Shown: one piece after another, positions 1-64,000 of the stretch
Layout: every line of letters starts with the position of its first letter
Position numbering within the stretch: position 1 is the first letter of the stretch
NCBI RefSeq assembly: GCF_001956855.1
Contig: NZ_MTHD01000001.1
Span: 62,001 to 126,000, forward strand
Length of the DNA: 64,000 nucleotides
DNA from: Azonexus hydrophilus
GTDB taxonomy: Bacteria > Pseudomonadota > Gammaproteobacteria > Burkholderiales > Rhodocyclaceae
Reading direction: 5' to 3'
Translations under genes and position numbers: made by a program
The notes under the pieces: generated by a model
Databases searched by the model: none
Told to the model about the DNA's origin: nothing
Seen by the model: the letters and a program-made list of their open reading frames with translations, nothing else

Positions 1-191
1 GGACAGGCCGGGCATCATGATGTCGAGCAGGATCAGGTCGGGCGGTTCATCGGAATAGATGATCTTCAGCGCCTTCTCGCCCGAGGTGGCGACCCGGATG
101 CGATAGTCGTTGCACAGCACTTCACTGAGGATGGTGATGTTTTCCGGGGTGTCATCGACGACCAGGATGCTTTGCTTGGGGAGCAGGGGAC

Positions 192-195
<4 letters not shown>
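1..195 (-). CDS. Response regulator receiver protein (partial, C-terminus off the left edge)
   Basis: The first 65 residues of a CheY-like receiver domain are present. The acidic pair near residue 15 (VVDDTPEN) and the phosphoacceptor aspartate in [10 protein letters not shown] are visible; everything beyond that lies left of the window. Its ATG overlaps the TGA of the upstream hybrid kinase by four bases (ATGA, 192-195), so the two are translationally coupled. It is probably a phosphorelay partner of that kinase, taking phosphate from its HPt domain. Output domain unknown. Confidence 0.85.
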
Positions 196-4514
<4,319 letters not shown>

Positions 4515-4567
4515 GTCGCTTCTCCCCCTGGTTACTGCGCTCCGATGGCTGGCCTGCTGTCCTTGTT

Positions 4568-4603
4568 CCGGCAGCTTTAGCCAGCATAACCAAGCGCTGC
4601 CGG
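4568..4603 (-). terminator. Possible hairpin after apbE
   Basis: CCGGCAGC (4568-4575) and GCTGCCGG (4596-4603) form an 8-bp stem with a 20-base loop in the spacer between apbE and the hybrid kinase. There is no U tract on the minus strand, so intrinsic termination is doubtful. Confidence 0.25.
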
Positions 4604-4618
4604 GCGATCAAGGAAAGA

Positions 4619-5647
4619 TCACGGAACGACGCTGATTTCCGGTGGTTTGCCGATGTATTCGAGACGTTTGTTCAGGGCTTCGGTGACGAAGATGCGATTT
4701 TCGCGGTCGACGCGCAAAACGAGGCCGGTTTGCATCTTGCGGGCCAACTCGCGCCAGCCGTCCGGGCCGGCGATGAAGATCGGCTTGGAGGCCGCGTCCG
4801 ACAGCGTGCCGGCTTTGGCGCTGGCCGGGATGAGCACGGTCACTGCCTGCGTGTGGTCGACCGGCCAGCCGGTGCGCGGGTCGATCAGGTGGGCGTAGCG
4901 CTTGCCGTCGAGTTCGAAGTAGCGCTGGTAATCGCCGGAGGTGCCGATGGCTTCACCGTCGTCGAGCATCACCGTGGCCAGCGGGCCGGGCTGGCGCGGG
5001 TGCTGGATGCCGACCCGCCACTTGCGTCCGTCCTTGCTGCCCAGGGCCATGACGTTGCCGCCGATGTTGATCAGCGCATTGTTGATGCCCTGCGCGCGCA
5101 GGATGGCGGCGGCGCGGTCGAGTGCGACGCCCTTCAGGTAGCCGCCGAAATCGAGCGCCAGCGATCGGTTCCTGCTGGTGACGGTGGTCCCGGCGATGAC
5201 CAGGTCGGCGACCGAGGGTTTCTGCTTGAGCCAGTCGGCGATGGCCTGCGGGTCGGGCAGGCGGGCTTCGAATTCGTCGGCATGGAAGCCCCACAGCTTG
5301 ATCAGTGCGCCGACGCCGGGATCGAACAGGTGATCGCCCTGCGCCGACAGGGCTTGCGCCTCGCGCATGAATTCGGCCAGCTCGGGCGTGACTTGCTGCG
5401 GTCGACCGGCGGCAATGGCCGAATTCACTTCGGTCAGTTCGGACGGCTGCCAGGCGTGATAGGCGCGGTGCATGCGGTCGAATTCGCGCAATACCGCGGC
5501 AATCGCCTGCCGGCCCTGTTCCGGCGCGTCGCTGACGACGATGACTTCGACCCGGGTGCCGAAAACGAAGGCCTGTTGTTCCTGCAGCGGCGCCTTGGTG
5601 CAGGCGGTGAGACAGACAGCGAGGAGGGCGATCAGGAAAGTCCGCAT
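4619..5647 (-). CDS. apbE: ApbE family FAD:protein FMN transferase lipoprotein
   Basis: 342 residues. ApbE transfers FMN from FAD to a Thr/Ser of target proteins such as NqrB/RnfG-type subunits, outside the cytoplasmic membrane, using Mg2+. The start MRTFLIALLAVCLTAC gives a signal peptide with a lipobox (LTAC), predicting a lipid anchor. Family motifs are visible: DPGVGALIKLWGF, ALDFGGYLKG, NIGGNVMALG, GTSGDYQRYF and HLIDPRTGWP. The gene overlaps the 3' end of gshB by 16 bases and sits last in the glutathione gene group. A longer reading frame runs upstream, but that part is antisense-like noise overlapping gshB; the lipobox fixes the start. Confidence 0.93.
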   Translation of the reverse strand: MRTFLIALLAVCLTACTKAPLQEQQAFVFGTRVEVIVVSDAPEQGRQAIAAVLREFDRMHRAYHAWQPSELTEVNSAIAAGRPQQVTPELAEFMREAQALSAQGDHLFDPGVGALIKLWGFHADEFEARLPDPQAIADWLKQKPSVADLVIAGTTVTSRNRSLALDFGGYLKGVALDRAAAILRAQGINNALINIGGNVMALGSKDGRKWRVGIQHPRQPGPLATVMLDDGEAIGTSGDYQRYFELDGKRYAHLIDPRTGWPVDHTQAVTVLIPASAKAGTLSDAASKPIFIAGPDGWRELARKMQTGLVLRVDRENRIFVTEALNKRLEYIGKPPEISVVP

Positions 5648-6651
5648 GCGTGCTCGATGGCGGTGATGAAGGCACCGGCCGCATCGAAGCCGCTTTGCTG
5701 GCGGATCTCGACCATGCAGGTCGGGCTGGTGACGTTGATTTCGGTGAGATGGCTGCCGATGACGTCGAGGCCGACCAGCATCAGGCCGCGCTTGAACAGC
5801 ACCGGGCCGATGGCTTCGGCGATCTCGCGGTCGCGTGGCGACAGTTCCTGGGCGACGCCGGTGCCGCCGGCTGACAGGTTGCCGCGGGTTTCGCCGGCCT
5901 TGGGAATGCGTGCCAGGCAGAAGGGAACGACCTTGCCGCCGATGAGCAGGATGCGTTTGTCGCCCTGGCTGATTTCCGGCAGGTAGCGCTGCGCCATGAT
6001 TGTCCGCTGACCTTCGTGGGTCAGCGTTTCGACGATGACGTTGCGGTTCGGGTCGTTGCGATGGACGCGGAAGATCTGGCTGCCGCCCATGCCGTCGAGC
6101 GGCTTGAGGATGACGTCGCGGGTTTCGTCGATGAAGTGGTGGATTTGCTGCAAGTCGCGGCTTATTACGGTCGACGGGGCAAAACGGGCAAATTCGGTGA
6201 TCGCGATCTTTTCCGAATGTTCGCGCAGCGCGCGCGGTCGGTTGAAGACGCGCACTCCGTCGGCCTCGGCGCGTTCGAGCAGCCAGGTGGCGGTGAGGAA
6301 TTCGAAATCGAAGGGCGGGTCCTTGCGCATGATGACGGCGTCGAAGGCTTTCAGCGGCGTCCATTCACGCCCGGTTTCGCGATACCAGTCGTGGTCGTCC
6401 GGGCGCAGGTGCAGGTGGACGGCCTCGGCGAAGGCGCCGCCCGGGTGACCGGTTTCGGTGGTCCGCCAGCCCAGGGTCCTGGCCTCGATGGCAAAGACGT
6501 CGTGACCGTGGTTTTCGGCGGCCCGCATCATCGCAATGGTGGAATCTTTCCAGGCCTTCAACCCGTCGACCGGATCGATGACGAAGGCCAGCTTCAGCGA
6601 GCGGGCGCTACCGCCGAGCAGGTGTTTCTCGAAATGAAGTTGCTGGGCCAC
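5632..6651 (-). CDS. gshB: Glutathione synthetase
   Basis: 339 residues. Ligates glycine to gamma-glutamylcysteine with ATP, the second step of glutathione synthesis. The N-terminal LAFVIDPVDGLKAWKDST matches the family's opening (the E. coli protein begins KLGIVMDPI...KKDSS), after about 19 extra residues. ATP-grasp motifs are present: VILKPLDGMGGSQIFRV, QRYLPEISQGDKRILLIGGK and VGLDVIGSHLTEINVTSPT. The start is GTG, three bases after the gshA stop, so the two are cotranscribed. The long N-terminus means a start further in is possible. Confidence 0.95.
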   Translation of the reverse strand: MAQQLHFEKHLLGGSARSLKLAFVIDPVDGLKAWKDSTIAMMRAAENHGHDVFAIEARTLGWRTTETGHPGGAFAEAVHLHLRPDDHDWYRETGREWTPLKAFDAVIMRKDPPFDFEFLTATWLLERAEADGVRVFNRPRALREHSEKIAITEFARFAPSTVISRDLQQIHHFIDETRDVILKPLDGMGGSQIFRVHRNDPNRNVIVETLTHEGQRTIMAQRYLPEISQGDKRILLIGGKVVPFCLARIPKAGETRGNLSAGGTGVAQELSPRDREIAEAIGPVLFKRGLMLVGLDVIGSHLTEINVTSPTCMVEIRQQSGFDAAGAFITAIEHACGLS

Positions 6652-6654
6652 CGG

Positions 6655-7947
6655 TCAGGCCTGGCCGTCGTCCGGCGCCGTCCGTTCCAGTTCGACGGCG
6701 GCTGCCAGGCAGGCCAGCCGGCCGACGACGCCGTAGGCGTAGAAGCGGTTGGGCGGCGAGTCGGGATTGCCGCAGCGGTAGTCGGGCAGGTTGCAGCCGG
6801 TTTCGAAGGCCAGCGGCTCGAAGTGCATGCCCGGCGCGTTCAGGTTCTCGTCCTTGCCCCGCCCGGTATGGACGCGGTAGAAACCGCCGGTGACGTAGCG
6901 GTCGATCATGTAGATGACCGGTTCGGCGACGGCGTCATTGACTGTCTCGAACGAATGCACGCCTTCCTGGATCAGCACCTCGGACACTTCCAGGCCTTCC
7001 TTGACGACGCTCATCTTGTTGCGTTGCTTGCGGTTGAGCGCGATCACCTCGTCCACGTTGCGCACCGTCATCACGCCCATGCCGTAGGTGCCGGCGTCGG
7101 CCTTGACGACGACGTAGGGGGTCTCGGTGATGCCGTATTCCTGGTACTTCTCGCGGACGATGTCGAGCACCGCTTCGACATTGGCGGCCAGGCATTCCTC
7201 GCCCTGGCGTTCGTGGAAATTGACCGCGCGGCAGACCGAGAAGGCCGGATTGATGCGCCACGGGTCGATGCCGATGGCCTTGGCGAAATCGTTGGCGACC
7301 TGGTCGTAGGCAGCGAAGTGGTTGGACTTGCGGCGTACCGCCCAGCCGGCGTGTAGTGGCGGCAGCACGAACTGCTCGTCGAGATTGCCGAGAATCTCCG
7401 GGATACCGGCCGACAGATCGTTGTTGAGCAGGATGGCGCAGGGTTCGAAACCGGCGACGCCGAGCCGGTTGCCATTGCGGACCAGGGGTTCGAGCAGCAG
7501 CTGCTGGCCGTTCGGCAGGTCGATCGGGGTCGGTCCGGCGAGATCGGGAATCAGCGAACCGATGCGCACTTCCAGCCCGGTCTGCTTGAGAATGGCGGCG
7601 ATCTGCGCGACGTTCTGCAGGTAGAACTGGTTGCGCGTGTGGTTCTCGGGAATCAGCAGCAGGCTGCGCGCTTCCGGGCAGAATTTCTCGATCGCGCTCA
7701 TTGCCGCCTGCACGCACAGCGGCAGGAAGGCCGGATTGAGGTTGTTGAAACCACCCGGATACAGGTTGGTATCGACAGGTGCCAGCTTGAAACCGGAATT
7801 GCGCAGATCGACCGACGAGTAGAAGGGCGGCGTGTGTTCCTGCCACTGGGCGCGCAGCCAGTGCTCGATCTGCGCGCTGCTTTCGAGGAAGCGGCGCTCC
7901 AGTTCGAGCAACGGGCCTTTCAGGGCCGTCGTGAGATGAGGGACCAT
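6655..7947 (-). CDS. gshA: Glutamate-cysteine ligase, proteobacterial type
   Basis: 430 residues. Forms gamma-glutamylcysteine from glutamate, cysteine and ATP, the first step of glutathione synthesis. The sequence belongs to the type found in beta- and acidithiobacillus-like proteobacteria rather than the E. coli GshA family; recognisable segments are PPFYSSVDLRNSGFKLAPVD, NLYPGGFNNLNPAF and KADAGTYGMGVMTV. A good Shine-Dalgarno (AGGAGA) precedes the ATG. It is first in a gshA-gshB-apbE run and diverges from ybiT across a 147-bp gap that must hold both promoters. Confidence 0.93.
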   Translation of the reverse strand: MVPHLTTALKGPLLELERRFLESSAQIEHWLRAQWQEHTPPFYSSVDLRNSGFKLAPVDTNLYPGGFNNLNPAFLPLCVQAAMSAIEKFCPEARSLLLIPENHTRNQFYLQNVAQIAAILKQTGLEVRIGSLIPDLAGPTPIDLPNGQQLLLEPLVRNGNRLGVAGFEPCAILLNNDLSAGIPEILGNLDEQFVLPPLHAGWAVRRKSNHFAAYDQVANDFAKAIGIDPWRINPAFSVCRAVNFHERQGEECLAANVEAVLDIVREKYQEYGITETPYVVVKADAGTYGMGVMTVRNVDEVIALNRKQRNKMSVVKEGLEVSEVLIQEGVHSFETVNDAVAEPVIYMIDRYVTGGFYRVHTGRGKDENLNAPGMHFEPLAFETGCNLPDYRCGNPDSPPNRFYAYGVVGRLACLAAAVELERTAPDDGQA

Positions 7948-8026
7948 GGTGCTGTCTCCTGGCGTTCTTAGCCGTTATTGTCGGTCGCGATGTTACACCG
8001 CGGTGCACAAAAATGGGGTCGGCTGC

Positions 8027-8040
8027 CGCGGTCGACCGCG
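8027..8040. repeat. 14-bp perfect palindrome CGCGGTCGACCGCG
   Basis: Lies in the gshA/ybiT divergent gap, 55 bp before the ybiT start and followed by an A run. It shares the GCGGTCGAC core of the dispersed 11-mer described in the findings and is the only such core I found outside a gene. It could also be an operator for either gene. Confidence 0.5.
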
Positions 8041-8094
8041 CAAAAAGGGTAAAATCCGGCCCTCACTGAAATACTTGCCGGATCGGAAATCGTC

Positions 8095-9717
8095 GTGCTC
8101 GTCGCTGCCAACATCACCATGCAATTCGGGGCCAAGCCCCTGTTTGAAAACGTCAACGTCAAATTCGGCGAAGGCTATCGCTACGGCCTGATCGGTGCCA
8201 ACGGCGCCGGCAAGTCGACCTTCATGAAGATCCTGTGCGGCGCGCTGGAGCCATCGGCCGGCAATGTCTCCAAGGATGTCCATGAGCGCATGGCCTACCT
8301 GAAGCAGGACCAGTTTGCCTACGAGGACATGCGCGTCCTTGACGTGGTGATGATGGGCCACGAGGAACTGTGGGGCGCGATCCAGGAGCGCGATGCGATC
8401 TACGCCAACCCGGAGGCGACCGAGGACGACTACATGCGCGCCGCCGAACTCGAAGGCAAGGTTGGCGAATACGACGGCTACACCGCCGAATCGCGCGCCG
8501 GCGAACTGCTGCTCGGCGTCGGCATCCCGACCAGCCAGCACAACGGTCCGATGCGCGAAGTGGCGCCGGGCTGGAAGCTGCGCGTGCTGCTCTGCCAGGC
8601 GCTGTTCGCCAACCCGGACATCCTGCTGCTCGACGAACCGACCAACAACCTCGACATCAACACCATCCGCTGGCTGGAAGACGTGCTCAACAACCGCGAT
8701 TCGACGATGATCATCATCTCGCACGATCGCCACTTCCTGAACCAGGTGTGTACCCACATGGCCGACCTGGACTACGGCAAGATCACCACCTACGCCGGCA
8801 ACTACGACGACTTCATGGAAGCCGCGCAGCAGGCTCGCGAACGCCAGTCGAACGCCAACGCCAAGGCCAAGGAGCGGATCGCCGAACTGCAGACCTTCGT
8901 CCGCCGCTTCTCGGCCAACGCTTCCAAGGCCAAGCAGGCGACTTCCCGGATGAAGCTGATCGACAAGCTGAAGCCGGAAGACGTCAAGCCGTCGTCGCGC
9001 CAGTACCCGTGGATTCGCTTCGATTACGACGAGAAGCAGAAGCTGCATCGCCAGGCGGTCGAGATCGAGAACCTGACCTTCGCCTACCCGGGCAGCGAAC
9101 AGAAGATCTTCAACAACCTGACGCTGACCATCAATGCTGGCGAAAAGATTGCCATCATCGGTGAGAACGGCGTCGGCAAGACGACCCTGCTGAAGCTCCT
9201 GATGGGCGAGCTGCAACCCGGTTACGGCACGATCAAGTGGGCGGAAAAGGCGCAGCTCGGCTACTACGCGCAGGACCACTCGGCCGAATTCCAGAGCGAC
9301 ACCAACCTGACCGACTGGATTGCTCCGTTCGCCCGCGATTCCGCCGGCGAAGGCGGCGATGTCGAAACCCTGATGCGCGGCACGCTCGGTCGTCTGCTGT
9401 TTTCCGGCGACGACGTCCGGAAGGCGGTCAAGGTTCTCTCCGGCGGCGAGCAGGGCCGCATGCTGTTCGGCAAGCTGATGCTGTCAAGGCCGAACGTGTT
9501 GCTGATGGACGAACCGACCAACCACCTCGACATGGAATCGATCGAAGCCCTGAATTCTGGCCTGGAAAAATTCCCCGGTACGCTGGTCTTCGTCTCGCAC
9601 GACCGTGAATTCGTCTCCTCGCTGTCGACCCGCGTGCTCGAAGTCAAGGGCGACGGCAAGATCGTCGATTACCTCGGTGGTTACGAGGATTATCTGGCAT
9701 CGCAAGGCGTCGAATAA
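8095..9717 (+). CDS. ybiT: ABC-F family ATPase, YbiT type
   Basis: 540 residues with no membrane segments. There are two ABC ATPase domains: first Walker [10 protein letters not shown] with [11 protein letters not shown], second GENGVGKTT with LSGGEQGRM and [12 protein letters not shown] charged linker between them carries the ABC-F signature. The opening [20 protein letters not shown] closely matches E. coli YbiT. ABC-F proteins bind the ribosomal E site and modulate translation or relieve stalling; the exact role of YbiT is less settled. GTG start. Its last 28 bases overlap the 3' end of the convergent GGDEF/EAL gene. Confidence 0.93.
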
Positions 9718-12140
9718 GCCGCAAACTCCAGTCCCTTGTCCCCCAGCCAGCTATCCGCGGGTTGGGGGCGGCCGTAGAAATAGCCTTGCAGCAACCGGCA
9801 CCCCATCTGTTGCAGCAGTTCCAGCTGCTCAGCGGTTTCCACGCCTTCGGTGACGACGCTCAGTTCCAGGTCCGCTGCCATTGAGGCAATGGCGCGCACG
9901 ATCTTCTGGTCGGAGGAACTGGTTGTCAGGTTGCGCACGAAGGACTGGTCGATCTTGATGATGTTTACCATGAAGCTGGAGAGGTAGCTCATGGATGAAT
10001 AGCCGGTTCCGAAATCGTCAATGGCGACGCGCAGCCCCAGTTCCCGCAGGCGGCCCAGCACCTGGGTCACGTTGCCCACATCCCCCAGCAGCATGTCTTC
10101 GGTGACTTCCAGGACCAGTCGCTCGGCCGGAATACCCTCCTCTGCCAGGATGGCCGCTACCCGTACGGGGAATTCCTCGGCATTGATGTCGCTGACCGAT
10201 ACATTCACGCCCAGGTAGGGGCGGGAGGGTTTTTCCAGGTAGGGCTTGAAGGCTTTGCTGGCTGAACGCAGCATGCCCAGTGTCAAATCGCGGATACAGC
10301 CGCTCTCGATGGCGGCGCGGATGAATTCGGGCGGCGGTACCCAGCCGAGTTCCGGGTGCTGCCAGCGGGCCAGGGCTTCGAACCCGGCGATCCCGCCGCT
10401 GTTCGCATCCACGATGGGCTGAAAGTAGACCTGGATTTCGCTGTTTGCCACCGCATTTGGCAGCCAGGCCTCCAGGCGGAACTGGCGCAGAGCCCGCTCG
10501 TGGATATCCCGGTCGAACACCACCACATGGTTGCCCCGCTCCTGCTTGGCTTCGTGCATGGCGGTATCAGCCTCGCGCAGCAGCCGGTCCCGGTCGATTT
10601 CGCCTGGCGCCGCCAGGGTTGCCCCGAAGGCAGCTGATATGGACAAGCGATGACCACTCACATGAAACGGCTCCACCATGATGTGTGCGCACTGATCGCA
10701 CAGATCTGCGAGATACATGGGATCGTCCAGGCGGCGCAGGATGACGAAGGAGTCACCGCTGAAACGTATCAACTGGGTCCGCCCCTCCTGGATGCCAGCC
10801 AGGCGTTCTGCCACGGCGGATACCACCTCATCGCCGAAGGAGTGCCCATAGGTATCGTTGATCAACTTGAAGCGGTTGACGTCCATCATCACCAGAGCCA
10901 TGGCCTGGCCGCCACCCCATTTTCCCCGCACCAGTTGCTCATTGAGCCAGGCCCGGTTCGGCAGCCCGGTCAGATCGTCGTGGGTGGCCTGATGATGCAG
11001 GGCTGCATGGCGTGAGGCCAGGATGCGTCCCCGGATCAGTACTCCCGCCAGCAGCAGGAGCAGCAAGGTGACGATGGCGCTGAAGCTCAGCAGGGTATTG
11101 CGGTATTCGGGGTCGAAGATGGAGGGCGGTCGGTTCAGCAGCTGGCTACCTTGAGGCAGATCGTTTCCGGTGATTCCGAAACGTTGCAGTTCGCGGTAAT
11201 CGAACACCAGGGCCTGGGGGGGTTCGTACACGATCGGTATCTCTTCCGGGCGCTGCCCGGCCAGCACGTACTGGGCCATGCGTGCCATCAGGCGGCCGTT
11301 TTCCAGGCCGCTGTTCATGTAGCCACCGAGGGCGCCGCGCCCTACGGTGGCATCCAGGTCGGAATAGACCGGGCGGCTGGTGCGGGCATGCACATAGGCA
11401 ACCAGTTCCTCCGGGCTGAAGGGTCGGCCACCTTCCTTCTGGGGCTGGGAGCCCAGGGCAAACAACAGGGTGTCGTTCCCCAGGTCGGGCAAGCGCCCAT
11501 CAACCTCCGCCAGATACCGTGTCACCCAGTGCTCCACCTGGATACCGGGGTCCAGGCGCTCCATGGCACCGGCAACGTGCTCCCGAATACCAGCGCCTGA
11601 CTCGTCGGCTGTGGTCAGGAATACCAGTCGCTTTACCTCGGGGTGCAGCACCAGCGCCAGCCGAAGGGTACGGACCAGATCGAAGCGCTCCGCCACGCCA
11701 GTGACGCCGGGGCGTCCTGCGGTGATCTGGTTCGGGTCGCCATTGATGCCACCAAAGATGATGGGCGTGCCAGCGAACATGTCTCGCTGCTGCACGGCAA
11801 ACTCCAGGGCATTGTCATCGACTGTCACCACCAGGTCGAAACGCCGGCCGGCATGTTTTTCGGTCAGGTAGCGGGCAAAGCGCAAACGTGATTCCTGTTC
11901 CCGGTGTCGCTTGGTGTCCATCCACTCCACGTGCAGCACGGGGCGGCTGGCCGTGACACCCCCCCATTCCTCGAAACCGTCGAGTATCCGGTCTTCCCAG
12001 CTGTAGCCGTGGTGGTAGGACATGAGTACCAGGACTTGCGGCGACTCCTGGGATGCCGGCAGCCCGGCGACGAGCGTCAGCTGCAGAAGGAAAGCCAGCA
12101 GGCAGTGTCGCCAGGCGACAGATATTCCCTTCGCAGTCAT
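9690..12140 (-). CDS. Periplasmic-sensing GGDEF/EAL protein with degenerate GGDEF
   Basis: 816 residues from the ATG preceded by AGGAGC. A signal peptide (about 1-26) is followed by an ABC-transporter substrate-binding-like sensor domain (about 30-330), a TM helix (about 365-385), GGDEF and EAL. The cyclase signature reads RFSGDSF instead of RxGGDEF, so diguanylate cyclase activity is probably lost. The phosphodiesterase residues look intact: [29 protein letters not shown] and VTEGVET. The likely role is cyclic-di-GMP hydrolysis driven by a small periplasmic ligand. Codon choice looks a little different from its neighbours, and an AT-rich spacer lies upstream. Confidence 0.9.
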
Positions 12141-12464
12141 GTATTGCTCCTTCGCGGGGTCCCGTGCCAGGCGGCAGGGCCGTCGCCCACGCCGCTCGCG
12201 GTAATGCCACAATCAATAATTCATTTCTCTGAGTATATGAAATTCTAATTTCAGCAATATCTTATAAATATTAAAAAATCGCCACAAGACATATTGCTGC
12301 TGAAACAATGCGTAAAAAAGAATGTGTGGCGTAATTCTCCAAGCTCCTCCGAGGGGGAAGAACGATGGAGTGATGCCATGCGAATCGATGCTTCGGGAAA
12401 TACGTTCCCTGCCTGCGATTTATGCTGATGTATTTTAGTCTGCTGGGGAGGTTTGAGCCAAAGC
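12141..12464. other. AT-rich intergenic spacer with nested inverted repeats
   Basis: 324 bases between the GGDEF/EAL start and the end of the second hybrid kinase. About 12205-12340 is far more AT-rich than the rest of the window. It holds TGAAATT-CT-AATTTCA (12238-12253) and a 9-bp inverted repeat CAGCAATAT/ATATTGCTG (12252-12260 and 12291-12299). A TATACT on the minus strand (12232-12237) is a possible -10 for the GGDEF/EAL gene, but I see no well-spaced -35. No convincing gene. Confidence 0.6.
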
Positions 12465-15400
12465 TCAGTCTTCGGCTTTTTTTCCGGCTTCCAGCCAGCG
12501 CAGCAAGCTGACGAATAGCTGTTCCGGGATGACCGGTTTGCCGATGTGGTCATTCATGCCGGCGGCGATGCATTGCTGGCGATCTTCGGCAAAGGCGTTG
12601 GCGGTCATCGCCAGGATCGGTGTGTCCCGGTTGACGCCGGTGGTGCGGATTGCCTGCGTTGCCTCCAGACCGTTCATCACCGGCATCTGCATGTCCATCA
12701 GGATCACGGCGTAGCGCCGCTCGCTGGCCATGCTGACGGCCTGCGCACCATTTTCCGCCAGATCCACCTGGATGCCTGTTTCTGCCAGCAGATCGCGGGT
12801 GACTTCCTGGTTGATCGGTTCGTCTTCGACCAGCAGGACGCTGGCGCCGGCAAACTGCTGGCGCAGCCGGGTTTCCGCGCTGGCTTCGCTGCTGCTGGCG
12901 GCAGGTGTCGGCGCGCTGGTGGCTGCCTTGCCGAGACGGACGGTGAACCAGAAGGTACTGCCCTGGCCGGGTTGGCTGTCGACGCCGATTTCACCGTGCA
13001 TCATGGTCACCAGCTTCTTGCTGATCGCGAGTCCGAGACCGGTGCCGCCGTACTTCCGGGTCATCGAGCTGTCGGCCTGCTCGAAGGCCGCGAACAGTCG
13101 CTTCTGTTCGTCGGTGGCGATGCCGATGCCGGTGTCGTGGACGGCAAAGCGGAGCTGCATGTCCTGCGCTGTTTCGTCGAGGATGGTGACGCGAATCCCG
13201 ACTTCGCCCTGTTCGGTGAATTTGACTGCATTGCCGGCAAGATTGGTCAGGATCTGGCCCAGCCGCAGCGAGTCGCCGGTGAAGGCGCGGTCACACCCGG
13301 CCGGTAGAGGTTCGATGTGCAGCCGCAGTTGTTTTTCCTTCGCTTTCAGCGCCAGCAGGCCGGTAACATTGTCGAGCACGTGCCCCAGCCGGAATTCCGC
13401 TTGCTCCAGCGACAAGCGGTCGGCTTCGATCTTGGACAGGTCGAGAATGTCGTTGAGGATCAGCAGCAGGCGATTGGCCGCTTCCATGGCCCGGTCGAGC
13501 TGGCGTTCCATCCGGTTGTCGGCGACCCGGCTGCGGACCAGCGAAATCATGCCCATGATGCCGTGCATCGGCGTCCGCAGTTCGTGGCTCATGTTGGCGA
13601 GGAAGGCCGACTTGGCCTTGTTTGCCGACTCGGCGGCTTCCTTGGCCAGCAGCAGTGTCTGATTGGCGATTTCCAGGTCGACGTTGAGGGCCTGGATGCG
13701 GGCCTCCGACTTCATCCGCTCGGCGACTTCAGCCTGCAGTCGTTCGTTGCCGGTACGCAGGTCGTTGGCCTGGCGCTCCAGGTTTTCGTTGTGTCGCTGC
13801 AGTTGTCGGGCCATGTCGTCGATGGTCGCATACAGGCTGGCGACTTCGCGTACCGGGCTGCTGTCGCCGCCGGTGGTGCGCCAGTTGCCCCCGGCGATGC
13901 CAGCCGCTGCACGCGACAGCCGGATCAGCGGGCGCGAGATCCAGTCGCTGGCCAGCAGCCCGATGAAAATGCCGAATCCGGTGATCAGCAGGCCGAGATA
14001 GATGACGTTCTGCAGCATGCTGCTGGCCAGCGTATCGAAATGTGCTTGCGGCAGGATCAGCCCGATGCTCAATGTCTGTCCCTGTTCCAGCGGGTGCCGG
14101 CGCCAGTCGACGAGATAGCGCATGTCATCGACGACGATGAATGCACTGCCCTCAGGGCTCCTGCCATCGTCCATGGCGCTGCCGGCAGCGCGTAGCAGGG
14201 GATCGGCGCTGTCGCCGAGCTTGATTCGTGTCGCCTCGCCGGTCGTGCGGTAAATCGGATGTGTGCCCGAACTGGCGAGCAGTTTGCCGTCGCTTTCGGC
14301 AATGAAGGCAAGCCCGCCGGTGTCCTCGCTCAACTCGCCGAGCAGGGTCGACAGCTGGGACAGGGCGACATCGGCGGTGGTGACGCCGATGAAGCGGCCG
14401 GCCGGATCGTGCATCGGGGAGGACATGCCGATGCCCATGGTGTCGTAGGCTCCCAGGGCATCATTGATGACGTAGCGGTAGGCCGGGTACCAGGCCATGC
14501 GACCGTTTTCGCGGGCGGCGATGAACCAGGGGCGGGTCCGGGCATCGAAGGCACTACTGGCTGGGGAAACCAGGGTTGTCGGCCGGGCCGCATCGTCGAC
14601 GCGATAGATGTGCATTGCCCGGTTGTCGGCAATACGGGCATGCAGCAGGCGCAGGCCACGATCAGCGCCCAGCGGCGGGCGGCTGCCGGCATAGTATTCG
14701 CCATCGCTCATGCCGGCTGAGATGAAGGTGAGCAGCGGTTGCTGGCGGATCTGCAGCAGGAAATCCTGCATCATCCGGTCGCGCTGCGCGGGATCGAGCA
14801 GTCCGGCGCGCGCCTGTTCGACATTGAAGGCGACGACCCGTTTTGGCACCTCGAAAAAGGCGGCGACCCGGTCGTGGATGCGCTCGCCGAGCGCATTGGC
14901 CATATTCTCGGCAAAACGGTCGGCTGCCTGACGGGCATTGACGTAGGAAATCCAGCCACTGATGGCAACGATGGGCAACAGCACTAGCAGTAGCGAGCCG
15001 ATCAGGAAGCTGCGCAGTCCGATCCGGCCGTTGCTGGCAGTCGGTACGGCATCGTTGCTGCTTTCGTTATCGCGCCGGAACAACTGGCGCAGGATCAGGG
15101 CCAGGGTCAGTAGCCCGATGACGCCCCGGGTCAGCCACTGGCGCAGGGTGTTGTACGGATTGCCGGCGATCGGTGCGGCTGCCAGGCGCCACTGACCACC
15201 GGGCAGGTCGACGTCGATGGCAACGTGGTCTTGCTTGAACAGGGCCGGCTCACCATAGAAAGGCTCGCCTTCGGCGCCGCTGCCATCTCGGCCGCGGATG
15301 GCGAGGGTGAATCCGCTATTTCTGCCGATCAGCCCGGCGTCGCTGAGTACGCCTTCGAGGTCGATGGCCGAGGAGACGACGCCCTTGAATTCTTCCGCCT

Positions 15401-15926
15401 GTCCCTCGCCTGCCGGAAAATAGATCGGTGTGCGGCTGACCAGCCCGGGCCGGCCACTCTGAACCAGATCGACCGGCCCGGTCAGGACCGTGTCGCGCAC
15501 GGCCAGCATTCGTTCGATGCCGGTCATGATGTAGGGGCGATTGGCGTAGTTCATCCCCTGGACGGCTTCGTTGCCGGCGAAGGGATGGACGAAAACGACT
15601 TCGTAATGGCGCGACAGGGTCAGGTTGATGACGTTCCTGTATTCGCTGATCAATTTATCCGAGATGCTTCGCAGGCGCGCTTCGTCGAATTCGAGATCGG
15701 CTGTCAGGGTAGCGGCGAAATCGTAGTGGATCTGCCTGTGATGTTTCAGATCGCGCTCTAGCCTCAGGGCAGCGGCGCGCAACTGGATCTCGGTCTGTTG
15801 CAGCGCGACCGCCTCGACCTGTTGCCGATCGACATGGGTCGCAACAATTGCCAGCAACCAGCCACCGATGGCAATGAGCAGCAGTTGCAGCCAGGCGCCT
15901 GCGGCGAGGCCACGGAAGGGATTCAT
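12465..15926 (-). CDS. Hybrid sensor histidine kinase (CHASE-Cache-HAMP-HisKA-HATPase-REC)
   Basis: 1153 residues. TM1 (about 12-30) is followed by a CHASE-like region containing [13 protein letters not shown] (about 45-250), TM helices near 268 and 307-325, a Cache-like sensor with RTRPWF (about 340-620), and a TM near 640-660 with HAMP. A coiled linker leads to the H-box SHELRTP (His about 781), N box NLAGNAVKF and [10 protein letters not shown] receiver with Asp about 1078 ([10 protein letters not shown]) ends the protein. Two stacked extracytoplasmic sensor regions in one kinase are unusual. There is no HPt, so the phosphate must leave through another protein. Its ATG overlaps the stop of the membrane protein gene upstream by four bases. 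Confidence 0.9.
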
Positions 15927-16285
15927 GGCTGCTTGCCCAGCCTGATGCGCAAGCGGTCGAGTAGCCAGGCTGCACCCAGCAGCATGCCAAGGCGCAGCAC
16001 CGTATTGAACAGCAACGGGCCACGTTCGAGGCCGCCACCGGTCAACTGGCGTTCGGCCAGATACCAGAGCACGACGGCCAGTACAGCCAGCATGCTGGCG
16101 CGTGACAGATTGATGAACCAAGCGACGGCGAGCACCGGTAGCAGGAAGAGCAGATGAAACTCGTAGGCTGCGGGGCTGATCATGCGCAGGTAGCCGACCA
16201 GGCCGGTGGTGACCATGGCGGCCGCCCAGATGCCGATCTGGGTCAGAGGTGTGGGACGTTGGCAGAGCAGGGTGGGCAGGTTCAT
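15923..16285 (-). CDS. Small multi-pass membrane protein coupled to the hybrid kinase
   Basis: 120 residues with about four hydrophobic helices: [45 protein letters not shown] and [15 protein letters not shown]. No enzyme motif. The arrangement resembles integral-membrane sensor modules (MASE-like) that are usually fused to GGDEF or kinase proteins. Here it is a separate gene whose TGA overlaps the kinase ATG (ATGA, 15923-15926). I infer a membrane partner or split-off sensor of that kinase. The chosen ATG has a poor Shine-Dalgarno; a TTG 60 bases upstream is the alternative. Confidence 0.7.
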
Positions 16286-16346
16286 GGTGCGATGTTCAGG
16301 TATTCCCGCTTGCCAATCAAGCCGCCTGAACACGTGCTGCGGCAAA

Positions 16347-19046
16347 TTATGTTTTTTTTGCCAGCCAGCACTTCTCCGTTTCCATGATCAGGAAGACGGC
16401 GAAACCGATGGCCAGCGATATCAGCCAGTGACGCAGTTCGAGTGGTGTGGCAGCGAAAGCGCTGTTCATGAAGGGCAGGTAGACGAAGCCCAGTTGCAGC
16501 AGGAGCAGCACGCCGACGGCCAGCCAGACGGCCGGGTTGGTGAACATCAGATCGAGGCGCAGGCTTGAGGTGGTCAGGAAACGGGCATTGAAAAGGTAGA
16601 AGGCCTGCGCGACGACCAGCGTGTTGACGGCCATCGTGCGGGCCAGATCAAGTGGCATGCCGAGCGCCAGTTCGACCTCGAACATGGCGATGGTGGCACC
16701 GCCGATCAGCACCGAAACGATGGCCAGTCGCCACAGGAAAACGTAGCCGAGGATCGGTGCCCCCGGCTTGCGCGGCGGTCGCTGCATGATGCCCGGTTCG
16801 GCCGGCTCGAAAGCCAGGGCCATGGCCAGCGTGATGGCGACGACCATGTTCACCCAGAGGATCTGTACTGCGGTCAACGGCAGGGTCAGGCCAAAAACCA
16901 CGGCGGTCAGCATGACCAGGCCCTGGGCGCCGTTGGTCGGGAGGATGAACAGGATGGCCTTGCGCAGGTTGTCGTAGATGGTCCGGCCTTCCTCGACGGC
17001 GTGGGCGATCGACGAGAAATTGTCGTCGGCAAGCACGATCTCGGCAGCCTCCTTGGTCGCCTCGGTGCCCTTGATGCCCATCGCCACGCCGACGTCGGCG
17101 CGTTTCAGCGCCGGTGCGTCGTTGACGCCGTCGCCGGTCATCGCCACGACCTCGCCGCGCGCCTGCAATGCCTTGACCAGGCGCAGCTTGTGCTCGGGGC
17201 TGGTGCGGGCAAAGATGTCGCAATCCTGGGCGATCTGCTGCAGTGCCTCGTCGCTGGCGTTTTCCAGTTCCTCGCCGCTGACCACGCGCAGGCTGCCGGC
17301 CGTGCCCAGGCCCATCTCGATGCCGATGGCGCGGGCGGTGCCGGCGTGGTCGCCGGTGATCATCTTGACCCGGATGCCGGCGCCGTGGCAGGTCTTGATC
17401 GCGGCGACGGCTTCCGGTCGCGGCGGGTCGATGATGCCGATCAGGCCGAGGAAGATCATGCCTTCGTCGAGATCCTCGACATCCAGGTGTTCCTTGCCGT
17501 CATCGACCTGGCGGGCGGCGGCGGCGAGCACGCGCAGGCCGTCGGCGCTCAGGCGGTCGATGGCGCTTTCCCAGAATGGGCGATCCAGCGCCTGCGGTGT
17601 ACCGTCCGGCCCGAGTTCTTCGGCGCAGCGATCGAGCAGGCGGTCCGGGGCGCCCTTGAGCATGATGCGGCGCAGGCCTTGCGGCGTGCTGTTGAGCGTC
17701 GCCATGAACTTGTTGGCCGACTCGAAGGGGATGGTGGCAAAGCGCTCATGGCCACCGGCATCGAAGCCGGCCTTGTCGGCCAGCGTGCGCAGGGCGCCTT
17801 CGGTTGGCTCGCCGGTGACTTTCCATTGCCCGTCTTCCTCGGCGATGTGCGTATCGTTGGCGACGGCGACGACTTCGATCAGCGCATGCAGGTGGGCATG
17901 TTCGGCCAGTTTGACGAGTTCGCCGTCGAGAGTGATCTCGCCCTCCGGCCGGTAGCCGGTGCCGCTGACGTCGTAATGGCCGGCGCGGGTGATGACGTGG
18001 CGGGCGGTCATTTCGTTCTTGGTCAGCGTGCCGGTCTTGTCCGAGCAGATGACGGTGACCGCGCCCAGCGTTTCGACAGCGGTGAGCTTGCGTGTGATGG
18101 CGTTGCGGCCGGCCATGCGCTGCACGCCAAGTGCCAGCGTGATGGTCAGGATGGCCGGCAGGCCTTCGGGAATGGCGGCCACGGCAAAACCGATGGCAGC
18201 GAGAAAGACGTCGCCGAGCGGCAACTCATGCAGGCCGATGCCGATGGCCAGCATCAACAGCGCCAGCGCCACGATGACGCCGGACAGAATCTTGCTGAAG
18301 CGGGCCATTTCGCGGGTCAGCGGTGTCTGCAGGGTTTCCACCTCAGCGATCATGCGGTTGATGCGGCCGATCTCGGTATTCGGGCCGGTGGCGGTGACCA
18401 CGCCGAAACCCTGGCCGGCGGCGACCAGCGTGCCGGAATAGGCCATGCCGAAGCGGTCGCCGACGCCGGCCGCGCGGTCAACGGCAGCGGTATTTTTGTC
18501 GCTGGGAACCGATTCGCCGGTCAGCGCCGATTCCTCGATGCGCAGGTTGGTCGTTTCGAGCAGGCGCAGGTCGGCCGGGACCCGGTTGCCGGAGCGCAGG
18601 CGGACGATGTCGCCGGGGACCAGCCCGTCGGCTTCGATCTGCGTCCATTCGCCGTCGCGCCGGGCCTGGGCATGTACCGACAGCATCTTGCGGATGCCTT
18701 CCAGCGCCTCTTCGGCCTTGCCTTCCTGGATGAAGCCGATGATCGCGTTGATGACGACGACGCCAAGGATGACGCCGGTGTCGATCCAGTGACCGAGCAG
18801 GGCAGTGATGCCGGCGGCAGCGATCAGGATGTAGATGAGGATGTCGTGGAAGTGCTTGAAGAAGCGTTTGAGCAGCCCTTCCTTCGCGGCCGTCGGCAGG
18901 CGGTTGGGGCCGCTCGCCGCCAGACGTTCGGCGGCTTCTGCGGTCGACAGCCCTTTTTCATCGGTTTTCAGGGCCTGCAATGCGGCATCGGTTGCCAGAG
19001 CGTGTGCATGTTCGATCGACAGGCCGCTATCTTCGCGGGCGCTCAT
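16347..19046 (-). CDS. Cation-transporting P-type ATPase, P2 (SERCA-like) group
   Basis: 899 residues, full length for the family. It has an N-terminal cation-ATPase domain ([19 protein letters not shown]), actuator motif LTGES, TM4 motif AAIPEGLPA (Glu about 294), phosphorylation site CSDKTGTLT (Asp about 336), and hinge [28 protein letters not shown] seven bases before the ATG fixes the start. TM4 looks like a calcium pump, but TM5 reads PTNGAQGL and TM6 [11 protein letters not shown], so ligands equivalent to SERCA Glu771 and Asp800 are Gln and Ala. The ion is therefore uncertain (Ca2+, Na+ or another). Confidence 0.92.
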
Positions 19047-19065
19047 GGCAATCCTCCTGAACGGT

Positions 19066-19536
19066 TTATTGGCAGTTGCCCTCGGCGGCAAGCGTACGGA
19101 TGATGCGGACACAGTCGATATCCGACTGCTGGTAAGCGGACTTGATGTATTCGGCGTAGGCCCGGTCTTCTTCGCTGGCACTGGCGGCGAAGGTGGTGCC
19201 GTAGGTGAAACGCAGGAACAGGCGCTCGGGTTCCGGTTCCTCGATGCGGATGGTCAGGCTGCCGCCGGCATGGTGGGCGCTGGGCTCGATATCGAAACGT
19301 ACCCATTCGAGTACGCTCATGGTGACGCGGTCGCGAATCCGCGCCGCGCCGAAATCGAGTTCGCGCAGCAGGCATTCGTCATCGCGTCCGAGCAGCGTAC
19401 AGGACTCGAGGCCGGGCAGGAAGGGCAGGGGATTATCGACCCGGTGCTGCAGCCCATCCCAGACCTGTTGTCGGGTGAGCGATACGAGCAGCGGATTGCC
19501 GGGGTCGTTGATGGCGATCAGGTGTTCGAAGTTCAT
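19066..19536 (-). CDS. SRPBCC family protein (DUF1857-like)
   Basis: 156 residues. The opening MNFEHLIAINDPGNPLL, the LTRQQVWDGL helix and alternating beta segments fit the START/Bet v1-like SRPBCC fold and the DUF1857 group (AtaL-like). Such proteins bind a small hydrophobic ligand in a cavity; no catalytic residue is evident. It lies 19 bp upstream of the P-type ATPase in the same direction and may share its transcript. It diverges from rsuA with only 23 bp between start codons. Confidence 0.75.
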   Translation of the reverse strand: MNFEHLIAINDPGNPLLVSLTRQQVWDGLQHRVDNPLPFLPGLESCTLLGRDDECLLRELDFGAARIRDRVTMSVLEWVRFDIEPSAHHAGGSLTIRIEEPEPERLFLRFTYGTTFAASASEEDRAYAEYIKSAYQQSDIDCVRIIRTLAAEGNCQ

Positions 19537-19559
19537 GCCCCGGATGGTAGCATCGCGGG

Positions 19560-20267
19560 ATGCAACTTGAACGAATCCTCCAAATGCATGGCTTCGGTAC
19601 GCGCAAGGCGTGCCGCGCCATGATCCGCCGCGAACGCGTGGCCCTCGCCGGTGAAATCTGCGTCGATCCTTTTGTCGAAGTGCCGACCGACGGGCTGATT
19701 TTTACGGTCGACGGTGTCGATTGGCCGTTTTGCGAATTTGCCACCATCGTCCTCAACAAACCGGCCGGCTACGAATGCTCGCGCAAGCCCAAGCATCACA
19801 CCGGCGTCCTTGAACTGCTGCCGGTGCAACTGCGCGAACGCGACGTGCAGCCGATCGGCCGGCTCGACGAAGACACCACCGGCCTGCTGCTGATCACCGA
19901 TGACGGCCAGCTCAATCACCAGTTGTCGTCGGGCAAGCGCAAGGTGCCCAAGGTCTATCTGGCGCAGACGAAACACCCGCTCGACGCCGCCCAGATCGAG
20001 CAACTGCTGGCCGGCGTGCTGCTGGCCGACGAACCGGCGCCGATTGCCGCCGCCGGTGCCGAAATTGTCGATGATCACCAGTTGCGCCTGACGCTGACCG
20101 AAGGCAAGTACCATCAGGTCAAGCGCATGGTGGCGGCGGTTGGCAACCGCGTCGAGGCGCTGCATCGCGAAGCGGTGGGCGAGATGCAATTGCCGGCCGA
20201 CCTGAAGCCCGGCGAATGGCGCTGGCTGACGGCTGCCGATTACGAAAAACTGGGCGTGCTGCGATGA
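19560..20267 (+). CDS. rsuA: 16S rRNA pseudouridine(516) synthase
   Basis: 235 residues. An N-terminal S4-like RNA-binding domain (LERILQMHGFGTRKACRAMI) precedes the RsuA/RluB/E/F catalytic domain with GRLDEDTTGLLLITDDG, where the Asp is the conserved nucleophile, and later GKYHQVKRMVAAVGNRV. It isomerises a uridine in the small-subunit rRNA. The TGA overlaps the oxyR ATG by four bases (ATGA), so the two are translationally coupled, an uncommon pairing of rRNA modification with a peroxide regulator. Confidence 0.92.
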   Translation: MQLERILQMHGFGTRKACRAMIRRERVALAGEICVDPFVEVPTDGLIFTVDGVDWPFCEFATIVLNKPAGYECSRKPKHHTGVLELLPVQLRERDVQPIGRLDEDTTGLLLITDDGQLNHQLSSGKRKVPKVYLAQTKHPLDAAQIEQLLAGVLLADEPAPIAAAGAEIVDDHQLRLTLTEGKYHQVKRMVAAVGNRVEALHREAVGEMQLPADLKPGEWRWLTAADYEKLGVLR

Positions 20268-21178
20268 CCCTGACCGAAATGCGCTACATCGTCGCGCTGG
20301 CCCGCGAACGTCATTTCGGCCGGGCCGCCGAGGCTTGTCACGTCAGTCAGCCGACGCTGTCGGTGGCGCTGAAGAAGGTCGAGGGCCAGATCGGCACCGC
20401 GCTGTTCGAGCGCACCGCCAACGATGTGCGCATCACGTCGCTGGGCGAACGTATCGTCGAGCAGGCAACGCGTGTGCTGGCCGAGGCAGTCAAGCTGGAA
20501 GAGATCGCCGAGGCTACCGGTGACCCGATGAGCGGCCAGTTGCGCGTCGGCATCATCTACACCATCGCGCCCTACCTGCTGCCGCAACTGATCCCGGCGT
20601 TGAGCCGGGAAGCACCGAAGATGCCCTTGTTCCTCAAGGAAGATTTCACGGCCAACCTGATTCCGGCGCTGAAGTCGGGCGAACTCGACGTCATCGTCAT
20701 TGCCTTGCCGTTCGCCGAGCCCGGGCTGGTGGCGCAGCCGGTCTATGACGAGCCGTTCCGCGTCGTCGTGCCGGCCAATCATGCCTGGATCGATCGCCGG
20801 GAAATTCCCGCCGATGAACTCGATGGCCAGCATCTGCTGCTGCTCGGTCAGGGCAACTGCTTCCGCGATCAGGTGCTGGAATCCTGTCCGCGTCTGACCG
20901 GCCAGGATGCGCTGGAACATTCGCTTGAAGGCAGTTCGCTGGAAACCATCCGCTACATGGTGGCGAGCGGTGCCGGCGTGGCGGTGATGCCGAGCACGGC
21001 GGCCGATCCGCTGATCGACAAGGAGCCGATGGTGCGCGTGTTGCCGTTTGCCGGCGTTTCGCCATCACGTACCGTCGGACTGGTCTGGCGCGTGACCTAT
21101 CCGCGTCCGCAGGCGATCGACGTACTGCGCGCGGCCGTGCTGTCCTGCCAGTTGCCGGGGGCGACCGCCCGGCGTTGA
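20264..21178 (+). CDS. oxyR: LysR-type hydrogen peroxide sensor OxyR
   Basis: 304 residues. N-terminal winged helix (FGRAAEACHVSQPTLSVALKKVE) and a LysR substrate-binding domain. The peroxide-sensing cysteines are at residues 199 and 208 in GNCFRDQVLESC, exactly the E. coli numbering, so H2O2-driven disulphide formation should be conserved. It is expected to activate catalase and peroxiredoxin genes. It is translated by coupling from rsuA rather than divergently from a target gene, so the usual autoregulatory promoter must lie upstream of rsuA or within it. Confidence 0.95.
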   Translation: MTLTEMRYIVALARERHFGRAAEACHVSQPTLSVALKKVEGQIGTALFERTANDVRITSLGERIVEQATRVLAEAVKLEEIAEATGDPMSGQLRVGIIYTIAPYLLPQLIPALSREAPKMPLFLKEDFTANLIPALKSGELDVIVIALPFAEPGLVAQPVYDEPFRVVVPANHAWIDRREIPADELDGQHLLLLGQGNCFRDQVLESCPRLTGQDALEHSLEGSSLETIRYMVASGAGVAVMPSTAADPLIDKEPMVRVLPFAGVSPSRTVGLVWRVTYPRPQAIDVLRAAVLSCQLPGATARR

Positions 21179-21179
21179 G

Positions 21180-21193
21180 GTTTCACGTGAAAC
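21180..21193. promoter_or_regulatory. parS-like centromere site 1 (GTTTCACGTGAAAC)
   Basis: A perfect 14-bp palindrome identical to the core of chromosomal parS (consensus TGTTNCACGTGAAACA), bound by ParB. It starts two bases after the oxyR stop, in the convergent oxyR/topB gap. Confidence 0.85.
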
Positions 21194-21194
21194 G

Positions 21195-21220
21195 CGACCA
21201 CCGCGAAATCGTGGTGGTCG
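21195..21220. terminator. Bidirectional hairpin between oxyR and topB
   Basis: CGACCACC (21195-21202) pairs with GGTGGTCG (21213-21220) around a 10-base loop, between two genes that converge. Only a short T-rich stretch follows on the plus strand. It immediately follows the parS site. Confidence 0.5.
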
Positions 21221-21242
21221 GCTTTCCTGCCGGACCGTTGGC

Positions 21243-23765
21243 TCAGGCTTCCGCTTTTTTCTTTGCTGCCGGCTTTTTCGCCGCCGGCGCCTTCTTCTCG
21301 AACTCGAAACCCACCTTGCCTTCGGCGACGACCAGGTAGGCCGAGAACTTGCGCTTGGTGCGGTTGGAGATGAATTCGCGCAGCAGGTCGGTCTTGCCGG
21401 TTTCCAGCATCTTCTTCATCTGGGCGCTGTCGACCGGCTGTTGCAGGATGATCTTGCCCGAACGGAAGTCGCAGGACTTCTCCGGGCCGACCGATTTTTC
21501 GCAGACGTAGGACGTGCCGTGGTCGTACACATTGGCCGCGCATTTCGGGCATTTGCCCAGGCTTTCGTGGCCGGAAAAGTCGACCGGCTCGGCATTGGCT
21601 TCATCAGCCCGATCCTGGCCGAAATCGAATTCCGGCAGATGTTCGTCATTGAGCTTGATGGCGGCGGAAAAACTGCGACCCATCTTGTTGCGGAAGCCGA
21701 TCAGCGGGCCGACATGGCGTTCGCTCAACAGCGTCTCTATTTCTGCCGGCTCGTACTGGCGGCCGGCGACGATCTTCCACAGCGAGTAGTCGCAGTCGCT
21801 GCACTGGAATTTCTTGTAGGTCTCGCGGATCAGGCCGCCGCACTTCGGGCAGGGTGTCTGCAGGATGCCGAAGTCGCCGGGGATGGTGTCGCTGTCGTAG
21901 GTCTTGGCGCGCTCGACCATGTGCCGGGTCATTTCGGCGATTTCACGCATGAATTCGTCGCGGGTGAATTCGCCCTTCTCGATGCGGCCGAGCTTCCATT
22001 CCCAGTCGCCGGTCAGTTCCGGCTGCGTCAGTTCCTTGATGCCGAGGCCGTTGAGCAGCGTCATCAGGTTGAAGGCCTTGGCCGTCGGAATCAGTTCGCG
22101 GCCTTCGCGCAGCATGTACTGCTCGCCGATCAGGTTTTCGATGATCTGGGCGCGCGTCGCCGGCGTGCCGAGGCCGCGGCCGGCCATCGCCGCCTTCAGC
22201 TCCTCGTCGTCGACCATCTTGCCGGCGCCTTCCATGGCGGAAAGCAGTGTCGCTTCCGAGTAGCGCGGTGGCGGCTTGGTGACGTTGGCCTTGACCGTGA
22301 CTTCCTCGGTTTTTACCTTTTCATCCTGGTCGACCGCAATCAGGTTGCCTTCGTCGCCGGTCTGGCCTTCCTTGCCATGGACGGCGAGCCAGCCCGGATT
22401 GACCAGCACCTTGCCTTCGGTCTTGAACGGGTAACCCTCGACGCGGGTGATGCGGGTGGTCACCATGTATTCGGCGGCCGGGAAGAACACCGACAGGAAG
22501 CGGCGGACGACGAAGTCGTACAGTTTCTGTTCGGCTTCGTTGAGGTTCTTCGGCGCCTGCGGTGTCGGGATGATCGCGAAGTGATCGCTCACTTTTGCGT
22601 TATTGAAGATGCGCTTGTTCGGCAGCACCCAGTTGCGCGCCAGGATCTGGTGGGCGAACGGTGAATAGCGGGCGAGCAGCACTTCGTCGTGGCCCTTGCC
22701 GGCGCCTTCGCCGGTGAGCACGCGCATCGTTTCCTTGACCGTGGCGATGTAGTCTTCCGGCAGGCAGCGTGAATCGGTTCGCGGATAGGTCAGGACCTTG
22801 TGCTTTTCATACAGCGCCTGGGCCAGGCCGAGTGTGGTCTTGGCCGAGAAACCGAAGCGGCTGTTGGCTTCGCGCTGCAGGCTGGTCAGGTCGAACAGCA
22901 GCGGCGACAGCCGGGTTTCCGGTTTGGCTTCCTCGCTGACGATGCCGGGCTTGCCCGAAGTCGCGGCCTTGATCGCTTCGGCGCGGGCGGCTTCCCACAG
23001 GCGGTCGGCGCGGGCGTGCTCGTCATCCTGCTTGCCCTTGAAGCTCTCGTCGAACCATTTGCCGGTGTAATTGCCGGCCTTGGCGCCGAAATCGGCTTCG
23101 ACTTCCCAGTAATCACGCGACTTGAAGTCGCGGATCTTGCGTTCGCGCTCGACGACGATGGCCAGCGTCGGCGTCTGTACGCGGCCGACCGTGGTCAGGT
23201 GGAAACCGCCGGTCTTCGAATTGAAGGCGGTCATCGCCCGGGTGCCGTTGATGCCGACCAGCCAGTCCGATTCGGAGCGGCAGACGGCGGCGTCGGCCAG
23301 GCCCTGCATTTCGCTGCCCGGACGCAGGCGGGCGAAGCCGTCGCGGATCGCCTGCGGCGTCATCGATTGCAGCCACAGCCGCTGTACCGGTTTCTTGTTG
23401 GCGGCGTGCTGGACGATGTAGTTGAAGATCAACTCACCTTCACGCCCCGCGTCACAGGCATTGACCAGGGCGTCGACATCCTTGCGCTTGAGCAGCTTGA
23501 GCAGGACCTTGAGGCGGCTGGCGCTCTTTTCGATCGGGTTCAGCGCGAAGTGCGGGGGGATCACCGGCAGGTGGGCAAACGACCATTTTCCGCGCTTGAC
23601 CTCGAATTCTTCGGGACAGGACAGTTCGAGCAAATGGCCGACGGCCGACGAAATAACGAGGTCGTCGCTCTCGAAATAGTCGTCGTGCTTGGTGAACCCG
23701 CCCAGTGCCTTGGCGATGTCGCTGGCGACGGAGGGTTTTTCGGCGATGATCAGTTTTTTGCTCAT
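21243..23765 (-). CDS. topB: DNA topoisomerase III (type IA) with C-terminal zinc ribbons
   Basis: 840 residues. Decatenates and relaxes negatively supercoiled DNA by single-strand passage. Toprim at the N-terminus (LIIAEKPSVASDIAKALGG, with the acidic DAGREGE), then catalytic tyrosine in LTYPRTDSRCLP and the type IA core. E. coli TopB (about 650 residues) lacks what follows here: a CxxC zinc ribbon (CPKCGGLI...CSDCDY) and a second (CPKCAANVYDH) before a Lys/Ala-rich tail. Reads leftward ahead of dprA in a genome-maintenance neighbourhood. Confidence 0.93.
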   Translation of the reverse strand: MSKKLIIAEKPSVASDIAKALGGFTKHDDYFESDDLVISSAVGHLLELSCPEEFEVKRGKWSFAHLPVIPPHFALNPIEKSASRLKVLLKLLKRKDVDALVNACDAGREGELIFNYIVQHAANKKPVQRLWLQSMTPQAIRDGFARLRPGSEMQGLADAAVCRSESDWLVGINGTRAMTAFNSKTGGFHLTTVGRVQTPTLAIVVERERKIRDFKSRDYWEVEADFGAKAGNYTGKWFDESFKGKQDDEHARADRLWEAARAEAIKAATSGKPGIVSEEAKPETRLSPLLFDLTSLQREANSRFGFSAKTTLGLAQALYEKHKVLTYPRTDSRCLPEDYIATVKETMRVLTGEGAGKGHDEVLLARYSPFAHQILARNWVLPNKRIFNNAKVSDHFAIIPTPQAPKNLNEAEQKLYDFVVRRFLSVFFPAAEYMVTTRITRVEGYPFKTEGKVLVNPGWLAVHGKEGQTGDEGNLIAVDQDEKVKTEEVTVKANVTKPPPRYSEATLLSAMEGAGKMVDDEELKAAMAGRGLGTPATRAQIIENLIGEQYMLREGRELIPTAKAFNLMTLLNGLGIKELTQPELTGDWEWKLGRIEKGEFTRDEFMREIAEMTRHMVERAKTYDSDTIPGDFGILQTPCPKCGGLIRETYKKFQCSDCDYSLWKIVAGRQYEPAEIETLLSERHVGPLIGFRNKMGRSFSAAIKLNDEHLPEFDFGQDRADEANAEPVDFSGHESLGKCPKCAANVYDHGTSYVCEKSVGPEKSCDFRSGKIILQQPVDSAQMKKMLETGKTDLLREFISNRTKRKFSAYLVVAEGKVGFEFEKKAPAAKKPAAKKKAEA
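22329..22339 (-). repeat. Dispersed word TTGCGGTCGAC, copy 2
   Basis: In topB, coding strand, read as I-A-V-D; next base C. Confidence 0.6.
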
Positions 23766-23843
23766 GGGTTCTGCCTGTTAGGTGCCGGGCATGATAAGTG
23801 GCCGCCCGACGGATTGGCAAGGGCGGACACAATTCATTTTGCT

Positions 23844-24914
23844 TCAGTGGATGCGCTGGTAGCGATTGCCGGGAAGGACTGCAATCTGGCCGGCAAGTTC
23901 CAGGGTCAATAGTTCGGGCAGGAGTTTTTCGGCGGCGAGTTCGCTGCGTTCGACCAGCTCGTCGAGGCTGCAGGGATCGTGGCCGATGGCTGCCAGCAGC
24001 GGATGTGCATCGTCTGGTGCCGGAAGCATTGTGGTGGCTGTCGGCAGCTCGCCCAGTTCTTCCAGGACGTCGGCGGCGGTTTCGACCAGCTTGGCACCTT
24101 GCCGGATCAGCTTGTGGCAACCACGGGCCACCGGTGAATGGATCGAACCGGGAATGGCGAAAACCTCCCGGCCCTGTTCGCCGGCCAGTCTGGCGGTGAT
24201 CAGCGAGCCGCTTTCGGTGGCTGCCTCGACGACCAGGACGCCGCGCGACAGGCCGGCGATGATGCGGTTGCGCCGGGGGAAATTGGCGGCGATGCCGGGG
24301 GTGCCGAGCGGAAATTCCGAGACGATGGCGCCGTGTTCGGCAATGGCCAGCGCCAGTTCGTGATTGCGCGCCGGATAGACGCGGTCGGCGCCGGTGCCGA
24401 TGACGGCGACGGTCGCGCCGCCAGCGGCCAGGGCGCCGCGATGGGCGGCGGCATCGATGCCGAGCGCCAGCCCGCTGATGATGCACAGGCCCTCGCCGGC
24501 GAGCGTCCGGGCGAATTGTTCGGCAGTGCGCAGCCCCTGTGGCGTGGCGTTGCGGCTACCGACCACGCCCAGTCCGCGCTGTTTCAGCAATGCCGGCTTG
24601 CCGCGGACATAGAGGACGTTCGGGGGATCAGAAATTTCGAGCAGGGCCGGCGGATAAGCGTCGTCGGCCAGGGTCAGGATGCATTGCCCCGGCTGGCTGG
24701 CCCATTCGATGCTGCGGTCGACGGCATCGCCGGAACAAAAATCGAAGAGCAGATCGGCCTTGCTGCCGATGACGCTGCGGACGGCGGAAAGGCCGGCAGC
24801 AAAAATCGACTCGGGTAAACCGAAAGCGGCGAGAAGCTTTCTTTGCGTCTCGCCGCCGATGCCGGGAATCAGGGTCAGGCGCAGCCAGGCGGCCAGACCC
24901 CGGGAGTCACTCAC
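23844..24914 (-). CDS. dprA: DNA-processing protein DprA (Smf)
   Basis: 356 residues. Loads RecA onto incoming single-stranded DNA during natural transformation. The N-terminal helical region (LRLTLIPGIGGETQRKLLAAFG) is followed by the Rossmann-like core GVVGSRNATPQG, SGLALGIDAAAHRGAL and SEFPLGTPGIAANFPRRNRII, and a C-terminal winged-helix (DMD-like) region. The start is GTG; GTGA overlaps the TGA of the LysM gene (24911-24914). DprA is widespread and alone does not prove competence. Confidence 0.94.
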   Translation of the reverse strand: MSDSRGLAAWLRLTLIPGIGGETQRKLLAAFGLPESIFAAGLSAVRSVIGSKADLLFDFCSGDAVDRSIEWASQPGQCILTLADDAYPPALLEISDPPNVLYVRGKPALLKQRGLGVVGSRNATPQGLRTAEQFARTLAGEGLCIISGLALGIDAAAHRGALAAGGATVAVIGTGADRVYPARNHELALAIAEHGAIVSEFPLGTPGIAANFPRRNRIIAGLSRGVLVVEAATESGSLITARLAGEQGREVFAIPGSIHSPVARGCHKLIRQGAKLVETAADVLEELGELPTATTMLPAPDDAHPLLAAIGHDPCSLDELVERSELAAEKLLPELLTLELAGQIAVLPGNRYQRIH

Positions 24915-25933
24915 GGATTGCGTACGAGGTCGCCGATCAGCACCGATTTCGAGGCATCGATCACCAGTGCGTAGGCAACGTTTTCGAAAGTGCGGAAAAC
25001 AAAGGCCAGTCCGTAGCGCTCGTCCGGAATGACCGTCGTCTCGCGTTTGATGTCGTCGTCCAGATGCACGGCAGTACGCTTGCGATACAGGGCCAGCACG
25101 TGGCCGACTTCAACATTGTTGGCGGCGCCCCGGTTGAGGGTGATCACCGAACTGGCCCCGCCTTCGCTGACGGCACCGTAGATCGACATGATCCGGGCGT
25201 TGATTTCCTGTTCCGGCTGGCGCGGGACATAGGCCATGATGGTCGGCGGTGGTGCCGGCCGCAGCCAGTCACCACGGGCGATTTCCTCCTTGGCCAGCGT
25301 GATGCGCAGCGAGGCGGGTTCGCCCGGACGGACTAGCTGGGCATTGCCGAGGAAGAATGCCTCGTAGGCGACGATGGCATCGGTTTCCGGGTCCTTCAGC
25401 GGTTTGCCCGGGCGGAAGACATGCCATTTTTCGACCGAGGCATCGGTAATGCCGCTGACGTAGGCGGTGTCCCCGCTACCCAGCAGGACCCGGTCTTCCT
25501 GAGTGGCGACGATACGGGCCGCCGATTTTTCGGCGCCGTCTTCGACGATCAGTGGTTGCGAGATGAAGGGTTCGATGACATTCGGCGGAATGCTCGGAAT
25601 GACCTGCTGGATTGCTGTGGCATAGGCCTGAGGCTGGATGCGGTTGTTGACCGGCTTGCCCAGGCGCAGGCGCGGGCTGCCGTCGGACATGTCGAGCCAG
25701 ACGATGTCACCGGGGTAGATCAGGTGCGGATTCTTGATCTGGTCCTTGTTCATGCGCCAGATTTCCGGCCAGCGCCAGGGCTTCTTGAGGAATTTTCCCG
25801 AGATGTCCCAGAGCGTGTCGCCCTTGACAACAATATGCCGGTCCGGTGGATTGCTGACCAGCTCAAGCGGCTCGGCAGCCGTTGCGCAAGCCGCTGTCAC
25901 GGCCAGGATGAGCGCGGATATAATGCGAACCAT
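24911..25933 (-). CDS. LysM domain-containing exported protein
   Basis: 340 residues from MVRIISALILAVTAACATAAEP. The signal peptide decides this start over an in-frame one 102 bases upstream. A LysM peptidoglycan-binding domain follows directly (HIVVKGDTLWDISGKFLKKPWRWPEIW...NPHLIYPGD). The remaining roughly 250 residues have no recognisable catalytic motif. It is the usual companion of dprA in betaproteobacteria, though its role is unknown; cell-wall attachment is the safe inference. GAGGG lies ahead of the ATG. Confidence 0.85.
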   Translation of the reverse strand: MVRIISALILAVTAACATAAEPLELVSNPPDRHIVVKGDTLWDISGKFLKKPWRWPEIWRMNKDQIKNPHLIYPGDIVWLDMSDGSPRLRLGKPVNNRIQPQAYATAIQQVIPSIPPNVIEPFISQPLIVEDGAEKSAARIVATQEDRVLLGSGDTAYVSGITDASVEKWHVFRPGKPLKDPETDAIVAYEAFFLGNAQLVRPGEPASLRITLAKEEIARGDWLRPAPPPTIMAYVPRQPEQEINARIMSIYGAVSEGGASSVITLNRGAANNVEVGHVLALYRKRTAVHLDDDIKRETTVIPDERYGLAFVFRTFENVAYALVIDASKSVLIGDLVRNP

Positions 25934-26075
25934 GGGTAATCCCTCACGTACCGGTGGAACGCGCAGCAGCTTGTGTGGTCTTACCGGCGTCTGCAGTTCG
26001 CGTTCATATCTCAAAAATTGCTTTAGATTCTGCATGTAATCATCTAAGCAAGCAAGCCTTTATTCCCTATTTGCC
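25934..26075. promoter_or_regulatory. Divergent promoter gap, LysM-dprA-topB versus def-fmt
   Basis: A 142-bp spacer whose right half (about 26000-26075) is clearly AT-rich. Several -35/-10-like hexamers occur on both strands (for example TTGCTT), but none has both good sequence and good spacing, so I do not place a start site. Confidence 0.4.
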
Positions 26076-26579
26076 ATGGCCCTATTACCCATTTTGCGTT
26101 TCCCCGATCCCCGTCTGAAAAAGATTGCCGTGCCGGTCACGAAAATTGACGCTGGCATTCGCCGGCTGGCTGCCGACATGGCGGAAACCATGTACGAGGC
26201 ACCCGGTATCGGGCTGGCTGCGACTCAGGTCGATGTGCATAAGCGGGTGGTCGTCATCGACGTTTCCGAAGACAAGAACGACCTGCGTGTTTTCATCAAT
26301 CCGGAGTTGAACAGCTGCCAGGGCAGTACGCTTGGCGAGGAGGGCTGCCTGTCGGTGCCCGGCGTTTATGACAAGGTCGAACGGGCAGAGCGCGTTACCG
26401 TGCGCTACCTTGATCTAGAAGGCAAGCCGCAGGTGCTGGAGGCCGATGGCTTGCTCGCCGTATGTATACAGCACGAGATCGATCACCTGAACGGCAAGGT
26501 CTTTGTCGATCACCTGTCGCAACTGAAGCAGACGCGGATCCGCAACAAGTTGGCCAAGCAGGCGCGGGTTACCGCATGA
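26076..26579 (+). CDS. def: Peptide deformylase
   Basis: 167 residues. Removes the formyl group from nascent N-terminal Met. All three family motifs are present: [17 protein letters not shown] (metal-binding Cys) and QHEIDH (metal-binding His pair and catalytic Glu). Overlaps fmt by ATGA (26576-26579), so the formylation and deformylation enzymes are translationally coupled. Confidence 0.97.
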
Positions 26580-27499
26580 AGGTGATTTTCGCAGGTACGC
26601 CGGAATTTGCGGCACAGGCGCTGGCGGCCATCATCGCCGCCGGGCACGAGGTGGCGCTGGTGCTGACCCAGCCGGACCGGCCGGCCGGGCGCGGCATGGC
26701 CTTGCAGCCGTCGGCGGTGAAGCAGGTGGCGCTGGCAAACGGCATTGAGGTTTTCCAGCCGGCGACGCTGAAGGCTGCCGAGGCGCAGGCAAAAGTCGCC
26801 GCCGTCGGTGCCGAAGTGATGGTGGTGGCGGCCTACGGCTTGATCCTGCCGCAGGCGGTGCTCGACCTGCCGCGTTTCGGTTGCCTCAACATCCACGCTT
26901 CGCTGCTGCCGCGCTGGCGCGGTGCGGCGCCGATCCAGCGGGCACTGCTCGCCGGCGATTCCGAAACCGGCGTCTGCATCATGCAGATGGAAGCCGGGCT
27001 TGATACCGGCCCGGTGCTGCTGCGCGAGGCTTTTCCGATAGCCGCCGACGACACCACGGCGACTTTGCACGACAAGCTCGCCGCCTGCGGCGCCCGGCTG
27101 ATCGTCGATGCGCTCGGACGTCTGCCGTTGCCAGCCGAAATCCAGCCGGCCGATGGTGTGACTTACGCGCACAAGATCGAGAAGGCGGAGGCGGCGATCG
27201 ACTGGTCGAAGAGCGCCGACGAGCTCGATCGCCATATCCGCGCCTTCAATCCCTTTCCCGGTGCGCAGGCGACATTCGCCGGCCAGACGGTCAAGTTGTG
27301 GGCAGCGCAGCCGGTGGCCGGCAGCGGCGAGCCGGGCAGCATCCTGACGGTCGATCGGCGCAGTGTCGTCATCGCCTGCGGTGCCGGGGCGCTGGCCGTC
27401 AGCGAATTGCAGAAGGCCGGGGGCAAGCGTTTGCCGGTACAGCAATTCCTGGCCGGACATCCGCTGCAGCCGGGCGAGCGTTTCAGCGCGCCGGACTGA
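26576..27499 (+). CDS. fmt: Methionyl-tRNA formyltransferase
   Basis: 307 residues from [16 protein letters not shown]. Transfers formyl from 10-formyl-tetrahydrofolate to Met-tRNA. The catalytic region is visible as [22 protein letters not shown], with the Asn/His pair, then [17 protein letters not shown] and the C-terminal OB-fold. The start is fixed by the four-base overlap with def. Its last 17 bases overlap the end of the convergent S1/P1 nuclease gene. Confidence 0.97.
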
Positions 27500-28397
27500 T
27501 GCTTGCCGGCGCTGGCCGCGTTTCACGTGAAACGCGGTGGCGCTGGATGTCTTCGAGTAGTTTGCCCAGCCGCTGGCCGGCTTCGGCGATGCGCCGGTCG
27601 GCAATGGCGCGGGCTTGGTCCCGCCAGGCTTCGTCGATCAGCAGCGTCACGCTGCCGCGAGTTGCCGGATACGCGGCAGGCAGCAGTTGCCGGCTCTCCT
27701 GCAGCCAGCGCGCGACATTGCCCTGAACCGGCCGCGCCTGTCCGGCAAGCAGTGCCTCGGCCCGCAGGCGCAGGCGTTTGCCGCGCAATCCGCTGGGGCC
27801 GGGCAGGTCATCCCAGTAAGTGTGCAGTTTGACGAAGGGCTGGCGGGCGGCGAAAGGGTTTTCGACCAGCACTTCGTTGCCGCCGCGATCTTCGCTGTAA
27901 CCGACATGCAGCGGTTGGTGAATGTCGGCGACCAGGTGGGCCAGCCAGGGAATGGCCCAGGCAATTTCGCTGATTTCTGCGGTCGACCGCAGGATTTTCG
28001 CTAATTCCGCGATCTGGCGATCAATCTGGCCACGGCCGCGTTTTCCCCGGTGGTCGAAATCGGCGTAATGCCAGTCGCTGTGCCGGTCCATGTCGGGAAA
28101 GCCGGGCAGCGTCGCGGTTGCGCCATCAAAGCGTGTGTCGCGGCGGATGCTGTCCGGCCAGGTCGTCGCTTCGGCAAAGACCAGCATGGCGTCACCGTCG
28201 CCCGATTTTTCCAGCCAGCGCGCGTGGTCCGGGTGTTCGCGCAGGGCCTGGCTGACGAAACTGCGGCTGGCCGGGCTCATGCCTTGCCAGGCAATGACGG
28301 CGCTCAGGCGATGGCCGGCGGCATTCCAGGCCTGTGCCGCCGGACTGGCGAAAAGGATGAAGGCGAGGGCGAATGAACGGATGAACAAAGGAGGCAT
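27483..28397 (-). CDS. S1/P1-type zinc-dependent nuclease, exported
   Basis: 304 residues from [13 protein letters not shown]. The signal peptide ends AQA-WNAAGH, leaving an N-terminal tryptophan, the position that supplies a zinc ligand in P1 nuclease. Other expected ligand segments are present: HSDWHYADF and [21 protein letters not shown]. These enzymes cut single-stranded DNA or RNA and remove 3' phosphates in the periplasm or outside. GGAG precedes the ATG. It diverges from rsmB with 34 bp between. Its 3' end contains a parS palindrome. Confidence 0.88.
27520..27533. promoter_or_regulatory. parS-like centromere site 2 (GTTTCACGTGAAAC)
   Basis: Same 14-bp core as site 1, here extended by CCGC/GCGG arms to a 22-bp perfect palindrome (27516-27537). 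It lies inside the last codons of the S1/P1 nuclease gene, 20 bp past the fmt stop. Confidence 0.87.
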
Positions 28398-28431
28398 GAC
28401 GGAATTATGCCCCGTGCGATAATCGCGGCCT

Positions 28432-29691
28432 ATGTCCCGTTTGCCTTTCAATTCCCTTGCCTACGCGCTGCTCCAGGCAGCGCGCATCGACGCCGCCGTG
28501 TTTGCTGGCCAGAGCCTTGCCGACAACCTGCTTGGCCGGGTCGATGTCGTTGCCCGGCCGGCTGTCCAAGACCTTGTTTATGGCAGCCTGCGCGCCTTTG
28601 GCCGCGGCGATTTCTTTCTTTTCCGACTGCTCGAACGGCCGCTGCCGATGGATGAAATCCGGGCCTTGCTGCTGGTCGCCATCTACCGCCTGGAAACCCG
28701 GCCGGAGGCGACACATACGGTCGTCGATCAGGCGGTTTCGGCCGCCGCCGAGATTGCCCATGGCAAGTTCCGTGGTCTGGTGAATGGCGTGCTGCGCAGC
28801 TTTTTGCGCCAGCAGGAGGTGTTGACCGCAGCACTTGCCAACGATCCGGTCGCCGTCGCCCAGCACCCGGACTGGTGGCTGGCGCAGTTGCAGAAGGCCT
28901 GGCCGGATGACTGGCAGCAGATCGTCGCCGCCGGCAACCAGCCGCCGCCGATGGCTTTGCGCGTCAATCGCCGGCGCGTCGGGCGTGACGATTATCTGGC
29001 CCGGCTGGCGGCAGTCGATATCGCCGCCCGCCCGGTCGGCGAGGATGGATTGGTGCTGGAACGACCGCAACCGGTGGATCGCCTGCCCGGATTTTTCGAT
29101 GGTCTGGTATCGGTGCAGGACCCGGGCGCCCAGCGCGCTGCGGAAATTCTCGCGCCGGCAGCCGGCAGCCGGGTGCTCGACGCCTGTGCGGCTCCGGGCG
29201 GCAAGACCGCCCACCTGCTGGAACGTGCCGATCTCGATCTGCTCGCCCTCGATCTCAAGCCGGCGCGCTGCCGGCGGGTGGAAGAGGGACTCGGGCGCCT
29301 GCACCTGTCGGCAACGGTGCGCGCTGCCGATTGCGTGAAACTCGACAGCTGGTGGGACGGCGCGCCTTTCGCCGCGGTTCTCGCCGATGTGCCCTGTACC
29401 GCCAGCGGCGTCGTCCGCCGCAACCCGGACGCCAAATGGCTGCGGCGCGAGGCCGACATCGCCAGTTTTGCCCAGACCCAGGCGCGTATTCTCGAAGCCT
29501 TGTGGCACGTGCTTGAACCCGGCGGTAAACTGCTTTACGCGACCTGTTCGGTTTTCCCCGCGGAAAACACCGGCCAGATTCGGCGTTTCCTGGCCCGCCA
29601 TGATGCGGCCAGGGTTTGTCATGAGGAACAGCTTCTTCCCGATGCGGAGCGCGATGGCTTTTTCTACTGCCTGCTCGAAAAGCGTGCTTGA
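28432..29691 (+). CDS. rsmB: 16S rRNA (cytosine(967)-C(5))-methyltransferase
   Basis: 419 residues. An N-terminal NusB-like RNA-binding domain (about 1-140, HTVVDQAVSAAAE...FRGLVNGVLR) precedes a SAM methyltransferase domain. Motif I reads VLDACAAPGGKTAHL; the two cysteines of the m5C mechanism are in DVPCTASG and ATCSVFPAE. Its end overlaps the start region of the DUF4390 gene in a run with ntrYX, the usual betaproteobacterial order. Confidence 0.96.
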   Translation: MSRLPFNSLAYALLQAARIDAAVFAGQSLADNLLGRVDVVARPAVQDLVYGSLRAFGRGDFFLFRLLERPLPMDEIRALLLVAIYRLETRPEATHTVVDQAVSAAAEIAHGKFRGLVNGVLRSFLRQQEVLTAALANDPVAVAQHPDWWLAQLQKAWPDDWQQIVAAGNQPPPMALRVNRRRVGRDDYLARLAAVDIAARPVGEDGLVLERPQPVDRLPGFFDGLVSVQDPGAQRAAEILAPAAGSRVLDACAAPGGKTAHLLERADLDLLALDLKPARCRRVEEGLGRLHLSATVRAADCVKLDSWWDGAPFAAVLADVPCTASGVVRRNPDAKWLRREADIASFAQTQARILEALWHVLEPGGKLLYATCSVFPAENTGQIRRFLARHDAARVCHEEQLLPDAERDGFFYCLLEKRA

Positions 29692-30274
29692 ACGCCTGCG
29701 CAGCTGCTTGCTGCTGCTGGTTTTCCTGCCGGCGCTGGCGTGGACCGCAGAAATCGAAGTCCGCGAGCCGCAGATCACGCTGTCGGAGGATGGTTATGCG
29801 CTGGCTGCCGATTTTCGCTTCGATCTGAATTCGCGCCTTGAAGAAGCCGTCAACCGCGGCGTTGTCCTGTATTTCGTTGCCGATTTCGAGCTGACCCGCG
29901 AGCGCTGGTACTGGCTCGATGAAAAGCTGGTCAGCCGCAGCCTGACCTATCGTCTTTCCTACCACGCGCTGACCCGCCAGTACCGTCTGAGCACGGGCGG
30001 GCTGCACCAGAGCTTCGAAACGCTGAACGAGGCCTTGCGCGTGTTGCGTCGCCTGCGTAACTGGCAGGTGATCGACAAGGACGAAAAGATTGTCGTGCCA
30101 GGCGGCACCTATCAGGCTGCCGTGCGCCTGCGCCTCGATTTCAACCAGTTGCCGCGGCCCTTCCAGATCAGCGCGCTGGGCAACAAGGACTGGAGCCTGG
30201 CTTCCGACTGGAAAACCTGGCTGGCGACCCTGCCCCTGCCGCAACCGCTACCCCAGCCGCCGGAGGACAAGTGA
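29654..30274 (+). CDS. DUF4390 domain exported protein
   Basis: 206 residues if started at the ATG preceded by GGAG (29646-29649). A GTG at 29684 would give a tighter signal peptide (LERLRSCLLLLVFLPALAWTAE) and is the alternative. The mature part is mostly beta strand (DFRFDLNSRLEEAV, RQYRLSTGGLHQSF). DUF4390 has no known function; it sits between rsmB and the ntrY-like kinase in many betaproteobacteria. Its stop overlaps the ntrY GTG start by four bases (GTGA), suggesting a periplasmic accessory of that kinase. Confidence 0.85.
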   Translation: MAFSTACSKSVLERLRSCLLLLVFLPALAWTAEIEVREPQITLSEDGYALAADFRFDLNSRLEEAVNRGVVLYFVADFELTRERWYWLDEKLVSRSLTYRLSYHALTRQYRLSTGGLHQSFETLNEALRVLRRLRNWQVIDKDEKIVVPGGTYQAAVRLRLDFNQLPRPFQISALGNKDWSLASDWKTWLATLPLPQPLPQPPEDK

Positions 30275-32427
30275 AGCGTTTCGTCGCTGCCGCCGGTGCG
30301 CTGGCTGTCGCCGTCGGCGGCATCCTCTGGTTCCTGCTGCTGATGGCGACGGCTGCCGATACCGTCGTCTTCTCGCGCAACTATCCCTTGCTGATCGGCC
30401 TCAACATCGTGCTCGCACTGGGCATGGTGACGCTGGTTGGCTGGCAGTTGCGGTCGCTGTGGCGCGACTACCGGGCACAGGTTTTCGGTGCCCGCCTGAA
30501 GTTGCGCCTGATGCTGATGTTCGGCGTCATTGCCGTGTTGCCCGGGGCGCTGGTCTATGGCGTGTCGGTGCAGTTCGTCACCCGTTCGATCGAAAGCTGG
30601 TTCGACGTGCGTGTCGAAAAAGCGCTGGAATCGGGGCTGCATCTGGGCCGTTCGGCGCTCGATTCGCTGCTCGCCGACCTGACGTTGAAGGGGCGCGACA
30701 TGGCCGATGAACTGTCCGTCGTGCCCGAGCAGTCGCGTCGTTCAGTCCTGTTCCGCTTGCGCGAGGACAAGGGAATGCAGACGGCCGCGCTGTTTTCGGT
30801 CGGCGGCCAGTTGCTGGCCAGTGCCACCGGCGATCTCGGCATCCAGTTGCCGGAACTGCCGAGCCAGGCCCAGCTGAAACAGGCGCGCAACTCGCAGGGG
30901 CTGAGTGGCGTCGAGGGCGAAGGCGAAGCGCTGTTCCTGCGCGTGCTGATGCCGGTGACGCCGCGCGAAATGTTCGAGGAACCGCGCATCCTGCAACTGA
31001 CCCAGGTCGTACCGGCGTCGCTGGCGCTGGATGCCGAGGCCGTCCAGGCCGTGTATCGCGACTACCAGGAACTGCAGCTGGCGCGGCAGGGACTGACCCG
31101 GATCTACGCGCTGACGCTGACGCTGACCGTGCTGGTTGCCCTGTTCAGTGCCTTTGCGCTGGCTTACTGGATGGCCCGCCGGCTGGTGGCGCCGCTGTAC
31201 ATTCTCGCCGAAGGCACGCAGGCGGTCGCCCAGGGCGACTTCTCGCAACGCCAGGCGGTCTATAGCGGCGACGAACTGGGCGTGCTGACCCAGTCGTTCA
31301 ACCGGATGACCCGCCAGCTCGACGATGCCCGCCGCGAAACCGACCGCCACCGCAGCGAGCTGGAATCGGCGCGTGCCTACCTGGAATCGATCCTTGCCAA
31401 CCTGTCGGCCGGGGTTCTGGTTTTCGACCGGAACTTCCTGTTGCGTACGGTCAACGAGGGTGCATTGACGATTCTCGAGGATGATTTCGCCGGGATGATC
31501 GGCATTGCGCCGGAAAACTGGCCGCGTCACCAGATGCTGGGCGAGTTCGTCCGGCACAATTTTGCTGCCACCGAGGAGCCGGAGTGGCAGGCCCAGCTGG
31601 AACTGGAGCGTCCGAACGGCATGCCGCAGGTGCTGCTGCTGCGCGCCTCGCGCCTGCCCGAGACCAGCGGCGGTGGCGACGTCGTGGTCTTTGACGATGT
31701 CACCCGGCTGATCGCTGCCCAGCGCAGTGCTGCCTGGGGCGAGGTGGCACGACGGCTGGCGCACGAGATCAAGAATCCGCTGACACCCATCCAGCTGTCG
31801 GCGGAACGCCTGCAGCACAAGCTGGCGAGCAAGCTGGCCAACGGCGATGCCGACATGCTGGCGCGCGGTACGCAGACGATCATCAATCAGGTCCAGGCGA
31901 TGAAGCGGATGGTCGACGATTTCCGCGATTACGCCCGGATGCCGGCGCCGGAAGTGGCGCCGCTCGATCTCAACGCGCTGCTCGGTGAAGTGCTCGGGCT
32001 GTACGAAAGCTCGTCGGTGCGTTTCGATGTCAGCCTGGGCGAGGAACTGCCGCCGGTGCTCGGTGACCAGACGCAGTTGCGCCAGATCATCCACAACCTG
32101 CTGCGCAATGCCGAAGATGCCCTGGAAGGCAATGCGGACGGCTTGGTCGTGATCGCTACCGAACTCGCCGGACGCTGCGCCCGGCTGCGCATCACCGACA
32201 ACGGACCGGGTTTTCCGGTCGAACTGCTGCCACGGATATTTGAACCATATGTCACGACCAAGGCCCGGGGGACAGGGCTGGGATTGCCCATCGTCAAGAA
32301 GATCGTCGATGAGCATCAGGGTAGTATAGAAATCAGCAATGCACCGAACGGCGGGGCGCGGATCGACATCCGTCTGCCGCTGGTTCGGGACAAGGAGGCC
32401 AAGCATGGCAATCATTCTGGTCGTTGA
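30271..32427 (+). CDS. ntrY: NtrY-like sensor histidine kinase
   Basis: 718 residues. Several N-terminal TM helices (about 5-30, 42-62, 80-102) are followed by an extracytoplasmic stretch, another TM (about 283-305), HAMP, PAS (about 375-480), H-box ARRLAHEIKNPLTPIQ, and the HATPase boxes NLLRNAEDAL, DNGPGF and GTGLGLPIVKK. NtrYX systems control nitrogen, redox or envelope functions depending on the species. GTG start with GGAGGA upstream; overlaps ntrX by 23 bases. Confidence 0.92.
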   Translation: MKRFVAAAGALAVAVGGILWFLLLMATAADTVVFSRNYPLLIGLNIVLALGMVTLVGWQLRSLWRDYRAQVFGARLKLRLMLMFGVIAVLPGALVYGVSVQFVTRSIESWFDVRVEKALESGLHLGRSALDSLLADLTLKGRDMADELSVVPEQSRRSVLFRLREDKGMQTAALFSVGGQLLASATGDLGIQLPELPSQAQLKQARNSQGLSGVEGEGEALFLRVLMPVTPREMFEEPRILQLTQVVPASLALDAEAVQAVYRDYQELQLARQGLTRIYALTLTLTVLVALFSAFALAYWMARRLVAPLYILAEGTQAVAQGDFSQRQAVYSGDELGVLTQSFNRMTRQLDDARRETDRHRSELESARAYLESILANLSAGVLVFDRNFLLRTVNEGALTILEDDFAGMIGIAPENWPRHQMLGEFVRHNFAATEEPEWQAQLELERPNGMPQVLLLRASRLPETSGGGDVVVFDDVTRLIAAQRSAAWGEVARRLAHEIKNPLTPIQLSAERLQHKLASKLANGDADMLARGTQTIINQVQAMKRMVDDFRDYARMPAPEVAPLDLNALLGEVLGLYESSSVRFDVSLGEELPPVLGDQTQLRQIIHNLLRNAEDALEGNADGLVVIATELAGRCARLRITDNGPGFPVELLPRIFEPYVTTKARGTGLGLPIVKKIVDEHQGSIEISNAPNGGARIDIRLPLVRDKEAKHGNHSGR

Positions 32428-33670
32428 TGACGAAGTCGGCATCCGCGAACTGCTTTCCGAGATCCTCATCGACGAGGGCTACGACGTACGCCTCGCCGAA
32501 AATGCGGGTGCCGCCCGCCGGGTACGCAACGATCTGCGCCCGGATCTGGTCCTGCTCGACATCTGGATGCCCGACACCGATGGCATCTCGCTGCTCAAGG
32601 AGTGGCATGCCGGCGGTCATCTGAACATGCCGGTGGTGATGATGTCCGGTCACGGCACCATCGATACCGCCGTCGAGGCAACGCGTTTCGGCGCCTTCGA
32701 TTTCCTGGAAAAGCCGATCGCCCTGCAGAAGCTGCTGGGCACGGTGCAGAAGGCGCTCAAGCACGATGCCCCGCCGCCACGTCCGCCGCTGACGCTGGAA
32801 GCCTTCTCGCGCCTGTCCTTCGTCAAGGAATTCCGGCGCCGGCTGGAGCAGGCGGCGGCCAAGGCTTCGGTCGTCCTGATCAAGGGCGCGACCGCCGGCA
32901 TGGCGGAAATTGCCGCGCGTACGCTGCTGGCGCCGCGAGCGCCATGGCTCGACCTGTCGGCGACGAGCAGTGCCCTCAGTCAGGAGGCGCTGGAAAAGAC
33001 CAGCGGTGGCATCCTGTTTGTTCCCGATCTCGCCGCATTGGGCAAGATGCAGCAGATGAACCTGGCTTTTGCGGTCGACCGGGCGGAAAAGCTGAATTTG
33101 CAACTGGTGGTCGCCTGCGCCACGCCGCTGTCGGTGCTCGCCGAAAACGGCTGGGATGCCAAGCTGCTCGCCCGTCTCGGCGAAATCTGGGTGGCCCTGC
33201 CAGCATTGGCCGGGCATGCCGACGATCTGCCGGAAATTGCCAGCCTGTTGCTGAGCAACTTTGTCGAGCGTGGCGAGGTACCGGTACGGCGTTTTTCCAC
33301 GGCAGCGCTCAATGCCTTGCGTACGCTGCCCTGGAAAAAGCACGCCGAAGCCAGCTGGAACGTGCTTTACGGACTGGTGCGCAATCTCGCGCTGACGTCG
33401 CTTGACGAGGAAATCGACGGCGACGACGTGACCCGCGTGATGCCGCCGGAGGCCGAGCCGGAAGCGCCGGCCCAGTCCTTCCTGCCGCTGTTCGAACAAC
33501 CCTTGCGCGATGCCCGCGATGCCTTCGAGAAACTGTATTTCGAGCACCATCTGCGTCAGGAGGGGGGCAACATGACGCGACTGGCCGAGCGTTCGGGGCT
33601 GGAGCGCACGCACCTGTACCGCAAGCTGAAGCAACTCGACATCCGTCTCGGCAAACGCAGCGAAGAATAA
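32405..33670 (+). CDS. ntrX: NtrX-like response regulator with degenerate AAA+ domain
   Basis: 421 residues. Receiver with Asp52 (LVLLDIWMPD). The central region aligns with a sigma-54 activator AAA+ domain but is worn down: the Walker A place reads IKGATAGMAEIAART instead of GxxGxGKE, no GAFTGA loop exists, and only the frame of Walker B (GGILFVPDL) remains. A Fis-type helix-turn-helix closes the protein (NMTRLAERSGLERTHLYRKLK). It should still be phosphorylated and bind DNA, but cannot be expected to hydrolyse ATP or open sigma-54 promoters. Confidence 0.9.
   Translation: MAIILVVDDEVGIRELLSEILIDEGYDVRLAENAGAARRVRNDLRPDLVLLDIWMPDTDGISLLKEWHAGGHLNMPVVMMSGHGTIDTAVEATRFGAFDFLEKPIALQKLLGTVQKALKHDAPPPRPPLTLEAFSRLSFVKEFRRRLEQAAAKASVVLIKGATAGMAEIAARTLLAPRAPWLDLSATSSALSQEALEKTSGGILFVPDLAALGKMQQMNLAFAVDRAEKLNLQLVVACATPLSVLAENGWDAKLLARLGEIWVALPALAGHADDLPEIASLLLSNFVERGEVPVRRFSTAALNALRTLPWKKHAEASWNVLYGLVRNLALTSLDEEIDGDDVTRVMPPEAEPEAPAQSFLPLFEQPLRDARDAFEKLYFEHHLRQEGGNMTRLAERSGLERTHLYRKLKQLDIRLGKRSEE
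33069..33079 (+). repeat. Dispersed word TTGCGGTCGAC, copy 3
   Basis: In the degenerate AAA+ region of ntrX, read as F-A-V-D and preceded by a TTTT run. Confidence 0.6.
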
Positions 33671-33690
33671 TCCGGGGCGCAGGGGGAAGC

Positions 33691-35124
33691 ATGAAAATCA
33701 TCATTCTGGGTGCCGGCCAGGTCGGGGCCAGCGTTGCCGAGGGCCTGGTGTCGGAGGAGAACGACATCACCATCGTCGACCAGGACCCGGTCAGGCTGGG
33801 CCTGCTGCAGGACCGGCTCGACCTGCGCACGGTGGTTGGCGATGCGGCGACGCCGTCGGTCCTGCGCAGCGCCGGCGCCGAAGATGCCGACATGGTCATC
33901 GCGGTGACCCAGAGCGATCAGGCCAACCTGGTGGCCTGCAAGCTGGCGCAATCCGTATTCAACATCCCGACCCGCATCGCCCGCCTGCGTTCGCGTGATT
34001 TCCTCGAAGACGAGGTGCTGTTGTCCACCGACAACTTTGCCGTCGATTTCGCGCTGTGTCCGGAGCAGGTGATCACCGACTACATCCGGCGCCTGATCGA
34101 GTTTCCGCGGGCGCTGCAGGTCCTCAATTTTGCCCGTGGCCGCGTCTGTCTGGTGGCTGTGCGCGCCTACGAGGGCGGCATGCTGGTCGGCAAACAGATC
34201 AAGGCCATGCGCGATCTGCTGCCGCCCGAGATCGACGCCCGCATCGCCGCCATCTTCCGCGACAACCAGCCGGTCTTCCCGGAAGGCGATACCGTGGTCA
34301 AGGCCGGCGACGAGGTTTTCCTGCTGGCGGCGGCCGAGAACATCCATCCGGTGCTGAACCAGTTGCGCCGGATGATGAGCCGGGTCGAACGCATCATGAT
34401 CGCCGGCGGCGGCAATATCGGCCTGCGTCTGGCGAAGACGCTGGAGAGCCGCTACGAGGTGAAGCTGATCGAAGGCCGCCGGCCGCGTGCCGAACTGCTG
34501 GCCAACGAGCTGAACGACACGCTGGTCCTCTACGGCGATGCCACCGACGAGGATTTGCTGGAGCAGGAAAACATCGCCGAGATGGACTTGTTCCTGGCAA
34601 TGACCAACGACGACGAAGACAACATCATGGCCGGCAGCCTGGCCAAGCGGCTTGGCTGCAAGCGCGTCGTCGCGCTGATCAATCGTCGGGCCTATGCCGA
34701 GATGATCGAGGGCGGGCCGATCGACATCGGCATCTCGCCGGCCCAGGTCTCGATCGGCACGCTGCTCGCCTATGTCCGCCAGGGCGATGTCGCCGAGGTG
34801 CATTCGCTGCGCCGTGGCGCCGCCGAAGCGCTGGAAATCGTCGCCCATGGCGACCGCAACACATCCAAGGTCGTCGGCCGGCGGATCGACGAGGTGGAAT
34901 GGCCCAAGGGCGTCACCGTCGGCGCACTGGTGCGCAATTTCGACGAGCCCATCGTCGTCGGCCAGACCGACGACTGGACGGCGATCACCCGTTACGGCGA
35001 AGTCCTGATCGCCCACCACGATACGGTGATCGAGCCGGGCGACCATGTAATCATCTTCTGCACACGCAAGAAGCTGGTGAAGAAGGTCGAAAAGCTCTTC
35101 CAGGTCGGTTTCCATTTCCTGTGA
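33691..35124 (+). CDS. trkA: Trk potassium uptake regulatory subunit TrkA
   Basis: 477 residues. Two RCK halves, each with a NAD-binding Rossmann motif (ILGAGQVGASVAEGL near 4 and IAGGGNIGLRLAKTL near 236) and a TrkA-C domain. The cytoplasmic protein gates the TrkH channel in response to nucleotides. Ten bases separate it from trkH, so the two are cotranscribed. Confidence 0.97.
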   Translation: MKIIILGAGQVGASVAEGLVSEENDITIVDQDPVRLGLLQDRLDLRTVVGDAATPSVLRSAGAEDADMVIAVTQSDQANLVACKLAQSVFNIPTRIARLRSRDFLEDEVLLSTDNFAVDFALCPEQVITDYIRRLIEFPRALQVLNFARGRVCLVAVRAYEGGMLVGKQIKAMRDLLPPEIDARIAAIFRDNQPVFPEGDTVVKAGDEVFLLAAAENIHPVLNQLRRMMSRVERIMIAGGGNIGLRLAKTLESRYEVKLIEGRRPRAELLANELNDTLVLYGDATDEDLLEQENIAEMDLFLAMTNDDEDNIMAGSLAKRLGCKRVVALINRRAYAEMIEGGPIDIGISPAQVSIGTLLAYVRQGDVAEVHSLRRGAAEALEIVAHGDRNTSKVVGRRIDEVEWPKGVTVGALVRNFDEPIVVGQTDDWTAITRYGEVLIAHHDTVIEPGDHVIIFCTRKKLVKKVEKLFQVGFHFL

Positions 35125-35134
35125 GCGACCGGAC

Positions 35135-36589
35135 ATGACACGTTTCGCCCCGGTCTATCGCGCCCTCGGCATGATCCTGATGCTGTTCGGTCTGGCCATG
35201 CTGGCGCCGCTGCTGCTTTCGCACCTGACCAACGATGGTGCCCAGACGGCGTACAACGAGGTTTTCCTGCTGACCGTGCTGTGCGGTACCTTTCTCTGGT
35301 ACCGCTACCGGAACACCCAGCGCGATCTCAACGTGCGCGACGGCTTCCTGCTGGTCGTGCTGGTGTGGACGGTGTTGCCGGCGTTCTCGGCCCTGCCGTT
35401 CATGATCCATCTCGGCATGTCGCACACCGACGCCTATTTCGAGGCGACATCGGCGTTGACCGCAACAGGCGCCACGCTGATGTCAGGACTGGACAGTCTG
35501 CCGCAATCGATCAATCTGTGGCGGCACCTGATGCAGTGGCTGGGCGGCATGGGGCTGATCGTGCTGGTCGTCGCCATCCTGCCGATGCTCGGCATCGGTG
35601 GCCGGCAGATGCTGGCCGCCGAGATTCCCGGTCCGATGAAGGACAACCGGATGACGCCGCGGGTGACCGAGACGGCCAAGGGCCTGTGGCTGATCTATGT
35701 CGTCATCACCATTGCCTGCGCACTGGCCTATCGCTGGGCCGGCATGAGCTGGTTCGATGCCGTCTGCCACAGCTTTTCGACGGTATCGCTGGGCGGCTTC
35801 TCGACCCACGACGCCAGCCTGGGGTATTTCAACTCGCCGGCGATCGAATGGATCTGCGTTGCCTTCATGCTCTTTTCCGGGATCAACTACGCCACCCACT
35901 TCCTGGCCTTGAGCGGCCGCTCGATCTTTCTCTACGGCCGTGACCCGGAAGCCGGCTGGTTTGTCGGCGTGCTGCTGGTCAGCGTCTTCGTGCTGGCCAA
36001 TTACATGTGGAAGGAGGGTACCTTCCACGACATGGACAGCGCCTTCCGTTACGCGCTGTTCAACGTCATCTCGGTGGCGACGACGACCGGATATTCGACC
36101 ACCGACTACGGCCAGTGGCCGATGTTCGTCGGCCTGTGGATGCTCTTCCTGTGCAGCTTCTCGACCAGTGCCGGATCGACCGGCGGTGGCATCAAGATGA
36201 TGCGGGCGCTGTTGCTGTACAAGCAGGTTTACCGCGAGCTGGTGCGTGCGATGCACCCGGCGGCGGTGTACAACGTGCGTCTGGGTGGCGCGACGGCGCC
36301 GCAATCGGTGCTGTTCGCGGTGCTCGCCTTCGCTTTCGTCTACATGGTCAGCATCGTCACGATGACGCTGTTGCTCGCTTTCACCGGGCTCGACATCGTC
36401 ACCGCCTTCAGTGCCGTTGTCGCCAGCGTCAACAACACCGGCCCCGGCCTGGGGCTGGTCGGGCCGGCGACGACCTATGCCGTGCTCGAGGATTTCCAGA
36501 CCTGGATCTGCACTTTTGCGATGCTGCTCGGCCGGCTGGAAATCTTCACGTTGCTCGTCGTACTGACGCCAGCCTTCTGGCGGAAGTGA
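35135..36589 (+). CDS. trkH: Trk potassium uptake channel subunit TrkH
   Basis: 484 residues, about ten TM helices in four repeated membrane-pore-membrane units. Selectivity-filter-like glycines appear in SALTATGATLMSG, STVSLGGFSTHD, TTTGYSTTDYGQW and NNTGPGLG. Carries K+ (or Na+) into the cell with TrkA as partner. No start problem; ATG follows the trkA stop by ten bases. Confidence 0.96.
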   Translation: MTRFAPVYRALGMILMLFGLAMLAPLLLSHLTNDGAQTAYNEVFLLTVLCGTFLWYRYRNTQRDLNVRDGFLLVVLVWTVLPAFSALPFMIHLGMSHTDAYFEATSALTATGATLMSGLDSLPQSINLWRHLMQWLGGMGLIVLVVAILPMLGIGGRQMLAAEIPGPMKDNRMTPRVTETAKGLWLIYVVITIACALAYRWAGMSWFDAVCHSFSTVSLGGFSTHDASLGYFNSPAIEWICVAFMLFSGINYATHFLALSGRSIFLYGRDPEAGWFVGVLLVSVFVLANYMWKEGTFHDMDSAFRYALFNVISVATTTGYSTTDYGQWPMFVGLWMLFLCSFSTSAGSTGGGIKMMRALLLYKQVYRELVRAMHPAAVYNVRLGGATAPQSVLFAVLAFAFVYMVSIVTMTLLLAFTGLDIVTAFSAVVASVNNTGPGLGLVGPATTYAVLEDFQTWICTFAMLLGRLEIFTLLVVLTPAFWRK

Positions 36590-36599
36590 CCGCGGGCCC

Positions 36600-36625
36600 G
36601 GAAAGGCGGATAATCCCGCTTTTCC
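36600..36625 (+). terminator. Hairpin between trkH and hemE
   Basis: GGAAAGGCGG (36600-36609) pairs with CCGCTTTTCC (36616-36625), with one G-T wobble and a six-base loop, eleven bases after the trkH stop. Only a weak T-rich stretch follows. GATAAT in the loop region could instead be a hemE -10 element. Confidence 0.4.
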
Positions 36626-36645
36626 GATTTCTGGCGGAGTAGACC

Positions 36646-37713
36646 GTGAGCCGACCCAAGAACGATACCTTCCTGCGTGCACTGCTGAAGGAACCGACCG
36701 AATACACCCCGCTCTGGCTGATGCGCCAGGCTGGCCGCTACCTGCCCGAGTACTGCGAGACGCGCAAGCGTGCCGGCAACTTCCTGAACCTGTGCAAGTC
36801 GCCGGCGATGGCCTGCGAAGTGACGCTGCAGCCGCTGGCCCGCTACGATCTCGACGCCGCGATCCTGTTTTCCGACATCCTGACCGTGCCGGATGCAATG
36901 GGTCTCGGCCTGTACTTCGCCGAAGGCGAAGGCCCGAAATTCGAACGGCCGTTGCGCGAGGAATGGGCGATCAACAACCTGACCGCGCCGGACCCCTACG
37001 AGCACCTCGGCTACGTCATGGACGCCGTGTCGGAAATCCGTCGCGCGCTCGACAATTCGGTACCGCTGATCGGCTTCTCCGGCAGCCCGTACACGCTTGC
37101 CTGCTACATGGTCGAAGGCCAGGGCTCGTCCGACTTCCGCCATATCAAGGGTATGATGTACAGCCGTCCGGACCTGCTGCACAAGATCCTGTCGGTGACT
37201 GCCGATTCGGTGACCAGCTACCTGAACGCCCAGATCGACTCCGGCGCCCAGGCGGTGATGATTTTCGACACCTGGGGTGGCTCGCTGTCGGCCGCGGCTT
37301 ACCAGGAATTCTCGCTGGCCTACATGCAGCGTATCGTCGCCGGCCTGAAGAAGGACAAGGACGGCCAGCGCATTCCGTGCATCGTGTTCACCAAGAATGG
37401 TGGCCTGTGGCTGGAGAAGATCGCCGACATCGGTTGCGATGCGGTTGGCCTCGACTGGACCATCGACATCGGCGAAGCCCGTCGACGCGTTGGCGACAAG
37501 GTGGCACTGCAGGGCAACATCGATCCGAACGTGCTGTTCGGCACGCCGGAAATCATTGCCGCGGAAACGAAGAAGGTGCTCGACAGCTTCGGTCCGGGCA
37601 ATACCGGCCATGTCTTCAATCTGGGCCACGGCATTTCCCAGTACACGCCGCCGGAAAACGTCACGGCGCTGGTCGAAACGGTGCATGCGCACAGCCGTCT
37701 GCTACGTAAGTAA
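36646..37713 (+). CDS. hemE: Uroporphyrinogen decarboxylase
   Basis: 355 residues. Removes four carboxyl groups from uroporphyrinogen III to give coproporphyrinogen III in haem synthesis. Signature segments are [15 protein letters not shown] at the N-terminus (substrate-binding Arg), [16 protein letters not shown], and FNLGHGI near the end. The start is GTG, with GGAG twelve bases upstream. The gene reads into the DnaA-box spacer ahead of priA. Confidence 0.97.
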
Positions 37714-37725
37714 GGACTCAGCAAC

Positions 37726-37766
37726 CGGGGAATGGAAGCGACTTATGCACAGAATTCCATTCCCCG
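37726..37766. repeat. 12-bp inverted repeat enclosing a DnaA box
   Basis: CGGGGAATGGAA (37726-37737) and TTCCATTCCCCG (37755-37766) are perfect complements with a 17-base loop that contains TTATGCACA. There is no U tract on either side, so it is a poor terminator for hemE despite starting 13 bases after the stop. Confidence 0.75.
37743..37751 (+). promoter_or_regulatory. DnaA box, perfect (TTATGCACA)
   Basis: Matches TTATNCACA exactly; located in the loop of the 12-bp hairpin. Confidence 0.7.
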
Positions 37767-37799
37767 CAGGAAAAAAATCCTGAAACCGGCTTGACACAG

Positions 37800-37808
37800 T
37801 GTGCATTA
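37800..37808 (-). promoter_or_regulatory. DnaA box, one mismatch (TAATGCACA)
   Basis: Read on the minus strand, one base from TTATNCACA, at the edge of the most AT-rich stretch. Confidence 0.45.
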
Positions 37809-37919
37809 TTCAAGTTGTTGATTTAAAAAGAATTAATGTTTTGCCCAATATTTCGGCAAGATAACAAAACCCTTACAAAACGCCGACTTAGCATTTCTTT
37901 ACCTCGGCAATCCACAAAG

Positions 37920-37928
37920 TTATCCACA
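37920..37928 (+). promoter_or_regulatory. DnaA box, perfect (TTATCCACA)
   Basis: Exact strong-box consensus, 87 bp before the priA start. A two-mismatch copy (CAATCCACA, 37908-37916) lies just upstream in the same orientation. Confidence 0.75.
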
Positions 37929-37933
37929 GCTTT

Positions 37934-37942
37934 TGTGGACAA
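37934..37942 (-). promoter_or_regulatory. DnaA box, one mismatch (TTGTCCACA)
   Basis: Minus-strand copy five bases after the perfect box at 37920, giving an inverted pair. Confidence 0.5.
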
Positions 37943-38014
37943 GTGAAAACTGTGGCCCGATGCTGTTTTTCCGGGCCGGCAGCGGGATAAAAGCCCCGAC
38001 TTTCCGGATCATTC

Positions 38015-39997
38015 ATGCCCGTCCTGCGCGTCGCCCTCGATCTGCCCCTGCATCGCCTGTTCGAATATCGGGCTGAAGCGGCGTCGACCGCAGATGTCGG
38101 CTTGCGCGTGCGCGTGCCGTTCGGGCGTGGTGAGCGCATCGGCGTCATTGTCGCGGTCGTCGACCAGGGCGACTGGCCGGATGCCCAACTGAAACCGGCT
38201 GGGGAAATCCTGCGCGACCATGCGCCCCTGCCGGACGACTTCTTCGCGCTGTGCGAATTCGCCAGCAACTACTATCAGGCGCCTTTTGGCGAAGTCGTGC
38301 TGCAGGCCCTGCCGGCCGGCATGAAACGCGTCGATCCGCCGACGCGGCGGGCGGGCAGGGCGGTCAAGGTCCGCCCCGCGGGTGTGTTGCCCGAGCTGAC
38401 AGCGGAGCAGACTGTGGCCATCGACAGTGTTGCGGTCGACGGTGGTTTTTCGGCGCAATTGCTGTTCGGTGTCACCGGCAGTGGCAAGACCGAGGTCTAT
38501 CTGCGGCTGGTCGAGCGGACGCTGGCGCTGGGCGGCCAGGTGCTGTTGCTGGTGCCGGAAATCAATCTGACGCCGCAACTGGAAGAGCGCGTGCGCAGCC
38601 GTTTTCCCGAACGCACCGTCGTTTCGCTGCACAGCGAATTGGCCGAAGCGGCGCGCGAGCGCAACTGGCGCAGCGCCTTTGCCGGCGAGGCCGAGATCAT
38701 TCTCGGCACCCGCCTGTCGATCTTCACGCCCTTGCCGCGTCTCGGCCTGATCATCGTCGACGAGGAACACGATGCCTCGTTCAAGCAGCAGGACGGCATG
38801 CGCTACTCGGCACGCGACGTTGCCGTGGTGCGCGCCCGTCAGCTATCGATCCCGATCCTGCTCGGTTCGGCGACGCCATCGCTGGAAAGCTGGGCCAATG
38901 CCCAGGGCGGGCGCTACGGGCTGCAGACGCTGAAGGAACGCGCCAATCCGGAAGCGCAACTGCCGACCGTGCACATCATCGATACTCGCCGCGCAACCCT
39001 GCGCGAGGGCGTCAGTCCGCCGCTGGTGGCGGCGATCCGGGAGCGCCTGGCGCGCGAGGAACAGAGCCTGGTCTTCCTCAACCGTCGTGGCTACGCGCCG
39101 GTGCTGGCCTGTCCGGCCTGCGGCTGGGTCTCGCAGTGCCAGCGTTGCGCCGCCAACCTGGTGCTGCATCTGGCCGACCGGCGGTTGCGCTGTCACCACT
39201 GCGGTTTCGAGAACGGCATCCCGAAAGCCTGCCCGACCTGCGGCAACCAGGACATCCATCCCTACGGCCGGGGCACGCAACGTGTCGAGGAATGGTTGCA
39301 GGCGGAATTCCCCGAGGCCCGCATCCTGCGCGTCGACCGCGATTCGGTGAAGAGCCGCAAGCAGTGGGAAAGCATGCTCGAACGCATCCACGGCGGCGAG
39401 GCCGATATCCTCGTCGGTACCCAGATGCTGGCCAAGGGCCACGATTTTCCCAAGCTGACACTGGTCGGCGTGCTCGGCGCCGACGCCGCGCTCTATGCCG
39501 CCGACTGGCGTGCCCCGGAGCGCTTGTTCGCGCAGTTGATGCAGGTCGCCGGTCGCGCCGGTCGGGCCGAACTGAAGGGCGAGGTGCTGGTGCAGACGCA
39601 GTATCCCGACCATCCGCTGTTCGCCGCGCTGGCCAGCCACGACTACACCGGTTTCGCCGCCGCCCAGTTGAAGGAGCGTGAGCAGGCCGGTTTCCCGCCG
39701 TATGCCTTTCAGGCGATCTTGCGCGCCGAGGCGCCGGCGATGGCCGAAGCCGTCGCCTTCCTCGATCAGGCGCTGGCCTTGCCGGCCGTGAAGGAACACG
39801 AGCAGGTCATGCTCTACGATCCGGTGCCGATGAAAATGGCCCGCCTGGCCAACCTCGAACGTGCCCAACTGCTCGCCGAATCCTATTCACGACCGGCCTT
39901 GCAGGCCTTCCTGCCGCGCTGGCGGGAAGCCATCGCCGGCCTCAAGGCTTCGTCTAAGCTGCGCTGGCACATCGAGGTCGATCCGCTCGAGTTGTGA
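38015..39997 (+). CDS. priA: Primosomal replication restart helicase PriA
   Basis: 660 residues. A 3'-to-5' superfamily 2 helicase that reassembles replisomes at forks. N-terminal 3'-DNA-end-binding domain (about 1-100), Walker A GVTGSGKTEVYL near 152, DEEH box (IIVDEEHDASFK), then the paired zinc-binding cysteines typical of PriA (ACPACGWVSQCQRC, CHHCGF, CPTCG) inserted in the helicase, and motif VI MQVAGRAGRA. It lies directly beside the DnaA-box spacer. Confidence 0.97.
   Translation: MPVLRVALDLPLHRLFEYRAEAASTADVGLRVRVPFGRGERIGVIVAVVDQGDWPDAQLKPAGEILRDHAPLPDDFFALCEFASNYYQAPFGEVVLQALPAGMKRVDPPTRRAGRAVKVRPAGVLPELTAEQTVAIDSVAVDGGFSAQLLFGVTGSGKTEVYLRLVERTLALGGQVLLLVPEINLTPQLEERVRSRFPERTVVSLHSELAEAARERNWRSAFAGEAEIILGTRLSIFTPLPRLGLIIVDEEHDASFKQQDGMRYSARDVAVVRARQLSIPILLGSATPSLESWANAQGGRYGLQTLKERANPEAQLPTVHIIDTRRATLREGVSPPLVAAIRERLAREEQSLVFLNRRGYAPVLACPACGWVSQCQRCAANLVLHLADRRLRCHHCGFENGIPKACPTCGNQDIHPYGRGTQRVEEWLQAEFPEARILRVDRDSVKSRKQWESMLERIHGGEADILVGTQMLAKGHDFPKLTLVGVLGADAALYAADWRAPERLFAQLMQVAGRAGRAELKGEVLVQTQYPDHPLFAALASHDYTGFAAAQLKEREQAGFPPYAFQAILRAEAPAMAEAVAFLDQALALPAVKEHEQVMLYDPVPMKMARLANLERAQLLAESYSRPALQAFLPRWREAIAGLKASSKLRWHIEVDPLEL
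38430..38440 (+). repeat. Dispersed word TTGCGGTCGAC, copy 4
   Basis: In priA just before Walker A, read as V-A-V-D. Confidence 0.6.
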
Positions 39998-40048
39998 CAG
40001 GCATGCCCCTTGCAGAGTAGTGATCCCAATCACTGCGAGGAGGGCATC

Positions 40049-41041
40049 ATGAGAATTCAGGAATCGACCGTCAATCTGTCGGCAACGCACGAAGCCAGTA
40101 GCAGCCGGAGTATGGTCGTCGAGTCGGAAACCAGCTTCAAGGGGCTTTTCGAGACGCTGGCGGCATCCGGTAACGACAAGGAAGCGGCCTTGCGCGAACG
40201 GGTCCAGAAAATGCTCGATTCGCTGGTCGAGGCAATCATGGCGGCAATCGACGGCCGGCAATGCCGGAAGGAAATTGCCGCTTGCGATGCGCTCGAGCCC
40301 TTGCCCGAGGACAGCCCGGAGGCCGGCAATACCCGGCAGATGTCCTGGCGGCGCCAGATTACCGAGACGATCAGCGAATCCGAGGCGACCAGCGTTTGCG
40401 GCAAGGGTCAGGTCAAGACCTGCGATGGCCGGGAAATTGCCTTCGATTTCAAGGTGGCGATGCAGCGCGACTACCACCGCGAGCGCAGCAGCGAGGAGAG
40501 CGGCACGGTCGAATTGCGCGATCCGCTGGTCCTGAGTTTTGACGGAAAATACTGCGAACTGACCGAGCAGCGCTTTTCCTTCGACATCGACGCCGATGGC
40601 GCGGCCGAATGGCTGCCGGGGCTGGCCGACGGCAGCTGTTTCCTGGTCTTCGACCGCAACGCCAATGGCCGGGCCGATGATGGCAGCGAGTTGTTCGGTA
40701 CCCGCAGCGGCAACGGTTTTGCCGATCTGGCGCAGCTCGACGACGATGGCAACGGCTGGATTGACGAGGCGGATGCCGCATTTTCCAGCCTGGCGCTATG
40801 GTCGGGCGACAGTTACCGCGCCTTGCTCGACGCCGGGGTCGGTGCCTTGTATACCGGTGCGGTCGACGCGCCGTTTTCATTGAAAAATGCCGACAACGAA
40901 CTGCTGGGACAGATTCGTGCGGCCGGCGTTTACCTGATGGAAAGCGGTCAGGCCGGTTTCATGCAGCAGGTTGACCTGGCCAGTTCAGCGCTGCCGTCCG
41001 GACAGCAGGAACCAGATCAGGGACAACAATTGGCTGCCTAG
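40049..41041 (+). CDS. Protein with EF-hand-like calcium loops, function unknown
   Basis: 330 residues from the ATG with GAGGAGG upstream. The N-terminal two thirds is charged, with no recognised domain. The C-terminal third carries acidic calcium-type loops: DIDADGAAEW, DRNANGRADDGSELFG and DDDGNGWIDEADAAF. This arrangement resembles the FDxDxDG...DDGSELFG modules found in large RTX or adhesin proteins, here alone in a short protein without a signal peptide. Its last 57 bases overlap the convergent MFS gene. Calcium binding is inferred; the role is unknown. Confidence 0.75.
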   Translation: MRIQESTVNLSATHEASSSRSMVVESETSFKGLFETLAASGNDKEAALRERVQKMLDSLVEAIMAAIDGRQCRKEIAACDALEPLPEDSPEAGNTRQMSWRRQITETISESEATSVCGKGQVKTCDGREIAFDFKVAMQRDYHRERSSEESGTVELRDPLVLSFDGKYCELTEQRFSFDIDADGAAEWLPGLADGSCFLVFDRNANGRADDGSELFGTRSGNGFADLAQLDDDGNGWIDEADAAFSSLALWSGDSYRALLDAGVGALYTGAVDAPFSLKNADNELLGQIRAAGVYLMESGQAGFMQQVDLASSALPSGQQEPDQGQQLAA

Positions 41042-42202
41042 CAAGCCGTAGAAGGCCGCCTGATAGGCGGTCGTCACACCCCAGCCGCCGGCCTGCAGGG
41101 CATCGACCAGTCCGCCGATGCCCCATTGCAGGCCGAAGGCACCGAGGAAGACCAGCAGGTTCAGGGCGGTATTGGCGCGGCCTGAAAGTTGTGCCGGAAA
41201 GGCCTGGGAAACCAGCGAATAGGCAATGTTGGACAGCGAGAAACAGGCGCCAAGCAGCGGCCACAGCCAGTCGCCGGCGGTCTGCGGATAGAGGCAGATC
41301 AGCGAGAAGGCGACAAAAGCGGAGAACATGGCCGTCCGGAACAGTTTTTCCAGCGAAACGCCGCGGTGCACCAGTGCCGTGGCGAAAAATCCCATGAACA
41401 GGAAGCCGCCGAGCATGGCCACGCCCATCCAGGTCAGGCGGGCGGCAACGGCGGCGCCGTCGAGGCTTTCCATGACGTTCATCCAGCGCGACGCCCACAG
41501 GCCCTGAACAGCCATGAAACCGCCGGTGAAGAAGAAGCCCATCGGGGCGAAGCGCCAGAAATGCCGGCTGGCGAAAATCTGCCGGACGCCCGCCAGTTGT
41601 TCGGCGAAGCCGGCGCCACCGGCGGCGCCTGGCTTGTCCGGGACGAAGCGCCAGAGCGCAGTGGCAACGAGCAGCGTGATCACGGCCAGACCAAGAACGA
41701 TTTCGCGCCAGCCGGTAAAGCCCAGCGCGATTTCCAGTGGTTTGGCCGCTGCCAGCGCACCCAGTCCGCCGGACGCCATGATCCAGCCGGTCAGCGAGGC
41801 CTGCCGCTCCGGCGGAAACCATTGCGTGAAGGCCTTGAAAGCCGCCATCAGACAGGCTGACACGCCGAGTCCGATGAGCGCCCGGCCGAGGGTCAGTCCG
41901 GTCAGGCTGCTGGCCAGGGCGAAGATGGCGGCGCCGCTGGCGGCGATCACCAGCAGCCCGGCTTCGACGCGACGCGGCCCGAAGCGGTCGAGCAGCATGC
42001 CGAGCGGCAACTGGGCGGCACCAAAGGCGAGGAAATAGGTGCTGGTGAGCAGACCCAGCGCGTTGTCAGGCAGGGCCAGTTCGCCGGCGATGACCGGGCC
42101 GAGGACGGCATTCACCGTCCGGTACAGGTAGGAGAGGAAGTAACCCGCGGCAAAGGGCAGGAACAGGCGCAGCATCAGGCTGCGCGGATTGATGGTGCTC
42201 AT
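40985..42202 (-). CDS. Major facilitator superfamily transporter
   Basis: 405 residues, about twelve TM helices. The MFS motif A is recognisable between TM2 and TM3 as GMLLDRFGPRRVE; TM4 carries GRALIGLGVSACLMAAFKAF. Substrate cannot be told; the family includes nitrate, sugar phosphate and drug carriers. The ATG overlaps the MOSC stop by four bases (ATGA, 42199-42202), so the two are expressed together. Confidence 0.88.
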   Translation of the reverse strand: MSTINPRSLMLRLFLPFAAGYFLSYLYRTVNAVLGPVIAGELALPDNALGLLTSTYFLAFGAAQLPLGMLLDRFGPRRVEAGLLVIAASGAAIFALASSLTGLTLGRALIGLGVSACLMAAFKAFTQWFPPERQASLTGWIMASGGLGALAAAKPLEIALGFTGWREIVLGLAVITLLVATALWRFVPDKPGAAGGAGFAEQLAGVRQIFASRHFWRFAPMGFFFTGGFMAVQGLWASRWMNVMESLDGAAVAARLTWMGVAMLGGFLFMGFFATALVHRGVSLEKLFRTAMFSAFVAFSLICLYPQTAGDWLWPLLGACFSLSNIAYSLVSQAFPAQLSGRANTALNLLVFLGAFGLQWGIGGLVDALQAGGWGVTTAYQAAFYGLLGSQLLSLIWFLLSGRQR

Positions 42203-42900
42203 GCCTGCTCCGGTTTCACGTGGAACGTTTTTGGCGCACTCGCCGGTGCATCGGGGTTGGCGCGCAGCCAGCCCAGGCGTTGCTCGATCTTTTCCCGCCA
42301 GTGTGTGGCGATGCCCGGCGTCGCGGCCAGGGCTTCCAGATCGGCGATGGCCGGTCGGTGGCTCTGCCAGAGTTGCATGGCCGCGGCCAGCGTCGATGCC
42401 GTGGCCGCCGTTTCGCAGATCAGCGCATCGCCGGGACGGACCGTGCCCGGGGTCAGGACGCGCCAGTACCAGCCGGTCAGTCGCTGTTCGGCGATAAAGG
42501 CGGCCATGCCGTCGGTGGCGAAGCGCTCGTCGATTTTCCAGCAGGGATTGCGCGGCTGGCAGACCTGTAGCCGCGCTTCGCCCAGACGCCAGATGTCGCC
42601 GAGACGCACGCTGGTTTCGTCGAGGTCCGGGGTGGACAGGTTTTCACCCAGGCTGCCGGGAATCAGCTGATCGGCGATTTCCGGGAAACGCCGGGCGAGG
42701 ACTGCGTAGTGCCCGGCCGGGTAAAGATGGACGGCTTTTTCCGGGCCGCCATGGACGCGCCGGTCGGCCTGCTGGTCGCCGACGAAGCCTTCCCCGGTCA
42801 GTTCAAGCGGACCGCTGGCGGCTTGTTTATAGATGCCGGTTGGACGACCGGACTCGGGAAGCGGGCGGATGCCGCCGATGAATAGGGATATCTGGGCCAT
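42199..42900 (-). CDS. MOSC domain protein (YiiM-like)
   Basis: 233 residues. The MOSC beta-barrel domain is recognised by GFVGDQQADRRVHGGPEKAVHLYP and GSLGENLSTPDLDETSVRLGDIW, with the conserved cysteine in VCQPRNPCWKID. A C-terminal three-helix extension follows. MOSC proteins handle the molybdenum cofactor; YiiM relatives reduce N-hydroxylated bases and analogues with Moco. The link to the MFS partner is unknown. A parS site lies in its last codons. Confidence 0.9.
   Translation of the reverse strand: MAQISLFIGGIRPLPESGRPTGIYKQAASGPLELTGEGFVGDQQADRRVHGGPEKAVHLYPAGHYAVLARRFPEIADQLIPGSLGENLSTPDLDETSVRLGDIWRLGEARLQVCQPRNPCWKIDERFATDGMAAFIAEQRLTGWYWRVLTPGTVRPGDALICETAATASTLAAAMQLWQSHRPAIADLEALAATPGIATHWREKIEQRLGWLRANPDAPASAPKTFHVKPEQA
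42213..42226. promoter_or_regulatory. parS-like centromere site 3 (GTTTCACGTGGAAC)
   Basis: On the minus strand reads GTTCCACGTGAAAC, the exact core of the Bacillus-type parS consensus. It is inside the 3' end of the MOSC gene. Confidence 0.8.
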
Positions 42901-42918
42901 GGTCGGGCGATTTTGCCA

Positions 42919-43812
42919 TCAATTCCACAGCCATGCAGCGCCGCGTACCCCCGAGGAATCCCCATGGACGGGCGGCAGGATTTTCGTGCAGAAATTGTCC
43001 GAAAAGACATGTGGACCGCAACATTCGGGCAATCGCTCGTACAGCCGCTGGATTTTCGACAGGCCGCCACCGAGGACGATGACGTCCGGGTCGAGAATGT
43101 TGATGATCCCGGCGAGGGCCCGCCCGAGCCGGCTTTCATAGCGCGCCAGCGTTGCCGCGCAGGCCGCGTCGCCGGTTTCGGCGCGGCTGGCGATGGCTTC
43201 TGCGCTCAGCGTCTGACCGCTGGTGCGCAAGTGGTCGGCGGCCATGCCGGGGCCGGAGAGCCAGGTTTCGATGCAACTGCTGCGACCGCAGTAGCAGGGC
43301 AGGGGGCGCAACGGATCGGTTTCGGTCGCGACCAGCGGGTTGTGACCCCATTCGCCGGCGATGGCGTTGGCGCCGGCCAATACCCGACCGTCAATGACGA
43401 TGCCGCCGCCGACACCGGTGCCGAGGATGACGCCAAAGACGCAGCGGACGCCACGGGCGCTGCCGTCGACGGCCTCGGACAGGGTGAAGCAGTTGGCATC
43501 GTTGGCCAGGCGGACTTCCCGCTGCAGCAGGGTTTGCAGGTCGTGACGCAGTGGCTGGCCAATCAGACAGATTGAATTGGCGTTCTTGATCAGTCCGTCA
43601 GCCTGTGATTCGGCGCCCGGAATGCCGACGCCGACAGTGCCCCGGCTGCCGAGTTCGTTTTCCACGCCGACTACCAACCCGGCAATGGCCTGCAGCGTGC
43701 CGGTATAATCCCCCTGCGGGGTGGCCACGCGCCGCCGTAGCAGTTCGTTGCCATCGTCTGCCAGTGCGACGATCTCGATCTTGCTGCCGCCGAGATCGAT
43801 GCCCAGGCGCAT
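42919..43812 (-). CDS. ROK family sugar kinase
   Basis: 297 residues from MRLGIDLGGSKIEIVAL. ATP-binding DLGGSK, catalytic region GVGIPGAE, FGVILGTGVGGGIVIDG, and the ROK zinc site GHNPL...CYCGRSSCIETW are all present. This fits an N-acetylglucosamine kinase or fructokinase (NagK/Mak-like). No sugar transporter or regulator with a helix-turn-helix is near. Its ATG overlaps the stop of the methyltransferase-like gene by one base (TGATG). Confidence 0.92.
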   Translation of the reverse strand: MRLGIDLGGSKIEIVALADDGNELLRRRVATPQGDYTGTLQAIAGLVVGVENELGSRGTVGVGIPGAESQADGLIKNANSICLIGQPLRHDLQTLLQREVRLANDANCFTLSEAVDGSARGVRCVFGVILGTGVGGGIVIDGRVLAGANAIAGEWGHNPLVATETDPLRPLPCYCGRSSCIETWLSGPGMAADHLRTSGQTLSAEAIASRAETGDAACAATLARYESRLGRALAGIINILDPDVIVLGGGLSKIQRLYERLPECCGPHVFSDNFCTKILPPVHGDSSGVRGAAWLWN

Positions 43813-44462
43813 CAGACGCGGACGGCGACGCCCTTGACGTTGCCCCAGGTGGTGGTCATCGTGCGCAGCACGCTGGCGCCGGATTCGAGCAGCAACAGGA
43901 AGAGGTCGCGTTCGGAATACAGGCAGACTTCGCCCCGGATGTCGTACTTGCGCGCCATGGCTGGGGCGAGTTTGCAATAGCGCTCGTAGATCGACTGCTC
44001 GCGGCCGGGATAGCCTTCGCCCAGTTCGGAATGCAGGCCAAGGATGGAAATGAACAGCTTGCCGCCGATTTTCAGTTTCTTCATCAACTGGCGGATGAGC
44101 AGCTTGCCCTGCGCATAGGGCAGGCTGCACAGGCCGCGGCGCAGGACGATGATGTCGTAGGGGGCGCCGCTGTCGGTTTCCGGCGGGGCGGGAAGTTCGG
44201 TTGCGGTGAAATGGATGGTTTCGGCGTAACCTGCGGCGAGAATGCGGCCATCAATCTCGGCCTTGCGCTCGCCGCTGTCGGCGACGGTGACGTGGGCATC
44301 CAGCTGGGCGAAACGGGTCGCCAGCTTGCACTGGCCAGCGGGCAGGATCAGCACCGAGACACTATGGTCGATGCGCTGGCGCTTGACGCATTCTTCCAGC
44401 GCCAGTTGCTGGATGGCGTCGTTTTCCGTAGCCCACGGATTGGCAACCGCATTCTTGTTCAT
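43812..44462 (-). CDS. Methyltransferase-like protein with degenerate SAM motif
   Basis: 216 residues from MNKNAVANPW; GGGGGAGA before the ATG fixes this start over one 51 bases upstream. The topology looks like a class I Rossmann methyltransferase: SVSVLILPAGQCKLATRFA is at the motif I position and THVTVAD-type acidic residue follows (AHVTVADSG), then YDIIVLRRGLCSLPYAQGKLL and LKIGGKLFIS. Motif I lacks the usual GxGxG, so SAM binding is doubtful. Coupled to the ROK kinase. Confidence 0.65.
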   Translation of the reverse strand: MNKNAVANPWATENDAIQQLALEECVKRQRIDHSVSVLILPAGQCKLATRFAQLDAHVTVADSGERKAEIDGRILAAGYAETIHFTATELPAPPETDSGAPYDIIVLRRGLCSLPYAQGKLLIRQLMKKLKIGGKLFISILGLHSELGEGYPGREQSIYERYCKLAPAMARKYDIRGEVCLYSERDLFLLLLESGASVLRTMTTTWGNVKGVAVRV

Positions 44463-44579
44463 GGTGTCTCCCCCTTTTGGCCCATTGTGCATGAGCGATG
44501 ATGCTCCTGACAACCTGCAGGCTTGACCACCGGGTAATCCCCCAGTAGCGCGGTAAACCGTACTTGACGGCTGGCGCAG

Positions 44580-44592
44580 GCTTCGGCGAAGC
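44580..44592. promoter_or_regulatory. Inverted repeat GCTTCGGCGAAGC, possible second activator site
   Basis: A 13-bp dyad about 160 bp upstream of the predicted glt start site, sharing TTCGG with the nearer dyad at 44628. It may be a second upstream activating site or a chance hairpin. Confidence 0.35.
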
Positions 44593-44627
44593 TCACCCTG
44601 CCGTCGAAAATCCGATGGCGGGACCGG

Positions 44628-44641
44628 TTCGGGTATCGGAA
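44628..44641. promoter_or_regulatory. Candidate upstream activating sequence TTCGGGTATCGGAA
   Basis: Differs by one base from TTCGG-N4-CCGAA, which I recall as the Pseudomonas AauR site for acidic amino acid genes. It is centred about 115 bp upstream of the predicted sigma-54 start site, the usual distance for a bacterial enhancer-binding protein. Confidence 0.5.
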
Positions 44642-44684
44642 TTCCGTTGCCCAGTGGCTGTTTCTGGATGGTCGAATGCTAAAT

Positions 44685-44697
44685 AATCAATGACTTG
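44685..44697 (+). promoter_or_regulatory. IHF site, exact consensus (AATCAATGACTTG)
   Basis: Fits WATCAANNNNTTR at every position. It lies between the activator dyad and the -24/-12 element, where IHF bending would bring the activator to the polymerase. Confidence 0.6.
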
Positions 44698-44723
44698 CGA
44701 TTTTCCGGGGACGGTGCTGCGGC

Positions 44724-44738
44724 TGGCATGTCGCTTGC
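44724..44738 (+). promoter_or_regulatory. Sigma-54 promoter (TGGCATGTCGCTTGC)
   Basis: Matches TGGCACG-N4-TTGC with one mismatch and exact -24 GG to -12 GC spacing, 53 bases before the gltI ATG. The predicted transcript start is near 44750. Confidence 0.7.
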
Positions 44739-44791
44739 GATAAGTGTGTTGCCGAAGCCCCATCGTGGCTTCCTCACTTTCAGGAGAAAAC

Positions 44792-45691
44792 ATGAAACGT
44801 ATTGCCCTCGCCGCCGCCCTCGCCGCCGTGTTTTCCGCCGCTGCCGTTCAGCCGGCGGTCGCCCAGGAGGCCTCGACGCTGAAGAAGATCAAGGATACCG
44901 GCAGCATCACGCTCGGTCATCGCGAATCCTCGATTCCCTTCTCGTACTACGATGACAAGCAGCAGGTCATCGGTTACTCGCAGGAACTGATGCTCAAGGT
45001 GGTCGATGCCATCAAGGCCGACCTGAAGCTGGCCAAGCTCGATACCAAGCTGATGCCGGTGACCTCGGCCAACCGCATCACGCTGATCCAGAACGGCACC
45101 GTCGATATCGAATGCGGCTCGACGACCAACAACCTGGAGCGCCAGAAGCAAGTCGGCTTCTCGACCACGATCTTCGTCATCGGCACCCGCCTGATGACCA
45201 AGAAGACCTCGGGCATCAACGACTTCGCCGACCTCGCCGGCAAGAACGTCGTCACCACCGCCGGCACGACGTCCGAGCGCCTGATCCGCAAGATGAACGA
45301 AGAGAAGAAGCTGGGCATGAACGTCATCTCGGCCAAGGATCACGGCGAAAGCTTCCTGACGCTGGAAACCGGCCGTGCCGTCGCCTTCATGATGGACGAT
45401 GCGCTGCTCTACGGTGAAATGGCCAAGGCCAAGAAGCCGGGCGACTGGACCGTGGTCGGCACTGCCCAATCCAAGGAAGCCTACGGCTGCATGCTGCGCA
45501 AGGATGACGCTGCATTCAAGAAGGTCGTTGATGCCGCGCTGACCAAGGCAATGACTTCCGGCGACGCCGAGAAGATCTACAACAAGTGGTTCATGAACCC
45601 GATTCCGCCCAAGGGCCTGAACCTGAACATGCCGCTGTCGACGGAAATGAAGGCCCTGTACAAGGCGCCGAACGACAAGGCTTTCGAATAA
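44792..45691 (+). CDS. gltI: Glutamate/aspartate ABC transporter substrate-binding protein
   Basis: 299 residues with an N-terminal signal peptide (MKRIALAAALAAVFSAAAVQPAVAQ) and a family 3 solute-binding domain: GSITLGHRESSIPFSYYD, ANRITLIQNGTVDIECGSTT and GTTSERLIRK. It delivers glutamate or aspartate to the GltJK permease from the periplasm. AGGAG precedes the ATG. First gene after the sigma-54 promoter, so it should be the most abundant product of the module. Confidence 0.96.
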   Translation: MKRIALAAALAAVFSAAAVQPAVAQEASTLKKIKDTGSITLGHRESSIPFSYYDDKQQVIGYSQELMLKVVDAIKADLKLAKLDTKLMPVTSANRITLIQNGTVDIECGSTTNNLERQKQVGFSTTIFVIGTRLMTKKTSGINDFADLAGKNVVTTAGTTSERLIRKMNEEKKLGMNVISAKDHGESFLTLETGRAVAFMMDDALLYGEMAKAKKPGDWTVVGTAQSKEAYGCMLRKDDAAFKKVVDAALTKAMTSGDAEKIYNKWFMNPIPPKGLNLNMPLSTEMKALYKAPNDKAFE

Positions 45692-45702
45692 GCCCCGGCT
45701 AG

Positions 45703-46848
<1,146 letters not shown>

Positions 46849-46921
46849 GCGCGGCAGGAAAGGGGAAAGGGGCGGCTGTCCCCGGTCGCCCCGGACAGAT
46901 CAAACATAGGAGGGATTCAAC

Positions 46922-47659
46922 ATGGGTTACCAATGGAACTGGGGCGTCTTTTTCCAGCCGTCCGCCACCGGTGACGACAGCTATTTCGGCTGGATGCTGG
47001 CCGGCTTCAAGATGACCATCGGCCTGTCGCTGAGCGCCTGGGTCATCGCGCTGCTGCTCGGTGCCCTGGTCGGCGTCCTGCGCACGGTGCCGAACAAGCT
47101 TCTGGCCGGTATCGCCACGGCTTACGTCGAGCTGTTCCGCAACATTCCGCTGCTGGTGCAGTTGTTCATCTGGTATTTCGTGCTGCCTGAGCTGCTGCCG
47201 GTCAGCATCGGCGACGCCTACAAGCAGTCGAATCCGGTATTGCAGCAATTCCTCGCTTCGATGGTCTGTCTCGGCTTGTTTACCAGTGCCCGCGTTGCCG
47301 AGCAGGTACGTTCCGGCATCAACTCGTTGCCGCGTGGCCAGAAGAACGCCGGCCTGGCGCTTGGCTTCACGCTGCCGCAGACCTACCGTTTCGTCATGCT
47401 GCCGATGGCCTTCCGCCTGGTTGTGCCGCCGCTGACCTCGGAGTTCCTCAACATCTTCAAGAACTCCGCCGTCTGCTCGACCATCGGTTTGCTCGAGCTG
47501 GCCGCTCAGGGTCGCCAGCTGGTCGATTACACGGCGCAGCCCTATGAATCCTTCATCGCTGTGACGCTGGCCTATATCACGATCAACGTCGTGGTGATGA
47601 CCCTGATGCACAAGTTCGAGCGGCGTATCGCTGTTCCTGGCTATATGGGAGGCAAATAA
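46922..47659 (+). CDS. gltJ: Glutamate/aspartate ABC transporter permease GltJ
   Basis: 245 residues, about five TM helices, with the amino-acid permease EAA-type loop ([21 protein letters not shown]). Starts [13 protein letters not shown] as in the E. coli protein. AGGAGG lies nine bases before the ATG. One base separates it from gltK. Confidence 0.96.
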
Positions 47660-47660
47660 C

Positions 47661-48341
47661 ATGCACGATTTCGACTGGTCTTCGATTCCCGGATCGCTGC
47701 CATTCCTGTGGGATGGCATGAAGATCTCGCTGGTCATCACCGCCCAGGCGGTACTGATCGGCATCGTCTGGGGCACCCTGCTGGCCATGATGCGACTGTC
47801 GTCGATCAAGCCGCTGTCCTGGTTTGCCGCCGGCTACGTCAACCTGTTCCGCGCCGTGCCGCTGGTCATGGTGCTGCTCTGGTTCTTCCTGATCGTGCCG
47901 GAATTTGTCGGGCAGCTGTTCAACATCCCGAAGGGAACGGACATGCGCTTGTCGTCGGCCATGGCCGGTTTCGCCCTGTTCGAGGCGGCCTATTACTCGG
48001 AAATCATCCGCGCCGGCATCCAGAGTGTGCCGAAAGGCCAGATGGCTGCTGCCTCGGCACTGGGCATGACCTACGGCCAGAGCATGCGCCTGGTGGTGCT
48101 GCCGCAGGCCTTCCGCAACATGGTGCCGCTGCTGCTGACGCAAGGGATCATCCTCTTTCAGGACACCTCGCTGGTCTATGTCTCGGCGCTCGCCGACTTC
48201 TTCGGCGCCGCCTACAAGGTCGGCGACCGCGATGGTCGCCTGGTCGAAATGCTGCTGTTTGCCGGCGCCGTCTATTTCGTCATCTGCTTCTCCGCCTCCC
48301 AGCTGGTGAAGCACCTTCAGAAAAAATACCAAACGGCCTGA
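47661..48341 (+). CDS. gltK: Glutamate/aspartate ABC transporter permease GltK
   Basis: 226 residues. Opens [20 protein letters not shown], typical of GltK, with four to five TM helices and the EAA loop ([21 protein letters not shown]). Forms the heterodimeric channel with GltJ. Confidence 0.96.
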
Positions 48342-48365
48342 TCGCCGACTGTCAGGAGAATTCCC

Positions 48366-49094
48366 ATGATCAAGATTGCCAACGTCAGCAAACATTACGG
48401 CGACTTCAAGGTCCTTACCGATTGCAGTACCAGCGTCAGCAAGGGCGAGGTCATCGTCGTCTGCGGCCCGTCCGGTTCCGGTAAGTCGACGCTGATCAAG
48501 TGCGTCAATGGCCTGGAGCCTTTCCAGTCCGGTGAGATCACCGTCAACGGCATTTCCGTCGGCGATCCGAAGACCAATCTGTCGAAGCTGCGCGCCCAGG
48601 TCGGCATGGTCTTCCAGAACTTCGAGCTGTTCCCGCACATGAGCATCACCCAGAACCTGGCCATCGCCCAGGTCAAGGTGCTGGGACGCAAACAGGACGA
48701 GGCGATGGACAAGGGCTTGAAGCTGCTCGACCGGGTTGGCCTCAAGGCCCAGGCCGACAAGTTCCCCGGCCAGCTGTCCGGCGGCCAGCAACAGCGTGTG
48801 GCGATCGCCCGGGCGCTGGCGATGGACCCGATCTGCATGCTGTTCGACGAGCCGACCTCGGCACTCGACCCGGAAATGGTCAACGAAGTGCTCGATGTGA
48901 TGACCGAACTGGCCCAGGAAGGCATGACCATGATGTGTGTCACGCACGAAATGGGCTTTGCCCGGCGCGTCGCCAACCGGGTCATCTTCATGGACCACGG
49001 CCGCATCGTCGAGGACGACGCCAAGGAAGCCTTCTTCGCCAATCCGCGTTCCGAGCGGGCGCAGCAGTTCCTGGCCAAGATCCTGCACCACTGA
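48366..49094 (+). CDS. gltL: Glutamate/aspartate ABC transporter ATPase GltL
   Basis: 242 residues. Walker [11 protein letters not shown] loop [10 protein letters not shown], signature [15 protein letters not shown], Walker [12 protein letters not shown] and switch His in [10 protein letters not shown]. Energises GltJK. AGGAG upstream of the ATG. Confidence 0.97.
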
Positions 49095-49116
49095 AAAAAC
49101 ATAAAAGGAGACAACA

Positions 49117-50418
49117 ATGAGCAACACCGAAACCACCACCAGACAGCCGGCCGGGCTTTCCTTCCTCAACCCGGCGGCGCCCGAGCCGTGGGCCAGCTTC
49201 CTCGAGCAGATCGATCGCGTGGCGCCGCACATGGGCGGCCTGGCCAAGTGGGTCGAGACCCTGAAGCACCCGAAGCGGATCATGATCGTCGATGTGCCGA
49301 TCCACCGCGACGATGGCACGGTCGCTCACTACGAGGGCTACCGTGTCCAGCACAACCTGTCGCGCGGGCCGGGCAAGGGGGGGGTGCGTTTCCATCCGGC
49401 GGTCACCCTCAACGAGGTGATGGCGCTGTCGGGCTGGATGACGATCAAGAACGCCGCGCTCAATCTGCCGTACGGCGGCGCCAAGGGCGGCATCCGGCTC
49501 GATCCGCGGGCGCATTCGCGCGACGAACTGGAACGCATCACCCGCCGCTACACGTCGGAAATCGGCGTTGTCATCGGCCCGGGCAAGGACATTCCGGCGC
49601 CCGATGTCGGCACCAACGAGCAGACCATGGCCTGGATGATGGACACCTACTCGATGAACGTCGGTTCGACCTCGACCGGCGTCGTCACCGGCAAGCCGAT
49701 TTCGCTCGGTGGCTCGCTCGGCCGTCACGAAGCGACCGGCCGCGGCGTCTTCATCGCCGCCCGTGAAGCCGGCCGGCGCAGCAATGTGCCGATCGAGGGG
49801 GCGCATGTTGTCGTCCAGGGCTTCGGCAACGTCGGTGGCATCGCTGCCCGCATGTTCCACGCGGCGGGCGCCAGGGTTGTCGCCTTGCAGGATCATTCGG
49901 CGACCATCGCCAACGAACGGGGCATCGATATTCCTGCTGCGCTTGCCCATGTCGAGCAGAACGGCGGGCTGGAAGGCTTTCCCGGTGCGACGCCGATCTC
50001 GGTCGACGACTTCTGGGCGGTGCCATCGCACTACCTGGTGCCGGCAGCGCTGGAAGGGCAGATCCTGCCCGAGCGGGCACGCAGCATCCAGACGCGTATC
50101 GTCGTCGAAGGTGCCAACGGCCCGACCACGCCGGCGGCCGACGACATCCTGCGCGATCGCGGCATCCTGGTCGTGCCCGACGTCCTGGCCAATGCTGGCG
50201 GGGTTACCGTGTCGTATTTCGAGTGGGTGCAGGATTTTTCCAGCTTCTTCTGGAGCGAGGATGAAATCAACAGCCGCCTGGAACGCATCATGATCGGTGC
50301 TTTCGATGCCATCTGGAAACTGGCCGACGAGCGCAAGGTCTCGCTGCGCACGGCGACTTTCATCATTGCCTGTCAGCGGGTGCTGGCGGCACGCGAGCAG
50401 CGTGGCCTTTATCCCTGA
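49117..50418 (+). CDS. gdhA: Glutamate dehydrogenase (Glu/Leu/Phe/Val family)
   Basis: 433 residues. Interconverts glutamate and 2-oxoglutarate plus ammonia. Catalytic lysine region [14 protein letters not shown], substrate pocket [11 protein letters not shown], and dinucleotide-binding [13 protein letters not shown] are visible. The length and motifs fit the hexameric small-type enzyme; cofactor preference cannot be read. It lies 22 bp after gltL, so imported glutamate feeds directly into the TCA cycle. Confidence 0.95.
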
Positions 50419-50424
50419 TTGATC

Positions 50425-50450
50425 TGCCCGGGCGCGGCAGCGCCCGGGCA
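50425..50450. terminator. GC-rich hairpin after gdhA
   Basis: TGCCCGGGCGC (50425-50435) and GCGCCCGGGCA (50440-50450) form a perfect 11-bp stem with a GGCA loop, six bases after the gdhA stop. There is no U tract, so it may act as a 3' stability barrier or partial terminator before the chemoreceptor gene. Confidence 0.5.
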
Positions 50451-50474
50451 CCCAGAGTGGTTGGAGTTTCTGTC

Positions 50475-52118
50475 ATGAAAGCCTTATTCCGTCTCGGCAT
50501 CGGCCGGCAACTGGCCTTGGCCTTTACCGTCATCGTCGGTTTGTTCGTCGTCGTCGCCGGCTGGACGACGTTCAGCCTTGGTCGCGTCGATGCGGCAGCA
50601 GAGCGTATCGCCACGGTGTCGCTGACCAAGGACAGCCAGATCGCAGAGCTGGGCTATGCCTACGCTGGCATGCGCGAAAGCGTGCGCAACAACATCATCT
50701 TCACCGACGGTGAAGTGATGAAGACGGAAGCGGCCCGCTACGACCGCGAGAAGGCCCGTTTTTTCGCCGCCCTCGGGGCCCTGGAGAATATTGCGGTCGA
50801 CCATGCTGCAGCGGGCGAAACCGAATTGCTGCAACGCATCCGCCAGCAGGCGACAGCGGCCATCCAGACCCAGGACAAGGCGATGGCCGAGGCCATGCAG
50901 TTCCTCTCGGCGGTGGCCATGGGCATCCTGCAACAGGAAGCTTCGCCGCGCATGCAGGTACTCGAAGCCAGCATCGGCGAAGCGCGCCAGCTGGTGCAGG
51001 CGCAGAGCCGCGAACGCGCCGGCGACATCGTTGCCGAATCGGCGCATACCCGCCGATTGACGTTGATCCTGGTAGTCGTCGCGGCCTTGATCGCCGGCAT
51101 CCTCGGCTTTCTGCTCACCGGCGGCATTCGTCGCCCGCTCGAAACCACTGCCCGCTTGATGGAAAGCATTGCTGCCGGCGACCTGACCCAAGGCATCGAG
51201 CCGAACGGCTTTGCCGAAATTCGGCGCGTCCAGGCGGCGGCGATGAAGACGACCCGGTCGCTGGCCGGGATTCTCGGCGCCATCCGCGAGGAAGCCGCGC
51301 AGCTGAAAAATGCCGTCACCGCACTTTCCGGCTCGGCTGACGAAATGCGCGGCGGTTCCGAGGAACAGGCGCTGGCCAGCGCCGCAATGGCCGAGACCTT
51401 GCAGGCGATGTCGACCTGCATCAGCCATATCGCCAAGCTCGGCCAGGAGGCCCAGGGTCTGTCCGGCAAGGCCGGGCAGCAGGCGGCCGGCGGTTGCCGG
51501 ACGATTCAGACCATGGTCGACGAGATTCGCCAGATCGCCGGCCTGGTTACCGATTCGGCGGCGACGGCAACGACGCTGGGGCAGGAGTCGGAACGCATCT
51601 CGGCGATCACTTCGGTGATCCACGATCTGGCCGACCAGACCAACCTGCTGGCGCTGAACGCGGCCATCGAGGCCGCAAGGGCCGGCGACAGTGGCCGGGG
51701 TTTCGCCGTGGTCGCCGACGAAGTGCGCAAACTGGCCGAAAAGACGACCGCCTCGGCCAGCCAGATTGCCGCCATGGTCAGCGCCATCCAGGGCGGTGCC
51801 CGCTCGATGGCGGAGCACATGCAGCGTTCGGTCAGCCGCGTCGATGAGGGGCTGCGCATGGCTTGCGCGGCAGGCGAATCGATGAGCGCCATCGAAAGCA
51901 GCAACCGCCATGTCGCCCGGGTCATCGACGATGTGTCGGCCAGCCTGCGCCAGCAGTCGTCGGGTGGCGAGGAAATCGCCGCCCGGGTCGAACGCATCGT
52001 CCAGATGATCCACGAGAACAACCGGGCCACCGCCAGCATGGCGACCACGGCACGGCAACTGGACAGTCTGGCGAGCAGCCTCGAAACGGGTATTGCCCGC
52101 TTCCGGACGGCTGCCTGA
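50475..52118 (+). CDS. Methyl-accepting chemotaxis protein
   Basis: 547 residues. TM1 (about 12-35), a periplasmic helical four-helix-bundle-like sensor (about 36-190) and TM2 (about 195-217). HAMP follows, then a long cytoplasmic coiled coil with the signalling tip [36 protein letters not shown]. It probably senses an amino acid, given its place between gdhA and the Aau-like sensor, but the ligand is not readable. GGAG precedes the ATG. Confidence 0.95.
50791..50801 (+). repeat. Dispersed word TTGCGGTCGAC, copy 5
   Basis: In the chemoreceptor sensor region, read as I-A-V-D after an AATA stretch. Confidence 0.6.
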
Positions 52119-52164
52119 CCAACCGGCGTTCGGCCGTACAATGAGCATTCCCTGAGCCCCTGCC

Positions 52165-54081
52165 ATGCCGGAACCCGACGCCATTTCACCTTCCTCGCTG
52201 CCCCGTCCGCACCGTGTCCTGGGCCTGGTCGGGCTGATGGTCGCGTTCCTGCTGCTCGGCCTGCTTTCCTACCGGGTGTCCGAGCATTACGGCATCGAGG
52301 ACATGCGCGAGAAGGCCTCGCACCAGCTGGACATCCTCGGCGCGGCGATCGACAGCGAAGTGACCCGGCACGCGTCGATTCCCAGCGCGGTCGAGCTGAA
52401 TCCCGATGTCGTCTCGCTGTTGCGGGCGCCGAGCGAAGAGCAGGACATCCGCCAGGTCGAGGCCAACCGCTTCCTGCAGAAGCTCAACGATCACCTCGGT
52501 GGTCCGGCCATCTTCGTTCTCGACACCAGCGGTACGGTCGTCGCTTCCAGCGACTGGATATTTTCCGACAACCTGCTCGGCTCGGATCTGTCCTATATGC
52601 CGTTCTTCCGCGATGCGGTGCGCGGCACGCCGGCGCGTCATTACGCGGTCGATCATGTGCGCCACGAGCCGGGTTACTACTTCGCCCTGCCGATCCGTGA
52701 CGAAGCGCGGGAGTGGGCAATCATCGGCGTTGCCGTCGTCAAGTCGGGCATCCGCGAAGTCGAGCGGCGCTGGCTGGCGCAGGAAGCGCCGGCCCTGATC
52801 GTCGACCGCAACGGCGTGGTGCTGCTGGCTTCGCCGCCGGAGTGGCGTTACGCCACGCTCGGGCCGCAGCCACTGGACGCGCTTGAACGCCTGGGGCGGC
52901 AGCAGTTTGCCGGGCAGCCGCTGGGGGCGATCAGCCTCGACATCAATCTCGATGGCGCGGATGAAGGCCGGATCGTGCGCCTGCCGAAACACCTGCGCGA
53001 CGATGTGGCGCCATCGCAGGGCGCCCGTCCGTACCTGGCGATGGCCCGGCATCTGTCCGGCGCGGCCTGGCGCATCGTGGTCTTTTCCGATTTGCGTCCG
53101 GTCGGCATCCAGGCGGCCACGCATGCGGCGCTGAGCATTGCCGCGCTGGGCTGCCTGTTGCTCGGCGTTCTCTATACCCGCCAGCGCCGCCGGCTGGCGC
53201 GGGGGCGCGAAGAAGCGCGGGCGATGCTGGAACGGGCCAACCAGGAACTCGAGCTCAAGGTCGAGGCACGCACGGCCGACCTGTCCGACGCGGTGGCCGG
53301 CCTGCAACGCGAGGTACAGGAGCGCCAGCGTGCCGAGCAGACCCTGCGTGCCGCCCAGGCTGAACTGGTGCAGGCGGCCAAGCTGGCCGTGCTGGGCCAG
53401 ATGGTCACCGGCATCACCCACGAACTGAGCCAGCCGCTGGGGGCCATTCGCACACTGGCGGCCAATGCCGCCGAGTTCATGCGGCGCGCCGACCTGGTGA
53501 CGGCGGAAAAGAATTTGGCCATCGTCGAGCAGTTGACCGAACAAATGGGGCACATCATCGGGCCGCTGAAGACCTTTGCCCGCAAGTCGCCGGCGGTGTC
53601 GACGGCGGTCGATGTCGCGCAGGCGGTGGATAGCGCGCTGTTCCTGTTCGAATCGCGGCTGAAGAAGGAGTCGGTCGTGCTCGAACGGCGGATTGCTGCC
53701 GACGCCTGCATCGCGTGGTGCGACCGCAACCGGCTGCAGCAGGTGCTGGTCAACCTGATCGGCAATGCGCTCGATGCCATGCACGACGAGCCGGTGCGCC
53801 GGCTGAGCTTTTCCAGCGAGCGCGCCAGTTCCGGCAAGGTGGCGCTGGCCGTCGTCGATTCCGGCTGCGGTTTTTCCGAGGAAGCGGTCGCCCACCTGTT
53901 CGAGCCGTTTTTCACGACCAAGCAGCCGGGCGAAGGGCTGGGCCTGGGGCTCACCATTTCGCGCGATATACTGCGCGACTTTGGCGGCGACCTGATGGCC
54001 GGGCCGGCGCCCGGCGGCGGTGCCCGCTTTGTCGTGCTGCTGCCGCCACTGCCGTCAGACCACCGGGAAACGCTGCCATGA
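52165..54081 (+). CDS. DctB/AauS-like sensor histidine kinase
   Basis: 638 residues. Two TM helices (about 18-36 and 313-335) enclose a periplasmic PAS-like double sensor with SYMPFFRDAVRG and PGYYFALPI, the DctB fold. Then a coiled coil, the H-box ITHELSQPLGAIRTLAANA, N box NLIGNALDAM and GEGLGLGLTIS. DctB relatives sense C4-dicarboxylates or, as AauS, acidic amino acids. The neighbouring glt/ansB/gdhA genes favour glutamate or aspartate. Overlaps its regulator by ATGA. A TACAAT about 30 bp upstream is a possible -10. Confidence 0.9.
   Translation: MPEPDAISPSSLPRPHRVLGLVGLMVAFLLLGLLSYRVSEHYGIEDMREKASHQLDILGAAIDSEVTRHASIPSAVELNPDVVSLLRAPSEEQDIRQVEANRFLQKLNDHLGGPAIFVLDTSGTVVASSDWIFSDNLLGSDLSYMPFFRDAVRGTPARHYAVDHVRHEPGYYFALPIRDEAREWAIIGVAVVKSGIREVERRWLAQEAPALIVDRNGVVLLASPPEWRYATLGPQPLDALERLGRQQFAGQPLGAISLDINLDGADEGRIVRLPKHLRDDVAPSQGARPYLAMARHLSGAAWRIVVFSDLRPVGIQAATHAALSIAALGCLLLGVLYTRQRRRLARGREEARAMLERANQELELKVEARTADLSDAVAGLQREVQERQRAEQTLRAAQAELVQAAKLAVLGQMVTGITHELSQPLGAIRTLAANAAEFMRRADLVTAEKNLAIVEQLTEQMGHIIGPLKTFARKSPAVSTAVDVAQAVDSALFLFESRLKKESVVLERRIAADACIAWCDRNRLQQVLVNLIGNALDAMHDEPVRRLSFSSERASSGKVALAVVDSGCGFSEEAVAHLFEPFFTTKQPGEGLGLGLTISRDILRDFGGDLMAGPAPGGGARFVVLLPPLPSDHRETLP
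52801..52811 (-). repeat. Dispersed word TTGCGGTCGAC, copy 6
   Basis: On the non-coding strand of the Aau-like kinase gene, whose codons read V-D-R-N. Confidence 0.6.
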
Positions 54082-55397
54082 AGACGCTGCTTCAAGTCCT
54101 GCTCGTCGAAGACGATCCGAATGTCCGTCTCGGTTGCGAGCAGGCCATGCAACTGGCCGGCATTCCGGTCATCGTGACCGCTTCCGCCGAGGAGGCGGAA
54201 AAATACCTGCAGGACGATTTTCCCGGCATTGTCGTCACCGACATGCGCTTGCCCGGTATCAGCGGCATGGATCTGCTGCGCAAGGTACGCGCGCGCGATG
54301 CCGACCTGCCGGTGATCATCATCACCGGCCACGGCGACGTGACGCTGGCGGTCGAGGCGATGCGCAACGGCGCCTATGATTTCATGCAGAAACCGTTCTC
54401 CACCGACGATCTGATCGAGGTCGTCCGGCGGGCACTGGAAAAACGCGCGCTGGTGCTGGAAGTCGAAGCGCTGCGCCGCCGGCTCGATCAGCGCGACGAT
54501 CTGGAAGCCCGCCTGATCGGGCGTTCGCCGCAGATGCAGAAGGTCCGCCGGCTGATCCTGGATGTCGCCGATGCCGGGGTCGACATCCTGATTTTCGGCG
54601 AAACCGGGACCGGCAAGGAAATGGTCGCCCGCTGCCTGCACGACCTGTCCCGGGCCGGCCAGGAAAACTACGTCGCGATCAATTGCGGCGGCATGGCCGA
54701 CAATCTGCTCGACAGCGAACTGTTCGGGCACGAGCCGGGCGCCTTCACCGGTGCCCAGAAGCGGCGCATCGGCAAGATCGAATACGCCAGCGGCGGCACG
54801 CTGTTCCTCGACGAGCTGGAAAGCATGCCGATGAACATGCAGATCAAGCTGCTGCGCGTGCTGCAGGAGCGGGTCATCGAGCGTCTTGGCTCGAACCAGC
54901 TGATCCCGGTCAATTGCCGGGTCGTCGCGGCGAGCAAGGAAGACCTGAAGCTGTGGTCGGAGCAGGGCAAGTTCCGCGCCGATCTCTATTACCGGCTGAA
55001 TGTCGTGCGCATCGAGCTGCCGCCGCTGCGCGAGCGTCGCGAGGACATCCCGGCGCTGTACGACGCCTTCCTGCTGCAGGCGGCCAAGCGCTACAACCGC
55101 GCGCTGCCGGCGGTTTCACCGGAAACGATGCAGCGTCTGATGGCCCAGGACTGGCCGGGCAATATCCGCGAACTGAAGAACGTCGCCGACTGCCACGTGC
55201 TCGGCATCGGTGGCGGCACGGCGCCGGTCGGGCAGGTCGGTACGCCGTCGCTGACCGAGGCGGTGGAAAACTACGAACGGCAGCTGATAAACGACGAGTT
55301 TTCCCGCCAGGGCGGCAACATCCAGCGCACCGCCGATGCCTTCAGGATCGCCCGGACGACGATGCATGACAAACTGAAGAAATACGGTCTGCTATAG
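54078..55397 (+). CDS. DctD/AauR-like sigma-54-dependent response regulator
   Basis: 439 residues. Receiver with Asp55 (IVVTDMRLPG). AAA+ domain with Walker A GETGTGKEMVAR near 174, sigma-54 contact loop EPGAFTGAQKR, Walker B GGTLFLDELES and RFRADLYYRLNV. A Fis helix-turn-helix closes it (NIQRTADAFRIARTTMHDKLK). All catalytic parts are intact, unlike the NtrX in this window. It is the obvious candidate to act at the dyad upstream of gltI. Confidence 0.93.
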   Translation: MKTLLQVLLVEDDPNVRLGCEQAMQLAGIPVIVTASAEEAEKYLQDDFPGIVVTDMRLPGISGMDLLRKVRARDADLPVIIITGHGDVTLAVEAMRNGAYDFMQKPFSTDDLIEVVRRALEKRALVLEVEALRRRLDQRDDLEARLIGRSPQMQKVRRLILDVADAGVDILIFGETGTGKEMVARCLHDLSRAGQENYVAINCGGMADNLLDSELFGHEPGAFTGAQKRRIGKIEYASGGTLFLDELESMPMNMQIKLLRVLQERVIERLGSNQLIPVNCRVVAASKEDLKLWSEQGKFRADLYYRLNVVRIELPPLRERREDIPALYDAFLLQAAKRYNRALPAVSPETMQRLMAQDWPGNIRELKNVADCHVLGIGGGTAPVGQVGTPSLTEAVENYERQLINDEFSRQGGNIQRTADAFRIARTTMHDKLKKYGLL

Positions 55398-55432
55398 TGG
55401 TCTTCCCAGAGCAACCCGAGCAGGCGAATGCA

Positions 55433-55768
55433 ATGATCGTGACCTTCAATTCCAGTGAGACCGGTGAAGTGCTGATGCACGCCGAAACGGCGCGGACGCT
55501 GCTGCAGATCGTCGGCAAGGAAACGACGGCGCGCGGCGTGTTCACGCAAGCCGAGATGCTGCCGGCAGCTGCCCGTCTGCAGGCCGCGGTGGACGAAGCG
55601 CGCCGGCTGGCCGCTGGCGAGCCGGCCGCCGACGATGAAGAGGACAAGCACAAGCCGCCGCCGGTAGGACTGCCGCAGCGTGCCTGGCCACTGATCGACA
55701 TGCTGCAGCGTACGGCCGGATCAGGGCCGGAAGCACATATCCTCTGGGAAGCCCGCACCGATTTCTGA
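55433..55768 (+). CDS. DUF1840 domain protein
   Basis: 111 residues beginning MIVTFNSSETGEVLMHAETA. This small cytoplasmic family is found in beta- and some gammaproteobacteria, function unknown. It has a helical middle (AAARLQAAVDEARRLAAG), an acidic-lysine linker, and a conserved PLIDMLQRT segment near the C-terminus. It sits 35 bp after the response regulator, probably cotranscribed, and converges on the CheZ-like gene. Confidence 0.85.
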   Translation: MIVTFNSSETGEVLMHAETARTLLQIVGKETTARGVFTQAEMLPAAARLQAAVDEARRLAAGEPAADDEEDKHKPPPVGLPQRAWPLIDMLQRTAGSGPEAHILWEARTDF

Positions 55769-55783
55769 TCGCCGGCGCCGGCG

Positions 55784-56353
55784 TCAGAACAACTCGATAT
55801 CGTCGTTCTTTTCCTTCATTTCGGCCATGAAGCGGTCGACGGCTTCCTGCACCGGGACGCCCTGAAGGACGGCGTCGAACATCGCGATTTCCTCGCGCGT
55901 CGAATATTTGGCCTTGATCCGTTGCTGCAGGCCGACCCATTCGCCCGGGTTGTACAAGCGTCCCGGTTCGGCGACCAGGTCGCTCAGGTCGCCCAGGCTG
56001 AGGCCGACGTGGGCCAGGCGCTGGACCAGCTTGTCGTAGAACTGGAAGGCGATGATCGCCTGGTGCACCATGCCGGACACGTTTCCGGCAGCGCCGAGCA
56101 ATTCGGCGCGGGTGGTCCCGACCGGGCCTTCTTCCGGCAGGCCTTCGACCTTGCCGACGATTTCCTGCATGCAGCCGGCCATCGCCGTGAACGAGCGGGT
56201 CAGCACATCGACCGAGGTATTGCTGTCCTTCATCGCCGCCTCGATCTGGACGGCAGCAAGTTCGAGCATCAACACGGTTTCGCGGACCTGGCTCCAGTTG
56301 AGGTCGGGGCTGTGGGCGGTGGTACCGCGCGGCGGAATGATCTTGGTGGTCAT
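55784..56353 (-). CDS. CheZ-like protein phosphatase, divergent
   Basis: 189 residues, almost entirely helical. Residues 99-113 (AIIAFQFYDKLVQRL) place Asp107 and Gln111 in the D-x3-Q spacing of CheZ Asp143/Gln147, the pair that dephosphorylates CheY-P. The C-terminus (EKNDDIELF) has the acidic-hydrophobic end typical of CheY-binding tails. Shorter than E. coli CheZ (214). No cheA/cheY is nearby, though a chemoreceptor lies 4 kb upstream. Function is inferred from this motif. Confidence 0.6.
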   Translation of the reverse strand: MTTKIIPPRGTTAHSPDLNWSQVRETVLMLELAAVQIEAAMKDSNTSVDVLTRSFTAMAGCMQEIVGKVEGLPEEGPVGTTRAELLGAAGNVSGMVHQAIIAFQFYDKLVQRLAHVGLSLGDLSDLVAEPGRLYNPGEWVGLQQRIKAKYSTREEIAMFDAVLQGVPVQEAVDRFMAEMKEKNDDIELF

Positions 56354-56518
56354 GGGTTTTTCCTGTCGGCAGGCGGAGGACTATAGCGCACTTCAGCAGC
56401 CTCGTTCCAGCCCGACGTAATACTTGCGCATGGCTTGCAGCAGCGCAGCTTCAGGCCACATGCGGTGGCCGCGGAAATCGGTGCAGTGCGCCTGCGGATT
56501 TCCCGCGATAATCGGCGC

Positions 56519-57226
56519 ATGCGCCTGTTCTCCCTTTTTTGTCTTTTCCTGTGGTCGACCGCAACATTTGCCGAACTTCCATTGGTTGCCGTCGATGTCG
56601 GGCACGGTGGCCGCGATGGCGGGGCGGTCAGTGCGCGCGGACGCAATGAATTCGATTTCAACCTGGATTTCGCCGGCGTCCTGGCGGCAACGCTGGAACA
56701 GCGGTCACTGGCGGTGCGCCGGGTCAATTTCGACGGTGCCATCGGCAGCTTGACGGCACGTCCGGAAGCCGCCATCGGCAGCGATTTTTTCATCTCGGTC
56801 CACCACGATTCGATCGGCGAGGCCTGGCTGCGGCCGTGGACCTGGGAAGGCGTCGAACGCACGCATACCGAGGTCAAGCGCGGCTACGGCATCTTCGTTT
56901 CGGCCAACAATCCGGATCTTGCCACCAGCCTCGTCTGCGCTTCGGCGATGGGCGCCATGCTGCGCCGCGCCGGTTTCGTGCCGAGCGACTGGCATGGCCG
57001 CAAGCATCTGCCGGCCGATGCGGCCAACGGCGTCTGGTATTACGACAACCTCGTCGTCCTCTACCGGACGACGCTGCCGGCCGTGCTGTTCGAAGCCGGC
57101 GTGATCAAACACCGGGACGAGGAACTGGAGCTGCGCGACCCGGCGCGCCAGGCGCGCATGGCCGATGCGCTGGCGACCGGTCTGGCCGCCTGCCTGCAGG
57201 TCACAGGAAAACCGGCTCGGGACTGA
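56519..57226 (+). CDS. N-acetylmuramoyl-L-alanine amidase (amidase_3), short form
   Basis: 235 residues from [18 protein letters not shown], a signal peptide. The zinc amidase motifs are in order: [14 protein letters not shown] (His), a Glu in RGRNEFDFN, and ISVHHDS (His), with LFEAGVI near the end. It cleaves the lactyl-amide bond of peptidoglycan in the periplasm. AmiA/B/C proteins are usually larger, with an AMIN domain or an autoinhibitory helix; AMIN is absent here. Its end overlaps murB, convergent, by 26 bp. Confidence 0.9.
56554..56564 (-). repeat. Dispersed word TTGCGGTCGAC, copy 7
   Basis: On the non-coding strand of the amidase signal peptide, whose codons read W-S-T-A-T, a different frame from the other copies. 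Confidence 0.6.
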
Positions 57227-58214
57227 GGTCGACCGCAAACTTTTCGCGCACGGCGGCCTGTACCGCTGCCATCGTCCGGCGCACGTCGGTCCCGCTGGCG
57301 CCGCCGCGATTGACCAGCACCAGCGCCTGTTTCTCGTACATGCCGACCGGGCCGAGATCCTTGCCCTTCCAGCCGGCCTGTTCGATCAGCCAGCCGGCGG
57401 CCAGCTTGATCCGCCCGTCCGGCTGCGGATAGCAGGGCAGCGCCGGATGCTGCGCTTTCAGCGCGTCGGCAATGTTGCGGTCGACCACCGGATTATGGAA
57501 AAAACTGCCGGCGTTCGGTGTCAGCGCCGGATCGGGCAGCTTGCGCCGGCGCACGGCGATGACCGCATCGGCGACATCGCGGGCGCCGGGTTCGGCAATG
57601 CCGCACGCGGCCAGTTCCTGGCGCAGGTCGGCATAGCCGATGTTCGCCCGCCAGGCCTTGGGTAGCCGGAAAATCACCGAAACGATGGCGATCCGCCCGT
57701 TCAGATGCCAGCCTTGCTGCTTGAACACGCTGTCGCGGTAGGAAAAATGGCAATTTTTACGGTCGACCGTGAAAAAAACCTGTTTTTCAAAATCCCAGGC
57801 TTGCACCGAATGCAGCCGTTCGCCGACTTCCAGCCCGTAGGCGCCGATGTTCTGGATCGGCGCGGCGCCGACCGTGCCGGGAATCAGCGACAGGTTCTCC
57901 AGCCCCGGCCAGCCCTGCGCCAGCGTCCACTGGACGAAATCGTGCCAGTTCTCGCCCGCGCCGGCCTCGATGTAGCAGGCCTCGGCATCCTCGTGCAGCA
58001 GGCGCTTGCCCGGAATCGCCATGTGCAGCACCAGCCCGTCGAAGTCGCCGCCGAGCACCAGGTTGCTGCCGCCGCCGAGAACGAAGCGTCGCCCGTCACC
58101 AGGCGATATTGCGGTCAACTGCGTGGCATCGGTGATTTTCAGGTAACGCGCGGCCTTGCCGGGCAGCGCGAGGGTGTTGAACGGGGTCAGGTCGATGGCG
58201 GTTTGTTCGGTCAT
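57201..58214 (-). CDS. murB: UDP-N-acetylenolpyruvoylglucosamine reductase
   Basis: 337 residues, E. coli (type I) length. Reduces the enolpyruvyl group to give UDP-MurNAc, with FAD and NADPH. FAD-binding [27 protein letters not shown], and the active-site serine in [11 protein letters not shown] with the later Glu (SPEPVF) are present. The gene carries three copies of the dispersed TTRCGGTCGAC word, the densest cluster in the window. Confidence 0.96.
57228..57238 (-). repeat. Dispersed word TTGCGGTCGAC, copy 8
   Basis: In the murB C-terminus, read as F-A-V-D. Confidence 0.6.
57475..57485 (+). repeat. Dispersed word TTGCGGTCGAC, copy 9
   Basis: On the non-coding strand of murB, whose codons read V-D-R-N. 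Confidence 0.6.
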
Positions 58215-58256
58215 GGCGCCATTGTCGCCGATCCCCCGGCGGCGGGAAACCCGCGT

Positions 58257-59585
58257 TCAGTGCGTGCGGAAGCTGTCGGCGCTGATGCCGTGGCGGGTCA
58301 GTTTGTCGTACAGCGTCTTCTTCGGCACCTGCAGCAGTTCCGCCGCCTGGGCGACGTTGCCGGCGCAGTGTTGCAGGGCGGTTTCGATGGCGCGGCGTTC
58401 GGCGGCGTCGACCTGGGCGCCGAGCGCGGTGGCCGGGATGTCCGGCGTGCCGGCGAGCGCGTCGGGCAGGCCGAGTGCCCAGCGGTTGGCGACGTTCTTC
58501 AGTTCGCGCACGTTGCCCGGCCAGTCGTGCGCCTGCCAGCGGGCGAGGTCGGCCGGCGTCCAGGCCGCCGGCGGGCGGTCGTAGCGCTGGGCAGCTTCCT
58601 GCAGGAAGGCGGCCATCAGCAGCGGGATGTCTTCGCGGCGCTGGCGCAGCGGCGGCAGGTCGATGCTGACGACGTTGAGCCGGTAGTAGATGTCGGCGCG
58701 GAACTGGCCGGCGTCGGCCAGCGCTTTCAGGTCGGCCTTGCTGGCGGCGACGACGCGGCAATCGACGGCAATGCTGTGGTTGCTGCCCAGGCGCTCGATG
58801 CTGCGTTCCTGCAGCACGCGCAGCAGCTTGACCTGCAGGTTCAGCGGCATCGATTCGATTTCGTCGAGGAACAGCGTGCCGCCGCCGGCATGTTCGATGC
58901 GCCCGATGCGCCGCTTGCCGGCGCCGGTGAAGGCGCCGGCTTCGTGGCCGAAAAGTTCGCTTTCGAACACGGTTTCCGGCAGCGCCGAGCAGTTGACCGC
59001 AACAAATGGCCCGCGCCGGCCGCTGGCCTCGTGGATGGCGCGGGCGACGACTTCCTTGCCGCAGCCGGTTTCGCCATTGATCAGGATGTCGACGCTGGTC
59101 GGCGCCAGCGCGCCGATCAGCCGGCGGATGTCCTGCATCGCTGCGGTCTGGCCGATCAGCGCGCTCAGGCCGGCGGCGTGCAGTTGCTCCTTGAGCTGGC
59201 GGTTTTCCAGCAGCAGCGCGCGTTTGTCGAGGGCGCTGCGTACCGCGGCGATCAGGCGCTCGGACGGGAAGGGTTTCTCGATGAAATCGTAGGCGCCGTC
59301 GCGCATCGCTTCCACCGCCATGGCCACGTCGCCATGCCCGGTCATCAGCAGCACCGGCAGTTCGCGGTCGAACTGGCGCAGTTCGCGCAGCAGCGACAGG
59401 CCGTCGCGGCCGGGCAGGCGGATGTCGCTGATGACCAGCGCCGGCCGCGTGGTGGCCAGCGCGGCGAGCATGCTTTCGCCGTCGGCGAAGCCGCGCACGG
59501 CGATGTCGGCGAGCGCCAGCGCCTGCTCGCAGCCCTTGCGTACGGCGCTGTCGTCTTCGACCAGGAAGACCGGGGTGTCAGCCAT
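58257..59585 (-). CDS. dctD: DctD-type sigma-54-dependent response regulator
   Basis: 442 residues. Receiver with Asp54 (LVISDIRLPG), AAA+ domain with GETGCGKEVVAR, EAGAFTGAGKR and GGTLFLDEIES, and Fis helix-turn-helix (NVAQAAELLQVPKKTLYDKLT). A paralogue of the Aau-like regulator at 54 kb. Overlaps the CHMI-like gene by eight bases. The expected target is the TRAP transporter upstream. Confidence 0.92.
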   Translation of the reverse strand: MADTPVFLVEDDSAVRKGCEQALALADIAVRGFADGESMLAALATTRPALVISDIRLPGRDGLSLLRELRQFDRELPVLLMTGHGDVAMAVEAMRDGAYDFIEKPFPSERLIAAVRSALDKRALLLENRQLKEQLHAAGLSALIGQTAAMQDIRRLIGALAPTSVDILINGETGCGKEVVARAIHEASGRRGPFVAVNCSALPETVFESELFGHEAGAFTGAGKRRIGRIEHAGGGTLFLDEIESMPLNLQVKLLRVLQERSIERLGSNHSIAVDCRVVAASKADLKALADAGQFRADIYYRLNVVSIDLPPLRQRREDIPLLMAAFLQEAAQRYDRPPAAWTPADLARWQAHDWPGNVRELKNVANRWALGLPDALAGTPDIPATALGAQVDAAERRAIETALQHCAGNVAQAAELLQVPKKTLYDKLTRHGISADSFRTH

Positions 59586-59940
59586 GGACGATGGTCTTGG
59601 CGTAGCTGTCGCGGTCGAGTTCGCTGGTTTCGACGCTGAGCTGGATTTCCATGCCGCGGGGGGCGAGGATCAGTTCGCCCAGCGCCGCCAGCGCGGCGTC
59701 CGCCAGTTCCTTGCGTTCGGCGCTGCTGCGGCCGGAAAGCAGAGCGATGCGCAGATGCACGAAGGCGCGGGGATTTTGCAGGATGCCGACCTGGAAATTG
59801 CCGACGGCAATCGCCCGGCTCTTGATGTCCGGTTCGCTGAACTGACCGGAATCGAACATCGCGGCGTTGATCGCGGCGAGAGCGCGGGTCGGGTCGAAGC
59901 TGGCAAGGTTGGCGGTGTATTCAAGCGTCAGGTGCGGCAT
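59578..59940 (-). CDS. 5-carboxymethyl-2-hydroxymuconate isomerase family protein
   Basis: 120 residues, tautomerase superfamily. Pro at position 2 (Pro1 after Met removal) is the catalytic base. MPHLTLEYTANL, IKSRAIAVGNFQVG and AFVHLRIALLSGRS align with E. coli HpcD/HpaF (MPHFIVECTDNI, RSRAHWLDTWQ, AFVHMTLKIGAGRS). The family isomerises a muconate intermediate of 4-hydroxyphenylacetate breakdown. No other gene of that pathway is here. It overlaps both dctB (20 bases) and dctD (8 bases), so it is made in step with the signalling pair. Confidence 0.85.
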   Translation of the reverse strand: MPHLTLEYTANLASFDPTRALAAINAAMFDSGQFSEPDIKSRAIAVGNFQVGILQNPRAFVHLRIALLSGRSSAERKELADAALAALGELILAPRGMEIQLSVETSELDRDSYAKTIVHG

Positions 59941-61744
59941 GGGGTTCTCCGGCAGCCGGCAGCGTCAGGACGAAAACCGCGCCGCCGTCCGCTGCATTGT
60001 GAGTGCGTAGTGTGCCACCGTAGCTTTCGACGATGGTCAGTGAAATGGCCAGACCGAGGCCGAGGCCTTCACTGGCTGACTTGGTTGTGTAAAAGGGTTC
60101 GAACAGGTGACTGCGCACCTCGTCCGCAATGCCGGTGCCATGGTCGCGGATGCTGATGCGGACGTTGCGCCCGTCGCGGCCGGCAAGGATTTCGAGTTGT
60201 GGCGCTGGCTGGCCGTGCATGGCGTCGAGACCGTTGAGCAGCAGATTGACCAGCACCTGCTCCAGCCGTCCGGCTTCGGCGACGACCAGCAAGGCCGGAT
60301 CGTCCTGGCTGACGCTGATCCGCGCGCCGGTGTCGCGCCGGCGCGGCTCGACCAGCATCAGCGCGTGCTCGATCGCGGTGGCGATGGTCACCGCCTGCGG
60401 CGTCGCCGCTTCCTTGCGGGCAAAGGTCTTCAACTGGCGGACGATGCGCCCGGTGCGCTCGATCAACGCGCTGATCATTTCCAGGTTTTCCGCGACTTCG
60501 CCATGTCGACCGCGCGCAAGCAGGGCTGTGGCGTTGTCGGCGAAGGTCTGCAAGGCGGCCAGCGGCTGGTTCAGTTCATGGCTGATGCCGGCCGACAACT
60601 GCCCGAGCACCGCCAGCTTGCCGGCCTGTACTGCGGCGTCGCGGGTTTCGTGGAGGATCGCCTCGGTGCGCTGCAAGGCGGCAATCTTGTCGGTCAGGTC
60701 GGCGGTGCGCTCGGCGATGCGCTGCTCCAGCTCGCTGTAAATCCGTTTCAGCTCGTCGCGCCGGCGTCGCCGGTGGCGCAGATGCGCCGCCACACCGACG
60801 GCGAAGGCGGCAGCAAAGGCCAGCGCCATCGCCCCGGAAAACGCCGCCGCCCGCGCTTCGTCGGGTCGTCCCAACTGCACCACCTGCCAGCCGAGATTGC
60901 CCACCGGCCGCGTCACCAGCAGATGTTCGCGCGGCTGTTCGTCGGGCAGCGCCAGGCGTAACGGCGTCGTCGCGTCGAGTGGCACGGCACGATCAGCCAG
61001 CGGCACGATGGACTGGTTGCCGTACTGGCGGGTTTCCGCCAGCCGGGCGGTAATCGCCGCCGGCAGCGGCGCCAGCGTCCGGTAACGCAGCCGGCGTTCC
61101 GACGACAGGAAAACGATGCCGTCGGCGTCGGCCAGCAGCAAGGTGTCGCCAGAACCGGCCATGGCCTGCTCCATCGATTCCAGGCCAACCTTGAGAACGA
61201 CGACGCCGAGTATCCGTTCCTGCTCGCGTACCGGTGCGGCGAGAAAATAACCGGGTTCGCCGGTGGTCACGCCAACCCCGTAGAAACGCCCCAGGCCATG
61301 CGCGATGGCATCGCTGAAATAGGGGCGGAAGGCGTAGTTGTGGCCGACGAAACTGCGCGGCTGGCGCCAGTTGCTGGCGGCCAGCGTGTTGCCGTCGGCG
61401 TCGATGAGATAGGTCGCCGCCACTGCCGCACCCTGCTGGGCGGCTTCGAGATAGGCGTTGGCGGCAGCGACCCGCTGCTGGTTGCCGGGATCGCGCAGCA
61501 ACGCGGCCAGCGAGGGTTCGAGCGCGAGCAGGCCGGGCAGCGATTCGTGCCGGTTCAGCGTCGCATCCAGCGACAGCGCGAAGGCGTCGAGACGCTGCGT
61601 CGCCAGCCGGCGCTCGTGCGCCAGGTTGTTGTCGAGCAGCAGTCGGTAGCCGAGCAGGCCGATCAGCAGGCAGGCCGCTGCCGCGACTGCGGTCAGCAGC
61701 CACGTGCGGGAAGGGCGCATGGATGGGGTGGCGAGACGGCTCAT
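59921..61744 (-). CDS. dctB: DctB-type sensor histidine kinase
   Basis: 607 residues. TM1 (about 15-36), periplasmic PAS-like double sensor with YAFRPYFSDAIAHG and PGYFLAAPV, TM2 (about 298-320), coiled coil, H-box ISHELNQPLAALQTFADNA, N box NLLLNGLDAM and SEGLGLGLAIS. In DctB the periplasmic domain reads C4-dicarboxylates. Its ATG overlaps the DUF1850 stop (ATGA, 61741-61744), placing transporter, kinase, isomerase and regulator in one translationally coupled run. Confidence 0.92.
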   Translation of the reverse strand: MSRLATPSMRPSRTWLLTAVAAAACLLIGLLGYRLLLDNNLAHERRLATQRLDAFALSLDATLNRHESLPGLLALEPSLAALLRDPGNQQRVAAANAYLEAAQQGAAVAATYLIDADGNTLAASNWRQPRSFVGHNYAFRPYFSDAIAHGLGRFYGVGVTTGEPGYFLAAPVREQERILGVVVLKVGLESMEQAMAGSGDTLLLADADGIVFLSSERRLRYRTLAPLPAAITARLAETRQYGNQSIVPLADRAVPLDATTPLRLALPDEQPREHLLVTRPVGNLGWQVVQLGRPDEARAAAFSGAMALAFAAAFAVGVAAHLRHRRRRRDELKRIYSELEQRIAERTADLTDKIAALQRTEAILHETRDAAVQAGKLAVLGQLSAGISHELNQPLAALQTFADNATALLARGRHGEVAENLEMISALIERTGRIVRQLKTFARKEAATPQAVTIATAIEHALMLVEPRRRDTGARISVSQDDPALLVVAEAGRLEQVLVNLLLNGLDAMHGQPAPQLEILAGRDGRNVRISIRDHGTGIADEVRSHLFEPFYTTKSASEGLGLGLAISLTIVESYGGTLRTHNAADGGAVFVLTLPAAGEPHAAPDA

Positions 61745-62150
61745 GGCCGCATCGTAACCAGTTTTTTCCGGTCAGGCTCGGCTGCCGGGCAGGGTTGCAG
61801 GCCAACCACCGTATCTTCCGGCAGGGTCGGCAGCCAGGCCGGCAGCGGCCGGCAGTCGCCGGCCACGCAGACGACGTAGGGCGCAACATGCGGTGAATGC
61901 CGCAACTGGACGCCCGGCAGCGGCGGCAGGGCCGGTGTGTAATGCCAGGCGCCGTCGCGCAGCACGGCATCCGGCGGCGGCTCCATGCCGGCACCGGTGC
62001 CCTGGATGCGCGCCGACGTCAGCTTCAGGGCATCGCTCTGCAGGCGGTAATCTTCCTCCCACAGGGTTTTCTGGATCGAATGTGTCCATTGCAGCGTGAC
62101 CGCCTCGCCGAGCGGCGCCACCAGCAGGCCGGCGACGAGGCAGATCACGT

Positions 62151-62154
<4 letters not shown>
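61741..62154 (-). CDS. DUF1850 TRAP-associated protein
   Basis: 137 residues from MNVICLVAGLLVAPLGEA, a signal-like N-terminus. WTHSIQKTLWEEDYRL and GTGAGMEP match DUF1850, a family encoded next to TAXI-type TRAP permeases. The biochemical role is unknown, probably periplasmic. Four-base overlaps at both ends (with the TRAP permease and with dctB). Confidence 0.88.

Positions 62155-64000
<1,846 letters not shown>

Follow-up and report, generated by a model that had tools for sequence, protein, structure and literature searches.

The reactivation of DnaA has been dissected in E. coli, where DARS2 requires Fis. At both DARS1 and DARS2 the core boxes are 14 and 12 bp apart, and one box is opposite to the other two. 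As described in part of a review (PMC5742627), boxes I-III are spaced alike at the two sites, box I is opposite to boxes II and III, and DnaA molecules on boxes I and II meet head to head, with release of ADP; DARS2 needs IHF. According to part of another report (PMC4245941), IBS1-2 of DARS2 are 3 bp apart, and a DARS2 whose IBS had been shifted away from the core by 10 bp still had a moderate effect in vitro. The two IHF matches that we found beside the DARS2 core lie 3 bp apart as well. DARS-like sequences in many proteobacteria are already in print (partial text of PMC10380432). The core-IBS-FBS spacing of DARS2 is conserved in E. coli-proximal beta- or gammaproteobacteria (a passage of PMC5742627), and DARS2 homologues are described for seven E. 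coli-proximal species (an extract of PMC8682772). Here we compare these sites with an intergenic region of Azonexus hydrophilus which, judged by its sequence geometry, fairly probably contains a DnaA-reactivating site of the DARS type and, within that type, of the DARS2 kind.

The window that was analysed comprises 64,000 nucleotides (G000:C9:62001-126000). Between hemE (uroporphyrinogen decarboxylase, 36646..37713, +) and priA (primosomal helicase, 38015..39997, +) it contains a 301-bp spacer (37714-38014, at 99.7 kb on the contig) with a GC content of 45%, compared to 60-69% in 2-kb windows. Both neighbours had been named in an earlier note on this DNA and were confirmed by Pfam; hemE shares up to 94% identity with Dechloromonas and Azonexus records. 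Perfect DnaA boxes (TTATNCACA) are present at 37743(+) and 37920(+) and one-mismatch boxes at 37800(-) and 37934(-), exactly where the earlier note had placed them in this AT-rich spacer. Over the whole window DnaA boxes are not in excess (12 vs 11.5 expected), and four of them lie within 200 bp in the spacer. Dinucleotide shuffling of the 301-bp spacer (n = 2000) gave a mean of 0.23 boxes, and none of the shuffles reached four one-mismatch boxes or two perfect ones.

The whole predicted DnaA-IHF element, which is DARS2-like, spans 37737..37953(+). Box A (TTATGCACA, 37743..37751, +) is located 68 bp, start to start, before an IHF site (AATCAACAACTTG, exact WATCAANNNNTTR; 37811..37823, -). The IHF motif is conserved in relatives, and an AT-rich tract follows it on the + strand and reaches about 37838. 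The IHF site is 97 bp away from a weak box B (CAATCCACA, two mismatches; 37908..37916, +), which precedes box C (TTATCCACA, 37920..37928, +) by 12 bp. Box D (TTGTCCACA, 37934..37942, -) follows 14 bp after box C in the opposite orientation. Boxes B, C and D correspond to DARS boxes III, II and I, respectively. While the previously listed boxes at 37743, 37920 and 37934 are conserved, the one at 37800..37808(-) recurs at the corresponding position, with no more than one mismatch, in 2 of 50 relatives and is probably incidental. The weak box at 37908(+) and the IHF site at 37811(-), both conserved, were absent from the earlier description.

Box A lies in the loop of a 12-bp inverted repeat (37726..37766, +; arms 37726-37737 and 37755-37766), whose arms covary in near relatives. 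Explicit pair counting in the hemE-proximal spacers of near relatives revealed 75.9% paired cells vs 67.2% after shuffling. At least 8 pairs were formed in 14 of 52 loci, vs 1.4% of shuffles. RNAalifold predicted no pairs around box A in the near-relative alignment. The repeat is possibly the end of the hemE mRNA, where it would shield the element from transcription. A structured RNA was considered and rejected; the region 37400-38300 has no Rfam match at E up to 1.

Conservation was analysed in genome sets that we term order and class (presumably Burkholderiales and Gammaproteobacteria in the GTDB sense, judging by named hemE relatives). The element precedes priA in many families, though not always. 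Among 80 hemE loci, 65 have priA downstream. Boxes A and C are present in 64 of 66 hemE-priA spacers (window included) and are 174-180 bp apart in 60 of these 64; the exceptions among the 66 are L083, whose 81-bp spacer contains no boxes, and L076, in which A and C are 49 bp apart. In hemE-priA spacers hemE and box A are 1-971 bp apart, and box C and the priA start, as estimated, 42-382 bp; with both distances so variable, the element keeps its own frame. Where priA does not follow hemE (n = 15), the element was found once (L117), and two of the other loci end within 0.5 kb of hemE. Of the 399 order genomes, 189 contain a TTATNCACA-N160..172-TTATCCACA pattern and none contains the reversed control. 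We then picked 99 non-redundant elements on A, C and IHF only, ignoring B and D. Box B is present in these at -12(+) within 2 mismatches in 89 cases and box D at +14(-) in 68; more than two mismatches were counted for box B in 10 and for box D in 31. Boxes at other offsets reach at most about 4%, save +13(+) (35%), which overlaps D. The IHF site is 95-98 bp from box B in 91 of the 99 elements.

A sequence-only model, R1, was built from 66 relatives and included no E. coli sequence. Its match in the window covers 37739-37949 and scores 117.6 bits. With a threshold of E up to 1e-5, hits were obtained in 393 of 399 order genomes and in 318 of 369 class genomes, only 4 of the 318 being within the order; these E-values and counts rest on a shortened calibration plus filters, and part of the hits may represent DnaA-box clusters of another kind. 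The strict box-IHF-box pattern was detected in 9 of 369 class genomes (8 outside the order; reversed control 0), and hence the class-wide claim rests on the R1 model. At class level the best loci were inspected (L326-L354, n = 29). Of these, 16 have priA downstream, and some others are located by gspC, hslO, a citrate synthase gene or further genes. Where box A is good (27 loci), A and C are 187-191 bp apart in 23, about a helical turn more than in the order, and IHF and box B are 97-100 bp apart in 24 of 29, figures that are flattered by picking positions for the best total fit.

The arrangement B(+)-12-C(+)-14-D(-), read on the other strand, is that of DARS1, (+)14(-)12(-), and of the DARS2 core. 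The spacings of 12 and 14 bp are those of both E. coli sites, and the orientations agree, with D on the minus strand and C and B on the plus strand. As in DARS2, the IHF site is on the box-III side and in the same orientation, at 97 bp vs 87 bp in E. coli. Further support for this likeness is provided by R1, which was applied to 220 kb of E. coli sequence with the known sites included. DARS1 scored 31.3 bits (E 1.7e-8) and the DARS2 core plus IBS 28.1 bits (E 1.7e-7), while datA reached 16.1 bits, oriC 13.4 bits and the top match in 200 kb of other sequence 10.7 bits; the E. coli priA region gave no match. The alignment of R1 to DARS2 contains one gap of 10 nt, i.e. one turn, between IBS and core. 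The one-turn differences in spacing, between the groups as well as relative to DARS2, fit a need for helical phase. Besides the known core, R1 matched a second DARS-like stretch within the E. coli DARS2 region (L289:1944-2099, regulatory part; 22.4 bits). A scan for the exact Fis consensus, in which weaker sites may escape, found none in 37700-38020, so that counterparts of the DARS2 Fis sites FBS2-3 were not seen. We therefore claim the element as DARS-type and DARS2-like, not as DARS2. The suggestion of the earlier note that the spacer is a DnaA control site is supported by a conserved DnaA-IHF element whose core has the geometry seen in E. coli DARS.

By analogy with E. coli DARS2, DnaA would bind the head-to-head pair C/D (boxes II/I) and the adjoining box B (III). 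IHF would bend the DNA on the box-III side and thereby bring the core near to a DnaA molecule on box A, which is 165 bp away from B. In this complex ADP-DnaA would lose its ADP and could then reload ATP and fire oriC. An additional DnaA might be provided by box A from beyond the IHF site. Genes for IhfA and IhfB are present, both over curated cut-offs, and the oriC that reactivated DnaA would fire probably lies at dnaA, 46 kb away. The binding of DnaA and IHF, the release of ADP, the role of box A and the independence of Fis are what we infer from the sequence. The element is free-standing, since strong copies are also found at metG and xseA. Several findings count against a DARS-type element: 31 of the 99 elements lack box D and 10 lack box B, the distance between IHF site and core exceeds that of E. 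coli DARS2 by 10 bp, the scan gave no exact Fis consensus although DARS2 needs Fis, and box A is not a DARS feature, the A-IHF-B distances (68/97) being close to those of datA (65/97). The frequent adjacency of priA, moreover, hints at a priA-related role.

Besides the hemE-priA element, R1 has two strong matches in the same genome, one by metG (C12:62008-62233, L311; 78.1 bits) and one, without box A, by xseA (C14:11213-11379, L312; 75.1 bits). The next-best match (C13:232913-233017, L313; 28.3 bits) covers only B-C-D. Four congeners (G029, G031, G034 and G253) have three elements each, at about +33-43 kb, +0.51-0.67 Mb and +0.82-1.02 Mb from dnaA. The first of these sits with hemE and priA, and the second and third with metG and xseA in G029, G034 and G253. 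A fourth, weaker match is present in G034 (57.6 bits) and G253 (38.1 bits). G346 and G257 have one strong match apiece. Clusters were observed as well: two elements just upstream of priA in G042 (C1:5094440-5095125, L325) and three within 5.4 kb in G363 (C6:402307-407722). At two loci of family f31 (L169, L170) the element follows what we take, from its sequence, to be a comM/yifB (Mg-chelatase-like) gene. As regards a possible mobile repeat, the copies have motifs and spacing in common, not the whole sequence.

With low probability, the element acts like datA. IHF would then loop box A onto the same-direction boxes B and C, promoting the hydrolysis of DnaA-bound ATP and damping re-initiation. 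The order in datA, box 2(+)-65-IBS(-)-97-box 3(+)-12-box 4(-), resembles A(+)-68-IHF(-)-97-B(+)-12-C(+) in the window, with a single IHF site between same-direction boxes; extracts of reviews ascribe to minimal datA one IBS, same-direction essential boxes and a spacing that is important. Like datA, the site is near the origin in its own genome, and the DARS-specific part, box D, is missing in nearly a third of the elements. However, the R1 match to datA is partial, covering the box pair, with only 4.8 bits at the IBS, and both values are below those of DARS1 and DARS2. The essential low-affinity box 7, 12 bp before box 2 in datA, has no counterpart before box A in the window or in the alignment. 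The presence of box D at +14(-) in 68 of 99 elements, where unrelated offsets do not exceed about 4%, likewise speaks against datA. The 65/97 spacing had made datA the leading reading, and it was placed below DARS after the core geometry and the R1 comparison. Some room for a datA-like action is left because A, B, C and the IHF site fit the datA spacing and box D is often missing. An improbable explanation is that the spacer is a DnaA/IHF-controlled promoter region of priA, or of a hemE-priA transcript, tying the supply of the restart primosome to the DnaA cycle. It would account for priA within 1.5 kb at 24 of 30 order-level and 16 of 29 class-level loci and for the absence of the element from 14 of the 15 hemE loci that lack priA. 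Yet the distance to priA varies widely, the sole strong match in G346 and in G257 follows a TatD-family gene, copies of the same architecture are found at metG, xseA and other genes, and no sigma-70-like promoter was detected in 37600-38100. A function as priA promoter only was considered and is weakened by these copies and the variable distance. A passive titration site, without catalytic effect on DnaA, is very improbable: several DnaA boxes close to the origin would suit it, and DnaA titration is reported for E. coli (part of PMC12371093), but it leaves the conserved spacing, orientation and IHF site unexplained.

The earlier note had also proposed that the spacer is the chromosomal oriC, which we regard as hardly credible. 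The DnaA-box cluster and AT-rich DNA would fit an origin, the earlier note points to a hemE-linked oriC in Caulobacter and Rickettsia, and GC skew is near zero around the spacer (90-120 kb of the contig). However, dnaA is located on the same contig 46 kb to the left (C9:52921-54276), with DnaA boxes on both its sides. In 5-kb bins, every value between 10 and 40 kb is below zero; skew is then near zero over 40-60 kb, reaches +0.10 to +0.11 at 60-70 kb and is above zero in 3 of the 4 bins up to 90 kb. The cumulative minimum falls into the 35-40 kb bin, and the flat stretch that follows to 60 kb includes dnaA. The lasting sign change at 40-60 kb is at dnaA and not at the spacer, to the left of which skew takes no lasting negative turn. 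Of the two outcomes that the earlier note had named as speaking against an origin, a skew pointing to dnaA was indeed observed, while the other, boxes unconserved in relatives, was not. The three parS-like sites it had reported are present (21179, 27519 and 42212, about 4-17 kb off); the genome has 14 distinct ones, all on this contig between 2 and 204 kb, and hence they mark the origin region at large and not the spacer. An oriC is expected once per chromosome, whereas three strong copies of the element exist in this genome, and R1 gives E. coli oriC only the low score mentioned above. In G346 and G257, single contigs that start at dnaA, skew changes from negative to positive across dnaA, and the element is mid-replichore: at 1.874 Mb of 2.60 Mb in G346 (L310; 0.73 Mb from dnaA, second skew switch near 1.2-1.3 Mb) and at 0.488 Mb of 1.28 Mb in G257 (L309; 0.49 Mb from dnaA, second switch near 0.67 Mb). 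Since these two are not at priA, they demonstrate that an element of this architecture is not necessarily an origin, but they do not tell the position of the priA-linked one. In the single-contig genomes G240 and G185 the priA-linked element is far from dnaA (0.27 Mb in G185), with weak skew in both. The hemE-priA spacer is thus very probably not oriC. The DnaA-box region around dnaA is possibly the real one. The dnaA-dnaN spacer (C9:54308-54463, L029) contains DnaA boxes and shares a TTCAAGTTGTTGA stretch with the hemE-priA element, and weak R1 matches (26-27 bits) were observed just upstream of dnaA in G031 and G029.

In the literature searched we found no compact element with a box A or at hemE-priA, and nothing relevant on DnaA boxes with priA or on DARS in Betaproteobacteria. 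Compared to known DARS, the extra box A, the lack of an exact Fis consensus, the frequent linkage to priA and the class-wide spread appear to be new, although the data of Fujimitsu 2009, which is cited for the conservation of DARS, may already include part of this. If real, the element provides a motif that can be recognised in almost every genome sampled from the order and in most of those from the class, and the timing of initiation becomes testable far outside enterics. More tentatively, and with the odds rather against it, the element might be an ancestral, class-wide, Fis-independent DnaA-reactivating site of beta-/gammaproteobacteria, from which DARS1 and DARS2 of E. coli would descend as derived and relocated forms. 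Such a site would combine box A, an IHF bend and a DARS core, with helical phasing kept and often at priA, and in some lineages there would be additional copies whose distance from dnaA is kept. The common linkage to priA would then place DnaA recharging and replication restart at one locus.

Among the known systems, a bacterial oriC shares DnaA boxes and AT-rich DNA with the hemE-priA element but differs in that the latter is off the skew switch and has several copies per genome. E. coli datA (glyVXY-queG) is similar in its one IHF site between same-direction boxes at nearly the same distances; its box 7 is without equivalent here, it has no B-C-D arrangement and its R1 score is weak. DARS1 (bioD-uvrB), the best E. 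coli match of R1, has an identical core geometry and TTATCCACA as its middle box, but lacks an IHF site within one mismatch in the stretch scanned. DARS2 (upstream of mutH) is 455 bp long compared to about 200 bp here. The hemE-priA element differs from it in the position of the IHF site one helical turn further out, in the missing exact Fis consensus and in a fixed box A, which has no counterpart in the E. coli DARS core. The two have in common an intergenic location, a three-box core with 14/12 spacing and the same orientations, and IHF on the box-III side.
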